64,000 nucleotides of DNA. Source: Gammaproteobacteria bacterium (GTDB lineage: Bacteria > Pseudomonadota > Gammaproteobacteria > GCA-001735895). This document shows positions 1-64,000 of the stretch, in pieces. Positions within the stretch are counted from its first letter, which is position 1, and each line of letters starts with the position of its first letter. The stretch covers positions 1 to 64,000 of the forward strand of contig JAOTYD010000014.1 of the NCBI GenBank assembly GCA_029862005.1. The letters are read 5' to 3'. The translations under genes and the position numbers were made by a program. The notes under the pieces were generated by a model. That model was not told where the DNA came from. It saw only the letters and a program-made list of their open reading frames with translations, and did not search any database.

Positions 1-28
1 CGGCTGGTCGGCATCCGGAAGCAAGCCC

Positions 29-736
29 ATGGAAAAATTGAAAGAATATATCAAGGATCAAATCTGGATACTTGAATATCCAGTCAGGTTTGCGGGCATG
101 GATATATTTGGGCGCACAACGATTATCCGATTAGAAAATGGAGATTTAATCGTTCATGATCCATGCAAAATTGATGACGCTACCAAACGAGAAATTGACG
201 AAATAGGGAAGGTAAAATACATCATTGCACCTGGCTCTTATCATTATTTATTCGTTACGGACTTCCAGAAGCAATACCCAGACGCAGAAACGTTTATATG
301 TCCCGGATTAGAGAGAAAGCGGCCGGATATTAATTTCGATTGGATTCTTGGAAACAAGCCCGACCACAGATGGGAAGACGCAATTGAACAAGTCCTGGTG
401 CAGGGAACCAAAATTATCTGGGAGGTGGCCTTTTACCATAAATCCTCCAGGACACTTATTCTCGTTGATTTACTAGAAAATATCGGAGACGACTATGGGC
501 ACGAAGCGGGGCTTTTGCTTCAGTTCTGGTGGAAGGCGATATTGAGAATGTGGAACAACCCAAAACCCGCCCCCGAATATCAAATGGGTTGGGGGAAAAA
601 AGAAGTAGTCAAAATCGCGCTCGAAAAAATTCTTAGCTGGGATGCGAAAAGGGTGATTATTGCGCATGGAGAAAATATTGAAGAACAGGTAAACGAAACG
701 CTTGCTAAAGCATGGAAGCGGGTACTGAATGACTAA
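29..736 (+). CDS. DUF4336 (metallo-beta-lactamase-like) protein
   Basis: The 235-residue product resembles the DUF4336 family, distant relatives of the metallo-beta-lactamase fold that mostly lack its full metal-binding set. The family pattern is visible: an N-terminal strand pair around RTTIIRLENGDLIVHDP (residues about 30-45), then YIIAPGSYHYLFVTDF (65-80) and a PDAETFICPGL stretch. The substrate is unknown for the family. No clear ribosome binding site precedes the ATG, and only 28 bases of upstream sequence are in the window, so the start is provisional. The gene is clearly richer in A+T than the lactonase gene that follows, which suggests a different origin. It stands alone, separated from the next gene by about 250 bases. 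Confidence 0.7.
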   Translation: MEKLKEYIKDQIWILEYPVRFAGMDIFGRTTIIRLENGDLIVHDPCKIDDATKREIDEIGKVKYIIAPGSYHYLFVTDFQKQYPDAETFICPGLERKRPDINFDWILGNKPDHRWEDAIEQVLVQGTKIIWEVAFYHKSSRTLILVDLLENIGDDYGHEAGLLLQFWWKAILRMWNNPKPAPEYQMGWGKKEVVKIALEKILSWDAKRVIIAHGENIEEQVNETLAKAWKRVLND

Positions 737-868
737 CAGAAGAATACATTCAGACAAAGTGCCTGCTTAGCCAGAGATTGAGTAAGAGCAGAGTGTCTTA
801 ATTGGTTCGTTTCTCGTCGCCCATCGAATTCCAACATGCATCAATACGGATTAGTAACTCCTAGATAA

Positions 869-910
869 CTGATGCAGGTCAACATTGCCGATGTTCCAGC
901 ATGGTTTAAT
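869..910 (+). promoter_or_regulatory. FNR/ANR-type box and -10 upstream of the lactonase gene
   Basis: CTGAT-GCAG-GTCAA (869-882) matches the FNR/ANR palindrome TTGAT-N4-[A/G]TCAA except at its first base. A TTTAAT hexamer at 905-910 is centred 32 bases downstream, close to the spacing expected if the box sits at -41.5. The next start codon is at 989. This is the only recognisable signal in the 252-base gap 737-988. Confidence 0.5.
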
Positions 911-988
911 TAAGTTTTTCGGCCAGCATTAACCGTATAAGCAAGGCGCGTTGTCCGTCGTGGCGCCAATGAAGAAAGGAGCTTCACC

Positions 989-1852
989 ATGACGCAGCCC
1001 ATCCAGCGACTGGCTCACCTGCAGACTGGAACCGTTGATCTTCACGTGCAGCACGTGGAGGGCAGTCCCTGGAATGCACTGTTGTGGATCTTCTTCGGTC
1101 GTGAGCGCATCGAGGGGCTACCGCTCAGCGTCTTCGTCATCGAGCACCGCGACGCGCTCATCCTAATCGATGCGGGCATATCGCCGCGAGCTGTGACCGA
1201 CCCCGAGTTTTGGCCTGATCCGGTCACGCGCGTCATCATGAACAATATTTTCCGCTTCCACGTCGAGCCCGAGGATGCGCTCGGGAAGCAGCTGAGTCGC
1301 GCCGGTTACGTGCCGGAACACGTCGACAAAGCCATCATCACGCATCTTCACTTTGATCATGTCGGCGGAATCGCGGATATTCCTGGAGCAGAGCTCATTA
1401 CCTCCAGAGAAGCATGGGAACACATGCTCGGTCCTCACCCGGAGCGAGAGGGCGTGCTGCGTCGCGACATCGAGATCCCGGGCGCGAAGTGGCGACAGAT
1501 CGAATACGGTCCAATCGAAGACGCCACGCTGCAACCGTTCACCCACGGGCACGATCTCCTGGGCGAGGGCTCGATCGTGCTGCTGCCGACCCCGGGACAC
1601 CTCGATGGATCCTTGTCGGTATTCCTGCGCGTCGATCCACCCATCCTCTTTGCTGCAGATCTCTGCTACCGCACCGATCTCCTCCTCAATGAACAGTTCC
1701 CCGGTACCGGGGAGCACGATTTACTCGCAGAGAGCTGGGCCAGGGTACGCGAACTAAAAGCGCATTTGCCCGATCTTCTTATCGTGCCGAGTCACGAAGA
1801 AGCCGCGGTGGCTCGGCTTCTGGCGCATCCCTTGGCCACCGGGGGACGATGA
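989..1852 (+). CDS. Metallo-beta-lactamase-fold hydrolase, N-acyl-homoserine-lactonase-like
   Basis: This 287-residue protein carries the two-zinc site of the metallo-beta-lactamase superfamily: HLHFDH (His119, His121, Asp123, His124), His204 in TPGHLDGS, Asp224 in FAADLCYR and His269 in VPSHEE. Length and motif spacing match the N-acyl homoserine lactonase (AiiA/AttM-like) branch, whose members open lactone rings. Its place ahead of a catabolic block makes a lactone or ester intermediate as likely a substrate as a quorum signal. An AAGGAG ribosome binding site precedes the ATG. The gene is GC-rich compared with the DUF4336 gene on its left. The reading frame stays open for about 20 codons after the TGA. 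Confidence 0.8.
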   Translation: MTQPIQRLAHLQTGTVDLHVQHVEGSPWNALLWIFFGRERIEGLPLSVFVIEHRDALILIDAGISPRAVTDPEFWPDPVTRVIMNNIFRFHVEPEDALGKQLSRAGYVPEHVDKAIITHLHFDHVGGIADIPGAELITSREAWEHMLGPHPEREGVLRRDIEIPGAKWRQIEYGPIEDATLQPFTHGHDLLGEGSIVLLPTPGHLDGSLSVFLRVDPPILFAADLCYRTDLLLNEQFPGTGEHDLLAESWARVRELKAHLPDLLIVPSHEEAAVARLLAHPLATGGR

Positions 1853-2033
1853 CGATCCGGCAGCAAAGGCTATGTCCTGGACGATGCCCCCGCCATCGTC
1901 AAGGAACGGTCCGCATAAGTAGGGGAGACGAATACGATGTCCCTAATCTCAATACTGCTCTAAAGCATAAATTGGATAAGTTACGGGTACTATCGACAGA
2001 CATGCGAATGTATAAAGGGAAGGGTGCCGTTAA

Positions 2034-3587
2034 ATGACAACTAAGCAATCAGCAAACGAGTTCGATGTCATTGTCATTGGCTCAGGTATGGGTGGAATGA
2101 CGACGGCCACTGCACTTTCCCGGCTTAAGCATAAAGTCCTGCTGCTAGAGCAAGCGCAGAAGATTGGCGGGCTAACTCATACTTTCAGTCGCGAAGGTTT
2201 TACTTGGGATGTCGGTCTCCACTATTGCGGCACATTCGGTCATGACCAATTTGGGGGCCAGATCCTTGACTGGCTCAGCGGCGGAACAATCGATTTTCAG
2301 TCGGTTGGCACCATCTATGACACGCTGCACTTCCCGGACGATTTCGAGATCTCTGTAGGGCGCCCGGCTGAAGCCTACAAGATGGAGCTTAAGGACCGTT
2401 TTCCCGATAATGCTTCCGAAATAGATGCTTACTTCGAGGCGTTGCTGTCTGCGGAGGAAGCCGGACATATGATTGGTGCCCACAGAGCGATGCCCGAACC
2501 ATTTCGTTCTGCCCATCAATGGTGGAATAAGAGGAAGATCCAGCGCTGGTGCGGTCGTACCACCGGTGAGGTCATCGATGAGCTCATCAGCAACCCGAAG
2601 CTTGCCGCTGTGTTATCGGCACAGTGGGGCACCTATGGTGGCAAACCAAAGGAAGCGAGTTTTGCCGTTCATGGCACCATCATGGGCCACTATCTCGAAG
2701 GCGCCGCCTATCCCGTCGGGGGTGCCAGCGCCATCGCAAAGGGGCTTGTTCCGGTGATCGAGGCAGCGGGTGGCAGTGCACAGGCTGGAACACCGGTTAG
2801 TGAGATATTGATAGAAGATGGCAAAGCGTTTGGTGTGCGTACTAAGTCCGGTGAAGAATTCTATGCTCCCGCTATCGTTTCGGCGATTGGCGCAAGAGAA
2901 ACCGTGAAACGCCTGCTTCCGCAGGAAGTTAGCCAGCAGGACTGGGCCCGTGAAATAACTACCTTCAAGCCTTCGATCTGTCACTACGATCTCTTTCTTG
3001 GCTTCGAGGGAGACATTACCAAACATGGAGCCTCGCGCTCGAACCACTGGTTTTACGAGAGCTGGGACACCAGTGATGCTATCTGGGCAGGAGCGGGTGA
3101 GGATCCAATCCAGATGATGTTCGTGTCGTTTGGGTCTCTCAAGAATCCTGCTCATGACCCGGGGCCGACGAACAGGCACACTGGCGATATGTTGGTGTGG
3201 GCCGATTGGTCATCGGTGGCGGAATTTGCAAGTGGAGGTGCTGACGAACGTCCCGAAGAGTGGAAGGCATTCAAGCAGGCTATAGAGTCCAGAATGATGG
3301 ACTTTTTCAAGGAGAAGTTCCCAAGTTTGGCGCCGCTTATCACCTACCATGAGCTTGGTACGCCGCTTGCCACTGCTGAATTTACCCGCCACGAGAAGGG
3401 CGGGTTCTATGGCGTCGAAACGTCCCCGCGCCGCATGTTGTCAGAAGCGCTTAACGCTCGCACGCCTGTTCCTGGTCTATTTCTGTCAGGCCAGGACGTT
3501 ATGAGCCCGGGAATCGCCGGAGCGCTTTCGGGTGGCATTTTCGGCGCTGCGGCAATTGATCCGCGCGTATTTCAGAAACTCAATTAA
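2034..3587 (+). CDS. FAD-dependent oxidoreductase, retinol-saturase/phytoene-desaturase type
   Basis: The 517-residue enzyme has an N-terminal dinucleotide-binding motif (DVIVIGSGMGGMTTATAL, residues about 10-27) followed by LLLEQ at the end of beta-2. Its C-terminal GLFLSGQDVMSPGIAGALSGG matches the phytoene desaturase/all-trans-retinol 13,14-reductase (CrtI/CrtO/RetSat) group, which reduces, desaturates or isomerises polyene or other hydrophobic substrates. No carotenoid gene lies nearby, so a carotenoid role is not supported. The neighbouring hydrolases and the decarboxylase-like protein suggest it acts on a cyclic or polyketide-like catabolic intermediate (inference). GGAAGG lies 8-10 bases before the ATG. 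The next gene starts 14 bases after the stop. Confidence 0.8.
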   Translation: MTTKQSANEFDVIVIGSGMGGMTTATALSRLKHKVLLLEQAQKIGGLTHTFSREGFTWDVGLHYCGTFGHDQFGGQILDWLSGGTIDFQSVGTIYDTLHFPDDFEISVGRPAEAYKMELKDRFPDNASEIDAYFEALLSAEEAGHMIGAHRAMPEPFRSAHQWWNKRKIQRWCGRTTGEVIDELISNPKLAAVLSAQWGTYGGKPKEASFAVHGTIMGHYLEGAAYPVGGASAIAKGLVPVIEAAGGSAQAGTPVSEILIEDGKAFGVRTKSGEEFYAPAIVSAIGARETVKRLLPQEVSQQDWAREITTFKPSICHYDLFLGFEGDITKHGASRSNHWFYESWDTSDAIWAGAGEDPIQMMFVSFGSLKNPAHDPGPTNRHTGDMLVWADWSSVAEFASGGADERPEEWKAFKQAIESRMMDFFKEKFPSLAPLITYHELGTPLATAEFTRHEKGGFYGVETSPRRMLSEALNARTPVPGLFLSGQDVMSPGIAGALSGGIFGAAAIDPRVFQKLN

Positions 3588-3601
3588 GGGATGGGATCGA
3601 A

Positions 3602-4756
3602 ATGACATACAAGCAAATCTTACCTCTCCACAATCTGAATTTTCAGATGAATCGCGTCCTAACTCATGGCGAAGAAGCCTGCCGTGAGGAGGAGTTATTG
3701 GAGATTGCGCCGAAACTTCAGGAGTTTGATCCGATAGCCTGGTTTGAGCAGTGGAACATGTTGGCGCAAAGAGCTGAAAGTGATGGCCGGTTGATGCACG
3801 CCGCTTACTACCACCGAATGTCCGAATTCTTCCTGTCGAACGGCCTACACGAGAAAGATGAAGCCTACGAGAATTTCTCCCGATGCTTTTATGCGGCTAC
3901 GGAGGGCGAGAATCTGGAATTGTTCGATATTCCGTACTTGGGATACGAGTTACCGGCAATCAGACTAAAGGCCGAGGAAGAAAAGGGGGTAGTTCTCCTG
4001 CACGGCGGATTCGATTCATTCATCGAGGAATTCTACCTGTACCTTCGAGAATATCCCGCGGCCGGGTATACGGTCATCATTTTTGAGGGCCCTGGGCAGG
4101 GTCGCCCACTGCGAGACGGCCTGAAAATGACCCATGAGTGGGAGAAACCGGTAGCGGCGGTGATTGACTATTTCGAAATGAACAACGTCACGCTGATCGG
4201 GGTTAGCCTGGGCGGTTACCTCGCCCTTCGCGCTGCGGCATATGAGCCTCGGATTCAGCGCGTGGTTGCCTGGGACATCATTTGGGATGCACTCCAGGGC
4301 TTTAATCGCGACAAGCCCGAGAGCTTTATCCAGTTGATCCTCAACGGTGAGAGAGATACGGTCAATGCACTGGCAGCCCAGGCCAGGCAGCAAAACGATA
4401 TGGTTGACTGGATGCTCACGCACGGCATGCACGTGACAGGGACGGAGACGCCATTTGATCATCTCTACGAATTCACAAAGTACCAAACCAGGGACTTGTC
4501 ACCGTTGATCAATCAGGACGTGCTGCTATTAGCCGGTGAAAACGATCATTTTGTCCCCGTGGAATTCTTTGAGCTTCAAAAAGCCGCCCTGACGTCGGCT
4601 CGATCGGTTCGGGGCCGAATCTTTACTGCCGAGGAAGGGGGGGACCAGCACTGTCAGGTTGGGCGGATAGATTTGGCAACAGACGAGATACTGGATTGGT
4701 TGGACAGTCTCAACAAGATCGAGGAGCGTCGCGGAGCTTCGAACCAGGCCGTGTAA
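3602..4756 (+). CDS. Alpha/beta hydrolase, FrsA/dihydroxypseudooxynicotine-hydrolase-like
   Basis: This 384-residue protein has a helical N-terminal cap (about residues 1-110) before the alpha/beta hydrolase core, the arrangement of 2,6-dihydroxypseudooxynicotine hydrolase, a carbon-carbon bond hydrolase, and its relatives. The catalytic triad is visible: Ser202 in GVSLGGY, Asp in AGENDHFVP, and His in GGDQHCQVG. HGGFD near residue 135 would form the oxyanion hole. It lies 14 bases after the FAD oxidoreductase gene and probably belongs to the same transcript. A second member of the family is encoded at 5774. The presence of two paralogues in one block argues for two successive hydrolytic or retro-Claisen steps. 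Confidence 0.78.
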   Translation: MTYKQILPLHNLNFQMNRVLTHGEEACREEELLEIAPKLQEFDPIAWFEQWNMLAQRAESDGRLMHAAYYHRMSEFFLSNGLHEKDEAYENFSRCFYAATEGENLELFDIPYLGYELPAIRLKAEEEKGVVLLHGGFDSFIEEFYLYLREYPAAGYTVIIFEGPGQGRPLRDGLKMTHEWEKPVAAVIDYFEMNNVTLIGVSLGGYLALRAAAYEPRIQRVVAWDIIWDALQGFNRDKPESFIQLILNGERDTVNALAAQARQQNDMVDWMLTHGMHVTGTETPFDHLYEFTKYQTRDLSPLINQDVLLLAGENDHFVPVEFFELQKAALTSARSVRGRIFTAEEGGDQHCQVGRIDLATDEILDWLDSLNKIEERRGASNQAV

Positions 4757-4919
4757 ACGTCTGTCATTGGGAATTGACGCTTAGTTGAGAAAGTTCGACT
4801 CACAGATCCACGTTCGGTGGATTGCGTGCGCGTTGGCGCTGTTCAGAATTAAACACCTAGCAGCACTTATGTAAGATGGATATCGAAAACGGAAACTAAT
4901 TACTGCTGGAGGTACACGC

Positions 4920-5777
4920 ATGTTATACGCACTTGATCGAAGCGAACTGCAGCAACTTCGCAACGTCAACTGGACTGCAGAATTCACGGGTGCTGAAGTG
5001 CTCGCTGCTGTATTTCGGACTGACCCAAGTGTTCTGGCGCAAATACTGCCACGCCCGTTACGTCCACCGGCTAATCCTCTTGCGCTCACGTTCGTAGCGC
5101 ACTACCCCCAGACCAGTTTTGGTACTGTCTACAACGAGGCCGCGTTGTTCGTTCAAGCCGAGTACCGCGGCCGCTCAGGGATGTATTGTCTGTCGATGCC
5201 CGTCGATGATGACATGGCGATGGCTGGGGGACGCGAAGTCTTCGGTTACCCAAAGAAGATGGCTGAATCGATCTCACTGGAAACGGTGGGTTCCAAAGTT
5301 ATCGGAAGCGCTGTGCGTAAAGGGACCGAGATTCTTCGTATCGAGGTTGAGCCTAAAACAGCGGAGGGGATTGAAAGGCTCGCAATGACCGGCGTACTTG
5401 ATCCAAATGGAGCACGGTCGTTTGAGGTAACCGCCTATATGTTCAAGTATTTCACGGCACCCAACATGCGTGGCTTTGACTATCTCCCTCGGCTAGTGGC
5501 GGAGCCCATTGTGCTACGTCCACGCCCCGATGTGCTATTCGGGGATGGGACTGTCACTCTAACTTCTTCGCCATTTGATCCATTGGGGGAGGTGCCAGTG
5601 GTTGAAATGGTCACCTGTGCCTATGGCTTACATGACAATACCATGTTACCGGGCAAGGTTGTCGGCCGGGTTTGGAATCCCATTGCCTTCGCCAAGCACG
5701 CCTTCTTCAAGGTTGATGTGGTGCCGGTGAAGCTCGGCTATGTGGAGACCTCTGAAGAGACGGGAGCAAGAGGATGA
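4920..5777 (+). CDS. Acetoacetate-decarboxylase-family protein
   Basis: The 285-residue product has the acetoacetate decarboxylase fold signature GREVFGYPKKMAES. Lys112 and Lys113 correspond to the catalytic Schiff-base lysine and its pKa-lowering neighbour in acetoacetate decarboxylase. The family also contains Schiff-base aldolases, dehydratases and decarboxylases of secondary metabolism, so decarboxylation of acetoacetate itself is not assured. GGAGG precedes the ATG by 8 bases. The 163-base gap before it (4757-4919) shows no obvious promoter. It overlaps the next hydrolase by four bases (ATGA), which indicates translational coupling. Confidence 0.8.
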   Translation: MLYALDRSELQQLRNVNWTAEFTGAEVLAAVFRTDPSVLAQILPRPLRPPANPLALTFVAHYPQTSFGTVYNEAALFVQAEYRGRSGMYCLSMPVDDDMAMAGGREVFGYPKKMAESISLETVGSKVIGSAVRKGTEILRIEVEPKTAEGIERLAMTGVLDPNGARSFEVTAYMFKYFTAPNMRGFDYLPRLVAEPIVLRPRPDVLFGDGTVTLTSSPFDPLGEVPVVEMVTCAYGLHDNTMLPGKVVGRVWNPIAFAKHAFFKVDVVPVKLGYVETSEETGARG

Positions 5778-7039
5778 GCACACTGGGCAAGCTATTCAAA
5801 GTGATGGCCGCACGGATGCCGCGCGTTCGCGGCTTCGGGAGCAGGTTCTACTTCGGCCATCCGTTTTTGGACGCTTGGTTCGCTTGGTTCCCGCTGAACC
5901 AGATTCTGTACGACGGCGCCGCCGTGGGGGAGATCTACAACGTGGCCTCGCGGATCGATGAGCGGAAGGGTGCAAGTTGGATTGTCGAGTGGACCAAAGA
6001 GGCCGAACGGGTCTCCGCGTATGCGGAGACGCTCTGGAGTGCCAGGCATGCTTTCAGCGCCGCCAATACATTCCTGAGAGCCTACACCTACTACCGAACC
6101 GCCCACCTCGCCACCGATCCGATCAACTATTCCGAGGAGCTAAACGCCACCTACGAGGGGCTTTCCCGCTGCTACGCTCGTTTCGTCGAGCTGTCGGATG
6201 TCCAAGCCGAGTCCATCGAGATCCCGTTGCGGTCCGACGGCCCCGGAGATGCCCAGCACGTGCGTGGATGGTTCTTTCACACGGCAACATCCACCGACGA
6301 GACTCCGAAGCCGACGCTGCTATGGCTCAGCGGCGCCGAAAGCATCGCGGAAGACGTCTACTGGTGGTGCGGCGCCGAGGGCATCCGCCGAGGGTTCAAC
6401 GTCCTCGCCGCGGACCTGCCAGGCGACACGGCCACGTTGATCAAGAATCCGAACGTTATGATTGAGGGGGCGGGAGACCGCGGCTTGCTTTCCGTCGTCG
6501 ACTACGCGTTGGCTCGACCGGACGTTGATTCCAAACTGCTCTACGTCTACGGCATCAGCATGGGCGGGTACAGGGCGGGCCGGCTGGCGCAAATCGACCA
6601 TCGGACCGCGGGCATCATCGCCAACGCGCCAATGCTGAACGCCTCCGGTGTACTCGCCGCGGTCAAAGACATCCACAAGAAGCCGGGGGAAGCACATGGA
6701 TGGGCCTACCGGATGTTTTGGCAGTACGGCGTCGATCCCAAGCAGCATCTGAAGACCGCCTTGGAGGAGCTCGTGGATGGGGTATGGGGCCGATTCGTGG
6801 TCGATCCGTCTCAGATCTCGGTTCCGTTCCTCACCATGGCCGGCGAAAACGAGCTGGGTCACGAGGGAATACGCCAGGCCAAGGCGTTCCACGAAGGAAG
6901 TCGCAGCCGAGCGAAGGAACTTCGCATCACCACGGCCGCCGAAGGAGCCGGGGCGCATTGCCAGTTGGACAACTTCCCTCTTGCTCGGCAGATCGTTTTC
7001 GATTGGATCGAGGACCGGATGCGCGAAGGGGAACGATGA
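5774..7039 (+). CDS. Second alpha/beta hydrolase of the pseudooxynicotine-hydrolase-like family
   Basis: The protein has 421 residues, with a long N-terminal helical region and a hydrolase core carrying nucleophile Ser262 in YGISMGGYRAG, an acidic residue near AGENELGHEG and His in EGAGAHCQLDNF. It is related to the product of the gene at 3602 but longer and clearly richer in G+C, so the pair is probably not a recent local duplication. The start overlaps the upstream gene by four bases. It is the last recognisable gene of the block. The 195 bases after it (7040-7234), between converging genes, hold no convincing terminator or gene. Confidence 0.75.
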   Translation: MSTLGKLFKVMAARMPRVRGFGSRFYFGHPFLDAWFAWFPLNQILYDGAAVGEIYNVASRIDERKGASWIVEWTKEAERVSAYAETLWSARHAFSAANTFLRAYTYYRTAHLATDPINYSEELNATYEGLSRCYARFVELSDVQAESIEIPLRSDGPGDAQHVRGWFFHTATSTDETPKPTLLWLSGAESIAEDVYWWCGAEGIRRGFNVLAADLPGDTATLIKNPNVMIEGAGDRGLLSVVDYALARPDVDSKLLYVYGISMGGYRAGRLAQIDHRTAGIIANAPMLNASGVLAAVKDIHKKPGEAHGWAYRMFWQYGVDPKQHLKTALEELVDGVWGRFVVDPSQISVPFLTMAGENELGHEGIRQAKAFHEGSRSRAKELRITTAAEGAGAHCQLDNFPLARQIVFDWIEDRMREGER

Positions 7040-7234
7040 CAATCCGTGAGAGTCGACTTCGGGTCGAACTCGGAAGCTCATTTTCCCATGACGAGGGTCA
7101 GCTTTCTCCAAAGGAGACGCTGAATCGCAGGTGCCGAGCTTCTCAGTTCGGCCAGGAACGGACACTCAGTAGAACCGCAATAAAAGAGCTATCGACCTAG
7201 AAGCCGTACAGAACCGTTGCTTTTTACATAGGCC

Positions 7235-8992
7235 TCAAAATTCAACTCGCTCCACCCAGATTTCTTGCTTCAAATTGTCAATTATTGAGTATCCAAATAC
7301 CCAGGCACCGACTTCATCCGCAAGCATACCACCGGTAAAAACCTTTATATCCATTTGCAGCTGTACGTATGCGTCAAGCTCACGATCACTATCCAGACGG
7401 ACGATGTAGGATGGCCGGTTCTCGCTTGGACTTCTCCCAAGTAGATAGACACTTTTGGCATTGGGTGCATCGAACGTCTCGAATAGCACCTTAAGATGCT
7501 CGGCCGCTGGGTGTAAGTAGGTGGAGCGGTTGCGTTTACCGGACCGATATTCATCAAAAGAGTAGCCAGAAACCTCTGATAAGCGCTTACCTGAATTGTT
7601 CTTTACAAGAACGCCATAACCGTCACCCACGGACTTGATCACATCCATGTTCCGGCCAGCAAACGAGTTACTCTTCTCCACCCTGGTTTCGTTGCCATGC
7701 TCGATCCCGTGCAGTCGCTGGTGGTCGGCAAATTCTTGCATGGCTGCCCTCGCATTTTCGGTTTTACTCAGTTTTTCAATACCGGACCAGATAAAACTCC
7801 GGTCTAGGCCTGTGAAGGCCTCTGAAACGGCGCCATCACGACCAAGATGCATGATACGTTTTTCAAAGTTGACACCGGGTGTCAGGGTCACCCCATTGAT
7901 CGAATATTCCTCTGCAATAAAATTGGTCTTTATGGCCTCACCGGACTTGCGCCGCACTAACATCACAAGACCCGTACCACCGTCACTGGTTCGAAACCAC
8001 GACTGCGGATAGATGATGTCTCCCTCTGAGTGAATCTCTCCATTTTTTACTAGGTCGCCATCTGTTGATATTGTAGCCCAGGCCGTTCCGGATTCGGGCG
8101 ATGAGCTTAGGATCGACGAAAAATAAAGCAAATGGCCGGCCCCCGTGGTAATGCGTAGATCATTCTCACCCGGGGTCCTGCTAGCTACCCACGGCAATTT
8201 TGGTAGGTCTGCAGAGTTTTTTAGCTTCCTGTCCGACACGGACCATGTTTGCAGAACAGAATCATTGTCACCCTTGTTGTGACGGTTCTCGACAACCAGT
8301 TCATTAGAAGCCGGGCTCAGGCGGCCGACGATCATCCGTTCCTTTGGCAAGACGGCAACCAGATGTTGCACCACGCTTCCTGCTTTATCGGCTTCGATCA
8401 CATAAATTCGAACGCGGGCATCTTCGCGTCCATACTGCTGTGGTGATGGACGGGTTACGTAGAGAATGCGGGCCTTGTCTTTGTACTTGTCAAAATCCTG
8501 AATCTCGGCCCGATACATGTCCTCATCACGTGCAACATATAGGCCCTTCAATGTGCTGCCTGTCGGGGGCTTCTGCAGCACTGCCGGTATCGGCATGACT
8601 TTTTCCGGCACGCGATTTTTCTCAAGTTTGGCACGCTCTGCGCGTTTGGCCTCAAGCTCTTCGCGCTGCTTCTCCCGCAACGCCTCGCGATCTTTTTTCT
8701 TCTGAGCGGCCACGGCTTCTTGCTCTTCTGCAGATCGCGTTGGCAACAGTTGCTCGAAGCCTTCCATCATTTTTTCGAGCGTCGCCGTATCGAGAAAACC
8801 ACAGGATTGGAGCACGCTATCACGCATCTGCTTCGCAATATTAACTTTCTGATCAGAGTATTTCCCAGATTCGATTCGGGCATCGATATCCTTGATCGCG
8901 TCATTGCATTCCGATTCGGAAACTGCCGCGACATTACCAGCGATACCAATTACCAGCAAAAGCGAAATAATTCGGAGGATGAATTTGCACAT
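7235..8992 (-). CDS. Exported protein of unknown function with a coiled-coil segment
   Basis: I do not recognise the family. The 585-residue product begins with a typical signal peptide (hydrophobic residues about 4-22, cleavage near AVS). A small cysteine-containing domain (CNDAIKD ... QSCGF) follows, then a highly charged Lys/Arg/Glu/Ala-rich stretch around residues 90-130 that should form a coiled coil. The remaining 400 or so residues look beta-rich with many short strands, which could be a propeller-like or other repeated-strand fold (inference). It is probably periplasmic or outer-membrane associated. It is transcribed alone, and its upstream region 8993-9230 is AT-rich. No neighbour hints at a role. 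Confidence 0.6.
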   Translation of the reverse strand: MCKFILRIISLLLVIGIAGNVAAVSESECNDAIKDIDARIESGKYSDQKVNIAKQMRDSVLQSCGFLDTATLEKMMEGFEQLLPTRSAEEQEAVAAQKKKDREALREKQREELEAKRAERAKLEKNRVPEKVMPIPAVLQKPPTGSTLKGLYVARDEDMYRAEIQDFDKYKDKARILYVTRPSPQQYGREDARVRIYVIEADKAGSVVQHLVAVLPKERMIVGRLSPASNELVVENRHNKGDNDSVLQTWSVSDRKLKNSADLPKLPWVASRTPGENDLRITTGAGHLLYFSSILSSSPESGTAWATISTDGDLVKNGEIHSEGDIIYPQSWFRTSDGGTGLVMLVRRKSGEAIKTNFIAEEYSINGVTLTPGVNFEKRIMHLGRDGAVSEAFTGLDRSFIWSGIEKLSKTENARAAMQEFADHQRLHGIEHGNETRVEKSNSFAGRNMDVIKSVGDGYGVLVKNNSGKRLSEVSGYSFDEYRSGKRNRSTYLHPAAEHLKVLFETFDAPNAKSVYLLGRSPSENRPSYIVRLDSDRELDAYVQLQMDIKVFTGGMLADEVGAWVFGYSIIDNLKQEIWVERVEF

Positions 8993-9230
8993 GATTTTTC
9001 TTCTTTATTTAGGCTTGGGTACACATTATCTTTTAAAATTATCAAGGCCACAAATCTTGGAATAATAAAATCGATTTGAGCTTGTAGCTTACATCCTCAT
9101 TTAATGTGGATTTTTATTAGAGTCTCAAATGGGTCGGAAGCCGACGCTTTTCAATAATTTCCGTGCGCCTGCTTTCAGAGAAAAATCTTATTGTCCGCCT
9201 CCAATATTTCCAGGGTTCAATCCCGAGTTC

Positions 9231-10514
9231 CTAATCCGCGTCAGTTTCGGGAACCTTAACCCGGAGTAGCAACAGGAATCCGGCGGCAAACAGGATTAAC
9301 AGCGACAATATCGCGAGTCGCGGGCTACCGGTCAGCACGCCAAGCCAACCCATCATGATCGGCCCGATGACTGCCGCTGATTTGCCCACCATGTTGTAAA
9401 AACCAAACAATTCGGCTGCCTGACTTGCCGGAATCAGGCGCGCGAACAGCGAACGGCTCAGCGCCTGCACCCCACCCTGTACCAGGCCGATGATGGCTGC
9501 GAGCAGGTAAAACTCCCACACCGATTGCATCATTGAACCCCAGACCGTAACCAGCGCGTAAACCGTAATACCGAACAAAATGCCGTTACGCGCACCGATG
9601 GAATGCGACATCCGGCCGTAGAGGTAGGTTGCTGGAAATCCGACAAATTGGGTAATCAACAACGCCACGATCAGTTGCCTGGATTCGAAGCCAATCGAAA
9701 TGCCGTAATCCACCGCCATGCGGATCACGGTAGCGACCCCATCGATGTACAACCAGTATGCGAGTAAAAGCATCGCTGCCTGACGCAATGCATGCAGTTC
9801 CCGCAGCGTTAGTAGTACTCGGCCTATCGCTGCGCGCAGCGATGCACTGGCCGCTTCAGGCGCGTGGTGTTGTTCCTTGACGAAAACCAGAAGCGGAATC
9901 GAAAATAACGCCCACCACAATGCGACCAGCACAAACGAGATCCTGACTGCGGCGACCTCATCGGCAATCCCGAACCAGGCAGGTTGCCGCGTTAACATCA
10001 CGCACAACGCAAACAGCAGGCCGCCGCCGAGATACCCCAGCGCGAAACCGAGAGCTGACACGCGATCTGTATCTCGGCCGCTGTCACCACTGACCGTCAA
10101 CAACAATGCATCGTAAAATATGTTGGCGCCGGTAAAGCCGAGCAATGCCAGCAAGTAAAGCACTACCGCCAATTGCCAGGCACCCTGGGCTGCGAGACTC
10201 AGAGCTGCGGTCATGACGATACCGAGGCTCGCCATCACCAGTAAAAATCCTTTGCGCCGTCCTAGATGATCTGCGATCGCGCCGAGCAGTGGCGCCAGCA
10301 CGACGATGACCAGACTGGCCGCCGAATTGATTGCACCGAGCCAGAACGTCGACTCGGTCGGCGCCAGCGACGACGCCCAGTACTGTTTAAAAAACAGCGG
10401 AAAAAATCCGGCGATCACAACCGTGGCGAAGGCCGAATTGGCCCAGTCGTAAAACGCCCAGGCAAGTTGGCTGGATGGGTGCGCTTGCAATACGCCTTTG
10501 ATGTTCCAAACCAC
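9231..10514 (-). CDS. MFS transporter, UMF1 (Atg22-like) family
   Basis: This 427-residue membrane protein should have 12 transmembrane helices. The N-terminal WAFYDWANSAFATVVIAGFFP is the hallmark of the UMF1 subgroup of the major facilitator superfamily, related to yeast Atg22, a vacuolar amino-acid exporter. Bacterial members are usually annotated as permeases of unknown substrate. The cytoplasmic loop motif GAIADHLGRRKG (residues about 80-91) corresponds to MFS motif A. It is divergent from the stress protein gene at 10827 and shows no operon partners. Confidence 0.82.
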   Translation of the reverse strand: MVWNIKGVLQAHPSSQLAWAFYDWANSAFATVVIAGFFPLFFKQYWASSLAPTESTFWLGAINSAASLVIVVLAPLLGAIADHLGRRKGFLLVMASLGIVMTAALSLAAQGAWQLAVVLYLLALLGFTGANIFYDALLLTVSGDSGRDTDRVSALGFALGYLGGGLLFALCVMLTRQPAWFGIADEVAAVRISFVLVALWWALFSIPLLVFVKEQHHAPEAASASLRAAIGRVLLTLRELHALRQAAMLLLAYWLYIDGVATVIRMAVDYGISIGFESRQLIVALLITQFVGFPATYLYGRMSHSIGARNGILFGITVYALVTVWGSMMQSVWEFYLLAAIIGLVQGGVQALSRSLFARLIPASQAAELFGFYNMVGKSAAVIGPIMMGWLGVLTGSPRLAILSLLILFAAGFLLLLRVKVPETDAD

Positions 10515-10749
10515 GCTTTAGGAGATATTCGTTGCCAGAATTGATGAGTTCGAATTTAGGTGACAGTATACCTATTTCAGCCGATAAACCGCCGCTGAAA
10601 ATATTTCTGTTAGTGGTAGCTAATGGCCGTGGTTTCAACCGCTCTTTGGGGTACATTGGTTAAATCGTTCTGTGGACGTTTCAAAGTTTAACGCTTTCCC
10701 AGGTCTTTCGTTGGCCAGGAACAGAAATTGGCGGGTTATTTTGGTCCAG

Positions 10750-10790
10750 TTGAGTTGCATCAATACGCCAAATCGAGATCCAGGTATAGT
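10750..10790 (+). promoter_or_regulatory. FNR/ANR box and -10 of the uspA-like gene
   Basis: TTGAG-TTGC-ATCAA (10750-10763) differs from the FNR consensus at one base. TATAGT (10785-10790) is centred 31 bases downstream, giving near-ideal class II geometry. The start codon lies at 10827. This is the main signal in the 312-base divergent gap 10515-10826. Confidence 0.65.
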
Positions 10791-10826
10791 AAATTTTAAC
10801 TAACTGGCATCAAGAGGAAGCCTGTC

Positions 10827-11354
10827 ATGTTTAACAAAATACTATGTTCCATCGACGGATCAGACCATTCCAACAAAGCGCTCGATCTCGCGATTGACCT
10901 GGCTAAAAAGTATGGTGCTCCACTTGTTATATTGCACGTACCTCATCGTTCCGGGAATATCGATGCTCTGCAACGATTTGCCGAAATCGAGGGTCTGGCC
11001 GAACATGTCAACACGGAGATAAAACGCCTGCAATCAATGGAACCCGGGCTAAACCTGGCTACGGGATCGGCCTTCCAGGATACTGGGATATCATCCCGTT
11101 TACTGGTTGAAATAGGCCAGCATATTATTGATGGGGCAAAGGGTCGTGCTGAGCAAAATGGGCTGGAAAATGTCGATGCCCGACTTGGTGGTGATGATCC
11201 AGCCGATAGCATCCTGCGTTGTATTGACGAAGAAAACATTGATTGCGTGGTGATGGGTTCACGTGGGCTGAGCGATATAAAGGGTCTGTTTCTTGGCAGC
11301 GTGTCACACAAGGTAGCGAACCATGCGAGCTGCACCTGCATCACGGTCAAGTAG
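10827..11354 (+). CDS. Universal stress protein, UspA family
   Basis: This is a single Usp domain of 175 residues, somewhat longer than the usual 140-150 because of an insertion in the middle. It opens with FNKILCSIDGSDHSNKAL, and the C-terminal ATP-binding pattern G-x2-G-x9-GS is present in MGSRGLSDIKGLFLGSVSHKV. Proteins of this class bind ATP and support survival under energy or oxygen limitation. The gene is first in a low-oxygen/stress block. Its promoter has an FNR-type box with a well-placed -10, so induction at low oxygen is likely. AGAGGAAG lies just before the ATG. Confidence 0.88.
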   Translation: MFNKILCSIDGSDHSNKALDLAIDLAKKYGAPLVILHVPHRSGNIDALQRFAEIEGLAEHVNTEIKRLQSMEPGLNLATGSAFQDTGISSRLLVEIGQHIIDGAKGRAEQNGLENVDARLGGDDPADSILRCIDEENIDCVVMGSRGLSDIKGLFLGSVSHKVANHASCTCITVK

Positions 11355-11442
11355 CTCCGTAAAGGAGAATGGGCTGAAGCCGACACTTAAGCCGAAGATC
11401 CATAAGCAGTAATCAAGGGGAGCTGACCTGACCACACTGAAT

Positions 11443-11483
11443 TTGACCTCAATCAACTCGGTTGCCAACGAGTGCGCATAACA
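11443..11483 (+). promoter_or_regulatory. FNR/ANR box and -10 of the CBS-protein gene
   Basis: TTGAC-CTCA-ATCAA (11443-11456) has one mismatch to TTGAT-N4-ATCAA. CATAAC (11478-11483) is centred 31 bases downstream. The start codon is at 11521, so the geometry is nearly the same as at the uspA-like gene just upstream. Confidence 0.6.
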
Positions 11484-11520
11484 TCAATATTCTATTTGAA
11501 TACTGCAAGAGGAGATAGCA

Positions 11521-11970
11521 ATGCGTGTTGGTGAATATTGTAATCGCGAAGTCGTTGTAGTCGAGGAAGAAAAATCAGTTACCGAGGCGGCTGCCATTAT
11601 GCGGCAGTATCACGTCGGAGATGTCGTCATCTGCAAGGCGAAGTATGGAAAACAAATGCCGGTTGGCATCATTACCGATCGGGATATCGCGCTCGAAATT
11701 GTAGCCAAGGGTACCGATCCAGATAGTATACGAGTCGGTGACGCGATGAGCTTTGACCTGATCACCGTAACCGAGCATGACGACCTCATGCATGTTATTG
11801 AGTTAATGCGTGACAAGGGAATTCGCAGGGTTCCCGTCATCGACGCAGATGAAGCGCTGGTCGGTATTCTGACAGTCGATGATATTGTTGACTTGCTGAG
11901 TGAAGTGCTCGTTGACCTTGCTCATCTCGTGGATCGACAGAAAAGGCGGGAAACCAGGCTGCGGCCATAA
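11521..11970 (+). CDS. Two-CBS-domain protein
   Basis: The 149-residue protein consists of a CBS (Bateman) pair only: the first domain at residues about 5-65 and the second at 72-135, with the conserved turns GIITDRDIALE and GILTVDDIVDLL. Such stand-alone modules bind adenine nucleotides and sense energy state, but they have no catalytic activity. AAGAGGAG stands 6 bases before the ATG. It forms a stress-gene pair with the UspA gene, each with its own FNR-type promoter. A second, separate CBS pair is encoded at 39073. Confidence 0.85.
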   Translation: MRVGEYCNREVVVVEEEKSVTEAAAIMRQYHVGDVVICKAKYGKQMPVGIITDRDIALEIVAKGTDPDSIRVGDAMSFDLITVTEHDDLMHVIELMRDKGIRRVPVIDADEALVGILTVDDIVDLLSEVLVDLAHLVDRQKRRETRLRP

Positions 11971-12077
11971 CTCGTAAGACCAGGCAGCTTAATGGTGGGG
12001 GCGGTAAGCGTTAGTTAATGGGTCTGGAGATTTCCCGGGTCGTCGGGATCTGGAACAACGACGGGTAGAACCTTCAG

Positions 12078-12359
12078 TCAGGGCGAGGTAATTGCTTTGA
12101 TCAGTTCCAACAACGAATTCCAGCTAAGTTCAAGCTCGGTTTTAAACTCTTCCCACTTTTCATCTTGCGTTTGCTTGAGCAATTCAAATTTCTGCTCGGT
12201 TGTTTCGAGCTTCAAATGCAGTTCGTCGATTAGCGTGTAGTATTCAAGTTGCAGGTTGGTTTCCGCCTGGTCGGCTTTTTCCCTGAGTTCATGGATCTCT
12301 GCTTTCAACTCTTGAAGCTGGGCCTGCATTTTCGCTTCGTAGGTCTCTCGAATGCTCAT
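12078..12359 (-). CDS. Small coiled-coil protein
   Basis: This 93-residue protein is predicted to be almost wholly helical, with heptad-like spacing of Leu/Ile between Glu, Lys and Gln residues from about position 8 to 80 (for example LQELKAEIHELREKADQAETN). It has no signal peptide and no recognised family. It lies 13 bases downstream of the DUF5335 gene and is probably expressed with it. Small coiled-coil proteins near Usp/CBS/DUF5335 genes are consistent with a stress role, but this is inference. Confidence 0.6.
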   Translation of the reverse strand: MSIRETYEAKMQAQLQELKAEIHELREKADQAETNLQLEYYTLIDELHLKLETTEQKFELLKQTQDEKWEEFKTELELSWNSLLELIKAITSP

Positions 12360-12372
12360 TCGGGTTCCGTTG

Positions 12373-12711
12373 TTAACCTGCCGGCGGCAGCGCCAATGGC
12401 TCTACAAAGCTAATTATCTGCTCGGTACCATCAGCCGAGCGAACCTGGAGGCTGTTTATCCCTTCGGTCCCATCGGCGACAAATATCTGTTTCGGTGAGT
12501 GGATAACATGTTCGATTTCTTCAGTACTGATGATGAAGGCATCATCTTTCTTGTCATAGGTTAAGCCGTTAAGAGAGAGTTTGTCCAGTTCGGTCTGGGC
12601 GCCCAGTTCAAGGCTGTCGACTTCGATCTGGATAAGTTTGCCCTGTAACACCCTGGAAACCTGATCAAAAAAGCTTTGCCAATTGTCTTTTTCGATTTCT
12701 CTGGTCTGCAT
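12373..12711 (-). CDS. DUF5335-family protein
   Basis: The 112-residue product resembles DUF5335 proteins: an N-terminal REIEKDNWQSFFDQVSRVLQG, a central strand set with SLNGLTYDKKDDAFIIS, and a C-terminal TEQIISFVEPLALP. The function is unknown. Family members commonly sit beside universal stress, CBS and Hsp20 genes in proteobacterial stress clusters, as here. AGGAG lies 8 bases before the ATG. A perfect ANR-type box is centred 78 bases upstream, with TATAGA as the candidate -10. Confidence 0.7.
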   Translation of the reverse strand: MQTREIEKDNWQSFFDQVSRVLQGKLIQIEVDSLELGAQTELDKLSLNGLTYDKKDDAFIISTEEIEHVIHSPKQIFVADGTEGINSLQVRSADGTEQIISFVEPLALPPAG

Positions 12712-12756
12712 TATTTTTCTCCTTTCTGTAATCAGTCACTGGAAAATACCTGCCAA

Positions 12757-12821
12757 TCTATATGAATTTGAAGCAGGTGGAGTTGATGATAGTCAATCAA
12801 ACTATCTACTCTGCTTATAAG
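12757..12821. promoter_or_regulatory. Divergent promoter region with a perfect ANR-type box
   Basis: TTGAT-GATA-GTCAA at 12783-12796 matches TTGAT-N4-GTCAA exactly. On the minus strand TATAGA (12762-12757) is centred 30 bases away, towards the DUF5335 gene. On the plus strand TATAAG (12816-12821) is centred 29 bases away, towards the racemase gene at 12910. One dimer could therefore serve both directions. Confidence 0.65.
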
Positions 12822-12909
12822 ATGGTCATGTCATGTTGCGGTAGATAACTTATGCGAGATCCAGGTCGGGTGCTGCATCCAGCAACGGGTAAAATGGCTC
12901 CGGAACATA

Positions 12910-14004
12910 GTGATGACAACTCCCAGTGTAACTATTGATCTCGACAAAATTGAGCATAATGCTCGCACTATCGTCGGGCTGTGCCAGGCACATGGCATCG
13001 AGGTGTGTGGCGTTACCAAGGTAACTTGCGGTCATCCGGAAGTGGCCAGGGCCATGCTGCGCGGAGGCGTTACCACGATCGCGGACTCGCGCCTGGAAAA
13101 TATTCAGCGGCTGCGGGCAGCGGGCGTCGATGCCTCATTTATGTTGTTGCGAATTCCAGCCCTGTCCACCGTGGATGCAGTTGTCGATGCAGTGGACGTT
13201 AGTCTGAATTCGGAGCCCAGCGTACTTGAAGCCCTGTCGGACGCGGCGCAACGCCTCGGTCGGATACACGATGTGATCCTCATGATTGATCTGGGCGACC
13301 TGCGCGAGGGAGTCTTGCCGGATGATCTGGTCCGCCTGGTAAAAGTCACGTCAGGATTACCGGGTATTCGAATCAGGGGCCTTGGAACCAATCTCGCATG
13401 TTTTGGGGGTGTCGTACCCAGCGAGGAAAATATGCGACGGTTGGTGGAGCTGTCGGTTGAGGTCGAGCAGGCTTTAGGCCTTGAACTCAACTGGATTTCC
13501 GGTATCAATTCCAGCGGTCTCGAGTTGATCGCTGCAGGCAAGATGCACACGCGGGTAAATCATGCCCGCATCGGCGAAGCAATCTTACTCGGTCGTGAGA
13601 CTACAAAACGCAAGCCCTGGCCGAAAACCTCCCAGGATGCCTTTGTGATTCATGCTGAAGTACTGGAAGTCAAAAGCAAACCATCGCAGCCCATGGGCAA
13701 ACGCAGCGAAGATGCATTCGGCAGCCTGGAACAATTCGAGGATCGTGGCAATGAACTGAGGGCGCTGTTGAATCTGGGGCGCGAGGATGTGGATTTAGCG
13801 GGCATTGTGCCGTGCGAACCAGGGGTTGAAATTCTGGGTGCCTCCAGTGATTATCTGGTTGTCGATGTCAGCGCTACAGCCGGAAAGATTCGCGTGGGGG
13901 ATGAGCTGACATTTGTTCCCAACTATAGCGCTTTACTAGCGGTTATGACCTCGGAATACGTACAAAAGTATACGCTGAGTGAAGGCAAACGGATGGGCCG
14001 GTAA
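12910..14004 (+). CDS. Alanine/ornithine racemase family PLP enzyme
   Basis: The protein has 364 residues and the fold type III (alanine-racemase-like) arrangement: PLP lysine Lys37 in VCGVTKVTCGHP, then the barrel with SRLENIQRL, LMIDLGDLREG and RIRGLGTNLACFGG, and a C-terminal beta domain. This pattern matches the ornithine racemase/YhfX-like group rather than biosynthetic Alr. Interconversion of L- and D-ornithine fits the ornithine carbamoyltransferase and carbamate kinase genes directly downstream. Translation may begin at GTG 12910 or ATG 12913. No strong ribosome binding site separates the two. Confidence 0.75.
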   Translation: MMTTPSVTIDLDKIEHNARTIVGLCQAHGIEVCGVTKVTCGHPEVARAMLRGGVTTIADSRLENIQRLRAAGVDASFMLLRIPALSTVDAVVDAVDVSLNSEPSVLEALSDAAQRLGRIHDVILMIDLGDLREGVLPDDLVRLVKVTSGLPGIRIRGLGTNLACFGGVVPSEENMRRLVELSVEVEQALGLELNWISGINSSGLELIAAGKMHTRVNHARIGEAILLGRETTKRKPWPKTSQDAFVIHAEVLEVKSKPSQPMGKRSEDAFGSLEQFEDRGNELRALLNLGREDVDLAGIVPCEPGVEILGASSDYLVVDVSATAGKIRVGDELTFVPNYSALLAVMTSEYVQKYTLSEGKRMGR

Positions 14005-14006
14005 CC

Positions 14007-14183
14007 ATGAACGAATCAGCACAAATCATCATGTACGGGAGTTTTTCGGAAAAGACCTGGCTGCGCGAGAAAGCGATCAGCGCGTACGGACCGGCGGATC
14101 AACTTGCGACAACACACTATGAATTAGCAACCGGCATAGGACGCCATGTTCCACGACTTGAGGGGGCGACAAATGGCACCTGA
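14007..14183 (+). CDS. Possible 58-residue protein between racemase and arcB
   Basis: An open frame starting two bases after the racemase stop encodes 58 residues ([18 protein letters not shown] ... GATNGT) and ends inside the start of arcB, overlapping it by 11 bases. Such stop/start coupling on both sides suggests that it is translated. The ribosome binding site is weak and I do not recognise the family. It may be a small regulatory or partner protein of this arginine/ornithine module, or only a leader whose translation opens the arcB start. Confidence 0.4.
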
Positions 14184-15171
14184 CCTGAAACAGCGAAACT
14201 TCTTGAAGTTACTTGATTTCGAATCGGACGAAATCCGGTATTTACTTGATCTGGCGGGGCAGTTAAAAGCCGATAAATACGCGGGAACCGAACAAGCGCG
14301 ATTAACCGGTAAAAATATTGCGCTCATTTTTGAAAAGACCTCGACCCGCACGCGCTGTGCGTTCGAGGTAGCCGCCTATGATCAGGGTGCAAACGTTACC
14401 TATCTCGGTCCATCCGGTAGTCAGATTGGCGTTAAGGAATCGATGAAGGACACGGCCAGGGTATTGGCGCGAATGTACGACGGCATTGAATACCGTGGTT
14501 TCGAACAGCAAACAGTTGAAGAGCTGGGACGGCACGGCGTACCGGTCTGGAATGGCCTGACCAACGAATATCACCCTACCCAGGTGCTCGCCGATTTGCT
14601 GACCATGGAAGAGTTTTCGGAAATACCACTATCCGAAATCAGTTTCTGCTACCTCGGCGATGGCCGCGGTAACATGGGGGACTCACTGATGGTTGGCGCC
14701 GCCAAAATGGGCATGGATTTTCGAATGGCGGCGCCGGCCGAGCTGCATCCAGACACTGAACTGATCGCGAGATGTCACAATATTGCGCAACAAACCGAGG
14801 GGCAGCTCAACATAACCGATGAACTGAAAGCAGCGCTGCAGGGTGTCGATTACATTTATACCGATGTCTGGGTTTCGATGGGTGAACCCGAAACGGTCTG
14901 GGATCAACGTATCGAGCAGTTGAAACCTTACCAGGTAAACCGGGACGTGCTGGAGATAACGGGAAATCCGGCAGTGAAATTTATGCACTGCCTGCCGGCG
15001 TTCCACAATCGCGAGACTGAAATCGGCGAGAAGATTTACCAGAAATACGGACTGGAAGCGATGGAAGTTACCGAGGACGTATTCGAATCCGAAGCGTCGA
15101 TCGTGTTCGCGCAGGCCGAGAATCGCATGCACACGATTAAGGCCATCCTCGTGGCGACGCTGGGGGATTGA
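14173..15171 (+). CDS. arcB: Ornithine carbamoyltransferase, catabolic ArcB-like
   Basis: The enzyme exchanges carbamoyl phosphate plus ornithine for citrulline plus phosphate. All family signatures are present: STRTRCAFE for carbamoyl phosphate, [13 protein letters not shown], and the HCLPAFH ornithine/catalytic motif. I place the start at ATG 14173 ([16 protein letters not shown]), because GAGGGGG lies 6 bases before it and homologues begin there. The upstream in-frame ATG at 14146 lacks a ribosome binding site. The product is then 332 residues. Pairing with carbamate kinase points to citrulline breakdown for ATP or carbamoyl-phosphate disposal. No arginine deiminase gene is present in the window. 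Confidence 0.88.
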
Positions 15172-16104
15172 ATGCGCATCGTCATCGCGCTCGGTGGTAA
15201 TGCCTTACTGCAACGAGGGCAGGCCCTGACGGCCGAAAATCAGCGCCGCAACATAAAGATTGCAGCCCAAGCACTGGCGCCGATCGCACGCGAGCATCAA
15301 TTGATCATAACCCACGGCAATGGCCCGCAGGTTGGATTACTGGCGTTACAGGACCTGGCCTACAGGCAAGACACGCATTACCCGTTGGACGTTCTGGATG
15401 CTGAAACCGAAGGCATGATCGGTTACCTGATCGAACAGGAAATGGTCAACCTGCTGCCCGATAGTCATCGTTGTGCAACCCTGTTGACCCAGACCGAGGT
15501 CGATCCGCATGACCCAGCGTTTCAGCATCCCACCAAACCCATTGGTCCGGGTTACAGCAAGGCAGAGGCCGAGCGCACCGCTGCAGCGCGTGGCTGGACG
15601 ATTGCGCCCGATGGCAAGGCATTCCGGCGCGTGGTGCCGTCGCCGCGCCCGCTGCGCATTCTCGAACTGGGTGTTATCAGGTTTCTTGCTGAAAAACAGG
15701 TGATTGTCATCTGTGCGGGTGGCGGCGGCATTCCCGTGGTACGTCGAGACGACGGGCACCTGGTTGGCGTCGAGGCGGTAATCGACAAGGATTCGGCCAG
15801 TTCGCTGCTTGCCCGCGAGCTTGGGGCGGATGCTTTTGTTATGCTGACCGATGTCGAGGCCATTTATAAGGACTGGGGCGAGACTGGCGCGGGTGCTATG
15901 CGGCGTATTTCTACTCAGGCTATCCGTCAATATTCGTTTGCGTCGGGTTCAATGGCGCCGAAGGTAGAGGCTGCCTGTGAATTTGTCGAACAATGTGCGG
16001 GATTTGCGGGGGTAGGACGACTTAAGGATGCGCAGGCAATTTTAGCCGGTCAGGCCGGCACCGTTATCACCCGCGAGGCAAACGATACGCTGTGGTGGGA
16101 CTAA
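15172..16104 (+). CDS. arcC: Carbamate kinase
   Basis: This 310-residue amino-acid-kinase-fold enzyme makes ATP, ammonia and bicarbonate from carbamoyl phosphate and ADP. Diagnostic segments are the N-terminal [28 protein letters not shown] (residues about 45-59), [12 protein letters not shown], and [11 protein letters not shown] for substrate binding, followed by [16 protein letters not shown]. The ATG directly follows the arcB stop, with GGGGGA as ribosome binding site, so the two are co-translated. With ArcB it would yield one ATP per citrulline under fermentative or low-oxygen conditions. It ends tail-to-tail with the P-loop gene, overlapping its 3' end by four bases. Confidence 0.92.
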
Positions 16105-17447
16105 CAGCCCAGTTTCTTTTTTTGCAGGAAGGTTTCAATCAGGCTGCCTAGCCCTGGCTCGCTATCATCGGCAAATTCGTAGCGGGCGCGCACGACCGGT
16201 TTATTGATGTCGATCAGCGCGCCGATGTCGCAGGGCGTTGCCGCAACCACGACATCGGCATCGACCGAATTGATGGTTGCGCGCAATGCCTCGAGTTGCG
16301 AAGAATGATAGCCCAGCGCGGGTAGCACATTACCGATATGCGGGTACTGGGCGTAAACCGGGGCGATCTCCTTATGTGCTGCAGCACGTGGATCCACGAT
16401 TTCTGCCACCTGTGCCTGGGTGGCAGCAACGTAGCCAGCACCGTAAGACATACCACCATGCGTGATGGTCGGGCCGTCTTCCACTACCAGTACGCGCTTG
16501 TCGCGTACCGCCGTTGGATCGTCCAGTTTGACGGGTGAAGCGCCACGTACAATCGAGGCCTGCGGATTAATCCTGCGAACGTTTTCGGTCACGCTCTGGA
16601 TGTCGGCATCCGCGGCCGAGTTTACTTTCGCAAGCACTACCACGTCGGCCATGCGCAGCACTGCCTCGCCGGGGTAATGACTGGTCTCGTTACCGGGTCG
16701 CAGCGGATCGGCCAGAACGATATGCAAATCGGGACGAATGAACGAATAATCGTTATTGCCGCCGTCCCACAGGATGATATCGGCTTCCTGTTCGGCCCGT
16801 GCGACGATCTCGGCATAATCGACACCCGCGTAGACGATCGTACCCACCGCCAGGTGCGGTTCGTATTCCTCGCGTTCCTCGATGGTGCAATCGGCGGCGT
16901 CGAGATCGGCAAGCTCGGCAAAGCGCTGTATTGCCTGTTTTTCGAGGTCACCGTAAGGCATCGGGTGGCGAATCACCGCAACCTGTAAACCCTTTTGCTT
17001 CAATAGCTTTGCCAGCCAGCGCGTGGTCTGCGATTTGCCGCAGCCGGTTCTGACCGCGCAAATTGCGATTACCGGCACGGACGCCGCTAACATGGTGCGC
17101 TCCGGGCCCAGTAACAGGAAATCAGCGCCTGTCGCAAGTGCCAGCGAGGCCCGGTGCATTACCTGGTCATGACTGACATCACTGTAGGCAAACACCACCT
17201 GATCGATGTTTTCTTCACGGCACAGGCTGTCCAGGTTTTTTTCGTCGACAATGGGAATGCCGTCGGGGTAGTTGGCGCCGGCGAGCGCGGGCGGATAACG
17301 GCGCCCGGCGATATCGGGAATCTGGTTTGCGGTAAAGGCGACTACATGACTGGAGGGGTCTTCGCGATACACCATGTTGAAGTTGTGAAAATCGCGCCCC
17401 GCCGCGCCCATGATGACAACACGGGTGGGTTTCTGTTTGCTGGCCAT
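16101..17447 (-). CDS. Cyclic-2,3-diphosphoglycerate-synthetase-like P-loop protein
   Basis: The protein has 448 residues. An N-terminal Rossmann-like domain begins [17 protein letters not shown], and a P-loop follows at about residue 135 ([12 protein letters not shown]). The downstream [12 protein letters not shown] and [13 protein letters not shown] segments match the family of archaeal cyclic 2,3-diphosphoglycerate synthetase and its many bacterial relatives. Bacterial members are usually annotated as GTPases of unknown substrate. Its position facing arcBC and back-to-back with archease/RtcB recurs in stress clusters as I know them. Whether it makes cyclic diphosphoglycerate or another mixed anhydride is not shown. 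Confidence 0.7.
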
Positions 17448-17553
17448 AGCGTTATGTCAAAAGAGACGGGTAGTCGACTCGTATATGGTACCCAAATCTC
17501 CTGTGCAGATGAAAGCTGTAGAAAGGGAACCGGGCTCTTTATTAGCAGCAAAG

Positions 17554-17594
17554 CTGATCCAGATCATTAATCGCGGTTCAATGCAGGCTAGCCT
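17554..17594 (+). promoter_or_regulatory. Degenerate FNR/ANR box upstream of archease/rtcB
   Basis: CTGAT-CCAG-ATCAT (17554-17567) has two mismatches to the consensus. A weak -10 candidate, TAGCCT (17589-17594), is centred 31 bases on, and the archease ATG is at 17639. The spacing agrees with the stronger boxes in this window, but the sequence match alone would be unconvincing. Confidence 0.4.
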
Positions 17595-17638
17595 GAATTG
17601 TAATGCCATACGCTACATCTAACGGGAATTGTCAAGCA

Positions 17639-18061
17639 ATGACAACGGCCAGATGGGAACACCTCGAACATGGGGCCGATATCGGCGTCCGGGGATATGG
17701 CAGTAGCCTGGCGGAAGCTTTCACCCAGGCGGCGTTGTCCCTGTCCAGTGTCGTTACCGAGCTCGATAAAATTAACCCGAGTGAATCGGTCACGGTTGAA
17801 TGCGATGCTAAAGAATTCGATTTATTACTGGTTGACTGGCTCAACGAAATTGTTTACCAAATGGCAACCCGCAACATGCTGTTTGGCCGGTTTGAGGTAC
17901 AGATACGGGACCACCACTTGCAGGCGCAGCTGTTTGGCGAAGAGGTGGACCAGGGTAAACATCAGCCGGCGGTGGAAATCAAGGGCGCGACTTTTACTGA
18001 TCTCAAGGTATATCAGACGAACGATAACGAATGGATTGCCCAATGCATCATCGACGTCTAG
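17639..18061 (+). CDS. Archease (RtcB activator)
   Basis: This 140-residue protein matches the archease family: N-terminal WEHLEHGADIGVRGYG with the metal-binding acidic residue, the helix AFTQAALSLSSVV, LLLVDWLNEIVYQM, and the C-terminal strand ending in QCIIDV. Archease speeds guanylation and turnover of the RNA ligase RtcB, whose gene begins 19 bases downstream. I start at ATG 17639 (MTTARWEH), because the family begins there. The in-frame ATG at 17603 has no ribosome binding site and adds an unconserved 12-residue tail. Confidence 0.88.
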   Translation: MTTARWEHLEHGADIGVRGYGSSLAEAFTQAALSLSSVVTELDKINPSESVTVECDAKEFDLLLVDWLNEIVYQMATRNMLFGRFEVQIRDHHLQAQLFGEEVDQGKHQPAVEIKGATFTDLKVYQTNDNEWIAQCIIDV

Positions 18062-18080
18062 GCCAACCAGGGATTAATCG

Positions 18081-19511
18081 ATGAAAATAAACCTGTTTAG
18101 ACAACGCGATGAAAATACCTGGGAAATTCCAGCCACAGGCAGAATGCGGGTTCCCGCCATTATCTATGCTGATCGCGCACTGATTGAAGCCATGGATGAC
18201 AAGGTTTACCAGCAGGTTACCAATGTGGCCACCCTGCCGGGCATAGTCGATTACGCGTATGCCATGCCCGACGCGCACTGGGGTTACGGTTTTCCGATTG
18301 GCGGGGTTGCGGCCTTCGATCCCGATGAAGGGGGCGTTGTCTCGGCTGGCGGCGTCGGTTTCGATATTTCCTGCGGAGTTCGCTGCCTGCATACAGGGCT
18401 TGGCGCGGATGATATCAAGCAGGCGAGGGAGACGTTGGCGGATGAGCTATTGCTACGGGTGCCGGCCGGGGTTGGCAGTACCGGCCGTATCCATCTCGAC
18501 CCCAATGAAATGCACGACATGCTTGTCGGGGGTGCGCGATGGGCGCTAAAACAGGGTTACGGTTTGCCCGAGGATCTTGAACGTACCGAAGAGCTGGGCT
18601 GCATGCGCGGTGCCGATCCCTCCCAGGTATCTGAAAGGGCAAGGCACCGGCAGCGTAATGAAATGGGAACACTGGGTTCTGGCAATCATTATCTCGAAGT
18701 TCAATACGTCGACCAGGTGTACGAAGAACGAATTGCGAAAGCATTTAACCTGCGTCAGGGTGACGCGGTGGTGAGTATCCACTGCGGGTCGCGTGGATTG
18801 GGTCATCAGATAGGCACCGAATTTCTGCGCATTATGGCCACCAGCGCCGGTCAACACGGCATCGTATTGCCTGATCGCGAGCTGGCCTGCGCCCCGATCA
18901 AATCGGAAATCGGCCAGTCTTACCTGGGCGCGATGCGATCCGCGATCAATTGTGCCCTCGCCAACCGGCAGATCATTACCCACCTGACCCGGCAGGTCTT
19001 TAGCGCCATTTTCCCAGGCGCCCAACTGCATATGCTCTATGACGTATCGCATAACACCTGCAAGCTGGAATCGCACGTAACACACGGGGAAACACGCCGG
19101 CTATATGTCCATCGCAAAGGCGCCACGCGTGCCTTCGGCCCAGGTCATGTGGAGTTGCCGGCGATATTGCGCGAGGCGGGTCAGCCAGTGTTGATCGGCG
19201 GCTCGATGGGAACCTGCTCCTATATTCTGGCAGGCACGCTGGAAAGCGAGCAGCGTGCCTTCAGTTCGGCCTGTCACGGCGCAGGACGCGCCATGAGTCG
19301 ACGCCAGGCAAAACGGCAATGGCGCGGCCGCCAGATCATTGATGAACTAAAGCGTCAGGGAATCACCATTCGCAGCCCTTCTCTACGGGGCGTGGCCGAG
19401 GAGGCGCCGCAGGCCTATAAAGATGTTACCGTGGTCGTGGACGCGGCTGACCATGCCGGGTTGGCACGAAAAGTCGCGCGCTTGCGACCGCTGGTTTGTG
19501 TGAAGGGTTAA
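18081..19511 (+). CDS. rtcB: RtcB RNA-splicing/repair ligase
   Basis: The 476-residue enzyme seals 2',3'-cyclic phosphate and 5'-OH RNA ends using GTP and Mn2+. Metal and catalytic features are visible: Asp95 and Cys98 in GGVGFDISCGVRC, GSGNHYLEVQ (residues about 199-208), SIHCGSRGLGHQ, and the guanylated His399 in SACHGAGRAMSRRQ. It follows archease by 19 bases, an established functional pair. In bacteria RtcB repairs rRNA and tRNA after stress cleavage, which fits the ribosome hibernation factor encoded downstream on the other strand and the stress genes upstream. Confidence 0.95.
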   Translation: MKINLFRQRDENTWEIPATGRMRVPAIIYADRALIEAMDDKVYQQVTNVATLPGIVDYAYAMPDAHWGYGFPIGGVAAFDPDEGGVVSAGGVGFDISCGVRCLHTGLGADDIKQARETLADELLLRVPAGVGSTGRIHLDPNEMHDMLVGGARWALKQGYGLPEDLERTEELGCMRGADPSQVSERARHRQRNEMGTLGSGNHYLEVQYVDQVYEERIAKAFNLRQGDAVVSIHCGSRGLGHQIGTEFLRIMATSAGQHGIVLPDRELACAPIKSEIGQSYLGAMRSAINCALANRQIITHLTRQVFSAIFPGAQLHMLYDVSHNTCKLESHVTHGETRRLYVHRKGATRAFGPGHVELPAILREAGQPVLIGGSMGTCSYILAGTLESEQRAFSSACHGAGRAMSRRQAKRQWRGRQIIDELKRQGITIRSPSLRGVAEEAPQAYKDVTVVVDAADHAGLARKVARLRPLVCVKG

Positions 19512-19577
19512 ACCGTTTATTCTGGCTTCGGCACTGGTTGAGGCAGGGATTTGCCGGATGCCGCAAGCATCTATTAA

Positions 19578-20144
19578 TTAACCTACCAGATGGTGTTTGC
19601 CGACAATATGTACCGTACTGGCCTGTGGGCCTTCATCTCCGGGCTCTTCCGCATACCAGACCTGATCACCAACTTCCAGTAGCTCGAAATCTCCGTCGAC
19701 AACACTGTTGCGGTGAAAATAAATCTCTCTGCCATCCGAGGTCAGGATCCGGCCGAAATCCTGCATCGGTATAATTTCGCTGATCGTGCCATGGGGGGGC
19801 ATTTCGTGGGTCTTGATTTTGCCCCGTTGCTTGCGGGCATAGTCCTGTAATTGCCGACGCGCGGCTTTAAAGGCATCACGAACCGCGACGTAAGGATCTT
19901 CATGCGCATGATGTTCCTTCGGCCCGCGCTTAATGACCAGCTCTTTGCCGGGTACCGTCAAATCGACCCTGATGTGATAGAGGTAGCCCTGGTGGTGATG
20001 TCCATGCGGTGCTTCTACCATGACGCGACAGGCCATGATCTTTTCATAAAACTGATCCAGCTTGGCCGCTTTTTCCCGGATATCCGCTTCGAGTGCCTCG
20101 GAACGAGGAATGTCGCGGAAAGTAATTTGCAATGGTTGTTCCAT
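19578..20144 (-). CDS. HPF/RaiA ribosome hibernation factor with C-terminal cold-shock-like domain
   Basis: The 188-residue protein has a ribosome-associated inhibitor domain (residues about 1-105: LQITFRDIPRSEALEADIREKAAKL ... VDLTVPG; DPYVAVRDAFKAARRQL). A short CspA-like S1 domain follows (about 115-185: HGTISEIIPMQDFGRILTSDG with EIYFHRNSV). Ordinary short HPF lacks the second part, and long HPF carries a different dimerisation domain, so this is a distinct architecture. The factor should bind idle 30S/70S ribosomes in the cytoplasm. A GATAAT hexamer and an FNR-type box lie upstream. It converges with rtcB, leaving a 66-base gap. Confidence 0.85.
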   Translation of the reverse strand: MEQPLQITFRDIPRSEALEADIREKAAKLDQFYEKIMACRVMVEAPHGHHHQGYLYHIRVDLTVPGKELVIKRGPKEHHAHEDPYVAVRDAFKAARRQLQDYARKQRGKIKTHEMPPHGTISEIIPMQDFGRILTSDGREIYFHRNSVVDGDFELLEVGDQVWYAEEPGDEGPQASTVHIVGKHHLVG

Positions 20145-20263
20145 AATAAATTATCAAATCGTTGAGAATTAAATGTGTTTTCGTTTAATAATCGAAACTG
20201 AAATAGCTGTAAAAATTATGTCTAATCGATTTAAAAGATCAATCAAAACCAGTATTTAAAATA

Positions 20264-20330
20264 ATTATCTCAGTAAAACGATTTCTGCTTCCTGATACAG
20301 GTCAACGTAACGAAGCCTGTATGGTTTAAT
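20264..20330. promoter_or_regulatory. FNR/ANR box between the hibernation-factor and flavoprotein genes
   Basis: CTGAT-ACAG-GTCAA (20292-20305) has one mismatch at the first base. On the minus strand GATAAT (20269-20264) is centred 32 bases away, towards the hibernation factor, which starts at 20144. On the plus strand TTTAAT (20325-20330) is centred 29 bases away. The plus-strand segment ATGGTTTAATT following the box is identical to that downstream of the box at 869. The rest of the 351-base gap 20145-20495 is AT-rich and holds no gene. Confidence 0.55.
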
Positions 20331-20495
20331 TTTTGTCTTATCCGGATCCCGGATGATGTTTTTCGGCGCGAAGTAAAGTGACAGTTAATTAATAAGGCTT
20401 GTTAATATATTATTCTTCCCGAGCAAGTTGAATGGTCATAGAAATTCCGGAATTAGCCGAGGAACTACGAAATTACCCACCAGACCAGCGACCCC

Positions 20496-22508
20496 TTGCT
20501 GCAACCATTGCAGCTCAAGCACCTGACCCTGCGTAACCGGATCATGTCGACCAGTCACGCCTGCGGGCTCGAGGACCACGACGCGATGCCCGGTGAAGCA
20601 TATCAGGCATACCATGAGGCCAAGGCGCGCGGCGGGCTCGCATTGACTATGTTCGGCGGTTCTGCCTTCGTCGACCGCGATTCGACCTGGGCCAACGGCC
20701 AACTCGACATGTCCGGTGACCGCGTCATCCCCTGTCTCGAGGCGTTCTCCGAGCGGATCCACGCGGCTGGTGCGGCCATCATGATGCAGCTTACGCACCT
20801 TGGCCGGCGGGCGGAGACCAATTCGCAGTACTGGCTGCCCGCGCTCGGGCCATCCCCGGTGCGCGAAACCCTGCACCGCGCTTTTCCGCGCGAAATGGAC
20901 CGGCACGATATCGAACGCGTGGTCAAGGCCTTCGGCGCCGCGGCACTGCGCGCGCAGCAGGGCGGGCTGGACGGGATCGAAACCATGGTCGGCGGTCACC
21001 TGATCGGCCAGTTCCTGTCGCCGATGACGAACCAGCGCAATGACGAGTTTGGCGGCTCGATCGAAAACCGCTGTCGCTTCGGACTCATAGTGCACGAGGA
21101 GATACGCCGCCGGGTCGGCGATGAGTTTATCGTCGGCATGCGTTTCCTGATCGACGAGGCCGATGCCGCGGGCCTCGGTTTCGACGAGTGCGTCGAAATG
21201 GCGCGCCTGTTCGAGGATTCGGGTCTCATCGATTTTTTCAACGCCAACTACGGTCGCCTCGATACGATGCACCACATGGTCACCGAATGCATGCCGGGTA
21301 TGGAATCGCCGATCGCGCCCTGGCTGCAGGCCGCGGGGCGTTTTCGCGGCGAGGTTCAGTTACCGGTGTTTCACGCCGCGCGTATCACCGACCTCGCGAC
21401 CGCGCGTCACGCGATCCGCGACGGCCTGCTCGATATGGTGGCGATGACCCGCGCGCACATAGCCGATCCGGATATCGTCGCCAAGCTAGAACGCGGTGAG
21501 GAAGATCGCATACGCCCCTGTGTCGGGGTGACGCATTGCATGGGGAACAATCGCCCGACCTGCGTGCACAACCCGGCGAGCGGGCGCGAACTGCACTGGC
21601 CGCAGCGCATCGAGCAAGTCGCTGATGCGCCGCGCCGGGCGGTGGTGGTCGGTGCGGGACCCGCCGGCCTCGAGGCGGCACGGATTCTCGCGGAGCGCGG
21701 CCATTGGGTCAAGCTGTTCGAGGCTACCGATCAACCCGGGGGGCAGATGCGGTTGGCAGCCTCGGCGAGCTGGCGCCGGGACGTGATCGGCATCGTCGAC
21801 TGGCGCGTGGTCGAACTCGAGCGCCTCGGTGTCGAGGTGCAATACAACACCCTGGCCGAGGCAGATGACGTGCTCGCGGAAAATCCCGATGTCGTCATCG
21901 TCGCGACCGGTGGCCTGCCAGACCTGGACTGGTTGCCGGGAGCAGATCTGTGCACGCCGGTCTGGGACATTCTGTCACGCGCAGTGAAGCCGGCCGCGAA
22001 CGTCATCGTCTACGACGGTACCGGACGCCACCCGGCCGCGACCGCGGCCGAATTCTGTCATGATGCAGGCAGCCGGGTGCAGCTCGTCACCCTCGATGAA
22101 ACGCCCGTCGCCGAGCTTGAGTATGGTGAACGCGTTATCTGGCGGCGCGAACTCGCGCGTCGCGACCTCGTCCCGCTCGCAGAATATGAACTGGTTGAAT
22201 TGAGTCGAGGAGATTCAGGGCTCGATGCAATGTTTCGCAGCGACCTGACCGGGGAAACGCGCACCCTGCAAGCCGACCAGGTTATCGTCGAGCGCGGCAC
22301 GCTGCCGTTCGACGAGGTATTCGATAGCCTGCGCGACAATGCCAGCAACAGGGGTGTGACCGACCTGGATGCGCTGACAACCGGGAAACCCCAACCGGGT
22401 CTCGACCAGGGGACGGGATATACGCTGTTCCGCATCGGCGACGCCGCGTCAAGCCGCAACCTTGCCGCGGCCATGTACGACGCACTGCGGCTGTGCTCGA
22501 CAATTTAA
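20496..22508 (+). CDS. Old-Yellow-Enzyme-type FMN/Fe-S/FAD oxidoreductase, N-demethylase-like
   Basis: Domains in order are an OYE-type FMN barrel (residues about 1-340), an iron-sulfur segment, and an FAD/NAD(P)-binding half (VVVGAGPAGLEAARILAERG about 383-402, GGQMRLAA). This is the plan of trimethylamine dehydrogenase, 2,4-dienoyl-CoA reductase and the DgcA/N-methylproline-demethylase branch. The Fe-S motif reads CVGVTHC ... C, lacking the second Cys of the usual CxGC. Removal of an N-methyl group is plausible given the other demethylases in the window, but unproven. The start is uncertain: TTG 20496 is the first usual start codon after the stop at 20454, no good ribosome binding site precedes it, and homologous-looking residues (TSDP) extend upstream. 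The gene is GC-rich. Confidence 0.75.
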   Translation: MLQPLQLKHLTLRNRIMSTSHACGLEDHDAMPGEAYQAYHEAKARGGLALTMFGGSAFVDRDSTWANGQLDMSGDRVIPCLEAFSERIHAAGAAIMMQLTHLGRRAETNSQYWLPALGPSPVRETLHRAFPREMDRHDIERVVKAFGAAALRAQQGGLDGIETMVGGHLIGQFLSPMTNQRNDEFGGSIENRCRFGLIVHEEIRRRVGDEFIVGMRFLIDEADAAGLGFDECVEMARLFEDSGLIDFFNANYGRLDTMHHMVTECMPGMESPIAPWLQAAGRFRGEVQLPVFHAARITDLATARHAIRDGLLDMVAMTRAHIADPDIVAKLERGEEDRIRPCVGVTHCMGNNRPTCVHNPASGRELHWPQRIEQVADAPRRAVVVGAGPAGLEAARILAERGHWVKLFEATDQPGGQMRLAASASWRRDVIGIVDWRVVELERLGVEVQYNTLAEADDVLAENPDVVIVATGGLPDLDWLPGADLCTPVWDILSRAVKPAANVIVYDGTGRHPAATAAEFCHDAGSRVQLVTLDETPVAELEYGERVIWRRELARRDLVPLAEYELVELSRGDSGLDAMFRSDLTGETRTLQADQVIVERGTLPFDEVFDSLRDNASNRGVTDLDALTTGKPQPGLDQGTGYTLFRIGDAASSRNLAAAMYDALRLCSTI

Positions 22509-22539
22509 AAATTGCCGTTGTGACAGGATTCAGTGAACT

Positions 22540-22563
22540 AAAAAAGGCCGGGTTGCCCCGGCC
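22540..22563 (-). terminator. Rho-independent terminator of the binding-protein gene
   Basis: GGCCGGG (22546-22552) and CCCGGCC (22557-22563) form a 7-bp GC stem with a TTGC loop. On the minus strand the stem is followed by a run of T (complement of A at 22540-22545), 30 bases past the stop at 22593. It may also stop plus-strand transcripts from the flavoprotein gene, although the T-tract on that side is poor. Confidence 0.8.
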
Positions 22564-22592
22564 TCTTAATTTGAAAGTAAACCCGATTTAAC

Positions 22593-24200
22593 TCAGAGGA
22601 ACCACCACCGTTCGGCGTTCTTCATGCCGTCCAGTTCCCAGGCGTTCCCGATCTGCTCGGGAAGGCCGAGTTTGTCATTCACCGCCATCACGTCGCTGAG
22701 AAACAGCGGTAATATCAGGCCGCCATCGTTGTGCACAATTTTCTGCATTTCGACATAGATTTCGCGTCGTTTCTCCGGGTTCAGTTCGGCACGGCCCTGG
22801 ATGAGCAATTTGTTGAAGCGCTCGTTTTTCCAGAAAGTTTCGTTCCATTTGGCATCCGCCGAGTAAACCTGGGAAAACATCCAGTTTTCGGTAGGCCGCC
22901 CGCTCCAGTAGGAGCCACACCATGGCTTTTTCAACCACACATCGGACCAGTAGCCGTCATTGGGTTGGCGTACCACATCGATATTGATACCGGCGGGTTT
23001 GGCCGATTCGCGCATCAGCTGTCCCGCGTCGACCGCACCGGCGAACGCGGTATCCGCGGCGTGGAACTCCACCGAAAGGCTGTCCATTCCGGCCTGCTTC
23101 AAGTGCCACTTCGCCTTGTCGGGATCGTATTCCCGCTGCGGTAGTTCTTCGGTGGTCGCACGATATACGTTGGCCGGGCCGATCGGATTGTCGTTGCCGA
23201 GCTCACCGTATCCAAATGCGATTTTGTCGAGCCACTCCTGGCGTTGGACGATCAGCTTGAGTGCCATGCGCACGTGATTATTGTCATAGGGCGCCAGGTC
23301 CGTGCGCATCGGCAGCGTGATCTGCTTGTTACCCGTGGTGGCGATAACTTTCACGCCCGGCAGCTTGGCCAGCCGGCTCGCGGTTTTCAATTCAACTTTC
23401 TGGATACAGTCCACCGCATCCGTGCGCAGGGCGGTGGTACGCGCTGACGGGTCTTCGAGCCCCAGTGACTCGATTTCGTCGAAGTGCGCCCTGCCTTGTT
23501 TCCAGTAGTTGGGATTGCGTCGCGTCAAGGAGTTAATGCCGGGTTTGTGTTCCACCAGGGAGTAGCCGCCGGTACCGATGCCGGATTGCCAGTCAATGCT
23601 GCCGTCTCCGTTTGAGGGACAGATCAGGACGTGATAGTCGCTGAGAATGAACGGAAAATCGGCATCGCCGCCCTTGAGGCTCACTATGACCTTGTTCGAC
23701 CCGTCCGCCTTGACATTATCGACGCCGGTGAGAATGCCGGCCGCACCCGATGTCGATTTCTCGCCCAGGTGATGGTTCAGTGAATCCACCACGTCCTGCG
23801 AATCCAGGGATTTACCATTGTGAAATTCCACGCCCTTGCGAATATTGAAAACCCACTGGGTAGCGTCGGCGTTGGCTTCCCAGCTCTCGGCCAGCTCCCC
23901 GACTAGTTCTCCACTGGCCGCGACCTCGGTCAGGTTGTTACGTAACTGGCCGAACTGCAGGTTGATCATGTAGGAATCCAGGATCTGGCCCGGGTCCATG
24001 ACATCACTGGTCGCGCCGCCGGTCAGCCCCTGCCTGAGCCTGCCGCCTTTCTTCGGCGCGGCCCGGGCCGCTTCACTGTATAGAGCTGGCGCCATCGCTC
24101 CTACGCCCATGGCCATTGCCGCGGAAAGGAATTTACGGCGGCTCAGGCCGTTTTCGGTAACCAGTCGTTGCAGAAATTTGATGTCGTCGTCTCTGTTCAT
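22593..24200 (-). CDS. ABC transporter substrate-binding protein, peptide/nickel (SBP_bac_5) type, Tat-exported
   Basis: The start is ATG 24200, preceded by GGAGGAG, giving 535 residues. The in-frame upstream ATG at 24254 lacks such a site. The N-terminus has a twin-arginine signal (SRRKFLSAAMAMG, about residues 20-32) ending near AARAAP. The mature part follows the DppA/OppA plan: GQILDSYMINLQFGQLRNNL, LAESWEANADATQWVFNIRKGVEFHNG, VVDSLNHHL, and C-terminal RAELNPEKRREIYVEMQKIVHNDGGLILPLF. No permease or ATPase gene adjoins, so it is an orphan in this window. It converges on the flavoprotein gene, and a shared role in uptake of an N-methylated compound is only a guess. Confidence 0.85.
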   Translation of the reverse strand: MNRDDDIKFLQRLVTENGLSRRKFLSAAMAMGVGAMAPALYSEAARAAPKKGGRLRQGLTGGATSDVMDPGQILDSYMINLQFGQLRNNLTEVAASGELVGELAESWEANADATQWVFNIRKGVEFHNGKSLDSQDVVDSLNHHLGEKSTSGAAGILTGVDNVKADGSNKVIVSLKGGDADFPFILSDYHVLICPSNGDGSIDWQSGIGTGGYSLVEHKPGINSLTRRNPNYWKQGRAHFDEIESLGLEDPSARTTALRTDAVDCIQKVELKTASRLAKLPGVKVIATTGNKQITLPMRTDLAPYDNNHVRMALKLIVQRQEWLDKIAFGYGELGNDNPIGPANVYRATTEELPQREYDPDKAKWHLKQAGMDSLSVEFHAADTAFAGAVDAGQLMRESAKPAGINIDVVRQPNDGYWSDVWLKKPWCGSYWSGRPTENWMFSQVYSADAKWNETFWKNERFNKLLIQGRAELNPEKRREIYVEMQKIVHNDGGLILPLFLSDVMAVNDKLGLPEQIGNAWELDGMKNAERWWFL

Positions 24201-24596
24201 GTGCTCCTCCGGTAGAGATCTATTTTTTGTTGCGATACAGGCCGTCAATGTCAACCACGCTCGCTTTCTCCGGCGATTATAACCCCGAACACGTATCGAA
24301 TCGAAGAAATATCTTCCTGGTTAAATTCAGGGTTCAGCACACCCTATGCCATTCCTTAGATCCTGCGGTCGGAAAATAAGCATACTGTGCCCGGAAATAT
24401 TGGTCTATTGTCCCCACTTCGTCTGTTTTTAACTGCGAGCTAGCTTGTTTTTCGGGTACTAAGAGCAGATTGAAAATGGTCGTCCCAAATAAATAAGGTG
24501 ACGGAGGGAGCATTTAATAATACCTCCGACACTTTTTTCTTTTTCCCTCTTACCTTCCTACCCGAATAAACCGAGCGCGTGAGATCTTCGGAGAAA
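24201..24596. other. Long intergenic region with a T-tailed hairpin
   Basis: About 400 bases separate the binding-protein start from the fcc promoter. I see no convincing gene. One hairpin stands out: CGGAGG (24502-24507) pairs with CCTCCG (24523-24528) across a 15-base loop, followed on the plus strand by ACAC and a T-rich tract (24533-24544). It could terminate a plus-strand small transcript or insulate the fcc promoter. Confidence 0.3.
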
Positions 24597-24637
24597 TTGA
24601 TCTTCATCAAGGATGCACGCTGGTTTTGCAGTTTAAT
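24597..24637 (+). promoter_or_regulatory. Perfect FNR box and -10 of the fcc-sox genes
   Basis: TTGAT-CTTC-ATCAA (24597-24610) is an exact FNR consensus. TTTAAT (24632-24637) is centred 31 bases downstream, which places the transcription start near 24645 and the box at about -41.5. The first gene, fccA-like, starts at 24748. Confidence 0.72.
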
Positions 24638-24747
24638 AGCCATAGGATTTTTAATGTTAATGAGTATCTTAATCGTAAAGCGTTGATCGAAATGGTGAAC
24701 ACGGTTAAATCAACAATAACCATGAACATAAAATGAGGAGCACCGTT

Positions 24748-25065
24748 ATGAGCAGTTTGCTTAAAATCGCAGCAAGTGGGATTGTCGTCCTGCTAATAGG
24801 GGGCGTTGGTCCCAGTCAGAGTTATGCCGCCGATGCGGTCCCGCGCGCCGAGTTACTGGCGTCTATGTGCAGCACCTGTCACGGCACCAATGGTAAAGGC
24901 GCCAAGCCCATGCCCGGGATTAACGGCGAGGAACCCGACGATTTCATCGATCTGATGCAGGCCTTCGCCAATGGTGAAGAGCCAACCAGCATCATGGATC
25001 GCCACGCCCAGGGTTATACCGAGGCCGAGCTCAAGCTGCTCGCCGAATATTTCAGCAAACAATAA
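24748..25065 (+). CDS. fccA: Monoheme c-type cytochrome, FccA-like partner of sulfide dehydrogenase
   Basis: The 105-residue precursor has a signal peptide (hydrophobic residues about 5-20, cleavage near SYAADA) and one CSTCH heme site (Cys41, Cys44, His45), followed by a PMPGI segment and a helix ending in LAEYFSKQ, typical of small class I cytochromes. It should be the periplasmic electron acceptor of the flavoprotein encoded 15 bases downstream. Classical FccA is diheme; this one is monoheme. I use ATG 24748 because TGAGGAG sits 7-13 bases before it. An in-frame ATG at 24733 would place that site inside the coding region. Confidence 0.82.
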   Translation: MSSLLKIAASGIVVLLIGGVGPSQSYAADAVPRAELLASMCSTCHGTNGKGAKPMPGINGEEPDDFIDLMQAFANGEEPTSIMDRHAQGYTEAELKLLAEYFSKQ

Positions 25066-25080
25066 TTCAGGAGAAAGACA

Positions 25081-26364
25081 ATGAAAGCATATGATCGCAG
25101 AGACTTTCTCAAGGTAATCGGAGCTGCCGGCGCGGTAACCGGTTTCGGTAGCCTGGTCTGGCCAATGGAAGCCCTGGCCGCAGCCAGCGGAAAAGTGGTT
25201 GTCGTCGGTGGCGGTTTCGGTGGAGCAACTTGCGCGCGCTACTTAAAGCGCTGGGGGCCCAAACTCGACGTTACCCTGGTCGAGCGCGATACCAGCTATA
25301 TCACTTGCCCGTTTTCCAACGAGGTGCTCGCGGGTAACCTGGAAATGAGCAAGATTACTCACGGCTACGGCAACATCGCCGCCCAGGGTATCGATGTGGT
25401 GCATGACGAGGTCACCGCTATCGATGCCGGTGGCAAATCGATCAGCCTCAAGTATGGCGGTTCGATGAAATTTGACAAGCTGGTGGTATCGCCGGGTATC
25501 GCGTTCAGGTGGGGTGCGATTGAAAATGACCAGGTGGCGGTGCAACAGGCAATGCCGCACTCGTGGAAAGCCGGTGAACAGACGCTGTTGTTGAGAAAAC
25601 AGTTACAGGCCATGCGTGACGGCGGCACCGTCATAATCGTGCCGCCGAAAAAGCCGTTTCGCTGTCCGCCCGGGCCCTATGAGCGCGCCAGCCTGATCGC
25701 GCATTACCTCAAGTCGAACAAGCCGAAGTCCAAAATTCTGATCGTCGATGCCAATCCGACCCATTCCAAGCAGGCTGCGTTTCACGAAGGCTGGAAAAAG
25801 GAATACGGCACCATGATCGAATGGATCAAGGATACCGACGGTGGCGTCATCACAAGCGCGGATCCGGGCGCCATGACCCTGCGTAACGATTTTGGCGACG
25901 AGTACAAGGGCGACGTAATCAACCTGATCCCGTATCAAAAGGCGGGTGAACTGGTCGAAACCGCCGGCCTGACCAACAAGGATGGCTGGTGCACGGTTAA
26001 TATGGGCACCTTTGAATCGGCCGAGGCCAGCGATGTGCATATCATCGGGGACGCTTGTGTTGCCGGCGCCATGCCCAAATCGGGCCACTCCGCCGCGTCG
26101 CAGGCGAAGAATTGTGCCGCTGCGATTGTTTCCATGCTTGCCGGAGATACACCGCCCGAGCCGACCTATGCCAACACCTGTTACAGCCTGATCGGGCCCA
26201 GGTACGGTATTTCGGTGGCCGCAGTTTACCGCCTCAAAGACGGGGTCATCGTCAAGGTTTCCGGCGGCGTCAGTAAAGTGGGCAACAAGGATCGGGTACA
26301 TAAGAACGAGGCCAAGTATGCCCGCGGCTGGTACAGGTCAATCACCTCCGACACGTTCGGTTGA
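25081..26364 (+). CDS. fccB: Flavocytochrome c sulfide dehydrogenase, flavoprotein subunit
   Basis: The 427-residue precursor carries a Tat signal ([12 protein letters not shown], residues 6-17). The mature part begins with an FAD-binding motif ([17 protein letters not shown]). All three cysteines important in Allochromatium FccB are present: Cys76 in [10 protein letters not shown] (covalent 8-alpha-methyl FAD link), Cys195 in [12 protein letters not shown] and Cys367 in NTCYSL (redox disulfide). It oxidises sulfide or polysulfide in the periplasm and passes electrons to the cytochrome encoded upstream. AGGAG precedes the ATG. Downstream soxYZ suggests that the sulfur product may be handed to the SoxY swinging arm. 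Confidence 0.92.
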
Positions 26365-26388
26365 GCTGATCGATATCTGGTAATGAGA

Positions 26389-26410
26389 GGGGTGGCGTTC
26401 GCGCCACTCC
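26389..26410 (+). other. Strong hairpin with TTCG loop between fccB and soxY
   Basis: GGGGTGGCG (26389-26397) pairs over nine positions, one of them a G-U pair, with CGCCACTCC (26402-26410) around a TTCG tetraloop. No T-tract follows, so it is unlikely to be a full terminator. It may stabilise the fccAB message end or reduce read-through into soxYZ. Confidence 0.5.
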
Positions 26411-26437
26411 GTATTTGAATAGGTAGTTAATGGGCCG

Positions 26438-26905
26438 ATGAGAAGACGAACTTTATTGCAAAATCTATGTGCAGTTGCGGTCACCTGGGTTGCCGGCGGC
26501 AGTGGTATTTTAAATTCGATGCTGGCGAATGCGGCACCCAGGCCGGACGCGGCGTTTCTAGCCAGGGATGTCGACACGGCGATGATGGAGGTGCTGGGTA
26601 CCCGCGAAGCCACCGCCAGCGATCAGATCAAGCTCGATGCTCCGCTGCAGGCGGAAAACGGCGCGGTGGTTCCAATCGAGGTATCGACCACCCTGCCGTC
26701 TCCCGAATCGATCGCCGTGGTGGTGCCCAATAACCCGACACCGTTGTTGAGCGTCATCGAGACCACGCCTCGTACCGGCAACTACTTCAGAATGCGAATC
26801 AAAATGGCGGGCACCGATAACGTCATGGTATATGTCAAATCAGGCGGCCAGTGGTACGTCACCTCGCAGGAAGTACGAGTTGCTATCGGCGGCTGCGGTG
26901 GTTGA
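26438..26905 (+). CDS. soxY: Sulfur carrier protein SoxY
   Basis: The 155-residue precursor has a Tat-like leader (RRRTLLQN then a hydrophobic stretch, cleavage near ANAAP). It ends in the diagnostic VAIGGCGG, whose Cys153 is the swinging-arm residue that binds sulfur intermediates covalently in the Sox pathway. It works as a dimer with SoxZ, encoded 29 bases downstream. No soxXA, soxB or soxCD lies in the window, so here SoxYZ follows sulfide dehydrogenase rather than a complete thiosulfate-oxidising operon. The ribosome binding site is weak, and the message may depend on read-through from fccB. Confidence 0.93.
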   Translation: MRRRTLLQNLCAVAVTWVAGGSGILNSMLANAAPRPDAAFLARDVDTAMMEVLGTREATASDQIKLDAPLQAENGAVVPIEVSTTLPSPESIAVVVPNNPTPLLSVIETTPRTGNYFRMRIKMAGTDNVMVYVKSGGQWYVTSQEVRVAIGGCGG

Positions 26906-26934
26906 TGCATTGATTTTGCTGAGGAATTTGCACT

Positions 26935-27249
26935 ATGGCGAAAAGACGTACAAGGCTCAAAACGGAAATAACGGACAACGGTATCCGCGCTACCTGTTTA
27001 ATCAAACATCCGATGGAAACGGGCAATCGGCTCGATTCTGACGGCAACAAGATCCCGATTCACTACGTCAAATACGTGAAGTTTTCGATCAACGGCGAGC
27101 ATGTCGGCACGCTCAACCTTGGCCCCGGGGTGTCGGCAGATCCTTATCTATCGTTCGAAATCGCCGACGTCAAGGTGGGTGATACGCTCGCCTTGCAGTG
27201 GGAAGACAACAGGGGCGAATCGGACGCCGTGGAACGCGTCGTCAAGTAG
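26935..27249 (+). CDS. soxZ: Sulfur-oxidation protein SoxZ
   Basis: The 104-residue immunoglobulin-like protein has the SoxZ pattern: RTRLKTEITDNGIRATCLIKHPMETG, YVKYVKFSINGEHVGTLNLGPGVSADPYLSFEI, and a C-terminal VGDTLALQWEDNRGES. It has no signal peptide, as is usual, because it is exported together with SoxY. GAGGAA lies about 8 bases before the ATG. A different frame at 26832-27041 overlaps both genes and is not coding. Confidence 0.94.
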   Translation: MAKRRTRLKTEITDNGIRATCLIKHPMETGNRLDSDGNKIPIHYVKYVKFSINGEHVGTLNLGPGVSADPYLSFEIADVKVGDTLALQWEDNRGESDAVERVVK

Positions 27250-27280
27250 GCGTTTCAGGGTTTACCGGGGGGCTAGAGTT

Positions 27281-28006
27281 ATGCGTAAATCGGGACTTTT
27301 GGTTATATTGCTGGCGGTTATTATCCACCCCGGAAGCGGGTTTGCTCAGCAAGGCTCGGGCACGGATTTGCCGGCCAGCGTGGCGGCGGAACTTGCGCCC
27401 AATTTCGAGTCTGGTCCGCGTCTGATCCAGGACTTGTCCGAGGAGGCGCAAAAAATTCGCCGCCAGCAGCTGATGCGTCAATCGAATCGCGTCATGCCGC
27501 CGATACCACGGGAGCAAAAAAAGGCGCTTTTCGACATGATGACCCCGGCGAGCAGCATGTCGATGCGTGATCTGTTCAATTTCATGACGGATAAAATCAA
27601 GGCTGATCCGGAATTGACCTTCGACGATGTCGTCGAGGCGATGGAACTCAAGGCCAACGAAGTCAACTTTAAGAAAGTAGGACATAACGAATTCTGGAGG
27701 GACGTCAGCGCTTATTCGGGTTTGCCGACTCTGCGGCTCGAGATACTCCAGTTCTGTGATGCCGACGTCGGTCGGCGCATGCTCGACTTCAGCCCTGAGT
27801 TTTCCATTTTCATTCCCTGCCGGATTACCGTGATGGAAGACGCCACCGGCGAAATCTGGTTGATGACGCTTGACTGGGACGTCAGTTGGCTGTCGCGCGC
27901 CTGGCAGCCGGGATCCCGGCTGGATCCGAAGCTGGTCAAGGATGCAATCCGTATCCGTGATGCGATGACGCAAATCATGCAGGCCGGTGCCTCCGGAGAC
28001 TGGTAA
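27281..28006 (+). CDS. Exported DUF302-domain protein
   Basis: The start is ATG 27281 with a run of G upstream; the frame is open further upstream only across soxZ. The 241-residue precursor has a signal peptide (GLLVILLAVIIHPGSGFAQQ), a helical region with methionine-rich SSMSMRDLFNFMTDKIK, and a C-terminal DUF302 domain (ELKANEVNFKKVGHNEFWRDV ... LRLEILQFCDADVGRRMLDFSPEFSIFIPCRITV). DUF302 proteins of unknown function are common beside sulfur-oxidation and c-type cytochrome genes. Two cysteines, in QFCDAD and FIPCR, could be redox-active. Closely spaced after soxZ, it is probably part of the operon. Confidence 0.75.
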   Translation: MRKSGLLVILLAVIIHPGSGFAQQGSGTDLPASVAAELAPNFESGPRLIQDLSEEAQKIRRQQLMRQSNRVMPPIPREQKKALFDMMTPASSMSMRDLFNFMTDKIKADPELTFDDVVEAMELKANEVNFKKVGHNEFWRDVSAYSGLPTLRLEILQFCDADVGRRMLDFSPEFSIFIPCRITVMEDATGEIWLMTLDWDVSWLSRAWQPGSRLDPKLVKDAIRIRDAMTQIMQAGASGDW

Positions 28007-28084
28007 GGCAGGCATGATCGCGGTTTGCGTTATGGCCTCGAGGTAATGCCATTATCATTTTTAATTTATTTGAAAGGTGACAGC

Positions 28085-28858
28085 TTGCAGGCACTGGCTT
28101 TTCACCGCTCGCTGGCATATTGCGTGAGTGTCTTGTTACTCGCCACACTGGCTTTTACCGCGCGGGCCGAAAGCCGCGCGACCCTTGAAATCAATGACGA
28201 AATCGAAATCGATATCGTCACGTTCGGCGAACCGGCGAAGACCGGCATTATCTGGTTTGCCTGCAGACAAGGGGAGGATGCGATCGAGTTTGCAATCGCA
28301 AGAAGGCTGGCAAGCAAGGGCTATCAGATTTATTTCCCCGATATGTTAAGTGCGCATTTCCAGTCGTCCCTGCCGTCGAATATCGCTCGGATTCCAGCTG
28401 CAGAGGTTGTCGCCGTTATCGAGCATATCATCGACAACACGAGTGCCGAGCGATTGTTCTTGCTGGCCGGTGCACGTGCCGCGGTGCCGGTAATCCGCGG
28501 CCTGGCCGATAAAAAATTGCAGCAAATGGACTCGAAACTGAAAGGCGCATTATTGATCACCCCCCGAATTTACAAAACAACGCCCGATCCCGGCTCCGAG
28601 CCGGTTTATATCGATGAAGCCGGATTGTCAATCCACCCAATCTTGGTACTGGAAGGCGAACGTACCCCCAACCGTTGGGGATTGCCGCATTTGGCAGCAA
28701 CGCTAAAAAAATCAGGCAGCCGGGTGCAAACCGATCTGATTGACGGGGTACGCGGCTATTTTTATCTGCGCGACTATCAGACCCCGGCCGAGAGGGAAAT
28801 GACCCGCCAACTCGATACATTGATTCATGATAATTTGCAGAAACTCGGAGCAAATTGA
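28085..28858 (+). CDS. Exported alpha/beta-hydrolase-like protein of the sox block
   Basis: I choose TTG 28085, which has AGGTGA just upstream and gives a standard signal peptide (QALAFHRSLAYCVSVLLLATLAFTARA). In-frame alternatives are ATG 28046 and TTG 28025. The mature protein, about 230 residues, has an alpha/beta-hydrolase-like strand order (TGIIWFACRQGEDAIEFAIARRLASKGYQIYFPD; LFLLAGARAAVPVIRGLAD), but the usual GxSxG elbow reads AGARAA, so the serine nucleophile is missing. It may be a catalytically dead or divergent member, perhaps a binding protein for a sulfur-pathway partner (inference). It is followed 2 bases later by the TlpA gene. Confidence 0.6.
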   Translation: MQALAFHRSLAYCVSVLLLATLAFTARAESRATLEINDEIEIDIVTFGEPAKTGIIWFACRQGEDAIEFAIARRLASKGYQIYFPDMLSAHFQSSLPSNIARIPAAEVVAVIEHIIDNTSAERLFLLAGARAAVPVIRGLADKKLQQMDSKLKGALLITPRIYKTTPDPGSEPVYIDEAGLSIHPILVLEGERTPNRWGLPHLAATLKKSGSRVQTDLIDGVRGYFYLRDYQTPAEREMTRQLDTLIHDNLQKLGAN

Positions 28859-28860
28859 GA

Positions 28861-29376
28861 ATGGATTTTTACCGTCACCTGATATTTAGCCTGTCGCTGG
28901 TTTTAATGGGCCAGCAGGCACAGGCTGCCACAGGTCAGTTAAAAGAATACTGGGGTGACTTGACGTCACCCGAGATCGAATTACCCGATTTGCAGGGTCG
29001 GCAGCATTCATTGACCGACTATCGCGGTAACGTCGTGCTAATACAGTTCTGGGCTACCTATTGCACGTCTTGTCGTACCGAAATGCCGACCATGAATCGG
29101 CTGATTAAAAAGATGCGAGGCAAGCCATTCAAAATCGTCACCGTCAACATGGCCGAATCACCTGGGCAGGTGCGGCAGTTTTTACAGGAAGTGCCGGTGG
29201 ACTTTCCAGTGCTAATGGATAGCGATGGCAGCACCCTGAGCCGATGGAAGGTTTTTGCCGCTCCGGCAAATTTTATTCTCGACAAGCGGGGTAAAATCAT
29301 CTTCACGCTGTACGGTGAAATCGAATGGGATTCGGATGAAATGGTCAGCCGGTTAAACGCGCTGAGCGAAGAATAA
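28861..29376 (+). CDS. TlpA/SoxW-like periplasmic thioredoxin
   Basis: The 171-residue precursor has a signal peptide ending near AQAATG and a TlpA-type thioredoxin domain with CTSC (Cys68, Cys71) in IQFWATYCTSCRTEMP, the cis-proline region AAPANFILDK, and the TlpA insertion. It should reduce periplasmic disulfides; in Sox systems SoxW plays this role for SoxY or the cytochromes. GGAG lies about 10 bases before ATG 28861, and a TTG two codons earlier is an alternative. It is the last plus-strand gene of the fcc-sox operon and meets the next cytochrome gene tail to tail with 15 bases between. Confidence 0.85.
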   Translation: MDFYRHLIFSLSLVLMGQQAQAATGQLKEYWGDLTSPEIELPDLQGRQHSLTDYRGNVVLIQFWATYCTSCRTEMPTMNRLIKKMRGKPFKIVTVNMAESPGQVRQFLQEVPVDFPVLMDSDGSTLSRWKVFAAPANFILDKRGKIIFTLYGEIEWDSDEMVSRLNALSEE

Positions 29377-29391
29377 ATTCATCCAGCAGGC

Positions 29392-30009
29392 TTAACTAGC
29401 CGAGGCATAGAAATTCAGCAGCGCCTCGATGTCCGCCTGATCCAGTTTTTTTAACTGGTTTGACATGCGCCGTGACACGAGGCGTTTGCCGCTCTGAATA
29501 TTGTTGAACTGCAACCTCAGGTAGGGCGTCCACTGTCCGGCGAGGATGGGCGCGTCATCTACCGGTTGGGTGCCGTTTTGCAGGTGACATCGTTCGCAAT
29601 GGTTCTCGTGTAGAATTGCGCCGCGACTGGCAAGTTCCGGATTAAACGCCTGACTTCTTGGGATATATTTGCGCTTGGAAAAATAATTCGCCAGCCCCTT
29701 GAGATCCGCGCCGCTCAATTGCTGCGCGATATTCCTCATGACGGTCTCGGGCTCGCCGGGCCGCTGAAATTCAATCGCGATACGCGCGTTTTCACGATAC
29801 TCTTCCATGGTATAGAGAAATCCCTCGTAGGAAAAACCGGAGATACTCGGAAAAATCGGTAACACGCTGTTACCATCCTGCCCATGGCAGATCTCGCAAC
29901 GTTTGACCAGGTCGCTAAAATCTTCGGCAGCCCCGGGAGCGGTAAATATCGCAAGGCCGGCTGTTAGTAGATAAGCGAGAGCACGGTACATGATCCGGAC
30001 CAAAATCAT
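29392..30009 (-). CDS. Diheme c-type cytochrome, c4/c553-like
   Basis: The 205-residue precursor has a signal peptide (about residues 8-28) and two heme sites: CEICH (Cys38, Cys41, His42) and CERCH (Cys138, Cys141, His142). Each half ends with a helix of the LANYFSKR/LLNFYASAS type, as in cytochrome c4-like two-domain proteins of the periplasm. It would shuttle electrons from sulfur oxidation to terminal reductases. It is the last of four minus-strand genes facing the sox block, separated from its upstream neighbour by 134 bases that hold no gene. ATG 30009 or the internal ATG 29991 may be used. Confidence 0.85.
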   Translation of the reverse strand: MILVRIMYRALAYLLTAGLAIFTAPGAAEDFSDLVKRCEICHGQDGNSVLPIFPSISGFSYEGFLYTMEEYRENARIAIEFQRPGEPETVMRNIAQQLSGADLKGLANYFSKRKYIPRSQAFNPELASRGAILHENHCERCHLQNGTQPVDDAPILAGQWTPYLRLQFNNIQSGKRLVSRRMSNQLKKLDQADIEALLNFYASAS

Positions 30010-30143
30010 CTCTTATCAAAATTATCATATGTATGCTCGATAATAATGCAAGCTTGCCGATCCCGATCAGGTAAGCCGGGAGATAATCATCGGTCAGGTA
30101 AATCGGGCCCAGGTCTTTGGCGCCGATGAAAACAAGCGGTACT

Positions 30144-30680
30144 CTATTGTGCGGGCATCGGCAGCGGCATCGGGGTGCCGGGCACCATGCCCCATGGCCA
30201 GCTGTGCATGCCCGGTAGTGGATCACCCGGATTGAGGCCGTATTTCTCCTCGACCGCGCGTTGCCAATATTCGGCGGCTTTCGGGTCCTGCATCGACGCC
30301 ATCATGTCGTTGTAGGCTTGCGGATTAGCCATCGTCATCGGATTCATCATCGCCGAGACGTAAGGGCCGAAGAATTGCTGATAGCGGCCTACGTCCTCGT
30401 TGTCATGACAGGCCGCACAGCTGCTGATCGGATTGGCCCAGATGCGCGGATCCATCGACATCGTCATCATCATGGCCCAGGAGTTGGGATCCATCGTTTT
30501 GGCTATGGTTTGAGCGGCCCGGTTAACTTCGTCGGTGTCGGACGCTGCCTGTTGGTCTTGCGCCTGCAACGGATTGCTGGCCAATACCGTTACCAGCAAC
30601 ACAAGAAATAAACCACCGGCTAAACCCGTACTCTGCGTTGAATGAAACAATTGGTTAAGCTTGATCATAGTGAAGGCCAT
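30144..30680 (-). CDS. Monoheme cytochrome c with methionine-rich DP/NPxxW/Y motifs
   Basis: The 178-residue precursor has a signal anchor (residues about 18-40), one heme site CAACH (Cys88-His92), and unusual flanking sequence: MDPNSWAMM, MDPRIWANP before the heme and MMNPMTMANPQAYNDMMAS after it. These short motifs echo the 9-residue repeats of the protein encoded at 31097. The C-terminus is Pro/Met-rich (MVPGTPMPLPMPAQ). The start overlaps the previous stop as TGATG. I know no characterised homologue. It may be a partner or cofactor-bearing relative of the repeat protein in one periplasmic complex (inference). Confidence 0.75.
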   Translation of the reverse strand: MAFTMIKLNQLFHSTQSTGLAGGLFLVLLVTVLASNPLQAQDQQAASDTDEVNRAAQTIAKTMDPNSWAMMMTMSMDPRIWANPISSCAACHDNEDVGRYQQFFGPYVSAMMNPMTMANPQAYNDMMASMQDPKAAEYWQRAVEEKYGLNPGDPLPGMHSWPWGMVPGTPMPLPMPAQ

Positions 30681-31036
30681 CACCGTGAATTGTGGATGAT
30701 ATAGTCGACCGCGGCCCTGACCTGGTCGTCGGTGAGATTCCAGTTACCGCCACGCGCCGGCATTCGTTTACCGGAAGCGCCGGTCCAGCCATTGATCGCG
30801 TGACGATACAAAACCGTCCTGCCGCTATCGATACGGTCTTTCCAGGCATTTTTATCGCCGATCCGAGGTGCGCCACCTACGCCCGGCCAGTGGCAGACCG
30901 TGCAGGTGCGATTAAATACGGTCCAGCCTTCTTTCAAGCGCTCGGTTGAGGGTTGCTCCTCGGCAAATGCCGATCCCATTAATAGCGCCAGGCTGGCGCC
31001 GAGCCCTAGTAACCAGTTGCGTAAATGATGGTTCAT
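30680..31036 (-). CDS. Cytochrome c5-like monoheme cytochrome
   Basis: The 118-residue precursor has a signal peptide ending at SAFAEE and a single heme site CTVCH (Cys45, Cys48, His49). It has the class I features GVGGAPRIGDKNAWKDRID, the likely axial methionine in KRMPARGGNWNLTD, and a final helix RAAVDYIIHNS. This matches the cytochrome c5/c555 group of soluble periplasmic carriers. It is translationally coupled to the next cytochrome (TGATG) and lies 60 bases downstream of the repeat-protein gene in the same direction. Confidence 0.88.
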   Translation of the reverse strand: MNHHLRNWLLGLGASLALLMGSAFAEEQPSTERLKEGWTVFNRTCTVCHWPGVGGAPRIGDKNAWKDRIDSGRTVLYRHAINGWTGASGKRMPARGGNWNLTDDQVRAAVDYIIHNSR

Positions 31037-31096
31037 GCGTCTTCTCGCTGCCTTATCTCGACTGTTACATTGGTCCGCTGCAATATTCCGGTTTGA

Positions 31097-31804
31097 TCAC
31101 TGGCCGGATTCGGGCTCGGCCTGCGATCGCGGCATGTAGGTCGATGGATCGAATGGATTAAAAAATGACTGCCCCTGGGGTGCCTGGCCAGGTGCCTGTC
31201 CCGGTTGCATCATCGGATTCCAGGCATTGGGATCAAACCAGTTGTACGCCGGCGCCTGGGCCGTTGTTGGCAACGAATAAGCCGCCGGATTCATCCATTG
31301 CATGTAAGTCGCGGGATTCATGTACATCGCGTAATTCCCGGGATTCATCAACTGCATATAGGTAGAGGGATTCATGAAGGTCATGTACTCCATCGGATTC
31401 ATCATCGCCATATAGGTAGAGGGATTCATAAAGGTCATGTAAGACGCCGGATTCATCCAGCTCATCCAGTTGTTGGGATTGGCGAATTGCATGTAGAACT
31501 GCGGTGTCATGAATTGTCCATAGGTTGCCGGGTTCATGAAGGCTCCATAGGTGCTGGGGCGCATGAAAGCCGACCACCCACCCGGTGTCGCCAAATTCAT
31601 CTGCAACGGAGCGCCTGGCATACTCGGCATCGTCGTCGCCCCTGGCATCGCCATCCAGGTTGACGGGTCGAACCAGTTGGGGGTAACGGGCTGCGCCTGG
31701 GCCGCGGCGGTACCCGTCGGTAATGTAAAGTACAAAGAAGTTATCGGCGGTGCCGCCCACAGCGCGCTAATCAATGCGAGGGGTGCAAATATTTTCCTGA
31801 TCAT
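31097..31804 (-). CDS. Exported Met/Asn/Pro/Tyr-rich 9-residue-repeat protein
   Basis: The start is ATG 31804 with GGAGG 5 bases upstream; an in-frame ATG at 31855 has no such site. The 235-residue product has a signal peptide (about residues 5-35). A linker with NWFDPSTWM follows, then twelve consecutive 9-residue units (residues 72-179) of consensus MNPxxYMxF/W, and a tail with NWFDPNAW and NPFDPSTYM. The protein has no Cys or His and very few charges, so heme or ordinary zinc binding is excluded. The methionine ladder could bind Cu(I), or stack aromatics as a rigid solenoid or adhesive sheet. It leads a run of cytochrome genes in a sulfur-oxidation locus. I do not recognise any described family. 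Confidence 0.72.
   Translation of the reverse strand: MIRKIFAPLALISALWAAPPITSLYFTLPTGTAAAQAQPVTPNWFDPSTWMAMPGATTMPSMPGAPLQMNLATPGGWSAFMRPSTYGAFMNPATYGQFMTPQFYMQFANPNNWMSWMNPASYMTFMNPSTYMAMMNPMEYMTFMNPSTYMQLMNPGNYAMYMNPATYMQWMNPAAYSLPTTAQAPAYNWFDPNAWNPMMQPGQAPGQAPQGQSFFNPFDPSTYMPRSQAEPESGQ
31268..31591 (-). repeat. Twelve tandem 27-base coding repeats (9-residue units)
   Basis: Units begin every nine residues at positions 72, 81, 90, 99, 108, 117, 126, 135, 144, 153, 162 and 171 of the protein without a single insertion. Pro at unit position 3 is invariant, Met or Ala fills position 1, Asn usually position 2, and an aromatic residue (Tyr/Trp) position 6. The outer units are more divergent (ATPGGWSAF first, MNPAAYSLP last) than the central ones, the usual pattern when a repeat grows from the middle. 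Confidence 0.9.
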
Positions 31805-32016
31805 GGGGACCTCCAGCAAAACCTCAACAGACGCAATCTTATTTGACAACGTCACGATTGACAGCTTTTTACTTTAAACGTTGTTGGAAGCCAGATAAAT
31901 ACCCCGCAAGATATATGGTTACCTGCCGAAGGAACTAGGATTGGATAGTTCAACCGCATAATTGCTGCTGGAGCGAAAATCCAGTCCGGCAATCATCAAA
32001 AATTTCTTCGCTTTTA

Positions 32017-32030
32017 TTGATCTGCGTCAA
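32017..32030. promoter_or_regulatory. Perfect ANR-type box between the repeat-protein and diheme-cytochrome genes
   Basis: TTGAT-CTGC-GTCAA matches TTGAT-N4-GTCAA exactly. The nearest good plus-strand -10 (GATAAT, 32065-32070) is centred 44 bases away, not 31, so the class II geometry seen elsewhere does not hold here. It lies 110 bases before the cytochrome start at 32141. The rest of the 336-base divergent gap 31805-32140 shows no gene. Confidence 0.5.
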
Positions 32031-32140
32031 CTGAAACGGAACCAGCAATTGTCTCGAGTTAGCAGATAATAAGAACATAAGACTTTATCCAAAGAAGTTG
32101 TCAATTTAAAACGACTCAATATCAACCGGGGGAAACGTTA

Positions 32141-32848
32141 ATGCATATCAAACAAATCGCCAGCTGGCTTCTTGCTTTTACATTTATAACCTGTTCACAA
32201 CTTGCCTATGCCGATGAAGTTTCGTCGATTGTACGCGGTGGAAAGTTATACGATAAATGGTACGCGGTTATCGGTGCCGCCAAGCCTGATGGCACGCATC
32301 CGGCCTGGCCTGCATCCAACACTAAAAAGAAGGGCGCCACGACCCATCGCTGCAAATCCTGTCACGGCTGGGATTTAATGGGCAAGGATGGTGCCTATGC
32401 ATCGGGTTCGTACAAAACCGGCATCGGTGGACTCACGCAACTGCAGGGTGCCGCAAACGCCAAAGTGATTGCGGCGTTGAAAGACTCGACTCACGGATTT
32501 GCCGGCAAGATGAGTCAGCAGGATTTCGACGATCTGGCCAATTTCCTGACCAAGGGGCAATTCGATATCGACGCGGTAATCGATCGTAAATCGAGAATGG
32601 CCAAAAATGGTGACCGCGCCAAGGGTGAGTCTATTTACAATACTGTCTGCGCTAACTGCCATGCAGAATCTGGCACGGAACCGGAGGGAATGCCTCCGCT
32701 CGGCGCACTTTCGAACAAAAATCCCTGGGAGACGATCCAGAAGATCATGAATGGCCAGCCGGATTCCGAGATGCCGGCGATGCATGCGTTTGGTCTTCAG
32801 GTCGGAGTTGATATTCTGTCTTACGTGCAAACCCTGCCGAAGGAATAA
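32141..32848 (+). CDS. Diheme c-type cytochrome
   Basis: The 235-residue precursor has a signal peptide ending near AYADE and two heme sites: CKSCH (Cys71-His75) and CANCH (Cys170-His174). The segment IVRGGKLYDKWYAVIG before heme 1 resembles the N-terminal region of several thiosulfate- and sulfur-related diheme cytochromes, including TsdA-like proteins. The match is too partial for me to call it thiosulfate dehydrogenase. A run of G lies before the ATG. It is transcribed alone between the repeat-protein operon and the convergent rhodanese gene. An ANR-type box lies upstream. Confidence 0.82.
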   Translation: MHIKQIASWLLAFTFITCSQLAYADEVSSIVRGGKLYDKWYAVIGAAKPDGTHPAWPASNTKKKGATTHRCKSCHGWDLMGKDGAYASGSYKTGIGGLTQLQGAANAKVIAALKDSTHGFAGKMSQQDFDDLANFLTKGQFDIDAVIDRKSRMAKNGDRAKGESIYNTVCANCHAESGTEPEGMPPLGALSNKNPWETIQKIMNGQPDSEMPAMHAFGLQVGVDILSYVQTLPKE

Positions 32849-32900
32849 TAGCGGCCGGTCCCTGGCTAAGGCATGAACCGTTTTTTACCGGCCTGCAAGA

Positions 32901-33818
32901 TTAGTCGGCCAGGCGGGTGGTCATCGGGTTGGTTTTGTACTGCGTCCACTGGTGCAGCGAACCGTCGTACAACTTGACGTCCTGCTTGCCGACTATTTCG
33001 CGCAACACGAACCAGGCTGATGAAGCTTCATATCCGCTGTTGCAGTACAGGATCAGGCTATCGCCAGTATCGATGCGTAGCGAATCGAGCAGATTTAGGT
33101 AAGATTCGCGGTCGAAGTAACGATTGCCACCTTTCATCGGATTCAGAAACTTATACGGCATATTGCGTGAGCCTGGAATATGCCCGGGGGCGTATACGTA
33201 ATCCTTCTTTTCGAGACCGACATGATAGCGTAGCTCACGCGTATCGATCAGCGTCACCGCATCATCCTGCAGCGCTGCCCGAACCTGCTCCATGGTCGCC
33301 ACCACGTCCGGCTTTTCATCGCCAACCACGTAATTACCGGGCGTTACCACGGCTACTTCGGTAACCAGCTCTTCGAGCGAGGCGACCCAGCCCGGATTGC
33401 CGCCATCGAGCAACGCTACCCGGTCGAAACCAAAATATTTCATCTGCCAATACAGGCGCGCGGCACCGGTGACCTGCCCGGAGGTTTTGCCGAGATGCGT
33501 TAAAACCACCGTGCTGTCATTATTAACCCCGTGCGCGCGCATGAATTTTTCGAAGCCGGCGGGATCTGGCCGCATCCGCGTCATGTTCTTGTCATTGATC
33601 TCACGCTCGATGCGGATCTCCTTCACGTTGACGAGTATCGCGCCCGGGATATGCCCGTCAGCGAAGCTCTCAATATCCTTGCGCACATCGAGGACCAAAA
33701 CCTCGTCGATATTATCGACCAGCCATTCGCCTGTGATCAGCGGCCCGGGTAGTTCGGCCGCGGCCAATCGTGACCCATAAAAAAGGCCAAGCATTACCAG
33801 CATCACTAATTTCTTCAT
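32901..33818 (-). CDS. Periplasmic two-domain rhodanese (sulfurtransferase)
   Basis: The 305-residue precursor has a signal peptide ending near AAAELP and two rhodanese domains. The N-terminal domain (about 30-150; LDVRKDIESFADGHIPGA) has lost the active cysteine (VLTHLGKTSGQVT). The C-terminal domain (about 170-300) keeps it, as Cys259 in LYCNSGYEAS. This is the thiosulfate:acceptor sulfurtransferase arrangement. In the periplasm it could move sulfane sulfur between thiosulfate, polysulfide and SoxYZ. Its upstream region has an ANR-type box with a CATCAT -10 at exactly the class II distance, so it is probably expressed together with the sulfide dehydrogenase genes. Confidence 0.88.
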   Translation of the reverse strand: MKKLVMLVMLGLFYGSRLAAAELPGPLITGEWLVDNIDEVLVLDVRKDIESFADGHIPGAILVNVKEIRIEREINDKNMTRMRPDPAGFEKFMRAHGVNNDSTVVLTHLGKTSGQVTGAARLYWQMKYFGFDRVALLDGGNPGWVASLEELVTEVAVVTPGNYVVGDEKPDVVATMEQVRAALQDDAVTLIDTRELRYHVGLEKKDYVYAPGHIPGSRNMPYKFLNPMKGGNRYFDRESYLNLLDSLRIDTGDSLILYCNSGYEASSAWFVLREIVGKQDVKLYDGSLHQWTQYKTNPMTTRLAD

Positions 33819-33843
33819 AACAACACCTCATTTCAATAATACA

Positions 33844-33884
33844 ATGATGCTGAGTCTGGGGGACGCAACCATGACCTTAATCAA
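33844..33884 (-). promoter_or_regulatory. FNR/ANR box and -10 of the rhodanese gene
   Basis: On the minus strand TTGAT-TAAG-GTCAT (33884-33871) has one mismatch to TTGAT-N4-GTCAA. CATCAT (33849-33844) is centred 31 bases downstream, and the start codon lies at 33818. Confidence 0.55.
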
Positions 33885-33926
33885 TTAAAACCATCAGGAT
33901 CAGGTGCGGCCTGTCACTAGACCGAC

Positions 33927-35297
33927 TTAACTGTAAAACATGTCGCGGTACATGCCCTCGGCCCAGGCCAGGCTGGCCTGCCCACCCTGCGTATCCCAGC
34001 GCTCGATCAAATGCGTACGGTCGAACGCGAACTCGCCGGTTTGGTCGCTGAACTTGTAGTAGGTAATGATGCTCATCGCGCGCAGTGGTTCTATGTCGAC
34101 CGCGGAAAAACACATGGTTTGTGGACTGCGCCAGCGCACCTCCTTGTCGAGGGCGTGTGCGGCGATCACCTCGGCGACATACTGTGCTTCCGAGTGCGCG
34201 GTATGCCCACCCTTTGAAAAAGGTTGTGAACGCGAATCGCCGGTCACGTAAACGCGTTCGTCGTCGAGCAGGTGATAACGAAACGGGTCGGTATTGGCCG
34301 CCTTTTGCGAGCTGATCGGGCTGGCGATGCCGTTATCCTCGATCAGGCGCGACGCGCGCACCGGCGGGTAAATAATCGCGTCATCGAAATCGTACTCGTC
34401 GAACTCGGTTTCGACGCGGCGCCTTTCAATGTCGACGTTGCTGATCTCGGAACTCGACAGATACTCGATGTAATCGCCGTAGAGTTCGGCGAAGGCGCGC
34501 GCAAAACCGTGTTTCTTGATGCGGATTTCGGCATTCATGTCGAGCAGCAGAATTTTTGCGCGAACGCGCTGGCGCTTGAACAACGCTGCTATCATGCAGG
34601 CGCGCTCGTAGGGTGCGGCAGTACAGCGAAAGTCACCATTGGGTACGTTGAGCAGAAATGTGCCGCCGTTGAAGCGGTGAATCTTGCGCTTGATTGTCAA
34701 CAGTTCCGAGCTTGAGACAAAACCGCCGGGATAGCGGTGAAACAGCAGGTTTTGCGACTCGGTATCCTCGACCCCAATACGCGCGTAGTCGTATTCGATA
34801 CCGGGTGCGAGCACGAGATAGTCGTAGTCGACGAAGCCTTTTTCGGTGTAGACGCGGCGGGTCTCGCGGTCGAAACCGAGTACGGTTGCCTGCATGAAGT
34901 GGTAATCGTGGTTATTCGCGGCATCGAAAAAACTGTGACTCAGAAAATCGAGATCGACCTGGTCGGCGAGCCATGAATTGCTAATTGGAAAGGATACGAA
35001 TGCCGACTGGCGGTCGATCAACAGCACGTCAAAGCCGGGATTGAAACGGCGCAGGTACTTCGCCATCGTCAGTCCCGACCAGCCACCACCAACGACCACG
35101 ACGCGTTGCCCCCGGGCCCGTGGCAAAGTGGCCTTGCGCAACAGGCTGTTGAGCGCGGGCGCCTGCTGTATTTCGTTCTTATCCGCACCCGTCGCGACGT
35201 TGGTGCTAACCGTGGTTGCCGCGAGCGCGACGCCGGAGGCTTGCAGAAATCTACGCCGCTCGAGATTAGTGTTTATTTTCATCTTTGGGGCCTTCAT
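33927..35297 (-). CDS. FccB-like flavoprotein lacking the covalent-FAD cysteine
   Basis: The 456-residue precursor has a Tat signal (ERRRFLQASGVALA, residues 13-26), an FAD motif (VVVVGGGWSGLTMAKYL) and the sulfide-dehydrogenase flavoprotein plan. The flavin-linking cysteine of FccB is replaced by serine: FVSFPISN (Ser102) against ITCPFSN in the paralogue at 25081. The redox pair is kept as Cys225 (FRCTAAPYERA) and Cys396 (QTMCFS). It should therefore bind FAD non-covalently and may use another sulfur substrate. The four-base overlap with the diheme cytochrome gene upstream shows that the two form a flavocytochrome-like pair. Confidence 0.82.
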   Translation of the reverse strand: MKAPKMKINTNLERRRFLQASGVALAATTVSTNVATGADKNEIQQAPALNSLLRKATLPRARGQRVVVVGGGWSGLTMAKYLRRFNPGFDVLLIDRQSAFVSFPISNSWLADQVDLDFLSHSFFDAANNHDYHFMQATVLGFDRETRRVYTEKGFVDYDYLVLAPGIEYDYARIGVEDTESQNLLFHRYPGGFVSSSELLTIKRKIHRFNGGTFLLNVPNGDFRCTAAPYERACMIAALFKRQRVRAKILLLDMNAEIRIKKHGFARAFAELYGDYIEYLSSSEISNVDIERRRVETEFDEYDFDDAIIYPPVRASRLIEDNGIASPISSQKAANTDPFRYHLLDDERVYVTGDSRSQPFSKGGHTAHSEAQYVAEVIAAHALDKEVRWRSPQTMCFSAVDIEPLRAMSIITYYKFSDQTGEFAFDRTHLIERWDTQGGQASLAWAEGMYRDMFYS

Positions 35298-35998
35298 TTG
35301 AAATCGGGATTACGCCAGGCCGTATCGGGCGCGAGATCGGATGCCGGCACCGGCAGATGCGATACGTAATTCAACACCTGGTCGAAATCCTGTTCCGACA
35401 GCGTCGTGAACAGGTTGGCCATCACCGGCCCGACCCGGCGCAGGCGGTCGCGCGCCAGGCGGGCCTGGCGTTTCATGTAGGTATAGTGCTGTCCCTGCAG
35501 GCGCGGATAGGACAGCTCGTTGTTACCCTCGCCGGACTGCCCGTGGCAGCTACTGCAGTATTGCAGGTAGAGCTTTTTACCGGATTCGTATTCGTCGCTG
35601 TCCCCGGGCCAGGGTCCGCGGTTGTGCGCCGGGTTCATCGGCAGCGTCGAAATATAGGCAACCACGTCGCTCAGGTTCTGGTAACCGCCGATGGTGCGCT
35701 CCTGCACGAACGGCTGCATTGACGGGTTGTCGCGGCGCCCGCTGCGTATATCGAGCAATTGTTTCATAAGTACGTTGACGTGCTGACCGGCGATTTGTGG
35801 ATAGGTGCCGTCGTCGTTACCCCAGGCCTCGGGCAGGTGGCAGCGCGCGCAGATTTCGAAACTGCGACGACCATTGTCGTGGTCGGGTATGAATTCGAGC
35901 ACCACGCGAATCGGTTCGGTAGCAACCAGTTTCGATGAAAACACCAATACAAGTATGCAAAGGCTATGGCAAAGCGTTAGACATATCCTGTTCATCAA
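35294..35998 (-). CDS. Diheme cytochrome c, FccA-like partner of the second flavoprotein
   Basis: The 234-residue precursor has a hydrophobic signal (residues about 4-24) and two heme sites, CARCH (Cys50-His54) and CSSCH (Cys148-His152), in a c4-like two-domain arrangement with IAGQHVNVLMKQLLDIRSG and LQGQHYTYMKRQARLARD repeats. Diheme FccA of purple sulfur bacteria has the same two-domain layout. Overlap with the flavoprotein gene (ATGA) supports a heterodimer in the periplasm. A class II FNR/ANR promoter lies upstream. Confidence 0.86.
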   Translation of the reverse strand: MMNRICLTLCHSLCILVLVFSSKLVATEPIRVVLEFIPDHDNGRRSFEICARCHLPEAWGNDDGTYPQIAGQHVNVLMKQLLDIRSGRRDNPSMQPFVQERTIGGYQNLSDVVAYISTLPMNPAHNRGPWPGDSDEYESGKKLYLQYCSSCHGQSGEGNNELSYPRLQGQHYTYMKRQARLARDRLRRVGPVMANLFTTLSEQDFDQVLNYVSHLPVPASDLAPDTAWRNPDFK

Positions 35999-36040
35999 CG
36001 GTGGCCGAATTTCCCCGGTTTAAGCTAATATTCACAACAA

Positions 36041-36081
36041 ATTCTAGGGAAGTTGCCGATGTATCGATTGATCGGCGTCAG
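36041..36081 (-). promoter_or_regulatory. FNR/ANR box and -10 of the second flavocytochrome pair
   Basis: The palindrome at 36068-36081 reads TTGAT-CGGC-GTCAG on the plus strand, one mismatch from consensus. TAGAAT on the minus strand (36046-36041) is centred 31 bases towards the gene that starts at 35998. Confidence 0.62.
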
Positions 36082-36204
36082 GGATTGGGCGATTGTCCGT
36101 CATACCCCTTAAACGATAGTTAACCCGCATTTCGGATCGAATCCTCAGAGACAAAGATGTCGAAGCGAATAACGCTCACCCCACCATCGCTTTATTCGTG
36201 CCTG

Positions 36205-38769
36205 TCAGGATCGTGGTAGCGTGTTTTCCGGGTCGTAGAGCGGCTTGTAGCCGACCGCCTCGATCCTCATCGGAAACTGTTCACCGAGGTATTCCGTAAC
36301 CAGCTCACGGCCTTCCTGGCAATACTCGTGGGGCAGGTAGCCGAGCCCGATATTCTTGCCAAGGTTTGGACCGTAGGCGATGCTAGTGATGTAAGAGCGA
36401 CGACCCTTTGAATCGATCGGCACTTCGCCTGTCTCGGGGTCCATCAGCGGCAGCTGACCCACGGGATAGCGAGCGATACCGTTCGAATCCACGTTGTCGG
36501 GCATGACCAACGTGCACAGGTAGGCGGCCTGGGTTTTAAGCTCGCGCTGCTCGAGGTAGGGCGCCTTGCCGTGGAAATCTGCCTGCTTGACCACGGCGCG
36601 CGCGAGGCCCGCTTCGTACAGGTTATACTCGGTCAGCAGGTCGGCGTTCTGCAGCCGCAGGCTCTTTTCCATGCGCCGGCTGTTGGCATAGGTTTCAATC
36701 CCGACCGGTGTCGCGCCCTGTGCATAGACCAGGTCCCAGAGCGACATGCCGTAACTGAACGCCACGTGCAGTTCCCAGCCCTGTTCACCGACGTAGGAGA
36801 TGCGGAAAGCCTCGACCGGGATGCCTTTGAGGGTGAGTTGCCGGGTTGCGGCGAACGCAAAGTTTTCATCTTTCCAGGCGGCTGGATCGTCCGCGATCGC
36901 CTGGATGGCCTTGCGCGCGTTCGGTCCCCACACGCCGAGGCAGGCCATGTGATCCGAGCGATCGTCGATATAGACATTCCAGTTGTTATCTTCGGCCATG
37001 CGTTTGAGCCAGATGTAATCGCGGTGGCCGGCATCGGCGCCATCGATCACCCGAAAACGGTCTTTGGCATGGCGAATCACCGTGAGGTCGGCCCGCACGC
37101 CGCCGCGCTTGTCGAGGAAATGTGTGTAAACCCCCTTGCCGATGGCGGTATCGCCGCCGACCCTGGCGACACAGGCATACTCCATCAGAGTCTCGGCGTC
37201 AGGGCCAATGACATCGTACACGGCGAAATGCGACAGGTTGATCATGCCGACGTTTTCCGACATCGCCAGTTGCTCGGCATTGGATACGCGCCAGAAGTGG
37301 CGATTGTCCCATTCATGCTCGCGTACGGGCACCTTGTCGCCGTATTTCTCGAGCAGGTGTTCGTTGGAAGCATAACCGTGTGCGCGCTCCCAGCCGGACA
37401 GTTCCATGAAGTAGCCCCCCAGTTCCTGCTCGCGCGCCCAGAAGGGGCTGCGGCGCAGGTTGCGGCCCTTGGTGTAGGGTTCACGGTTGTGCACGGCCGG
37501 GTTGTAAATTTTGAACGCGGATTCAAAACAGCGATCGTAAATATAAGACGGTGTTTTCTGAATCGGATAGTGACGCGCAGTGTCGATACCGAAGTAATCC
37601 ATCTCGGCGACGCCGTCGGTCATCCAGTCAACCAGCACCTTGGCGATACCGGGGGCATCCTTGACCCAGACCGCGATCGCGTACCAGAGCCCACGGGTTT
37701 GCGATGATTCGCCAATCGACGGTCCGCCGTCGGAAGTCACCTGCAGCAGGCCGTTGAACGAGTGTTTCTCGTTGTAGCCGATTTCGCCGAGGATCGGGGT
37801 CAATTCCATCGCGCGCTCCAGTGGCTCCATGATCTGCTCGAGTTCGAGATCACGCTGCGACGGCGACCAGTGGGTCTCGCCTTTTTCGGGAAGGTCACGC
37901 GGATGCACCAGGCGGGGCTCCTTTTCCTCGTAGTAACCCCACTCGATCTGGCCGCCTTCCGGTGTTGTCGGGTCGCCGGTGTCGCGCATATAGGCCGAGT
38001 TGCCCTGGTCGCGCAGCAGCGGGTAACCGATGTCCTTGCCGGTACCTTCAAATTCGGTGTAAGGGGCGAAGAAGGAGAGCGGGTGATCGACCGGCATGAC
38101 GGGCAGATCTTCACCAGCCATTTCGGCGATAGTACGACCCCATAGTCCGGTACACACAATGACGTGGTTGGCGGCAATATAGCCGCGGCTGGTTTCGACG
38201 CCGACGATGCGGCCTGCCTTTATATCGAGCCCAGTCGCGTTGGTGTTGGCAAAGGATTGCGCTTTGCCGGTTTTGACCGCGTTATCGACCAGGATACCGG
38301 CAACCGTCTGCGAGCGGGGTTTCACCAGGCCGGCGTCGGGGTCCCACATCGCACCCTGGATCATGTCCTCTTCGAGCAGCGGAAACAGTTGCTTGGCTTC
38401 CGCCGCGCTGATCATTTTCACGTTGGTGCCGAAGGCCTTGCCGGAAGCGACCTTGCGCTTGAGTTCCATCATGCGGTCGTCGTCGCCCACACGTGCTACC
38501 TCGAGACCGCCGACACGGTCGTAATGGCCCATCTGGTCGAAGAATTCGATGCTGTAATGCGTGGTATAGCAGGTGAACTTGCTGTGATCGGTGGCATAGC
38601 AGAAATCGGACGCATGCGAGGTTGAGCCGCAATCGGTCGGAACCGACGTCTTGTCGATACCGACAATGTCTTCCCAGCCGCGTTCGACGAGGTGATGCAT
38701 CACCGAGGCGCCGACAATACCGCCGAGGCCGATAATGACGACGTTGGATTTATCTGGAAATTGTGCCAT
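36205..38769 (-). CDS. Dimethylglycine/sarcosine-dehydrogenase-like flavoprotein with GcvT domain
   Basis: The 854-residue protein has four regions: an FAD-binding DAO domain (about 1-370; VVIIGLGGIVGASVMHHL), an FAO_M linker (about 380-435), a GcvT-type tetrahydrofolate-binding domain (about 440-730) and a GcvT C-terminal barrel. His52 in GSTSHASDFCYAT is at the position of the covalent 8-alpha-histidyl FAD link of dimethylglycine dehydrogenase. It should oxidatively demethylate an N-methyl compound and pass the carbon to tetrahydrofolate. GGGAG precedes the ATG. It lies alone, unlike its paralogue in the ABC-transporter operon at 59726, so the two probably act on different substrates. Confidence 0.85.
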   Translation of the reverse strand: MAQFPDKSNVVIIGLGGIVGASVMHHLVERGWEDIVGIDKTSVPTDCGSTSHASDFCYATDHSKFTCYTTHYSIEFFDQMGHYDRVGGLEVARVGDDDRMMELKRKVASGKAFGTNVKMISAAEAKQLFPLLEEDMIQGAMWDPDAGLVKPRSQTVAGILVDNAVKTGKAQSFANTNATGLDIKAGRIVGVETSRGYIAANHVIVCTGLWGRTIAEMAGEDLPVMPVDHPLSFFAPYTEFEGTGKDIGYPLLRDQGNSAYMRDTGDPTTPEGGQIEWGYYEEKEPRLVHPRDLPEKGETHWSPSQRDLELEQIMEPLERAMELTPILGEIGYNEKHSFNGLLQVTSDGGPSIGESSQTRGLWYAIAVWVKDAPGIAKVLVDWMTDGVAEMDYFGIDTARHYPIQKTPSYIYDRCFESAFKIYNPAVHNREPYTKGRNLRRSPFWAREQELGGYFMELSGWERAHGYASNEHLLEKYGDKVPVREHEWDNRHFWRVSNAEQLAMSENVGMINLSHFAVYDVIGPDAETLMEYACVARVGGDTAIGKGVYTHFLDKRGGVRADLTVIRHAKDRFRVIDGADAGHRDYIWLKRMAEDNNWNVYIDDRSDHMACLGVWGPNARKAIQAIADDPAAWKDENFAFAATRQLTLKGIPVEAFRISYVGEQGWELHVAFSYGMSLWDLVYAQGATPVGIETYANSRRMEKSLRLQNADLLTEYNLYEAGLARAVVKQADFHGKAPYLEQRELKTQAAYLCTLVMPDNVDSNGIARYPVGQLPLMDPETGEVPIDSKGRRSYITSIAYGPNLGKNIGLGYLPHEYCQEGRELVTEYLGEQFPMRIEAVGYKPLYDPENTLPRS

Positions 38770-39072
38770 TGCTATTCTCCCGATGGCAGCCGGCCGGTGC
38801 CGACATTGCCAAAAGTATACTTATCTGCCGCAGGGACCGGGAAGTATAAACACCCGATTTCCACTTCTCCAACCATTTTGAGGTCGGGAAGTCGCGGCGC
38901 TGTCCGAGCGTGTCGCATCTGAAATCTGGCTGAATCGCACCAACCACAGATAGGCCCCAATCAATTGTGTCGATGATATTGATCACGCAACGTAATCCAA
39001 ATTAGCTTATTATATGGGTTCCGGTTGCAAGATCGGGATTAACTAAACCAATTCATACCTGGGGTAAGTTAA
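38770..39072. other. Divergent intergenic region without recognised features
   Basis: About 300 bases separate the dehydrogenase start from the CBS gene start. I find no gene, no FNR-type palindrome and no clear riboswitch fold. AT-rich TTATTATATG around 39007-39016 may include a -10 for the CBS gene, but a properly spaced -35 is not evident. Confidence 0.4.
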
Positions 39073-39501
39073 ATGAAACTAGCTGAATTGATACGTGGCA
39101 AAGGCCATGAAATCGTTAAAATCGGGTCAGATAAAAGTATTGCCGAAGCCGCGCTCGCACTCACCGAAAACAAAATTGGAGCGCTACTGGTCGAGGATCA
39201 GGCTGGTGAAATCGCCGGCATCCTATCGGAACGAGACATCGTCGGCGGCATGGCACCGCATGGTGCCGACCTGCACGACGTGGCGGTGTCAGAACTGATG
39301 ACCCGGGACGTCATCCGTTGCTCTCCTAGTGACACGGTTAACGAGGCCATGGCGATGATGACCGATCGGCGCATCCGGCATCTGCCCGTATTCGATGGCG
39401 ATGAACTGGTTGGATTTATCAGTATCGGCGATCTCGTCAAGTGCAGGATCATGGAAGTGCAGTCCGAAGCCGAGGCGCTGCGCCAGTACATCGCAACCTG
39501 A
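39073..39501 (+). CDS. Two-CBS-domain protein
   Basis: The 142-residue protein is a single Bateman module: CBS1 at about residues 8-65 (ALLVEDQAGEIAGILSERDIVGGM) and CBS2 at 72-130 (HLPVFDGDELVGFISIGDLVK), ending in a short helix. Homologues bind AMP/ATP or S-adenosyl compounds and are often found beside IMP-dehydrogenase-like or respiratory genes. It differs from the CBS protein at 11521 in sequence and lacks an FNR-type box, so it is probably regulated differently. The gene faces metY tail to tail. Confidence 0.85.
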   Translation: MKLAELIRGKGHEIVKIGSDKSIAEAALALTENKIGALLVEDQAGEIAGILSERDIVGGMAPHGADLHDVAVSELMTRDVIRCSPSDTVNEAMAMMTDRRIRHLPVFDGDELVGFISIGDLVKCRIMEVQSEAEALRQYIAT

Positions 39502-39551
39502 TTCTGATTCGCAGTTAAGCGAAGCTGTCGCGGCTTTTGCAGCACAATGTC

Positions 39552-39574
39552 ATCCCGCGACTTGACCGCGGGAT
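39552..39574. repeat. Palindromic repeat unit of the ATCCCGCG type
   Basis: ATCCCGCG (39552-39559) and CGCGGGAT (39567-39574) form a perfect 8-bp stem around ACTTGAC. The surrounding GTCATCCCGCGACTTGACC sequence resembles dispersed palindromes reported in many proteobacterial genomes. Only one copy is in this window, so its repeat status here rests on recall. Confidence 0.45.
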
Positions 39575-39602
39575 CCACTATCGAATGGCCCTTGGGTAAT
39601 CT

Positions 39603-39635
39603 TTTGCGGAAATCGCCCAGGGTGATTTCCGCAAA
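39603..39635. terminator. Long hairpin between the convergent CBS and metY genes
   Basis: TTTGCGGAAATC (39603-39614) pairs perfectly with GATTTCCGCAAA (39624-39635), a 12-bp stem with a 9-base loop. Neither side has a good T-tract, but its position just past both stop codons fits a bidirectional terminator or 3'-end stabiliser. Confidence 0.5.
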
Positions 39636-39641
39636 GGCTTG

Positions 39642-40913
39642 TTACTTCGCAGCGTCTAGCGCCTGGTCGATGTCCGCAATAATATCCTTGACGTTCTCGA
39701 TGCCGATCGAAAGGCGCACGAGGTCTGGCGTTACGCCCGAAGCCGCCAGTTCGTCGTCTGCCAGCTGTCGATGCGTGGTCGATGCCGGGTGACAGGCCAG
39801 CGACTTGGCATCACCGATGTTGACCAGCCGAGTTATTAATTGCAGCGCATCGATGAACCTGGTCCCCGCTTCGATACCACCGTTGATACCAAACGACAGT
39901 ATTCCGGAGGCCTTGCCACCCAAGTACTTGTCGGTGAGTGCTTTATGCGGACTGCTTTCCAGGCCAGCATAGCGCACCCATTCGACCCCGGATTTACCCT
40001 CGAGGTGCTTTGCCACAGTGAGTGTATTCTCACAAATTCGATCCATGCGTAGCGGTAGCGTTTCCAGTCCCTGCAGCGCGAGGAAGGCATTCATCGGCGC
40101 CAGCGACGCACCCATGTTGCGCAGTGGCACCACCCGTGCGCGTAAGATATAAGGCGGTAGTCCTGTCTCGGTATAAACAACTCCGTGATAAGAAACATCC
40201 GGCTCGTTTAAACGCCTGAATCGGTCCTTGTTCGCTACCCAGTCGAAATTATTGGAATCAACGATGATGCCACCGATGATGGTGCCATGCCCGCCGATAT
40301 ACTTGGTCAGTGAATGCACCACGATATCTGCGCCATGTTCGATCGGTCGACAAAGATAGGGTGACGGTACGGTATTGTCGACAATGACCGGAACCCCGTG
40401 TGCATGGGCAATTTCACAAACCCTGGCGATGTCGACAATGTTGCCGGCAGGATTACCCAGTGATTCGCAATACACCGCCTTGGTCTTGTCATCGATGAGA
40501 GCCACCATGTCATCGAGCTTCTCGGGATCAGCGAAGCGCACCCCGATGCCCATTTGTGGAAAGGTGTGGGCAAACAGGTTATAAGTGCCACCATAAAGCG
40601 TGGACATGCTGATGAAGTTGTCACCGGCCTCGGCGATGGTTTGAATCGCGTATGTCGTCGCTGCCTGGCCCGATGCCAGTGCCAGGCCGGCAACGCCACC
40701 TTCCATATCGGCGATGCGCTGTTCCAGTACATCGTTGGTCGGATTCATGATACGGGTGTAAATATTGCCGAGAACCGCGAGATTGAACAGATCGGCGCCA
40801 TGCTGGGTGTTATCGAATGCATAGGCCGTGGTCTGGTAAATCGGAACAGCAACGGCGTTGGTTGTGGGATCCGGGCTATAGCCCGAATGCACTGCTTTGG
40901 TTTCGATTTCCAT
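39642..40913 (-). CDS. metY: O-acetylhomoserine sulfhydrylase
   Basis: The 423-residue PLP enzyme is of the Cys/Met metabolism family and makes homocysteine from O-acetylhomoserine and sulfide. Family features are TKAVHSGYSPDPTTNAVAVPIYQTTAY, SGQAATTYAI, YGGTYNLF, and the PLP lysine Lys204 in HSLTKYIGGHGTIIGG. The long MetY-type length distinguishes it from MetB/MetC (about 380-400 residues). GGGGAG lies 7 bases before the ATG. I looked for a SAM riboswitch in the 150 bases upstream and saw none that I could defend. Direct sulfide use suits a sulfide-exposed organism. Confidence 0.9.
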   Translation of the reverse strand: MEIETKAVHSGYSPDPTTNAVAVPIYQTTAYAFDNTQHGADLFNLAVLGNIYTRIMNPTNDVLEQRIADMEGGVAGLALASGQAATTYAIQTIAEAGDNFISMSTLYGGTYNLFAHTFPQMGIGVRFADPEKLDDMVALIDDKTKAVYCESLGNPAGNIVDIARVCEIAHAHGVPVIVDNTVPSPYLCRPIEHGADIVVHSLTKYIGGHGTIIGGIIVDSNNFDWVANKDRFRRLNEPDVSYHGVVYTETGLPPYILRARVVPLRNMGASLAPMNAFLALQGLETLPLRMDRICENTLTVAKHLEGKSGVEWVRYAGLESSPHKALTDKYLGGKASGILSFGINGGIEAGTRFIDALQLITRLVNIGDAKSLACHPASTTHRQLADDELAASGVTPDLVRLSIGIENVKDIIADIDQALDAAK

Positions 40914-41070
40914 TTTATTCTCCCCTTTGAATTTTTATGGTTGTGAATGTATATCCCGCAGCTAATTTAAACCCTATCTCGGGTATCTGCAACTCGGCCG
41001 CGGACAGCTTTTGTTATTTGGCGGGAGGCGGGCAATATTCCGACCGGTGGTGAGGCAATCCCGATCGTTC

Positions 41071-41964
41071 TTAAGCGTTGGCGGCCAGTTTCGCTTCGCG
41101 ATGAAATACGTACATTCCCGATCCTACTATGATCGCCACCCCTGCCCAGGTTACGGCATCGGGAAATTCGTTGAAAATGAGCAAACCAAGCACCGTCGCA
41201 CCGATGATTTCAACATACTGAAACGGCGCCAGTATGCCGATCGAGGCCTGCCGATAGGCGTAGACAACGAGCAGGTGGCAGACTGTTGCAATGAGCCCGA
41301 GCGCGCCGAGTAGTGCCCATTGATGGGCTGTCGGCCAGGCGGCGGTCAGTATCGTAACCTGTTGGCTGGTGCCGTACGCTAGCGCGACAGTCATGATCAG
41401 GCAGCCGAATATACCGGCGAAGAACTGCAACCGAATCGGGTCCTCATGCCTGACCAGTTTGCGCGTCAGCACGATATAAAATGAAAAACAAAACGCCGCC
41501 GCAACCGGGTACAGCACCGCGTATCCGACTTCGCTAAAGGTGGGACGAATAATGATCAACGCACCGACAAATCCGAAACTGATGGCTGTTATGCGACGCC
41601 AGTGGATTGCTTCCTTGAAAAACAGGGCTGACAGCAAGGTGACCAGTAGTGGTTCGATAAAGAAGATCGAGATCGCATCGGCCAGGGGCAGATACGCAAG
41701 CCCGGAGAAAAAAAACAGCGTCGCCAGCGCGATCAGCGAACCGCGCACGGCATGCAGTACCAGGGCCGACGTTAACCACGGTCCGCGCGTTCTCAGCAGC
41801 AGGGGAGACATCAGTATGATCTGGAAGAAAAAGCGGCTCCAGGTAACCTGTCCCGAGGAAACCGATCCGGATAGCCATTTTGCAATCGCATCGATACCGG
41901 GCAGCATTAGCATGGCGGTGATCATCATCGCCATTGCGCTGGCAGTAGAATTCCTGTGGATCAT
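41071..41964 (-). CDS. EamA-family (DMT superfamily) transporter
   Basis: The 297-residue inner-membrane protein should have ten helices in two EamA repeats: LPLADAISIFFIEPLLVTLLSALFFKE ends the first and LAPFQYVEIIGATVLGLLIFNEFPD the second. Members export amino acids, metabolites or drugs, and the substrate cannot be read from sequence. It is divergent from the sarcosine oxidase operon at 42157, but no functional link is shown. Confidence 0.85.
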   Translation of the reverse strand: MIHRNSTASAMAMMITAMLMLPGIDAIAKWLSGSVSSGQVTWSRFFFQIILMSPLLLRTRGPWLTSALVLHAVRGSLIALATLFFFSGLAYLPLADAISIFFIEPLLVTLLSALFFKEAIHWRRITAISFGFVGALIIIRPTFSEVGYAVLYPVAAAFCFSFYIVLTRKLVRHEDPIRLQFFAGIFGCLIMTVALAYGTSQQVTILTAAWPTAHQWALLGALGLIATVCHLLVVYAYRQASIGILAPFQYVEIIGATVLGLLIFNEFPDAVTWAGVAIIVGSGMYVFHREAKLAANA

Positions 41965-42156
41965 CGGAAGGTTTGAATTCGAAAAGCGAGGCCTGCAGTC
42001 TAGTTGAATAACCTGTTTTCGGGAACCGGGAGGGCCTGTATCAAATGCGCCACTGATTTAGCTTTATCCGACCCCTCGAGCGCTCCCGTTGCTTTTTGCT
42101 TTACCCGCTGTTGGCAGGCTTGATATGCTACGCGCCTCGAAAATCCGGGTAAATGA

Positions 42157-43407
42157 ATGAGCAAGTACTCAATTTTTGCACTGGTACGAAACGCGATCAG
42201 TTACCATGAAAACTGGGCTGCCGTCTGGCGTAGTCCGGAGCCTAAATCGGAATATGACGTACTGGTCATCGGTGGCGGTGGCCACGGGCTTGCGACCGCT
42301 TACTATCTCGCCAAGGAGCACGGCATCACCAATGTCGCGGTGCTGGAAAAAGGCTGGATCGGCGGCGGTAACACGGGCCGCAACACCACGATCGTGCGCT
42401 CTAATTACCTGTGGGATGAATCTGCGCATCTGTATGAAAAATCGATGCAGCTTTGGGAAGGCCTGAGCCAGGATTTGAACTACAACGTCATGTTCAGCCA
42501 GCGCGGGGTTTATAACCTCGGTCATAATTTGCAGGACATGCGCGACATACAGCGGCGCGTCAACGCCAATCGCCTGAATGGCATCGATGGGCATGTAGTT
42601 ACCCCTGAAGAGATCAAGCGCGCCATACCCGAAATCAACATCGACCAGGGTTGCCGTTACCCGATCCTGGGTGCTTCGTTTCAACCGCGCGGTGGCATCG
42701 CCCGCCACGACGCCGTGGCCTGGGGATTTGCTCGCGGAGCCGATCTACGTGGCGTTGATATCATTCAGAATTGCGAGGTCACCGCAATCCGCCAGAAAAA
42801 CGGGGCGGTCACCGGGGTCGAAACCACGCGCGGCAAGATCAAGGCGAAAAAGGTTGCCGTGGTTGTTGCCGGACATTGCTCGGTGCTGGCGGACATGGCC
42901 GGTTTTCGTATGCCGATCGAAAGTCATCCGCTGCAAGCGCTCGTATCCGAGCCGATCAAGCCGGTTATCAACACCGTCATCATGTCAAATGCCGTACATG
43001 GTTATATCAGTCAGTCCGATAAGGGTGATCTCGTCATCGGTGCCGGCATCGACAGCTACAATGGCTATGGCCAGCGTGGTAGTTTCCCGACGATTGAACA
43101 TACGGTTGCGGCGATTTGCGAAATGTTCCCCATCTTCAAGCGCGTGCGGATGAACCGCCAGTGGGGGGGTATCGTCGATACCGCGCCCGACGCCTGCCCG
43201 ATCATCGGAAATACCCCGGTCAAGGGGCTTTATTTCAATTGCGGCTGGGGCACCGGTGGTTTCAAGGCCACCCCGGGTTCCGGTTGGGTGTTTGCCCACA
43301 ATGTCGCAACCGGCGAACCCCATGAGCTCAACCGGGCCTTTGCGCTGGATCGTTTCGTCAGCGGGTTCCTGATCGATGAGCACGGCGCTGCCGGTGTTGC
43401 GCACTAG
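42157..43407 (+). CDS. soxB: Sarcosine oxidase, beta subunit
   Basis: The 416-residue subunit binds FAD through [19 protein letters not shown] (residues 33-51). It carries the covalent FMN on His184 in [12 protein letters not shown], as in the tetrameric enzymes of Corynebacterium and Pseudomonas. It oxidises sarcosine to glycine, with the methyl carbon going to 5,10-methylene-tetrahydrofolate and electrons to oxygen. It is first in the gene order B-D-A-G. The symbol is that of sarcosine oxidase and is unrelated to the sulfur-oxidation soxYZ at 26438. Confidence 0.95.
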
Positions 43408-43419
43408 GAGACCTGCGAC

Positions 43420-43701
43420 ATGTTATTGATCGAATGCCCCTGGTGCGGCGAACGTGATGAGACCGAGTTTTCTTGTGCGGGTGAAGCACATATCGCGCGA
43501 CCGCTCGAAACCGAAAAGTTAAGCGACGAGGAATGGGCCGACTACCTGTTCATGCGCAAGAATCCAAAGGGAGCACACCGTGAGCAATGGCTGCACGCCG
43601 CCGGTTGCCGCCGCTACTTCAACGCTGAACGCGATACCGTGACGTACCGGATCAGCGCTACCTATAAGATCGGCGAAAGGCCTCCTGGCGGGGACAAATG
43701 A
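43420..43701 (+). CDS. soxD: Sarcosine oxidase, delta subunit
   Basis: This small 93-residue subunit binds zinc through CPWCGERDETEF (Cys6, Cys9), with His and a later Cys in AAGCRRYF as further ligands. The segment ADYLFMRKNPKGAHREQWLHA is typical of SoxD. AGGAG stands 8 bases before the ATG, and the stop overlaps the alpha-subunit start by four bases. Confidence 0.93.
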   Translation: MLLIECPWCGERDETEFSCAGEAHIARPLETEKLSDEEWADYLFMRKNPKGAHREQWLHAAGCRRYFNAERDTVTYRISATYKIGERPPGGDK

Positions 43702-46700
43702 GCCAGCCATTTCGAATTGAACAGGGTGGACGCGTCGATCGCGAGCAGGAGATCGCGTTTACCTTTAACGGTAAGCCCTATACCGGGCTGGCGGGGGATA
43801 CGCTGTGCTCGGCGCTGCTTGCCAATGGCGTGCACCTGGTTGGGCGCAGCTGGAAATATCATCGCCCCCGCGGTGTCATGAGCGCAGGCTCGGAAGAGCC
43901 GAACGCGATTTTCCAGTTGGAAAAGGGTAATCGTACCATTCCGAATGCACGTGGCACGCAGGTAGAGCTATACCAGGACCTCGACGCCCGCAGCGTCAAT
44001 TGCTGGCCCAGCCTGGAATTTGATTTTCTGTCAATCAACAGCTGGTTCAGCCGCCTGATGCCGGCTGGCTTTTATTACAAGACTTTCATGTGGCCGAAAT
44101 CGATGTGGATGAAATACGAGCATTTCATTCGCAAGGCATCGGGTCTCGGTGAAACGCCGCGAGAAAATGACCCCGACCGATACGAGCATACCCACCAGCA
44201 TTGTGATGTGTTGGTCGTTGGTGGCGGTGTTGCGGGCCTCTCGGCAGCGCTTGCAGCTGGTCGCGCCGGCGCGCGCGTGATCATCGCCGACGAACAATCC
44301 GAGCCGGGTGGCTTGACACTTTCCAGTATGGCCCAGATCGACGGCATCGCTGCCAGCCGGTGGATCGAAAGCGCGGTGGCGGAACTGGACAGTATGCCGG
44401 AAGTTACGCTGTTATCTCGCAGCACGGTGTTTGGTTACCATGATTACAACTTCCTGACCATCAATCAGCGCCTTAGCGACCACTTGCCCGTTAACGCACG
44501 CAGCGGTGGGCGCGAGAAACTGTGGCAGGTCAGGGCTCGGCAGGTGGTGCTCGCGACAGGTGCGGCCGAACGTCCGCTGATATTTGCCAATAATGATCGC
44601 CCCGGAATTATGCTGGCCTCCGCGGTATCGACCTACGCCAATCGCTACGCGGTAAAACCGGGTAAACAGGCCATTGTCTTTACCAATAATGACAGCGCTT
44701 ACCAGACAGCGCTCGATCTGAAAGCGGCCGGGGTGGACGTGGTTGCCGTGATCGATGCACGCAACGAATCCGCCAGCGAGGTCGCCAACACCGTGCGCGA
44801 TGCTGGTATTCAGGTTATCAATGGAAGCCTCGTGGTTGATACTGCTGGCCGCAAGCGTCTGCACTCGGTGCAGGTTATGCGCCTGTCGGCGGACGGTTCG
44901 TCCGTGAGTGGCAATGTCAAATCACTCGGCTGCGATCTGCTCGCTGTTTCCGGTGGCTGGAGTCCGGTGGTGCACCTGAACGCACAGTCCGGTGCAAAAC
45001 CGGTATGGGACGAGGCCAGGGCGATGTTTCTCCCGGGTGCGGCGACGCAACCGCAGTTCGCGGCAGGTGCGGCCAACGGCAGTCTCGACCTGGCCGGATG
45101 CCTCGAGGAAGGAACCGAAGCCGGTAACAAGGCCGCGGCAGCCTGTGATTTCGACGAGACCATGACTGCACCGTCTGCCAAAGTATTGGACAGCGAGGCA
45201 ATGCTGCCATTGTGGACTGCACCATCTCCGTACACCCGAGGGCGTGGTCCCAAGGCTTTCATCGACATGCAAAATGATGTCGGTTCAGCAGATATCGAAC
45301 TCGCGGTACGCGAAGGATTTCAATCCGTCGAACACGTGAAACGTTATACCGCGATGGGTTTTGGCACCGACCAGGGCAAGCTCGGCAATATCAATGGTAT
45401 GGCTATCCTGGCCAAAACCATGGGACAAAGCATCGCCGCTACCGGTACCACGACTTACCGCCCGAACTATACGCCGATCAGCTTCGGCGCTTTCGCCGGA
45501 CAAAACCTGGGCGACAAGCTATTCGATCCGGTGCGCAAGACCGCAATGCACGCCTGGCACGAGGAAAACGGCGCAATGTTTGAGGATGTCGGGCAATGGA
45601 AACGGCCGTGGTATTACCCAGAGTCCGGGGAGGACCTGCATGCGGCGGTGAATCGCGAGTGTCTCGCGGTGCGCGCAAGCGTCGGAATTCTCGATGCGTC
45701 GACCCTCGGCAAGATAGAAATCAAAGGGCCCGATTCGGCCAGGTTCCTCGAAATGATTTATACCAATAACTGGGCGAAACTCGAGGTCGACAAGGGCCGA
45801 TATGGCTTCATGCTCGGTGAAGACGGCATGGTCATGGATGATGGTGTAACCATACGAATCGCCGAGGATCATTTCTTCATGCACACCACCACCGGTGGTG
45901 CCGCGGGCGTGCTCGCGTGGATGGAGCGCTGGCTGCAAACCGAATGGCCAGAGATGCAGGTTTTTCTGACCTCGGTAACCGATCACTGGGCGACGGCCGC
46001 CGTGGTGGGCCCGAAGAGTCGCGATGTCGTTTCTGCGGTATGCGAGAATATCGACTTCTCCGCGCCCGCGTTTCCGTTTATGGCGTCAAGAACCGGCACC
46101 ATCGGAGATGTCGAATGCCGTGTGAATCGCATTAGTTTCTCCGGTGAGCTCGCCTACGAGGTCAACATTCCGGCCAATCAAGGCCGTTACATGTGGGAAA
46201 AGTTGATGCAGGCGGGGGAACCCTTTGATATCACTCCTTACGGCACCGAAACCATGCACGTGCTGCGCGCCGAAAAAGGCTACGTCATCGTCGGGCAGGA
46301 CACCGACGGTTCGATTACGGTTGAAGACCTGGGACTCGGCTGGGCCTTATCGAAAACCAAGGACGACTTTCTCGGCAAACGTTCGCTGAGCCGACCGGAC
46401 ACGGTGCGCAAGGATCGTAAGCAGCTCGTCGGCCTGGTGACTGAAGATCCCCAGACGGTTATTCCGGAAGGCGCCCAGCTGGTCAATGATCCGCGGGCGC
46501 CGGTGCCGGTACCGATGGTGGGCCACGTGAGCTCGAGTTACTACAGTGCCTGTTGCGGCCATTCGATTGCGTTGGCACTGGTAAAGGGCGGGCATCATCG
46601 CATGGGTGAAACCGTGTACGCGCCGCTCTCCAATGGCCGGGTAATCAAGGCCGAGATTACCGATCCCGTATTTTACGACAAGGAAGGAGCCAGGCAGAAT

Positions 46701-46706
46701 GCCTGA
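43698..46706 (+). CDS. soxA: Sarcosine oxidase, alpha subunit
   Basis: The 1002-residue subunit has, in order, an N-terminal ferredoxin-like fold without cluster cysteines (IAFTFNGKPYTGLAGDTLCSALL), a dinucleotide-binding domain (DVLVVGGGVAGLSAALAAGRAG, about 173-194; binds NAD), and a C-terminal GcvT-type tetrahydrofolate domain from about residue 600 (REGFQSVEHVKRYTAMGFGTDQGK precedes it). It traps the formaldehyde-level carbon from sarcosine as methylene-tetrahydrofolate. Full family length, with no frameshift. It overlaps soxD by 4 and soxG by 8 bases. Confidence 0.95.
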   Translation: MSQPFRIEQGGRVDREQEIAFTFNGKPYTGLAGDTLCSALLANGVHLVGRSWKYHRPRGVMSAGSEEPNAIFQLEKGNRTIPNARGTQVELYQDLDARSVNCWPSLEFDFLSINSWFSRLMPAGFYYKTFMWPKSMWMKYEHFIRKASGLGETPRENDPDRYEHTHQHCDVLVVGGGVAGLSAALAAGRAGARVIIADEQSEPGGLTLSSMAQIDGIAASRWIESAVAELDSMPEVTLLSRSTVFGYHDYNFLTINQRLSDHLPVNARSGGREKLWQVRARQVVLATGAAERPLIFANNDRPGIMLASAVSTYANRYAVKPGKQAIVFTNNDSAYQTALDLKAAGVDVVAVIDARNESASEVANTVRDAGIQVINGSLVVDTAGRKRLHSVQVMRLSADGSSVSGNVKSLGCDLLAVSGGWSPVVHLNAQSGAKPVWDEARAMFLPGAATQPQFAAGAANGSLDLAGCLEEGTEAGNKAAAACDFDETMTAPSAKVLDSEAMLPLWTAPSPYTRGRGPKAFIDMQNDVGSADIELAVREGFQSVEHVKRYTAMGFGTDQGKLGNINGMAILAKTMGQSIAATGTTTYRPNYTPISFGAFAGQNLGDKLFDPVRKTAMHAWHEENGAMFEDVGQWKRPWYYPESGEDLHAAVNRECLAVRASVGILDASTLGKIEIKGPDSARFLEMIYTNNWAKLEVDKGRYGFMLGEDGMVMDDGVTIRIAEDHFFMHTTTGGAAGVLAWMERWLQTEWPEMQVFLTSVTDHWATAAVVGPKSRDVVSAVCENIDFSAPAFPFMASRTGTIGDVECRVNRISFSGELAYEVNIPANQGRYMWEKLMQAGEPFDITPYGTETMHVLRAEKGYVIVGQDTDGSITVEDLGLGWALSKTKDDFLGKRSLSRPDTVRKDRKQLVGLVTEDPQTVIPEGAQLVNDPRAPVPVPMVGHVSSSYYSACCGHSIALALVKGGHHRMGETVYAPLSNGRVIKAEITDPVFYDKEGARQNA

Positions 46707-47277
46707 TCTTTTCCAGCAGGAAAGTCCCCTGGTACAGGTTGAACTGGGTGAGCCGGTCGGAAATGCACCCCGGATCGAAGAGAAGCCTTTCCTGGGTTAC
46801 ATCAACCTGCGGGGTCGATCCGACGATACCCGGTTCCTCGCCGGTGTTTTGAAGGTACTGGGCTGTGAGCCACCCACGAAAGCCAATACCGTGGTAGCTT
46901 CGAAGGAAACTCGAATATACTGGCTGGGTCCGGATGAATGGTTGATCGTGACGCCGGCCGGGATGCAAGGCCAGTTAAAGGCTGACCTGCTGTCTGCCTT
47001 CGGCGATGCTTTTTGTTCGGTTGTTGATAACTCAAGTGGATTAACCATGCTCCATATTACTGGCGAGAACGCGGCCGCATTACTGGCGACCGACTGCCCG
47101 CTGGATTTGCATCCCCGTGAATTCAAGCCCGGACAGTGCGCACAGACTCGACTCGCCAAAGCCGGGATGACACTATCGCCGCTGGCCGATAATTCCGGGT
47201 TCGAGGTCATTATTCGTCGCAGTTTTGCCGATTACCTGCTGTTGTGGCTGCAGGATGCCGCAATCGCTTTCGAGTAG
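46699..47277 (+). CDS. soxG: Sarcosine oxidase, gamma subunit
   Basis: The 192-residue protein matches SoxG: INLRGRSDDTRFLAGVLKVLGCEPPTKANTVV, YWLGPDEWLIVTP, and LTMLHITGENAAALLATDCPLDLHPREFKPG. It is a GcvT-like fold that binds the alpha/beta core. It closes the operon. The next gene, on the opposite strand, ends 9 bases later, so no separate terminator fits between them. Confidence 0.93.
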   Translation: MPDLFQQESPLVQVELGEPVGNAPRIEEKPFLGYINLRGRSDDTRFLAGVLKVLGCEPPTKANTVVASKETRIYWLGPDEWLIVTPAGMQGQLKADLLSAFGDAFCSVVDNSSGLTMLHITGENAAALLATDCPLDLHPREFKPGQCAQTRLAKAGMTLSPLADNSGFEVIIRRSFADYLLLWLQDAAIAFE

Positions 47278-47286
47278 TCCGTGTAA

Positions 47287-48435
47287 TTACTCGGTAGAAT
47301 AGGTCGATTCAACCCGTCGAATATTGATCGGTATTCGATCGTCAAGCTTGTGTGGTTTCAGGGGATCAAATCCGAACAGGTTCGATACTTGACGAAAGTT
47401 CGAATCGAAAATCCACTGGGTGGTCATTCCGGCGGCATGCCCGACCATGCGTATCTTTGGAAAATCACTCTGCCAGCGGGTCATCGGTATGCGCCGCGCG
47501 AGGATCATAGTCTTCTGCGCGTGCAGTTCCTGCGCACTCAGTGCGCTCGCCTGGGACGCCGAATATTTTGCGCGAGCGGCGATAATTCTTTGCAGGTCCT
47601 GCGTGCGTTGTCGGGCCCGGGTGGTATCCAGCAGGCTATAGGTAAACTCGTTGGGCAATATGCGTTCGTCATACCCTTCGGAAACATAATTGCAGATATC
47701 GGGTTTTCTTATCAGCTTCAGGCGCCCATCTTGATCGCGTCCAATCATGGGTGAGTTTCCGGTAAAGAAATCGCTGTAAAATTGCACCCCTGCCAGGTTG
47801 GCCTCGATATCGGCGTAACTGACAATTCCGGTGAGGCGAGTCCCCATGTAAGTTTCTTCGAAAGTCAGCGATAGTTGCCTGATATCGTCAGGCTCGAATT
47901 TATTGCGCTTGCTGCGCAGCGCGTTGAAATAGTGAAAAGCATCGTCAAAAAAATGGGTTAACTTGTCGGCACCCATACGAATCCCACAGACCTGGACCAC
48001 CGAGGCGAGATGAAACCTGGACGGGATGAAACGCCACCTGGCGGCATAGTAGATGCTTTCCTCGGGATACATCTGGATGCGTTCAAACTGAGGCCAGTCG
48101 GAGCAGTTGTTGGTGCCGATACACTTCTCGAACATGCCCCAGGCCACGTCGCGAATATAGCGGGATTTGAACTCGGTAAAGAAAGCGAATTCCAGCGCGG
48201 TGTCGTCAAGCGAATGGAGCTCCTCAATCGGCCTGGCATTGATCGTATTGATCACGGTCTGGAGCGATTTTTGCAACTGTACGCTAACCAGTGCCGACGA
48301 ATCCGACAACGGGATATGGGCATATGTCCAGAGGTCCGATTCGCTCGCAGACAAATCGCGCCCGCAGGCAAGCAGCATAACCGCGGTGAGTACGAAGGCC
48401 GGTTTTGATAGGCGGCCAGTGTTTTTCGGGTTCAT
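47287..48435 (-). CDS. Exported protein of unknown function
   Basis: The 382-residue product has an N-terminal signal (PAFVLTAVMLLACGRDLSASE), possibly a lipoprotein signal around LLAC. No recognised domain follows. The mature part is mostly helical with conserved-looking aromatic and charged stretches (FFTEFKSRYIRDVAWGMFEKC, VCGIRMGADKLTHFFDDAFHYFNAL, THFFDD near the middle). The HFFDD/HYFN segment has the look of a metal-binding or membrane-proximal helix, but this is speculative. It is transcribed alone and ends 9 bases from soxG in the opposite direction. Confidence 0.55.
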   Translation of the reverse strand: MNPKNTGRLSKPAFVLTAVMLLACGRDLSASESDLWTYAHIPLSDSSALVSVQLQKSLQTVINTINARPIEELHSLDDTALEFAFFTEFKSRYIRDVAWGMFEKCIGTNNCSDWPQFERIQMYPEESIYYAARWRFIPSRFHLASVVQVCGIRMGADKLTHFFDDAFHYFNALRSKRNKFEPDDIRQLSLTFEETYMGTRLTGIVSYADIEANLAGVQFYSDFFTGNSPMIGRDQDGRLKLIRKPDICNYVSEGYDERILPNEFTYSLLDTTRARQRTQDLQRIIAARAKYSASQASALSAQELHAQKTMILARRIPMTRWQSDFPKIRMVGHAAGMTTQWIFDSNFRQVSNLFGFDPLKPHKLDDRIPINIRRVESTYSTE

Positions 48436-48554
48436 TTCCCTAGCTACCTGGATGTCAAGCTACGAAGGTGCATGCTGCTACAGGGAATTGTATTATGCAA
48501 CTGACTACCGCATAGTAGCGAGATCCGGGACTTACAGTAGCACTGAATAATACG

Positions 48555-49307
48555 ATGCGGCAAACCAACCTCATCATTGAAACGCTGAAGCGGGAACTTC
48601 GCAGGCAGGACATAAAGTACCGGCAGGTCGCACAGACGCTCGGACTATCTGAAGCCAGTGTAAAACGGCTGTTCGCAGAGCGGTCGTTTACGTTAAAACG
48701 CCTGGCGCAGGTTTGTGAATTGCTGAACCTCGAGTTTTCCGACCTGGTTCACCAGATGGAAAAAGATATCGAGCTCACCGAACAATTGACGCTCGAGCAG
48801 GAAACAGAACTGGTATCTGATATCAAGCTGCTGTTGATGGCGTATTTCCTCTTGAGCAAACTTGAGTTCGAAGACATTATCCGGATCTACGATATTTCCG
48901 AAACCGAGGGTATTCGTCTGCTGGCAAAACTGGATCGCATGAAATTAATCGAACTGCAGCCGGGTAACCGCGTGAAACTGATGATTGCTAAAAATTTCAG
49001 TTTTATTCCGCGCGGTCCGATCGAGCGTTTTTATGAACGCGAAGTCCAGGCCGAGTTTTTCGACTCATCGTTCGATGGCAATGGCGAGTTCCGAATTTAT
49101 ATCTCGGGCGTTTTTTCGCGCGCTGCGAACGCCGAAATCATCAAAAAGATAAAGCAGCTTGCAATTGACGCGCATCAACTCAGGCTGGATTCCGAATCCG
49201 TGTCGTTGGACGATCGCTTTGGTTGCAACCTGATAATGGCGATCAGGCCCTGGGAAGTAAAAGTGTTTGACGAATTGCGCCGCGTACCCAACGAGAAGAA
49301 ATTTTAA
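48555..49307 (+). CDS. XRE-family helix-turn-helix regulator
   Basis: The 250-residue protein starts with a Cro/CI-type HTH (residues about 5-65; DIKYRQVAQTLGLSEASVKRLFAERSFTLKRLAQVCELLNLEF). A helical middle (about 75-140) and a C-terminal region of about 100 residues without recognised ligand motif follow. Regulators of this layout, with a sensory tail, often control nearby genes. Divergence from the unknown exported protein at 48435 makes that gene a candidate target. It is not a Crp/Fnr protein and cannot explain the FNR-type boxes. Confidence 0.75.
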   Translation: MRQTNLIIETLKRELRRQDIKYRQVAQTLGLSEASVKRLFAERSFTLKRLAQVCELLNLEFSDLVHQMEKDIELTEQLTLEQETELVSDIKLLLMAYFLLSKLEFEDIIRIYDISETEGIRLLAKLDRMKLIELQPGNRVKLMIAKNFSFIPRGPIERFYEREVQAEFFDSSFDGNGEFRIYISGVFSRAANAEIIKKIKQLAIDAHQLRLDSESVSLDDRFGCNLIMAIRPWEVKVFDELRRVPNEKKF

Positions 49308-49372
49308 TTTAAATCACTGACCAGCGGGTAACGGATTATTCAGCCCAGGCTTTCCGGTGGCGGGCTCATGGC

Positions 49373-50227
49373 TTATCGAACCAGATTCGTCTTGATCCAG
49401 ATGCTTTCGTTGTTCCTGCTTTGTGTCGAGCTGTAGCTGGCAGTTCCGCTTTGCGAACGCTTGATTTGTTCGCTTGCGCCCCCGATCAACAACCACTCAC
49501 CGATCCGTCCGGTTATGGTAGTATTGGCATACTGGGTTTCGATGTTGCCAGCGCGTGCATTACCTTGTGAATTCTTGAACGGGCTGACCTGCAGCGTGAC
49601 GTTGTCGCCGTGGATACGCGCAAGCACGTAGAAGCCGGTAGTCAAATCCTTGTATTCAATACCCCCTATGACTGCGCCGGGTACGATCCAGTGGGTGCCT
49701 GAAAAATAGGGGATTTGTTCGCCGGTTTCTATGTAAGCCTCGGTGCCCTCGGTGACACGTATTTGATGTATCGGATTGTCTTCCAGGCGCATGCGGGTGC
49801 TGGTGCTGTTGATATTGCCACTGCTGTTATTGCTACGGTAGGTGATGCTGCCACCGCCATCACCGCTATTGTTTCCGTCGGTTCCAATATCGACACTTGC
49901 ATCGCCACTTTCAATCTGAATGTTAGCGTCGAGACCGAGTGCGCTGAGACCCCGGGTATTGCCCTGGAAAACGGATATCTGCAGTGTTTTTGCGGCGATA
50001 TCGAGAACCTCGATCATGTCTTTAACCTGCGACAGGGTTTGCGGTGATGATCGCAGGAATATTCTGAATCCCTGACCCGATATCGCGTCATCCGCTCCCA
50101 GCATCGGTTTGACGATGGGGATGATTTCCTCGGCTGGACGATTCTGCAGTTGTATCGTAGTAATGGAAGCTGCCTGGACCGAGGATACCAGCAGAGCCAG
50201 ACCAAGCAGCTTGTAACGTAGTTTCAT
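49373..50227 (-). CDS. Secretin-like protein with Asn/Gly/Ser-rich linker
   Basis: The 284-residue precursor has a signal peptide ending at VQAASI. Next comes an N-domain of the type found in type II/III secretins (TTIQLQNRPAEEIIPIVKPMLGADDAISGQGFRIFLRSSPQTLSQVKDMIEVLDI, residues about 21-76). A Gly/Asn/Ser-rich linker (about 112-145) leads to a short beta-rich region with EAYIETGEQIPYFSG, reminiscent of the start of a secretin barrel. It is too short to form a full secretin pore, and no other secretion or pilus genes are nearby. It could be an accessory or shortened secretin-like protein. Confidence 0.6.
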   Translation of the reverse strand: MKLRYKLLGLALLVSSVQAASITTIQLQNRPAEEIIPIVKPMLGADDAISGQGFRIFLRSSPQTLSQVKDMIEVLDIAAKTLQISVFQGNTRGLSALGLDANIQIESGDASVDIGTDGNNSGDGGGSITYRSNNSSGNINSTSTRMRLEDNPIHQIRVTEGTEAYIETGEQIPYFSGTHWIVPGAVIGGIEYKDLTTGFYVLARIHGDNVTLQVSPFKNSQGNARAGNIETQYANTTITGRIGEWLLIGGASEQIKRSQSGTASYSSTQSRNNESIWIKTNLVR

Positions 50228-50251
50228 CAGATTTTCAATTACCCGATTTTT

Positions 50252-51187
50252 TTATAACCGGTCCAGATCGGTATTGAACAGGAAGGTTTCCTCTAAACTG
50301 TCGTCGATATCCAGGTCCATCATTCCAAGCGACTCCATTACCTCTAGCCATTGTTGGTCGGCCAGGCGGCAGGCAATGCCGATCTGCTCGGAGGTACATT
50401 TCGAATTTTCCCAATTCGGTATCATCGACAAGATGCCAGATACCCGTTCCTCTTCCTCCTGTTCTTCTTCTTGCGCTCCATCGCTCAGGTCGAGCCGACT
50501 CAATTGATTTGCCAGGGATACGATACTGGTTTCCACGGACAAGGGTCCAATGTGATCTCTGTTATGATGTTTTCTTACACATTCAGTAATCAGGCCGGGA
50601 ATACCCCATTTCTCCAGTAAGGCAACACCGACATCGATATGTGTGACGCCCAGTTTTTCGGTTTCGACCTGTAGGACTTCCTTATTTTCTTCTTTCGCAA
50701 GCTGGGTAATTTGCACGTAGGAGCCCGGGTTCACCTTTGCTATCACCAACCAGCCAACGTCGTGTAACAGTCCGGCCGTGAAAAATGCATCGTGATCGAT
50801 GATACGTGCATTTTGCATCGCGAGCTGCCTGCCGATGATCGCGGTTTTGATGCAGTGTTGCCAGAAATCCCGCAATGGGAAATGGGTGACATCAAAATCT
50901 TTAAAGACGCCTGCTAAAACGGATCCCAGCAGGACCTGTTTCAACTGTTGCCGACCCAGTAAAGTGACGGCCTGGGAAATGGAGGTAACCGGATTGCGCA
51001 ATCCGTAATAGGCGCTATTGATCATTTTAAGGACTCTGGCAGTTAGCGCAGGATCGGTCTGAACCGCTTCTCCAATTTTTAAACCGCTGGCATTTTCGGT
51101 TTCTAGTAGCTCAGTTACCCGGATATAGACTTCAGGCAGCGCAGGTAATTCACCTGCCTGCTTAAGCAGGGGTTCCAGCATTGGCAT
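50252..51187 (-). CDS. HDOD-domain protein
   Basis: The 311-residue protein has an HDOD domain (residues about 12-215; LPALPEVYIRVTELLETENASGLKIGEAVQTDPALTARVLKMINS). This is a catalytically altered HD fold used in bacterial signalling, for example in cyclic-di-GMP or two-component outputs. The stretch FFTAGLLHDVGWLVIA keeps the HD pair. A very acidic insert (EEEQEEEE) follows near residue 240. It lies 24 bases upstream of the secretin-like gene in the same direction and may be transcribed with it. Confidence 0.82.
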   Translation of the reverse strand: MPMLEPLLKQAGELPALPEVYIRVTELLETENASGLKIGEAVQTDPALTARVLKMINSAYYGLRNPVTSISQAVTLLGRQQLKQVLLGSVLAGVFKDFDVTHFPLRDFWQHCIKTAIIGRQLAMQNARIIDHDAFFTAGLLHDVGWLVIAKVNPGSYVQITQLAKEENKEVLQVETEKLGVTHIDVGVALLEKWGIPGLITECVRKHHNRDHIGPLSVETSIVSLANQLSRLDLSDGAQEEEQEEEERVSGILSMIPNWENSKCTSEQIGIACRLADQQWLEVMESLGMMDLDIDDSLEETFLFNTDLDRL

Positions 51188-51380
51188 CCCTCAATTCATT
51201 TCAACGATAAACATCGAGTATAGCAGCGGTAAAATCTCATAAGATAAAAAAGGGTCAGAAAGAAATTTCAACCGATTTAAAGTGGTTCTTCTAGTGAGAC
51301 CTAAATAATGCAAAACAGTGTAACGCCTTGCGGATTAGGATTAGTATTGGTCCAGAGCAATGTTATAACCTGCATTCGCG

Positions 51381-52268
51381 ATGAAAATTGTTGCCTATAA
51401 CATTCATTACGCCATCGGCAAAGACAATCGCTACGATCTGCAACGTATCATCGACGCGGTTCGGGGTGCTGACATCATCGCGCTGCAGGAGGTCGAAAGA
51501 AATTACGGACTACCGGATCGGCCCTTGCAGCCCGAGGACATTTCCACGTTGCTACCGGATTATTACTGGAGCTTTGACGCAGCATTCGACATCGATGGTA
51601 GCGAGAGGCGTGCCGATGGCACGATTCTCAATCGACGTGTTGAGCATGGGCAAATGCTGCTCAGTCGTTGGCCTATCCTGAGTAAACGATACTTTCCGCT
51701 GCCACGCATCGATATCGAGTCTGATTTCAACATGCAGATGGGCGTGCTCGAGGGCGTGATCGACACACCGCTCGGAGCATTGCGAGTCTACAATTTGCAT
51801 TTTGGTTCGGTCTCAAGTGAGGAACGCGAGCGTCAGGCCAGTTTCGTGGTTGCGCTGGTGCGGGATGCACCTTCCGAGGGTGGTGCCTGGACCGGCCCGG
51901 TCACATCAGCGGCCGAGCGTGATTGGACGGCCGGCATGGCGCAACCGCCGATGCCGCAGAGCGCGGTGGTTCTTGGCGACTTCAATATGCACCCTGAAAG
52001 TCCGGAGTACGCCATTATCACCAGCTCAATGACAGAGGGTAACGAGCCGTTACTGACCGATATCTGGGCGTATATAAATTCGGACAGTCGTGTTTTAACC
52101 TGGCATCCGAATCCCGGGCGTCCCGGACACGAGCGCAGCGCCTGCCTCGATTACTGTTTTGTCACCACCGATCTCACCGCTCGAGCCCGGGCATCCTGGG
52201 TTGACGAGAAAGCGCAGGGATCTGACCACCAACCTTTGTGGGTCGAATTTGGAAAGGGAGCAGGTTAA
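51381..52268 (+). CDS. Endonuclease/exonuclease/phosphatase-family protein
   Basis: The 295-residue protein has the EEP (DNase I-like) catalytic set: YNIHYAIG at the N-terminus, ALQEVERN with the metal-binding Glu, VLGDFNMHPES, and the C-terminal QGSDHQPLWVEF His pair. The fold cleaves phosphodiester or phosphomonoester bonds in nucleic acids, lipids or small molecules, and nothing here fixes the substrate. No signal peptide. The TAA stop overlaps the next ATG by one base (TAATG), so the two genes are coupled. Confidence 0.8.
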   Translation: MKIVAYNIHYAIGKDNRYDLQRIIDAVRGADIIALQEVERNYGLPDRPLQPEDISTLLPDYYWSFDAAFDIDGSERRADGTILNRRVEHGQMLLSRWPILSKRYFPLPRIDIESDFNMQMGVLEGVIDTPLGALRVYNLHFGSVSSEERERQASFVVALVRDAPSEGGAWTGPVTSAAERDWTAGMAQPPMPQSAVVLGDFNMHPESPEYAIITSSMTEGNEPLLTDIWAYINSDSRVLTWHPNPGRPGHERSACLDYCFVTTDLTARARASWVDEKAQGSDHQPLWVEFGKGAG

Positions 52269-53227
52269 TGGCAGGCAATCATTCTGCAAGCTTGATGAAA
52301 GCTATTCGAGAAGGTGAATTCGTGCCGATGGATGGTGCACTCGGTACCGAGCTGGAACGACGCGGTGTGCCGATGGAAGGAACGGGCTGGAGCGCGTTCG
52401 CGGTGCGCGATCATGGTGACGTAATTCGCGAAGTGCACGAAGATTATATTCGGGCAGGGGCGCAGCTGCACATCGTCAATAGCTTTGCCCTGGCGCGCCA
52501 CGTGCTTGAGCCGATAGGTCTCGGAGACCAGTTTGAGTACCTGAATCGGCAGGCCGTAGTTTTATTCGACGATGCGGTAGCCAATTCGGGTGTTGATCGC
52601 CATTCGCTCTGGGTAGCAGGCTCGATGTCGACTTTTGCTGCGAATTCCGATCGTTCACTGTTACCCGGTGATGAGGTCCTGGTTTCGAATTACCGGGACC
52701 AGGCCCGGATTCTGCATGACGCGGGCGTGGATTTGTTTGCGCTCGAAATGCTGTTTGATATCGATGTGAGCCTGGCGATGTTTGAGGCGGCGGCAGGATT
52801 TAATCTCCCCATTATCATGGGTTTTACCTGCGATCTGACCGATAGTAGTGAACCAGGGGTATGCACCGGGAGCGGAATGGGCTATCCAGGGATACCCCTC
52901 GAGCAAGTTTTGCGGACTGTTATTGACAGCATAGATACGAACAACGTGATTTTTTCGATCATGCATTCCGAGGCAGATGTCACCGATGTCGCCTTAAAGG
53001 TATTGAAGACCTGTTGGGATGGCCCGGTCGCGATCTACCCGAATTCGGGGCAGTTCGTCGATTTACGCATGCAGTTCGATAGCGTCTGCAGCCCGGACGA
53101 ATTTCAGCAAGCGGCCGGCCGCTGGGCTGACGCAGGTGTACAGATAATCGGTGGTTGCTGCGGCATCGGGCCCACGCATATTGAAAGGCTGAAAGAATCG
53201 GTCCACAGTTGGCAGGGGATTCGCTGA
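52268..53227 (+). CDS. Homocysteine S-methyltransferase-family protein
   Basis: From ATG 52268, with GGAGCAGG upstream, the product has 319 residues; the frame extends 10 codons further upstream but without a comparable site. The zinc-thiolate pattern is present: Cys in GFTCDLTD and the Cys pair in IGGCCGIGPTHIERL. The N-terminal MDGALGTELERRGVPMEG is the family hallmark (MHT/BHMT). It would move a methyl group from a donor such as S-methylmethionine or a betaine to homocysteine, linking the methylated-compound genes of this window with MetY-derived homocysteine (inference). Confidence 0.85.
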   Translation: MAGNHSASLMKAIREGEFVPMDGALGTELERRGVPMEGTGWSAFAVRDHGDVIREVHEDYIRAGAQLHIVNSFALARHVLEPIGLGDQFEYLNRQAVVLFDDAVANSGVDRHSLWVAGSMSTFAANSDRSLLPGDEVLVSNYRDQARILHDAGVDLFALEMLFDIDVSLAMFEAAAGFNLPIIMGFTCDLTDSSEPGVCTGSGMGYPGIPLEQVLRTVIDSIDTNNVIFSIMHSEADVTDVALKVLKTCWDGPVAIYPNSGQFVDLRMQFDSVCSPDEFQQAAGRWADAGVQIIGGCCGIGPTHIERLKESVHSWQGIR

Positions 53228-53248
53228 ATAGGGTAAGATGCAAGAACC

Positions 53249-53794
53249 ATGAGGGAAGGTTTTAGTCCAATTTTCATGATGCGATCAACAGTCACCCTTG
53301 CCTTGTTGTTAACGGGATGCTTATTGTTTCCCGCCCACGCAGAGGTCGTGCATAAGTGGATCGATGCAGATGGCGTCACGCATTATTCGGACACGGCACC
53401 CGTATCTTCTACAACACAAGTATTAGTGATCGGCATCCCGGCGCGTAACTTGGTAAAAACCGATGTCGATACTAATTATTACTCAATCAAGAATCAGTGG
53501 CAGCGTTTATATAAAGAACGTCTCGAGAAACAGAAGCTGGAGTTGGAAAAAGCCAGGCAAAAAGCTGCGTTAGAAGCCGCAACCCCGCAAGTCGTCTACA
53601 TTAAGGAGTCGCACGAAAAGCAATATGCGATTGGCTACCCGGGCTCGTTTCATCGCCGGTATGGACGCAACCGGTGGCATAAAAAGCACAAACATCACTA
53701 TGGTTATTCGCGTAATAGATACTATCGCGGTAAAACCCCGATCGGGCTGCACGCGGGACGGCTAGAGCTGGGTTCTTACAGGCTATCGCAGTAA
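53249..53794 (+). CDS. DUF4124-domain exported protein
   Basis: The 181-residue precursor has a signal peptide (TVTLALLLTGCLLFPAHA) and the DUF4124 signature VVHKWIDADGVTHYSDTAP straight after it. A helical Lys/Glu/Gln-rich middle (about 90-120) and a strongly basic His/Tyr/Arg-rich tail (HRRYGRNRWHKKHKHHYGYS) follow. DUF4124 is widespread in Gammaproteobacteria and its role is unknown. The basic tail could bind peptidoglycan, nucleic acid or metal. ATG 53249 or the internal pair at 53276/53279 could be the start. Confidence 0.75.
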   Translation: MREGFSPIFMMRSTVTLALLLTGCLLFPAHAEVVHKWIDADGVTHYSDTAPVSSTTQVLVIGIPARNLVKTDVDTNYYSIKNQWQRLYKERLEKQKLELEKARQKAALEAATPQVVYIKESHEKQYAIGYPGSFHRRYGRNRWHKKHKHHYGYSRNRYYRGKTPIGLHAGRLELGSYRLSQ

Positions 53795-53820
53795 CGCGGA
53801 CACCGGTGCTAACCTTCGCT

Positions 53821-55002
53821 CTAGTCGATGACGATCAGTTCGCGCGCGACATCGCATAGGCGTTCACCACCGTTCCCGGTAACCACGAAAGGCTCCGAAA
53901 CCGCGGCGCCAAAGTCATCAAGCCAGACGCCGGACTGGAAGTGAAAGCACATCCCCGCCTGTAGCTCGGTCGTGTCACCGGGACGCAGGCTTGCGGTGCG
54001 CTCGCCCCAGTCCGGAGGATAATTCAGTCCGATGGAATACCCGACACGGCTTTCTTTGCTGTACCCGTTCCGCCTCAGAACATCCTGCCATATAGCCTCG
54101 ATCTCTTCGCAGGTTGCACCAGGCTTCGCCGCGCGCAGTGCGATGTCACCCCCTTCGATAATGACCTCGGCCAGTCGTGAAACCTCGGTCGGTGGCTTGC
54201 CGATGTGAGCCGTGCGCGTTAACGGGGCGTGGTAGTGACGTCTTGCCGCACCAAGCTCCATCACGACGAGGCCGTGGTCTGGCAGCGGTTCATCGGTCCA
54301 GGTCAAGTGCGGCGTGCTGGTTCCCTCGCCGACCTGGATCAGCGGGCACAGGCTTGTGTAATCGCCAAACTTGTTATCGAACCCGGTAATTTGCGCATGG
54401 TAAACCTCGGCAATAATTTCGAACTGACCTACCCCGGGCTTCAGCCTGGCGAGCGCCTGGTTCATGGTGTCGGTGACGATGCGCCCGGCTTCGCGCATGT
54501 AAACCAGTTCGGCTTCTGATTTGATCAGTCGAGCCCAGTTAACGAGCCCCTGGTTATCCGAGATATTCGCATTCGGCAAACCCATGACGATGTGCTGGTG
54601 GGCGCGTGCCGTGTAGTAATGGGCGTCGAGCTCTACCCCGATATGTGCCGAATCCCAGCCGCGCGCTATCACCAATGCGCACAGCTCATCGAACGGGTGT
54701 CTGACGGGGTGATGTACCAGTGGCTCGGAGAAGCCCACGATGTTTTCGCCAGGCAGATCGGTAGTGATGTGGGCCGATTTCGCATCCTGGGCGCGTCCGA
54801 ACCAGATTGGCGATGCTTCTTCGAGGTGTACCAGGACCGCCTGGGGCGTATAGAAAGACCAGCCATCGAAACCGGTCAGCCACCCCATGTTGGCCGGATC
54901 CTGGCAGATCAGCAGATCAAAACCTGCGGCCTCCATGCGCTGTTTTACGTTTTTGACACGCTGCTCGAACTCTGCTTTCTGAAACGGCTTGTTGAAGCCC
55001 AT
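53821..55002 (-). CDS. doeA: M24-family hydrolase, ectoine-hydrolase (DoeA)-like
   Basis: The 393-residue protein has the creatinase/aminopeptidase-P (pita-bread) fold. It resembles ectoine hydrolase DoeA through LLICQDPANMGWLTGFDGWSFYTPQAVLV, GVELDAHYYTARAHQ and VGYSIGLNYPPDWGERTASLRPGD. The usual metal-binding aspartates are replaced, as in DoeA: VMELGAARRHYHAPLTRTAHIG carries Glu and His instead. Ectoine hydrolase opens the ectoine ring to N-acetyl-diaminobutyrate. No doeB, doeC or doeD lies beside it, so the physiological link to ectoine is not closed. Another M24 amidohydrolase role remains possible. Confidence 0.72.
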   Translation of the reverse strand: MGFNKPFQKAEFEQRVKNVKQRMEAAGFDLLICQDPANMGWLTGFDGWSFYTPQAVLVHLEEASPIWFGRAQDAKSAHITTDLPGENIVGFSEPLVHHPVRHPFDELCALVIARGWDSAHIGVELDAHYYTARAHQHIVMGLPNANISDNQGLVNWARLIKSEAELVYMREAGRIVTDTMNQALARLKPGVGQFEIIAEVYHAQITGFDNKFGDYTSLCPLIQVGEGTSTPHLTWTDEPLPDHGLVVMELGAARRHYHAPLTRTAHIGKPPTEVSRLAEVIIEGGDIALRAAKPGATCEEIEAIWQDVLRRNGYSKESRVGYSIGLNYPPDWGERTASLRPGDTTELQAGMCFHFQSGVWLDDFGAAVSEPFVVTGNGGERLCDVARELIVID

Positions 55003-55145
55003 CTACACCACCGGTCGGTTTACCTGTGGATAATATTACCCGAAAAACCCAAGTTATTTACATGTCGAAACTATTCGCTTGATTACCCGACGGGCTGTGT
55101 TTAGGATGCGCCACAACCAAACAGATTAATAACCAGGAACTTCGA

Positions 55146-55649
55146 ATGACTTCTGAATTGCGAAAGTATTTGACTCATTTATCTTTTGTTTTGCTATTTG
55201 GCACCACTGTCACAACTGCACTGGCCGATGAACACCAGCCATTGCTGGATCGAAACCTGTTTTCGATCGGGGTAGGCATTTCCAGTAACTCGATCGATAC
55301 CAAGAAAAATGACGAGGATGACGAGGTTGGTTTCCAGTTTTTCGGGGCTTATGACCTGGTTGAAATTAATCTGATGGAGGGTGTGAACAGCTCGGTCGAA
55401 TTTGGTTTGATGGATTATGGTTTCAAGCGCGATAGCACCGGGGTCTGGGCAACCTATACGGTGGATGGAATTATCAGTGGAGACCTGGGCTGGTTGGCGC
55501 GTGCGGGTTTCGATATCGGTGACGACAGTGGCCTTATGATCGGCGCGGGTCTTAGCTACATCATGGACGAGAGAAAGGAACTCCGATTTGAGTACGTGGC
55601 GCGTGACGATGTGGATTCATTGCAGTTCAATTTTCTGTACCACCTGTAA
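55146..55649 (+). CDS. YfaZ-like outer-membrane protein
   Basis: The 167-residue precursor has a signal peptide (about 1-28, cleavage near ALADEH). A small beta-barrel-like domain of alternating hydrophobic strands follows (NLFSIGVGISSN; VGFQFFGAYDLVEINL; GWLARAGFDIGDDSGLMIGAGLSYIM; LQFNFLYHL, ending in an aromatic-leucine C-terminus). The layout matches YfaZ-type outer-membrane proteins of unknown function. It is transcribed alone. Confidence 0.65.
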   Translation: MTSELRKYLTHLSFVLLFGTTVTTALADEHQPLLDRNLFSIGVGISSNSIDTKKNDEDDEVGFQFFGAYDLVEINLMEGVNSSVEFGLMDYGFKRDSTGVWATYTVDGIISGDLGWLARAGFDIGDDSGLMIGAGLSYIMDERKELRFEYVARDDVDSLQFNFLYHL

Positions 55650-55679
55650 CTAAGTTTCTGAAAAACAAGGCCAGCTTGA

Positions 55680-56207
55680 CTAGAGGGACAGTGACAGGGT
55701 TTTGACACCATCCTCCAGCCTGGTTTCAAGCGGTAGCCCGGTATTACGCAGGAGCTTTGACATGCGTATGTTCTGTGCGAGAACGGTGGCGTCCAGATGG
55801 CGAATCCCCAGGTCGCGTGCGCCGATTATAAGGTGGGTCAGCAGTATTTTACCGATGCCTTTGCCCTGCATTTCATCAATAACGGTAATGGCCATTTCCG
55901 AGTGATCGGGCCGTTCTTTGCTGGCCACGAACCTACCGACACCCACCGGGCTGCGTTCTGAACCAATTTGCAGTTCGGCTACCACGGCAACATGTCGCAG
56001 GAAATCGACCTCGGTAAAATAGGTGAGTTCCTCGGGAGTCAGGTCGCGCTTGATGCTGAAAAATCGGTCGCGCACCGAAGTTTTACTGAGCTTGAAAAAT
56101 CCCTCGCGCAGTTCCCCCCGGTCGTCTGGCCGGATCGCGCGTAGATGCAGGAGCTGCCCGTCGGGCAGGGTCGCCGTGGCCTGGTAAGCTGCGTTAATCC
56201 TTGTCAT
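55680..56207 (-). CDS. GNAT-family N-acetyltransferase
   Basis: The 175-residue protein has the GNAT acetyl-CoA loop in VIDEMQGKGIGKILLTHLIIGARDLG (residues about 108-133) and the N-terminal LRAIRPDDRGELREGFFKLSKTSVRDRFF. This resembles the stand-alone acetyltransferase domain found in protein lysine acetyltransferases of the Pat type. The substrate is unknown. It is convergent with the gene at 55146 and 30 bases from it. Confidence 0.82.
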   Translation of the reverse strand: MTRINAAYQATATLPDGQLLHLRAIRPDDRGELREGFFKLSKTSVRDRFFSIKRDLTPEELTYFTEVDFLRHVAVVAELQIGSERSPVGVGRFVASKERPDHSEMAITVIDEMQGKGIGKILLTHLIIGARDLGIRHLDATVLAQNIRMSKLLRNTGLPLETRLEDGVKTLSLSL

Positions 56208-56379
56208 GGAGCTATCTTATAAGGATTTATGTTGCAGTGCAACATTCCATATTTTTTAGCTAGGCCTGCACCAGATCGGGTCGCCTTGCCGACTTTATTC
56301 AAGATTCCGGGGCATAGGTTTTTACCCGGTTTCCTGATAACGTGGCGCGGCCCTGAGCTTGCACGATCAAACCTAATCA

Positions 56380-57603
56380 ATGCTTGTTGACTATTGGCGT
56401 TTTGCCCGGTCGAATCCGCGTTTTCTCGGGTTCGGATTTTTCCTTGCGTTCATGTCGAGCGCGGGGCAAACCTATTTTATCGGCGTGTTTGGTGCCGGAA
56501 TCCAGGCGGATTTCGGCCTAGACCCCGGTAGCTGGGGACGCCTCTATATGGTTGGCACCCTGGCATCGGCGCTCGTCATCAACTGGACCGGTGCGTTGAT
56601 CGATCGACTCGATCTGCGCGTGTTCACCGCCCTCGCACTGCTCGGGTTGAGTTGTGCCTGTGCAGTGATGGGCTCGGTCACGTCACCGTTGCTGCTGGTG
56701 GTGGCGATTTTCATGCTGCGGCAGTTCGGACAGGGACTGAGCAGTCACGCTGGCATTACGTCGATGGCGCGCTACCACAGTACCGACCGTGGTAAGGCAA
56801 TCGCGCTTGCGGCGATTGGCTTCGCCTTTGGTGAAGCCCTGTTGCCGGTGTTCGGCCTTTATGCTTCGCAATTGTGGGGCTGGCGTCAGACCTTTTATAT
56901 CGTTGCCGCGGTCGTGCTGGCTTCGATAGTGCTGGCCCTGTGGTTGCTGAAAGGGCATCGCCAGCGTCATGCCCGACATAATGAGGCACTCGAAAAACGG
57001 GAGCGCGAACAAACTGCCCGCGGCGACTACACGCGACGCCAGATGCTGGCCGAGGCGCGATTCTATTTCATGCTGCCGGCGATGATCGCGCCGTCAATGA
57101 TTGGTACCGCGCTATTCTTTTTCCCGTCTGAAATCGCAAATGCCAAGAACTGGAGCAGCCTCTGGTTGACCGGGAATTACTGGCTTTATTCGCTGGTGTC
57201 GGTCGCGACTACCATATACTCGGGCGTCCTGATCGATCGTTTCAGCGCGAGACGCGTGGTGCCTTTGTTTCTGTTGCCGCTGGCATTGGCATTGGTCGTG
57301 TTGAATACATCCGATCATCGGTTCATTGTCTGGCCTTACATGCTATTGATGGGCTTCAGTTCGGGGCTTTATTTCACCGGTTTGAGCGCGCTGTGGGCAG
57401 AACTTTATGGAGCCAGGCACCTGGGTGCGATCAAGTCGATGACCAATGCGATCATGGTGTTTGCCTCGGCACTCGGGCCTGCCCTGGTAGGCACTCTACT
57501 CGAGTGGCAACTGTCATTTCCAGCGATCTCGATGCTGCTGGCCGCGTTCTGCCTGGTTGCGACCGCGCTGCTGGTTTACACGCTGCGTACCCCGAGCAAC
57601 TGA
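56380..57603 (+). CDS. MFS transporter
   Basis: The 407-residue, 12-helix permease has conserved MFS features: LIDRLDLRVFTALALLG (motif A region, residues about 73-89) and a long cytoplasmic loop after helix 6 (KGHRQRHARHNEALEKREREQ). It resembles the MFS group related to oxalate/formate and monocarboxylate carriers, which suggests a small organic acid as substrate, with low certainty. Its 3' end overlaps the convergent BKACE gene by 28 bases, leaving no room for a terminator. Confidence 0.8.
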   Translation: MLVDYWRFARSNPRFLGFGFFLAFMSSAGQTYFIGVFGAGIQADFGLDPGSWGRLYMVGTLASALVINWTGALIDRLDLRVFTALALLGLSCACAVMGSVTSPLLLVVAIFMLRQFGQGLSSHAGITSMARYHSTDRGKAIALAAIGFAFGEALLPVFGLYASQLWGWRQTFYIVAAVVLASIVLALWLLKGHRQRHARHNEALEKREREQTARGDYTRRQMLAEARFYFMLPAMIAPSMIGTALFFFPSEIANAKNWSSLWLTGNYWLYSLVSVATTIYSGVLIDRFSARRVVPLFLLPLALALVVLNTSDHRFIVWPYMLLMGFSSGLYFTGLSALWAELYGARHLGAIKSMTNAIMVFASALGPALVGTLLEWQLSFPAISMLLAAFCLVATALLVYTLRTPSN

Positions 57604-58397
57604 CGTGCGGTGGTGCTGTCTGCGGGCCGGTGATCGCTTTCCCGCATCACGTCGATCAGGCTCGTCACCAGCGCCGTGGTATTTGCAGCGGTTTCTCCAT
57701 TGGGCAGGAACAGATTGTTTTCAAAGCCGATGCGAGCATGACCCCCTGCATTGATCGCGGCCATTACGCATTCCTGCTCGCGGTATCCGAAGGCACAGGT
57801 AAACCAGTCGAGACCACCGAGATCGTGCTGCAGGAAGGGTTCAAGATCGGTGGGATCGGACTGGAAATTCACGTTGTAGCGCCCGAGCACGAATAGCACA
57901 CAACGATGCCCGGCGGGAATCACACCGCGATCCCGGTATTCGAGAAAATGCTGAAATTCCCCGGCCGAAAAAACGATATGCTGGATATGAACCTGATGTT
58001 CATCACACCAGGTAAAAAACTGATGTGCGTAGTCAGGATTCTCGAAGTTGGAACTGATTTCCCGCAGGCACATACTCGCCATTTGCGGCGCTACCGACTG
58101 AATACAGGCAACCTGTTCCCCGGGTGTATAAATACCCACGGCTTCGGAGGTCACCTGGATCAGCATCTCGGGTACCCGGGCCGTCATTTCGGCAATCAGT
58201 TCACGGTACAGGCCTGCATCCAGCACGTGCTCGTCATTGGTACCGCGTACATGCGCATGCAGTGCACTGGCGCCGGCAGCGAAACAGTGTGCCGCTTCGC
58301 TGACTGTATCCTCGATTGAAACGGGCAGGGTAGCGTGGTCTAGTCTGGTTTTACGCGCACCATTGGGCGCAACCATGATAATGACGTCGCGCGTCAT
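57576..58397 (-). CDS. Beta-keto acid cleavage enzyme (BKACE, DUF849)
   Basis: The 273-residue TIM-barrel protein has the zinc site of the BKACE family: HAHVRGTNDEH near residue 47 and GGHARIGFENNLFLPNG near the C-terminus. BKACEs condense a beta-keto acid with acetyl-CoA and split it to a CoA ester plus acetoacetate. Known substrates include 3-keto-5-aminohexanoate and 3-dehydrocarnitine. The start overlaps the aminotransferase gene by four bases. Aminotransferase plus BKACE suggests that an amino acid is first turned into a beta-keto acid and then cleaved (inference). Confidence 0.85.
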   Translation of the reverse strand: MTRDVIIMVAPNGARKTRLDHATLPVSIEDTVSEAAHCFAAGASALHAHVRGTNDEHVLDAGLYRELIAEMTARVPEMLIQVTSEAVGIYTPGEQVACIQSVAPQMASMCLREISSNFENPDYAHQFFTWCDEHQVHIQHIVFSAGEFQHFLEYRDRGVIPAGHRCVLFVLGRYNVNFQSDPTDLEPFLQHDLGGLDWFTCAFGYREQECVMAAINAGGHARIGFENNLFLPNGETAANTTALVTSLIDVMRESDHRPADSTTARQLLGVRSV

Positions 58398-59722
58398 AGG
58401 GTTCGCAGGGTGGACTTTAGTGCGGTGTCGATCTTATTTACGATTTCGTCGATATGCTCGTTATCGATGATGAAAGGCGGGGCCAGCAGCACATGATCGC
58501 CTTGTTGGCCGTCGATCGTGCCGCCCATCGGGTAACAGATAAGGCCTGCATCCAGTGCTGCCGCTTTGAATTTCTTATGAAGACCGAGCTGCGGCGGAAA
58601 AGGCGCCTTGCTGTCGCGTTCGCGTACAAACTCGAGGCCGAAAAACAGGCCGCGCCCACGGATGTCGCCAATATTGGAGTGCTCGCCGAACCTTTCGATC
58701 AAGGCCTTGTGCAGGCGTACGCCCTGAGCCAGCACCCGATCCAGCATGCGCTGGTCCATGATTTTCTTGACCACCGCGTGGGCGGCAGCGCAGGCGACGG
58801 GATGGCCGAGGTATGTGTGCCCGTGCTGAAAAAAGCCCGAGCCCTGTTCTATCGCCTGGTAAATCGTATCGGTACAGAGCATCGCACCGATCGGTTGATA
58901 TCCGGCGCCCAGACCTTTTGCGATCGTCATGATATCCGGCGCAATGCCGTCCTGGTCGCAGGCGTACAGGCTGCCGGTCCGACCCATACCGCACATGACT
59001 TCATCGAGAATCAGCAATACGCCGTATTGATCGCAGATTTCGCGAATGCGCTTGAAATAGCCATTCACCGCGGGTACCGCTCCAAGCGTCGCTCCGACTA
59101 CCGGCTCCGCGATGAAGGCCATTACCTGGTCTTCACCGAGGCGCTGGATTTCGGTTTCGAGTTCGTTCGCGACACGCTGACCGTAATCGAACTCGGACTC
59201 GCCGGGTTGCTGCCCGCGGTAAGCGTAACAGGGTGCGATGTGCGAGGTTTCGATCATCAGCGGGTTGAATTGCTCGCGTCGCCACAGGTTGCCGCCGGCA
59301 GCTAGTGCACCCAGGGTGTTGCCATGATAGGACTGCATTCGCGATATCACCCGGTGACGGGAGGGCTGTCCGATTTCGACGAAGTACTGGCGTGCGAGCT
59401 TGATTGCGGCTTCGACCGCTTCGGAACCACCCGACACGAAGTAGACCCGGTCAAGTTTGCCCGGCGCTTCCTTGATCAGCAGTTCAGCCAGGGCCTCGGC
59501 CGGCACGCTGGTGAAGAACCCGGTGTGTGCGAATTCAAGGCGCTTTAGCTGGACCTTGATTGCCTTGACGATGTCGACGTCACCATGGCCAAGGCAGGAA
59601 ACTGCCGCGCCACCCGAGGCGTCGAGGTAGCGTTTGCCAGTGCGATCGATGATGTAAACGCCGTCACCCTCTACCGCAAGGGGATGACTGACTTTACAAT
59701 TTCGAGGAAAAACGTTACTCAT
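58394..59722 (-). CDS. Class III aminotransferase
   Basis: The 442-residue fold type I PLP enzyme carries SGGSEAVEAAIKLARQYF (PLP phosphate site, about 97-114), ILDEVMCGMGRTG with the PLP-ring Asp, and Lys269 in MTIAKGLGAGYQP as Schiff-base lysine. It is related to omega-amino acid/pyruvate and diaminobutyrate-type aminotransferases, and the amine substrate is not fixed by sequence. It lies 3 bases after the dimethylglycine-dehydrogenase-like gene and overlaps the BKACE gene, so transport, demethylation, transamination and cleavage are encoded in order in one transcript. Confidence 0.85.
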   Translation of the reverse strand: MSNVFPRNCKVSHPLAVEGDGVYIIDRTGKRYLDASGGAAVSCLGHGDVDIVKAIKVQLKRLEFAHTGFFTSVPAEALAELLIKEAPGKLDRVYFVSGGSEAVEAAIKLARQYFVEIGQPSRHRVISRMQSYHGNTLGALAAGGNLWRREQFNPLMIETSHIAPCYAYRGQQPGESEFDYGQRVANELETEIQRLGEDQVMAFIAEPVVGATLGAVPAVNGYFKRIREICDQYGVLLILDEVMCGMGRTGSLYACDQDGIAPDIMTIAKGLGAGYQPIGAMLCTDTIYQAIEQGSGFFQHGHTYLGHPVACAAAHAVVKKIMDQRMLDRVLAQGVRLHKALIERFGEHSNIGDIRGRGLFFGLEFVRERDSKAPFPPQLGLHKKFKAAALDAGLICYPMGGTIDGQQGDHVLLAPPFIIDNEHIDEIVNKIDTALKSTLRTL

Positions 59723-59725
59723 TTG

Positions 59726-62149
59726 TTACCTGGATGGTATGCGCATGCCCAATCCTTCAGGGTCGTAGACGCAACCTGGCACAATCGTGCCAGCATTCTG
59801 ACGGCCCGCAATATCAACGTCAACGCCGAGTCCATCTAAAAGTGAACTTTTACCGAACTCAACCAGGGCTATCGCGACCGGTTTTCCGACGCGGTAGCCG
59901 AAGGCGGCCGACGTGGTTTTACCAATGATACTGCCGTCGTGGTAAACCGGTTCATTGCCGAGTGGCTGCGCGTTGGTATCATCCAGCAGGATACTAACCA
60001 GTCTGCTTGCGGGTGGCCGGTCCCGGTATTCGAGCAGGGCTGTCTTGCCGATAAAATCACTGTCCCAGTCGAGCGTGAACTCGAGCCCGGCCTGGAAAGG
60101 ATTCAGGTCCGTGTCGAGATCGTGACCGAAGGCCAGAAATCGCTTCTCGATACGCATCGAGGTTTGTGCAAATACTCCGGCGGGATTTGCCCCGGCGCTG
60201 ATCAACGCGTCAAAAAGTTGCCCTGCATGATGTGCCGGGCAGCTAATTTCCCACCCCGCTTCGCCAACGTAGGAGAGCCGGGCTGCCTGGAGCGGAATCT
60301 CTGCGATTGCCGTGTCGCAAAATTCGAAATATCCGATTTGATTGAGCTCGGGAACGCCGAGTTGCAGCGCCATTTCGGCTGTTCTTGGTCCCATTAGTCC
60401 GAGCACTGCGTAGTCGTCGGTGACATCGGTGAGTTCCACCTGCTCGCCAGGTTCGAGATGTCGTCTTAGCCAGGCGAGATCCCGCCTGATCGCGTTGGTG
60501 CCGACGTAGATGCGGTACTCGTCGTTACTGAGCCTGAGTGCGGTCAGATCGCTCTCGTAGCCGCCGCGTGAATTCAGCATCGCCGTATAAATGGTCCGAC
60601 CCGGGGATCGCGTCATGTTATTGCTACAGACTCGATTCAAGAAACGTTCGGCATCGGATCCGTTGACCCTGATTTTGCCGAAGCTCGATTGATCGAAGAT
60701 GGCCGCCGCCTTATGAGCATACTCCACCTCCCTGGCCACTTGCTCAAACCAGGCGGGCTTGTCGAATGACAGTTCGGGTTCGTGAAGCTTGTCGAAATAG
60801 AGCGGCCTTTCCCAGCCGAAAAACTGGCCAAAATGCGCCTTGTGATCTTGCCAGCGCGAATGCAGTGGTGTCAGTTTCAGATTACGTGCAGTCTCCAGCT
60901 GAATACCAGGGTAGTGAATCGAGTAGTGGATACCGAGTATTTCCGGTGCGCGAGCCGTAAGCGCTGCCACCGAATTGAAGCAGGCGGGATAACGTTTTGG
61001 ATCTGCCTCATATAAATCGGTGGGGGTATGACCGTGAACGATACAGTGCGCCAATGCCATACCCGCCCCGCCACCGGTAGCAACGCCCACCGAGTTCATA
61101 CCGCAACCGAGAAACAGGCCGCTTGTCTCGGCACTCTCACCGAGCAGGAAGGATCCGTCCGGGGTGAAGCTCTCGGGCCCATTAAGCAGCATGCGGATAT
61201 CGGCGTCAGCCAGGCAGGGCAGGCGATGCAGGGCGTTTTCCAGCATTGGCTCGAAGTGGTCCCAATCCTCGGGCAACAATTGAAAGGCAAAGTCCTTACC
61301 GATCTGCACGGGATCGATGGCCTTGCCCATGGGCTCGAAACAGCCGACCAGCAGTCCGCCGGAATCGTCGCGGATGTACAAATGGCTGTCATGATCGGAT
61401 AGCGTCGGCAGATTACCCGATATCCCCTCGATCGGATTGGTCAGCAGGTAAAAGTGTTCGCATGGCCAGACCGGAACCTCGACGTCCGCCATTGCAGCAT
61501 TCTCACGACTCCACAGACCGGTGCAGATGGCGATGGCATCGCAATCGATTTCGCCGGCACTGGTTTCAACGCCGATCACCTTGTCGCCCCGGGTTTTAAT
61601 GCCGGTGACTCCGCAATGCTCGAAAATTTTTGCACCACTGGTTCTGGCACCCTTAACCAGTGCCGCGCAAAGATCCGAGGGCCCGACTCGACCATCGTCG
61701 GGTGACCAGACTGCACCGATCACATCACTGGCATTCATCATCGGCCAGCGTTCGCTGGCCTCGTTAACTGATATTGAATTCGCAGACACACCGTAAAGCT
61801 TTGCCAGCGCCTCCTGGCGCTTGATAAAGGTCAGCCGATCGGGATTGGTGGCGATCGACAGCGATCCCTTGCTGATCCACCCTGTGGCCTGGCCGGTTTC
61901 CTGTTCGAGTGAACTGTAGAGTGAAATCGAGTACTTGATCAGGTCGGTCAGATTCTTGCTGCTGCGCAGGGCCCGCACCTGCGCGGCTGAATGCCAGGTA
62001 GTGCCGGAGGTCAATTCATTGCGTTCCAGCAGTACCGCGTCGCTGACGCCTGATCTTGCGAGATGGTAGAGAGTGGAGCAACCCATGACGCCACCGCCGA
62101 TGACAATAACCGAAGCATGCGTCGGTAATTCTGGAAGAGAGGTCGCCAC
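59726..62149 (-). CDS. Dimethylglycine-dehydrogenase-like flavoprotein with GcvT domain
   Basis: The 807-residue enzyme has a DAO-type FAD domain (residues about 12-370; VIVIGGGVMGCSTLYHLARSG). His53 in SGTTWHSAAQVRAL is the histidyl-FAD site of the dimethylglycine/sarcosine dehydrogenase family. A linker and GcvT folate-binding domains (about 440-800, with LSYVGEAGWEISCPA) follow. It should demethylate an N-methylated amino compound, giving methylene-tetrahydrofolate. It differs from the 854-residue paralogue at 36205 around the FAD site (TTWHSA against STSHAS). Its operon with an amino-acid ABC transporter suggests an imported substrate. Confidence 0.87.
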   Translation of the reverse strand: MATSLPELPTHASVIVIGGGVMGCSTLYHLARSGVSDAVLLERNELTSGTTWHSAAQVRALRSSKNLTDLIKYSISLYSSLEQETGQATGWISKGSLSIATNPDRLTFIKRQEALAKLYGVSANSISVNEASERWPMMNASDVIGAVWSPDDGRVGPSDLCAALVKGARTSGAKIFEHCGVTGIKTRGDKVIGVETSAGEIDCDAIAICTGLWSRENAAMADVEVPVWPCEHFYLLTNPIEGISGNLPTLSDHDSHLYIRDDSGGLLVGCFEPMGKAIDPVQIGKDFAFQLLPEDWDHFEPMLENALHRLPCLADADIRMLLNGPESFTPDGSFLLGESAETSGLFLGCGMNSVGVATGGGAGMALAHCIVHGHTPTDLYEADPKRYPACFNSVAALTARAPEILGIHYSIHYPGIQLETARNLKLTPLHSRWQDHKAHFGQFFGWERPLYFDKLHEPELSFDKPAWFEQVAREVEYAHKAAAIFDQSSFGKIRVNGSDAERFLNRVCSNNMTRSPGRTIYTAMLNSRGGYESDLTALRLSNDEYRIYVGTNAIRRDLAWLRRHLEPGEQVELTDVTDDYAVLGLMGPRTAEMALQLGVPELNQIGYFEFCDTAIAEIPLQAARLSYVGEAGWEISCPAHHAGQLFDALISAGANPAGVFAQTSMRIEKRFLAFGHDLDTDLNPFQAGLEFTLDWDSDFIGKTALLEYRDRPPASRLVSILLDDTNAQPLGNEPVYHDGSIIGKTTSAAFGYRVGKPVAIALVEFGKSSLLDGLGVDVDIAGRQNAGTIVPGCVYDPEGLGMRIPSR

Positions 62150-62168
62150 GGCTTTGACCGGCAGGGAG

Positions 62169-62924
62169 CTACAGTATCTGGCTCAGAAATTCCTGGGTGC
62201 GGGGATCCTTGGCTTCCTTGAAAAAGGTCGTCGGAGGTCCGTGTTCGACAATGACACCGCGATCCGTGAAATATATATGGTCTGCGACTTCTCGTGCAAA
62301 TCCCATTTCATGCGTGACCAGGATGCAGGTCATGCCATCTTTCGCCAGGTCCTTGATGGCAAGCAAGACTTCGTTGACAGTTTCCGGATCGAGGGCGGCG
62401 GTGACCTCGTCGAACAGCATAACATCGGGATTCATTGCCAGTGAGCGCGCGATGGCAACGCGCTGTTGCTGGCCGCCCGATAATTCGCCGGGGTAGGAGT
62501 CTTCCTTGCCAACCAGGTTAACCCGCTTGATCAGCGCCCGGGCACGGGCTTCGACTTCCTCGACGGGCTGTTTCAAAACCTTGATTGGTGCCATCATGAC
62601 ATTTTGCAGTGCGGTCTTGTGCGGAAACAAGTTGTACTGCTGAAATACCATGCCGACATTTTTACGCAACTTGAGCTTGTCGAGTCCGGGATCGTTAACC
62701 TCGATACCTTCCACGGTTATCGAGCCGCTGTCGATCGTGTTCAATGCATTGATACAGCGTATCAATGTTGATTTGCCAGAACCGGAAGGCCCGATTATAC
62801 AAATTACCTCGCCTTGCCTGACGTCGAGGGATACGCCTTTCAATACTTCCAGGTTACCAAAGGATTTATGAACATCTCGTATAGACACCAGCGGTTGATC
62901 GGGTGTCCAGTCACTATTAGTCAT
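62169..62924 (-). CDS. Amino-acid ABC transporter ATP-binding protein (GlnQ/AapP type)
   Basis: The 251-residue ATPase has Walker A GPSGSGKST (residues 45-53), a Q-loop in MVFQQYNLFPHKTALQNV, signature LSGGQQQRVAIARSL, Walker B VMLFDEVTAALDP and the switch His in VTHEM. The PAAT-type sequence pattern indicates polar amino acid or betaine-like import. Its gene lies 21 bases downstream of the permease gene and 19 upstream of the dehydrogenase-like gene, all on the minus strand. Confidence 0.93.
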   Translation of the reverse strand: MTNSDWTPDQPLVSIRDVHKSFGNLEVLKGVSLDVRQGEVICIIGPSGSGKSTLIRCINALNTIDSGSITVEGIEVNDPGLDKLKLRKNVGMVFQQYNLFPHKTALQNVMMAPIKVLKQPVEEVEARARALIKRVNLVGKEDSYPGELSGGQQQRVAIARSLAMNPDVMLFDEVTAALDPETVNEVLLAIKDLAKDGMTCILVTHEMGFAREVADHIYFTDRGVIVEHGPPTTFFKEAKDPRTQEFLSQIL

Positions 62925-62945
62925 CGTAAATGCTCCAGCATGCTG

Positions 62946-63854
62946 TTATTGACGGACTACAAATCGTTTCTCGAGGCTGATCGTGTAACGCGCGATCGGA
63001 TAACAGTAGGCGAAAAATATAATCAGCGCGAAACCGAAAAACGGCACCAGTAGTTCGGGGTGGTTGTCTTCCGCTTCCATGGCCTGGCGCGACAGGGTCA
63101 CGATTTCCTCGACACCCAACAGCGAGATCAATGGCGTTGCCATGGTCAGGATCGCGTACCAGTTCATCCAGGGTGGGATCATGCGCTTGAAGCACTGTGG
63201 CAGGATTATCAGCCACAGGGTTTGGTGGCGTGAATAGGCCAGCGAATCGGCGGCCTCCCATTGGCCGGTAGGCACCGAAATGATGGCGCCGCGCACGATT
63301 TCGGAAATATTCGCCATGATTGGCAGCGCCAGGCCAAACACGGCTTTGAGCCAGTCGGGAATCGGGTATACATGGTCACCGATCTGAATTTCAAAGGGCA
63401 GGGCCAGCATGACGATGAATAGCAGCACGAGCCAGGGAGAATTCCGAAACAGTTGGGTTACAAACCAGCTCGGTCCCGATATTATCCTGGCCGGCGAAAT
63501 TTGCCCCAATCCAAGCAGAACGCCGGCGACGGTGCCGACCAGCATGGTCAGGAAACTGACGACCAGGTTCAGCACGAATCCCTGCCCGACGATAAAAGGC
63601 AACCAGCGCCACAGTGCATCGAGCGCCTGCGCGAAACTGTAATTGCCTTGTGCCAGTGCAAGGCCGGGCCAAAGCATGAATAACAAGGTGATGACCAGCA
63701 GACTCCGCGGTGAAAACTCGGCCAGCCAGCGGCTGAACAGCAAATCGTTTACCTGACCCGCGGAACTGTAATTGAATGGTTTCAATACCGGCAGATCGGA
63801 TTCCGTGCGACCCAAAAGTGGTTTACCGACAGCTACATGAGTTTTGGATGTCAT
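62946..63854 (-). CDS. Amino-acid ABC transporter permease (AapM/HisM type)
   Basis: The 302-residue membrane protein has the EAA loop EIVRGAIISVPTGQWEAADSLAYSRHQTLWLIILPQ (residues about 205-240) that contacts the ATPase. It has several helices, and an N-terminal cytoplasmic extension typical of the Aap/Bzt-type pair. Its start overlaps the stop of the preceding permease by four bases (ATGA). It probably forms a heterodimer with that permease. Confidence 0.92.
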   Translation of the reverse strand: MTSKTHVAVGKPLLGRTESDLPVLKPFNYSSAGQVNDLLFSRWLAEFSPRSLLVITLLFMLWPGLALAQGNYSFAQALDALWRWLPFIVGQGFVLNLVVSFLTMLVGTVAGVLLGLGQISPARIISGPSWFVTQLFRNSPWLVLLFIVMLALPFEIQIGDHVYPIPDWLKAVFGLALPIMANISEIVRGAIISVPTGQWEAADSLAYSRHQTLWLIILPQCFKRMIPPWMNWYAILTMATPLISLLGVEEIVTLSRQAMEAEDNHPELLVPFFGFALIIFFAYCYPIARYTISLEKRFVVRQ

Positions 63855-64000
63855 GCGCCATACCCCGGAATGCGCATGCCGCGCTCCCAGCGGCTCATAC
63901 CCAGAACCAGGATTCCGACCAGCAGGAAATAGGCGAAAAACAGGAACAACATGCAGGCGTTCTGTGCGGTCGAGTAATCGTTATAAATGCTGATCATCTG
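63851..64000 (-). CDS. Amino-acid ABC transporter permease, C-terminal end (cut by window edge)
   Basis: On the minus strand the frame enters from the right edge and runs 49 codons to TGA at 63853-63851. It shows a final transmembrane helix (LFLFFAYFLLVGILVLG) and the cytoplasmic end SRWERGMRIPGYGA, as in AapQ/BztB-type permeases. It is the first partner of the permease encoded at 62946. The substrate-binding protein gene expected further upstream is outside the window. Confidence 0.85.
   Translation of the reverse strand, partial: QMISIYNDYSTAQNACMLFLFFAYFLLVGILVLGMSRWERGMRIPGYGA

Follow-up and report, generated by a model that had tools for sequence, protein, structure and literature searches.

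Sulfur-oxidation genes are generally discussed as being controlled by sulfur-sensing repressors. The sulfur-oxidation island considered here, which belongs to an uncultured gammaproteobacterium with relatives known from sediments, raises the question of whether such genes can also be placed under FNR/ANR-type regulators, as a sequence-only reading had proposed from palindromes standing before several of its genes. The source assembly amounts to 3.99 Mb in 105 contigs and is 97% complete; the window, that is, the whole stretch of DNA that was analysed, covers positions 1–64000 of contig 14.

The gene content of the island points to the oxidation of both sulfide and thiosulfate. The small c-type cytochrome subunit of sulfide dehydrogenase is encoded by fccA (24733–25065, + strand; Pfam cytochrome c), and the flavocytochrome c sulfide dehydrogenase flavoprotein by fccB (25081–26364, +), which matches both FCSD_central and FCSD-flav_bind in Pfam and adjoins the cytochrome subunit, so that the pair qualifies as FccAB. 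The following genes, soxY (26438–26905, +) and soxZ (26935–27249, +), score above the cut-offs of the NCBIfam equivalog models TIGR04488 and TIGR04490, respectively, and thus encode the SoxYZ thiosulfate carrier. Genes for a DUF302 protein, a secreted protein without annotation and a TlpA/ResA-like thioredoxin (27281–29376, +; Pfam), whose order is kept in relatives, probably form one operon with fccAB-soxYZ. A divergent run of conserved order (29392–31855, −; Pfam) encodes a diheme cytochrome, a small cytochrome-like protein, a monoheme cytochrome and an NP-x-x-YM repeat protein. The latter, with its NP-x-x-YM/MNP repeats (31097–31855, −), is exported, accompanies the island in at least four relatives and has no match in Pfam or NCBIfam; it is possibly a structural or sulfur-globule-like protein, which is a guess. 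The remainder of the island consists of a diheme c-type cytochrome gene (32141–32848, +; Pfam), for whose product a search for a related solved structure gave none, an exported tandem rhodanese (32901–33818, −; two stretches matching Pfam Rhodanese), a second, diverged fccB-like flavoprotein (33927–35297, −) with a match to Pfam FCSD_central and none to FCSD-flav_bind, and a second fccA-like cytochrome, which is diheme (35294–35998, −; Pfam).

All four palindromes on which the proposal of FNR/ANR-type control was built are present. Two are exact instances of TTGAT-N4-RTCAA: TTGATCTTCATCAA, upstream of fccA-fccB-soxY-soxZ (24597–24610, +), and TTGATCTGCGTCAA (32017–32030, +), upstream of the diheme cytochrome gene and also of the divergent run. 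The other two have one mismatch each: TTGATTAAGGTCAT, as read on the − strand upstream of the rhodanese gene (33871–33884), and the weaker box CTGACGCCGATCAA upstream of the second flavocytochrome pair (36068–36081, −; TTGATCGGCGTCAG on the + strand). The claim that a −10-like hexamer is centred 31 bases from the box centre at three of the four sites was also borne out: TTTAAT (24632–24637, +) for fccA, CATCAT (33844–33849, −) for the rhodanese and TAGAAT (36041–36046, −) for the second flavocytochrome pair all start 21 nt after their box. At class II promoters the box centre lies ~41.5 bases before the start, i.e., ~31–32 before the −10 centre; this distance is found at 24597, 33871 and 36068 and not at 32017, where no comparable −10 follows at class II spacing in this genome.

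The genome also encodes Crp/Fnr proteins with matching recognition residues, on which the proposal depended. An FNR-type protein on contig 30 contains the motifs CHICEPRGGC, SLCRFP and VETVSR, which correspond to C-x2-C-x5-C, the fourth cysteine and the ExxSR helix; the first two align with C20/C23/C29 and C122 of the solved FNR and the third with its recognition helix, and the motifs occur in most relatives. Against the NCBIfam model of the Fnr subfamily (NF008365) the protein scores 195.6 bits, below the cut-off of 228, and it is therefore labelled here as FNR/ANR-type rather than as a member of the curated Fnr subfamily. The second protein, a DNR homologue encoded on contig 2, lacks the N-terminal cysteine cluster, has a PETFSR helix and adjoins the heme d1 operon nirE-J; its best PDB match is 3dkw, the DNR of Pseudomonas aeruginosa (E 1.3e-45). 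Recognition of TTGAT-N4-ATCAA is established for ANR and DNR. The same is true of FNR (PMC5398030), and the recognition residues suggest that the FNR-type protein and the DNR homologue should both read this sequence.

The frequency and placement of such boxes were assessed by exact-pattern searches of the genome together with selected genome stretches, and by a matrix scan of the 64-kb window. TTGAT-N4-RTCAA has 88 strand matches genome-wide, ~6-fold more than the control with an N5 spacer (15 matches); the reversed pattern yields 3 strand matches, but this control was judged to be biased because the pattern contains TAG, and the spacer control was used instead. In the genome stretches examined there are 62 distinct sites, 46 of them intergenic according to a simple ORF caller. 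Genes located 3′ of boxes include hemN, ccoN, a cbb3-type P-type ATPase gene, nrdD, nirS and two usp genes, and further boxes precede nirE (the head of nirE-F-D-L-G-H-J), hemerythrin, a CBS-domain protein and tusA. Textbook targets of FNR/DNR are represented in this set by hemN, ccoN, nrdD, nirS, nirE-J and usp, the first three being classical FNR/ANR targets. Thus, the objection that such boxes may be as frequent by chance is contradicted, given the excess over the spacer control and the concentration of sites at textbook targets. Outside the window, 42 sites could be oriented; a −10-like hexamer (≥4/6 matches) starts at 21 nt in nine of them and at 22 nt in seven, compared with 0–6 at most other offsets, but 8 at offset 30. 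Exact FNR-type boxes were also observed before tusA and before a gene for a cytochrome c-rhodanese fusion (L041:3750 and L053:3969); to judge by their sequences, both are further sulfur-related box-bearing genes outside the window.

These targets bear on which of the two proteins would use the boxes. It is possible, if rather unlikely, that the main user is the DNR homologue and that nitric oxide arising from nitrite reduction, and not low oxygen as such, serves as the signal: the closest solved relative of this protein is P. aeruginosa DNR, its gene lies next to nirE-J, and its PETFSR helix is expected to recognise the TTGAT-N4-RTCAA box, which also stands before nirS. Against this, the same class of box stands before the classical FNR/ANR targets hemN, ccoN and nrdD, and an FNR match was obtained in 35 of the 41 genomes of the family.

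In the matrix scan, for which the matrix was trained on 11 FNR/DNR-type target sites, all outside the window, and the chance level was derived from 30 Markov shuffles, the box at 24597 ranks first in 64 kb (0 expected, and no equal in 30 shuffles) and that at 32017 fourth (0.1 expected). The 33871 box is marginal, at rank 11 with about 1.9 expected by chance, and the 36068 box scores at chance level, with about 47 equal or better sites expected per 64 kb. Elsewhere in the window, the second-best FNR-type box, TTGATGATAGTCAA (12783–12796), is flanked by a DUF5335 gene (−) and an alanine-racemase-like gene (+), and another FNR-type box, at 11443, precedes a CBS-domain gene.

Comparison with relatives shows which parts of these promoters have been retained. 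Upstream of fccA, the box, a 21–22-nt spacer and the −10 are kept in five species, the host included. In three close species, TTGACCCTCATCAA precedes fccA and is followed 21–22 nt on by TTTAAT; from box to −10, these promoters are 80–83% identical to that of the present genome, whereas identity falls to 18–27% in the 60 bases upstream and to 38–40% downstream of the −10. The relative G028 has a box identical to TTGATCTTCATCAA, a 21-nt spacer and TCTAAT, about 540 nt upstream of fccA, and a distant copy from the same genus (L088) has TTGATTTGGATCAA 91 nt before fccA. At the G028 locus (L099), three FNR-type boxes were seen within 330 nt upstream of fccA, about 877–1203 nt before fccB, one of them identical to the 24597 box of the window.

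The same block bears on the idea that a sulfur-responsive ArsR-type repressor of the SoxR/SqrR/BigR kind is the main control and that the FNR-like boxes carry little weight. Control of this kind has been described elsewhere among sulfur oxidisers, for instance for Hyphomicrobium denitrificans in the accessible parts of PMC10451225 and PMC12423496; however, what is conserved before fccA is an FNR-type box with its −10, the flanks not being conserved, and Pfam scans of island proteins detected no regulator among them. We regard this explanation as quite improbable, although the two kinds of control may act side by side.

When 9,216 inverted-repeat motifs (5-base half-site, spacer 0–8) were compared, TTGAT-N4 ranked first in the upstream sets of both fccA and the diheme cytochrome gene; its ranks of 9 and 18 in the rhodanese and second-flavocytochrome sets, respectively, are both confounded by distant orthologues, whose upstream DNA is coding. 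A box of the exact class precedes 16 of 21 orthologues of the diheme cytochrome gene; its distance from the gene varies, and it occurs in the host family and in one of the four other families that were tested. The 32017 site, to which the sequence-only reading attributed poorer geometry, is thus the best conserved of the four boxes, in addition to its matrix rank of 4. Of 11 orthologues of the rhodanese gene, 8 have the box, and seven of these eight have CAT[CG]AT exactly 21 nt on, despite changes in the spacer sequence. For the second flavocytochrome pair, box and −10 are kept only in four close relatives, and since these share about 90% protein identity the conservation of the 36068 site is not discriminating. 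An offset of 21 nt for the −10 is the best or joint best in all four orthologue sets, and two relatives show synteny across the entire island, all four boxes included. A fifth, weaker box, TTGACAAAGATCAC with TATCAT at 21 nt, was noticed in two relatives before the island-adjacent CBS-domain gene (L210:16590 and L211:16936); its copy in the window, at about 38973, is degenerate (ATGATATTGATCAC).

It should be asked at this point whether these palindromes simply arose by chance in AT-rich intergenic DNA, given that two of the four contain a mismatch and that the 36068 box scores no better than chance. The matrix ranks, the spacer control, the motif ranking and the footprints all speak against this, and for 24597, 32017 and 33871 it is already contradicted; as a general explanation it is hardly credible. 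The arrangement is nevertheless restricted in range. In other families, fccAB is preceded by a box at only 2 of 15 loci, and in G029 (79% FccB identity) fccAB has no upstream box and directly follows a NapC/NirT tetraheme gene (L209:4324–6590). The control thus appears to be mainly a trait of the host's lineage.

Collectively, the two regulators, the enrichment and the conserved boxes with their −10 spacing support FNR/ANR-type control of the island, the 36068 site being weak, and FNR/DNR-type activation is well supported at the level of sequence. We estimate a probability of about 0.82 that the island belongs to an FNR/DNR regulon and is activated in class II style when oxygen falls and/or nitric oxide appears. 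In the scheme that we propose, FNR with an intact Fe–S cluster would act as oxygen falls, and/or the DNR homologue would respond to nitric oxide, and the respective dimer would bind the boxes. From a TTGAT-N4-ATCAA-type box ~41 bases before the start, the dimer would activate RNA polymerase in the manner of class II FNR promoters and so induce fccAB-soxYZ, the gene for the exported rhodanese and, probably, the second flavocytochrome pair; the box before the diheme cytochrome gene would act at another spacing.

FNR-family proteins are also capable of repression, and the boxes might be operators through which FNR or DNR silences the sulfur genes under anoxia, an arrangement with which the 32017 box, devoid of a class II −10, would agree. 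We nevertheless infer activation: three of the four boxes stand at the class II activation distance, which is kept in orthologues. Furthermore, in the gammaproteobacterium Candidatus Thiosymbion oneisti, sulfur-oxidation genes rise together with denitrification genes without oxygen, whether sulfide is present or absent (PMC8269255). Repression of the island is accordingly a very unlikely reading.

With activation as the preferred reading, the next issue is where the electrons would go. The sequence-only reading had suggested sulfide oxidation coupled to nitrate or low oxygen. A search of the genome gave no narG match above the cut-off, and none of three molybdoenzymes scanned with NCBIfam exceeded the NapA cut-off; nirS, heme d1 genes and a cbb3 oxidase are present. 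Nitrite/nitric oxide or low oxygen is therefore likelier than nitrate, so that the nitrate part of the suggestion is not upheld, the low-oxygen part agrees with the cbb3 oxidase, and nitrite/nitric oxide is suggested by nirS and the heme d1 genes. The cbb3 oxidase and nitrite-reduction genes carry the same class of box as the sulfur island, and electrons from sulfide and thiosulfate may pass through a periplasmic cytochrome pool to the cbb3 oxidase or to nitrite/nitric oxide reduction. Elsewhere, orthologues of the diheme cytochrome gene usually precede a NapC/NirT tetraheme gene, which suggests that this cytochrome is an anaerobic electron-transfer protein placed in a sulfur island; the NapC/NirT gene before fccAB in G029 is another link between sulfide dehydrogenase and anaerobic electron transfer. 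The genome also contains dsrA, with no box before it, and the cytoplasmic sulfur pathway is thus not visibly under the same control. Conserved boxes for low-oxygen/denitrification regulators at the sulfide and thiosulfate genes make it probable that sulfur oxidation is turned on at low oxygen, and not only when sulfur appears.

The mechanism is a known one and it is the target genes that are unusual. In box, class II spacing and regulators the system resembles the FNR/ANR/DNR regulons of denitrifying proteobacteria (E. coli FNR, P. aeruginosa ANR/DNR, Dinoroseobacter FnrL/Dnr; PMC5398030), with which it shares the core targets hemN, ccoN, nrdD, nirS, nirE-J and usp, whereas the host's regulon extends to fccAB, soxYZ, the rhodanese, the sulfur-island cytochrome and tusA. 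There is a parallel in Rhodopseudomonas palustris TIE-1, where a Crp/Fnr-type regulator, FixK, governs the anaerobic use of an inorganic electron donor through control of the iron-oxidation operon pioABC; the donor there is ferrous iron, class and regulator differ and the host is phototrophic (PMC3050613, accessible part). In H. denitrificans, sulfur oxidation is likewise tied to anaerobic respiration at the transcriptional level, since the sulfane-sulfur-responsive ArsR repressors SoxR and sHdrR regulate sulfur genes and also influence nitrate respiration; as far as the accessible parts of the two papers go, however, the sensors there are sulfur sensors, whereas here a respiratory regulator appears to reach sulfur genes (PMC10451225, PMC12423496). 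For Ca. T. oneisti the evidence consists of expression data, FNR being absent from the text of the paper (PMC8269255), whereas the present case is known from binding-site sequences. Searches of open-licence full texts yielded no paper describing FNR-type boxes upstream of fcc or sox genes, which is weak evidence.

We tentatively suggest, at somewhat less than even odds, that in the host family the entry of electrons from sulfide and thiosulfate into the periplasmic electron-transfer chain is gated by an oxygen/nitric oxide sensor and not by sulfur, with nitrite reduction and the high-affinity oxidase belonging to the same regulon. If sulfide dehydrogenase and soxYZ are under a conserved switch of this type, the sulfide-independent anoxic rise seen in some gammaproteobacteria (PMC8269255) would find its explanation at the promoter level, and oxygen/nitric oxide gating, if true, would be a transcriptional cause of the anoxia-induced sulfur oxidation reported in other gammaproteobacteria. 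The box, 21-nt spacer and −10 would then provide a simple sequence marker of which sulfur oxidisers tie donor use to the electron acceptor.

Follow-up and report, generated by a model that had tools for sequence, protein, structure and literature searches.

The window (64,000 nucleotides, positions 1 to 64,000 of contig JAOTYD010000014.1 in gammaproteobacterial assembly GCA_029862005.1) encodes a protein built around a tandem MNPxxYMxF repeat, which we refer to as family c0. The initial annotation placed this gene correctly between 31097 and 31804; the reading direction is the minus strand, from an ATG at 31804 preceded by GGAGG to a stop codon at 31097-31099. The protein consists of a signal-like N-terminus, a short linker of Pro, Met and Gly, twelve repeat units, and a Gln/Pro-rich tail with an NWFDPxxW echo of the N-terminal flank. 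As the initial annotation stated, c0 heads a run of cytochrome genes, followed on the minus strand by a cytochrome c, a Met-rich monohaem protein (family c10) and a dihaem cytochrome c, in that order. This run faces fccAB-soxYZ-DUF302, with the DUF302 gene about 2 kb from c10 on the opposite strand. The description of the surroundings as a sulfur-oxidation island is also borne out, with FccB and an FccA-like cytochrome, SoxY, SoxZ, DUF302 and rhodanese all encoded there (Table 1). Further along the window, two large fused FAD-oxidoreductase/aminomethyltransferase-type proteins (36205-38769 and 59726-62149, named by eye) both belong to our cluster c3, whose proteins also occur near loci of one other c0 paralogue group (group B, described below).

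Table 1. Features of the c0 gene and of its neighbourhood in the window.
Feature	Coordinates	Strand	Basis and remarks
MNPxxYMxF-repeat protein (family c0, paralogue group A), 235 aa	31097..31804	-	Open frame, GGAGG Shine-Dalgarno
Sec signal peptide, residues 1 to ~35, cleavage near AAAQAQ	31700..31804	-	Sequence inspection by eye
N-terminal flank motif NWFDPSTWM, residues 43-51	31652..31678	-	Conserved across most of the family alignment
Twelve tandem 9-residue units, residues 72-179	31268..31591	-	Gapless 9-mer split
C-terminal flank motif NWFDPNAW, residues 188-195, echoing the N-terminal one	31220..31243	-	Conserved across most of the family alignment
Small monohaem cytochrome c, directly downstream of c0	30680..31036	-	Pfam Cytochrome_CBB3/Cytochrom_C
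Met-rich monohaem protein (family c10: MDPxxW...CxxCH...MNP)	frame 30683-30144; from MIKLNQLF 30668-30144	-	No Pfam/NCBIfam family over cut-off
Dihaem cytochrome c	29392..30009	-	
FccA-like cytochrome c	24733..25065	+	One CxxCH, adjoins fccB; by eye
FccB, flavocytochrome c sulfide dehydrogenase flavoprotein	25081..26364	+	PF09242, PF21706 over cut-off
SoxY	26438..26905	+	PF13501
SoxZ	26935..27249	+	PF08770
Exported DUF302 protein, start inferred at MRKSGLL	27281..28006	+	PF03625
TlpA/thioredoxin-like exported protein	28855..29376	+	CTSC motif; by eye
Exported rhodanese-domain protein	32901..33818	-	PF00581, two stretches
Second FccB-like flavoprotein	33927..35297	-	PF21706 (FCSD central domain) over cut-off; PF09242 (FCSD flavin-binding) not listed

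The repeat is real and as regular as first described: residues 72-179 divide into twelve 9-residue units without a gap. Pro occupies position 3 and Tyr or Trp position 6 in all twelve, while Met is found at position 1 in ten and at position 7 in seven, Asn at position 2 in nine, and Phe or Trp at position 9 in eight. Met accounts for 18.5% of the residues in the repeats. In the mature protein, 56 positions are identical at a lag of nine residues, compared with a maximum of 38 in 20,000 shuffles, where the highest value at any lag from 3 to 29 was taken.

No Pfam or NCBIfam family reached its cut-off for the window protein, and searches of the PDB by sequence, both single and profile-based, gave nothing meaningful for c0, in agreement with the earlier view that the repeat belongs to no characterised family. 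The jmjN domain (PF02375) was rejected: it aligns to just 15 residues of the window protein and scores 18 bits, below the cut-off of 26. In a Pfam scan of 16 c0 members it was likewise the sole match, below cut-off and in 11 of them (best E 4.9e-6), which we judged to be a short coincidence of Pro and aromatic residues. Our literature search found neither a described Met/aromatic nonapeptide repeat nor a sulfur-linked relative. On sequence grounds, c0 thus appears to be a new protein family, but provisionally so, as sequence comparison is poorly suited to linking short repeats of biased composition.

To relatives, the nine-residue phase extends without exception, being kept in all 43 core c0 sequences examined. 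Pro is present at position 3 of all twelve units in 28 of these; the other 15 all belong to a variant with a histidine pair (His-type, below) and have it in 9-11 units, the last unit always being without. Five of these 15 also lose the Pro of one earlier unit, and in the most divergent His-type sequence (L078) it is lost in units 10-12. In an alignment of 16 members, Pro, Asn and the aromatics stand in register and residues are specific to each unit. Units of the same index are 58% identical, against 37% for units of different index, which indicates that the array is old and has not recently expanded. The window protein has orthologues with 85-90% identity in four other genomes, which together form paralogue group A. 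Constraint among these orthologues is strongest in the repeats, with a dN/dS of 0.04, compared with 0.12 for the linker, 0.19 for the tail and 0.39 for the signal segment. The twelve units are thus kept in phase by strong purifying selection. That c0 is low-complexity sequence with no specific role would fit its biased composition and the poor confidence of its structural model (see below), but such low dN/dS is that of a constrained protein and not of drifting sequence, and together with the phase in 43/43 core sequences and the unit-specific conservation it makes this explanation extremely improbable. The same features bear on whether c0 coats extracytoplasmic sulfur as a sulfur-globule envelope. 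It is exported, repetitive and aromatic, and Fcc and Sox are encoded nearby. However, the known sulfur-globule proteins form a loose low-complexity coat, which a fixed number of units under strong constraint argues against for c0, and no relevant match to a sulfur-globule family was found for c0 in Pfam, NCBIfam or the PDB. We regard such a coat as quite unlikely.

Nearly half of the family (19 of the 43 core sequences, for example L003 and L040) is of the His-type. In all 19, unit 2 is 13 residues long and contains a fixed four-residue insertion with an HxxxH pair (DPxxHxxxHxxF). These sequences make up one side of a single branch (support 97/96) in the c0 tree, which excludes four members that are shorter, partial or divergent. 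The initial annotation had described a protein with little charge and neither Cys nor His. This holds for the window protein but does not extend to the family, given the HxxxH of the His-type and a C-terminal Cys pair in one paralogue group (group C, seen in the His-type member on contig C37 of the window's own genome). The HxxxH pair suggests metal binding in the His-type branch, and it helps to keep copper the main rival explanation: a periplasmic protein whose Met ladder stores or passes Cu(I) or another soft metal, in the manner of CusF, CopI or SilE. Met-rich periplasmic copper proteins are common, and the Met content of the repeats and the Cys pair of group C would also suit such a role. 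In one genome (G023), a group B copy lies about 6 kb from copA/copB-like genes (L088:12174-13906), the sole copper-type neighbours noticed, by eye. Inspection by eye of the surroundings of groups A and C and of the other lineages read revealed no copper export, oxidase or sensor gene. Groups A and B are without HxxxH, and it is Pro and the aromatics, rather than Met, that are invariant in the unit. On balance we consider a copper or soft-metal function unlikely, though it remains well ahead of a globule coat.

Besides the window copy, the same genome has two more c0 paralogues on other contigs, three in total. Within the order, c0 was found in 17 of 41 genomes, all of one genus. In the class sample it occurs in 7 of 369 genomes; eight were listed, and one (G109, a weak match with E 9.7e-6 and internal stops) was discarded. 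In a phylum sample of 329 genomes it was found only in the window's own genome, and a plasmid search gave no match. Those relatives that carry a name are MAGs of Gammaproteobacteria, among them one assigned to Arenicellales and one to Chromatiales.

The surroundings of c0 differ between the paralogue groups, so its neighbourhood is not constant. For group A, found in the window's own genome and four close ones, the surroundings comprise FccAB, SoxYZ, DUF302, cytochromes and rhodanese. Group B is found beside thioredoxin-like, TolQ-like and RND genes, with a DUF255/DsbH-type protein nearby, and group C adjoins MATE and TRAP-TAXI genes (named by eye). In the loci read for groups B and C there are no sulfur genes nearby and no cytochrome operon alongside. 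It had been asked whether homologues always neighbour fcc/sox or cytochrome genes, and these two groups, both present in the window's own genome, show that they do not. Nor is FccB a genomic correlate of c0: it is present in 6 of 17 carriers and 8 of 24 non-carriers in the order (p = 1) and was rejected as such. FccB does stand beside c0 at one further locus (L036). In G049, two adjacent, divergently transcribed c0 genes (L101:9078-10501), one His-type and one not, adjoin a Met-rich haem protein, DUF302, SoxZ and SoxY.

These neighbourhoods bear on two further explanations. A sacrificial methionine buffer, scavenging periplasmic oxidants and repaired by methionine sulfoxide reductase, would account for the very high Met content; Met-rich periplasmic proteins are known substrates of methionine-sulfoxide repair, and the thioredoxin-like and DUF255/DsbH-type neighbours of group B would fit. 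Such a buffer needs Met content, but not an exact nine-residue phase, invariant Pro and aromatics or a fixed identity of each unit, and we think it about as improbable as the globule coat. Alternatively, the electron-transfer proteins of the periplasm (cytochromes, Fcc, Sox) may use c0 as a scaffold or docking rod, which would bind them through matching Met/aromatic NP motifs. The operon-like order with three c-type cytochrome genes, the fixed number of units with their position-specific residues, and an MNP/MDP motif that c0 shares with c10, with another companion family (c5) and with two DUF302 proteins (L144, L145) whose N-termini are rich in Met all speak for this, while the groups without an adjacent cytochrome operon (B and C) speak against it. 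We give a scaffold the same low likelihood as copper binding.

A better genomic link of c0 than that to FccB is the one to these two other undescribed families. Family c5 comprises exported proteins of about 230 aa with invariant Met, Trp and Pro and with segments initiated by (D/N)P; no Pfam or NCBIfam family matches it significantly. Its genes are immediate neighbours of c0 in L036, L038, L039 and L105-L108, and in L037 and L101 they lie close by. Family c10 consists of the Met-rich monohaem protein of the window and its relatives, again with no Pfam or NCBIfam family over cut-off. Solved structures likewise account for neither c5 nor c10. In the class sample (369 genomes from 271 genera, some of the carrier genera having supplied profile seeds), c0 and c5 occur in the identical six genera and c10 in five of those six; the c10 family profile (A5) finds 6 of the 369 genomes, each with c0 or c5. 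When only unseeded genera are counted, the chance of such co-occurrence with c0 is 3e-7 for c5 and 8e-5 for c10, although possible shared ancestry means that these values overstate independence. At the level of the order, c10 is found in 12 of 17 c0 carriers and 1 of 24 other genomes (p = 9e-6, with independence again overstated owing to shared descent). Among 13 genomes of the genus tested for c5, it was present in 4 of 5 c0 carriers without c10 and in 0 of 8 non-carriers. That c0, c5 and c10 form one genetic set is strongly supported. The c10 proteins of L101, L103 and L112 contain MNPM tracts of variable length, and two DUF302 proteins beside c10 and YeeE (L144:6686-7783 in G084 and L145:9342-10598 in G224) have long N-terminal MNPM/MMNP repeats.

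We read the c10 loci in five genera, where this family is mostly accompanied by DUF302 and YeeE and often by Sox and DsrE2 as well. DUF302 adjoins c10 in G049, G084, G224 and G253 and on contig C21 of the window's own genome (loci L101, L103/L147, L112, L144 and L145), and was absent beside c10 at the locus read in G364. The c10 stretch also holds YeeE (PF04143) in G049, G084, G224, G253 and C21, SoxYZ or SoxXAYZ in G049, G084, G253 and C21, DsrE2 (PF13686) in G084, G224 and G253, and a FadL-type porin in G253 and C21. The C21 stretch (L112, L148) is a second Sox locus, apart from the window's fcc/sox island, with c10, DUF302, a SoxX-like cytochrome, SoxZ, SoxA, the porin, YeeE and SoxY (C21:2567-2875). 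c0 itself is found beside c10-DUF302-SoxYZ in G049 and with DUF302-c10-YeeE in G253. SoxY is mildly enriched, occurring in 8 of 9 carriers of c0 or c5 compared with 51% of the class sample (p = 0.04). DUF302 has been noted in sox clusters, where its role is not known (PMC5037610), and a YeeE-like protein, SoxT, imports sulfur for oxidation, although the species carried is not known (PMC11582611). The linkage of c10, together with c0's own neighbours, points to a tie between c0 and periplasmic sulfur oxidation (Sox, Fcc, DUF302, the YeeE/SoxT transporter and DsrE2). This tie is strong through c10 and at the c0 loci of group A, G049, G253 and L036, is missing at groups B and C, and in co-inheritance is weak for SoxY and not seen for FccB. 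In this marine sediment bacterium, c0 probably has an accessory role in sulfur oxidation, a part so far missing from the bacterial process; the pathway that it seems to serve is already known.

Structure prediction gives some indication of how such a protein may be built. An AF2 model of the window c0, from a 10-row alignment, has a helix in nearly every unit but is unreliable (mean pLDDT 40.6, pTM 0.28). The model of c5 is somewhat better (mean pLDDT 57.6, core about 58-77) and forms a chain of short helices begun at [DN]P; neither Foldseek nor VIA-align matched it to a solved fold above noise. Each c0 unit, N-[PxxYMxF], may be a short helix capped by Asn and broken at Met-Asn. Twelve of them could form a regular array, one face of which would be made of Met, Tyr, Trp and Phe and the polar back of Asn, Ser, Thr and Gln. 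The Met/aromatic face would reversibly hold a cargo that is soft and hydrophobic; zero-valent sulfur (polysulfane or S8) coming from FccAB or carried by SoxYZ is the likeliest candidate, and the cargo could also be a sulfur-loaded partner or carrier. c0 would then present it to the Met-rich partners c5, c10 and DUF302 for the removal of electrons or for import. A periplasmic Met/aromatic array that reversibly holds zero-valent sulfur for Met-rich partners is the explanation we favour over the others, tentatively and with less than even confidence. A wider and more doubtful proposal, which we still place a little above copper or a scaffold, is that c0, c5 and c10 work together in the periplasm as a system, not described before, that binds, shuttles and oxidises zero-valent sulfur between Fcc/SoxYZ and a SoxT/YeeE importer. 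In that system, c0 would be the nonapeptide Met/aromatic array, c5 the partner with (N/D)P-initiated helices and c10 the Met-rich haem protein.

Zero-valent sulfur is insoluble and reactive, and it is an open problem how sulfur oxidisers keep it available after its formation by periplasmic oxidation and before its import. c0 and two co-inherited exported families, with their link to DUF302, YeeE and Sox, provide concrete genes and proteins for it. As a fold, a fixed-length nine-residue repeat of Pro, Asn, Tyr and Met would also be a useful test of short-period repeat architectures.

Among known systems, c0 resembles CusF, CopI and SilE in being exported and in having many Met residues, but its copper gene context is limited to one copy, the window protein has neither His nor Cys, and its Pro/aromatic periodicity is invariant. 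With the SgpA/B/C proteins of purple sulfur bacteria it shares export, repetitiveness, abundant aromatics and a sulfur-oxidation context. These sulfur-globule proteins are rich in Gly and Tyr, whereas c0 has fixed-length Met/Pro/Asn units under strong purifying selection and matches no family. The closest parallel in mechanism may be the STI1/DP domains and the C-terminal 'methionine-rich helical hand' of Sgt2, which are flexible, Met-rich and bind hydrophobic cargo (PMC8010706). By analogy, c0 could act like these 'helical hands' but grasp sulfur instead of a transmembrane helix; the proposed likeness lies in short helices bounded by helix-breaking prolines and in a Met-rich hydrophobic surface. 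The STI1 profile was absent from the Pfam scan of 16 c0 members, and a weak STI1-HOP_DP match (E 0.021) was found in one of nine c5 members. The STI1/DP hand has five amphipathic helices forming a groove; for comparison, the c0 and c5 models are of low confidence, and the c5 model has no solved-fold match. c0 also differs in being bacterial and exported, in its exact nine-residue period over twelve units, in having Tyr/Trp as invariant as Met, and in lacking a TPR partner domain, and the likeness is one of analogy. Finally, the DUF302 proteins of sox clusters (PMC5037610) have a domain of their own, whereas c0 has no recognised domain, but both are uncharacterised exported proteins that recur with Sox genes, and the DUF302 members at L144 and L145 even carry MNPM repeats.
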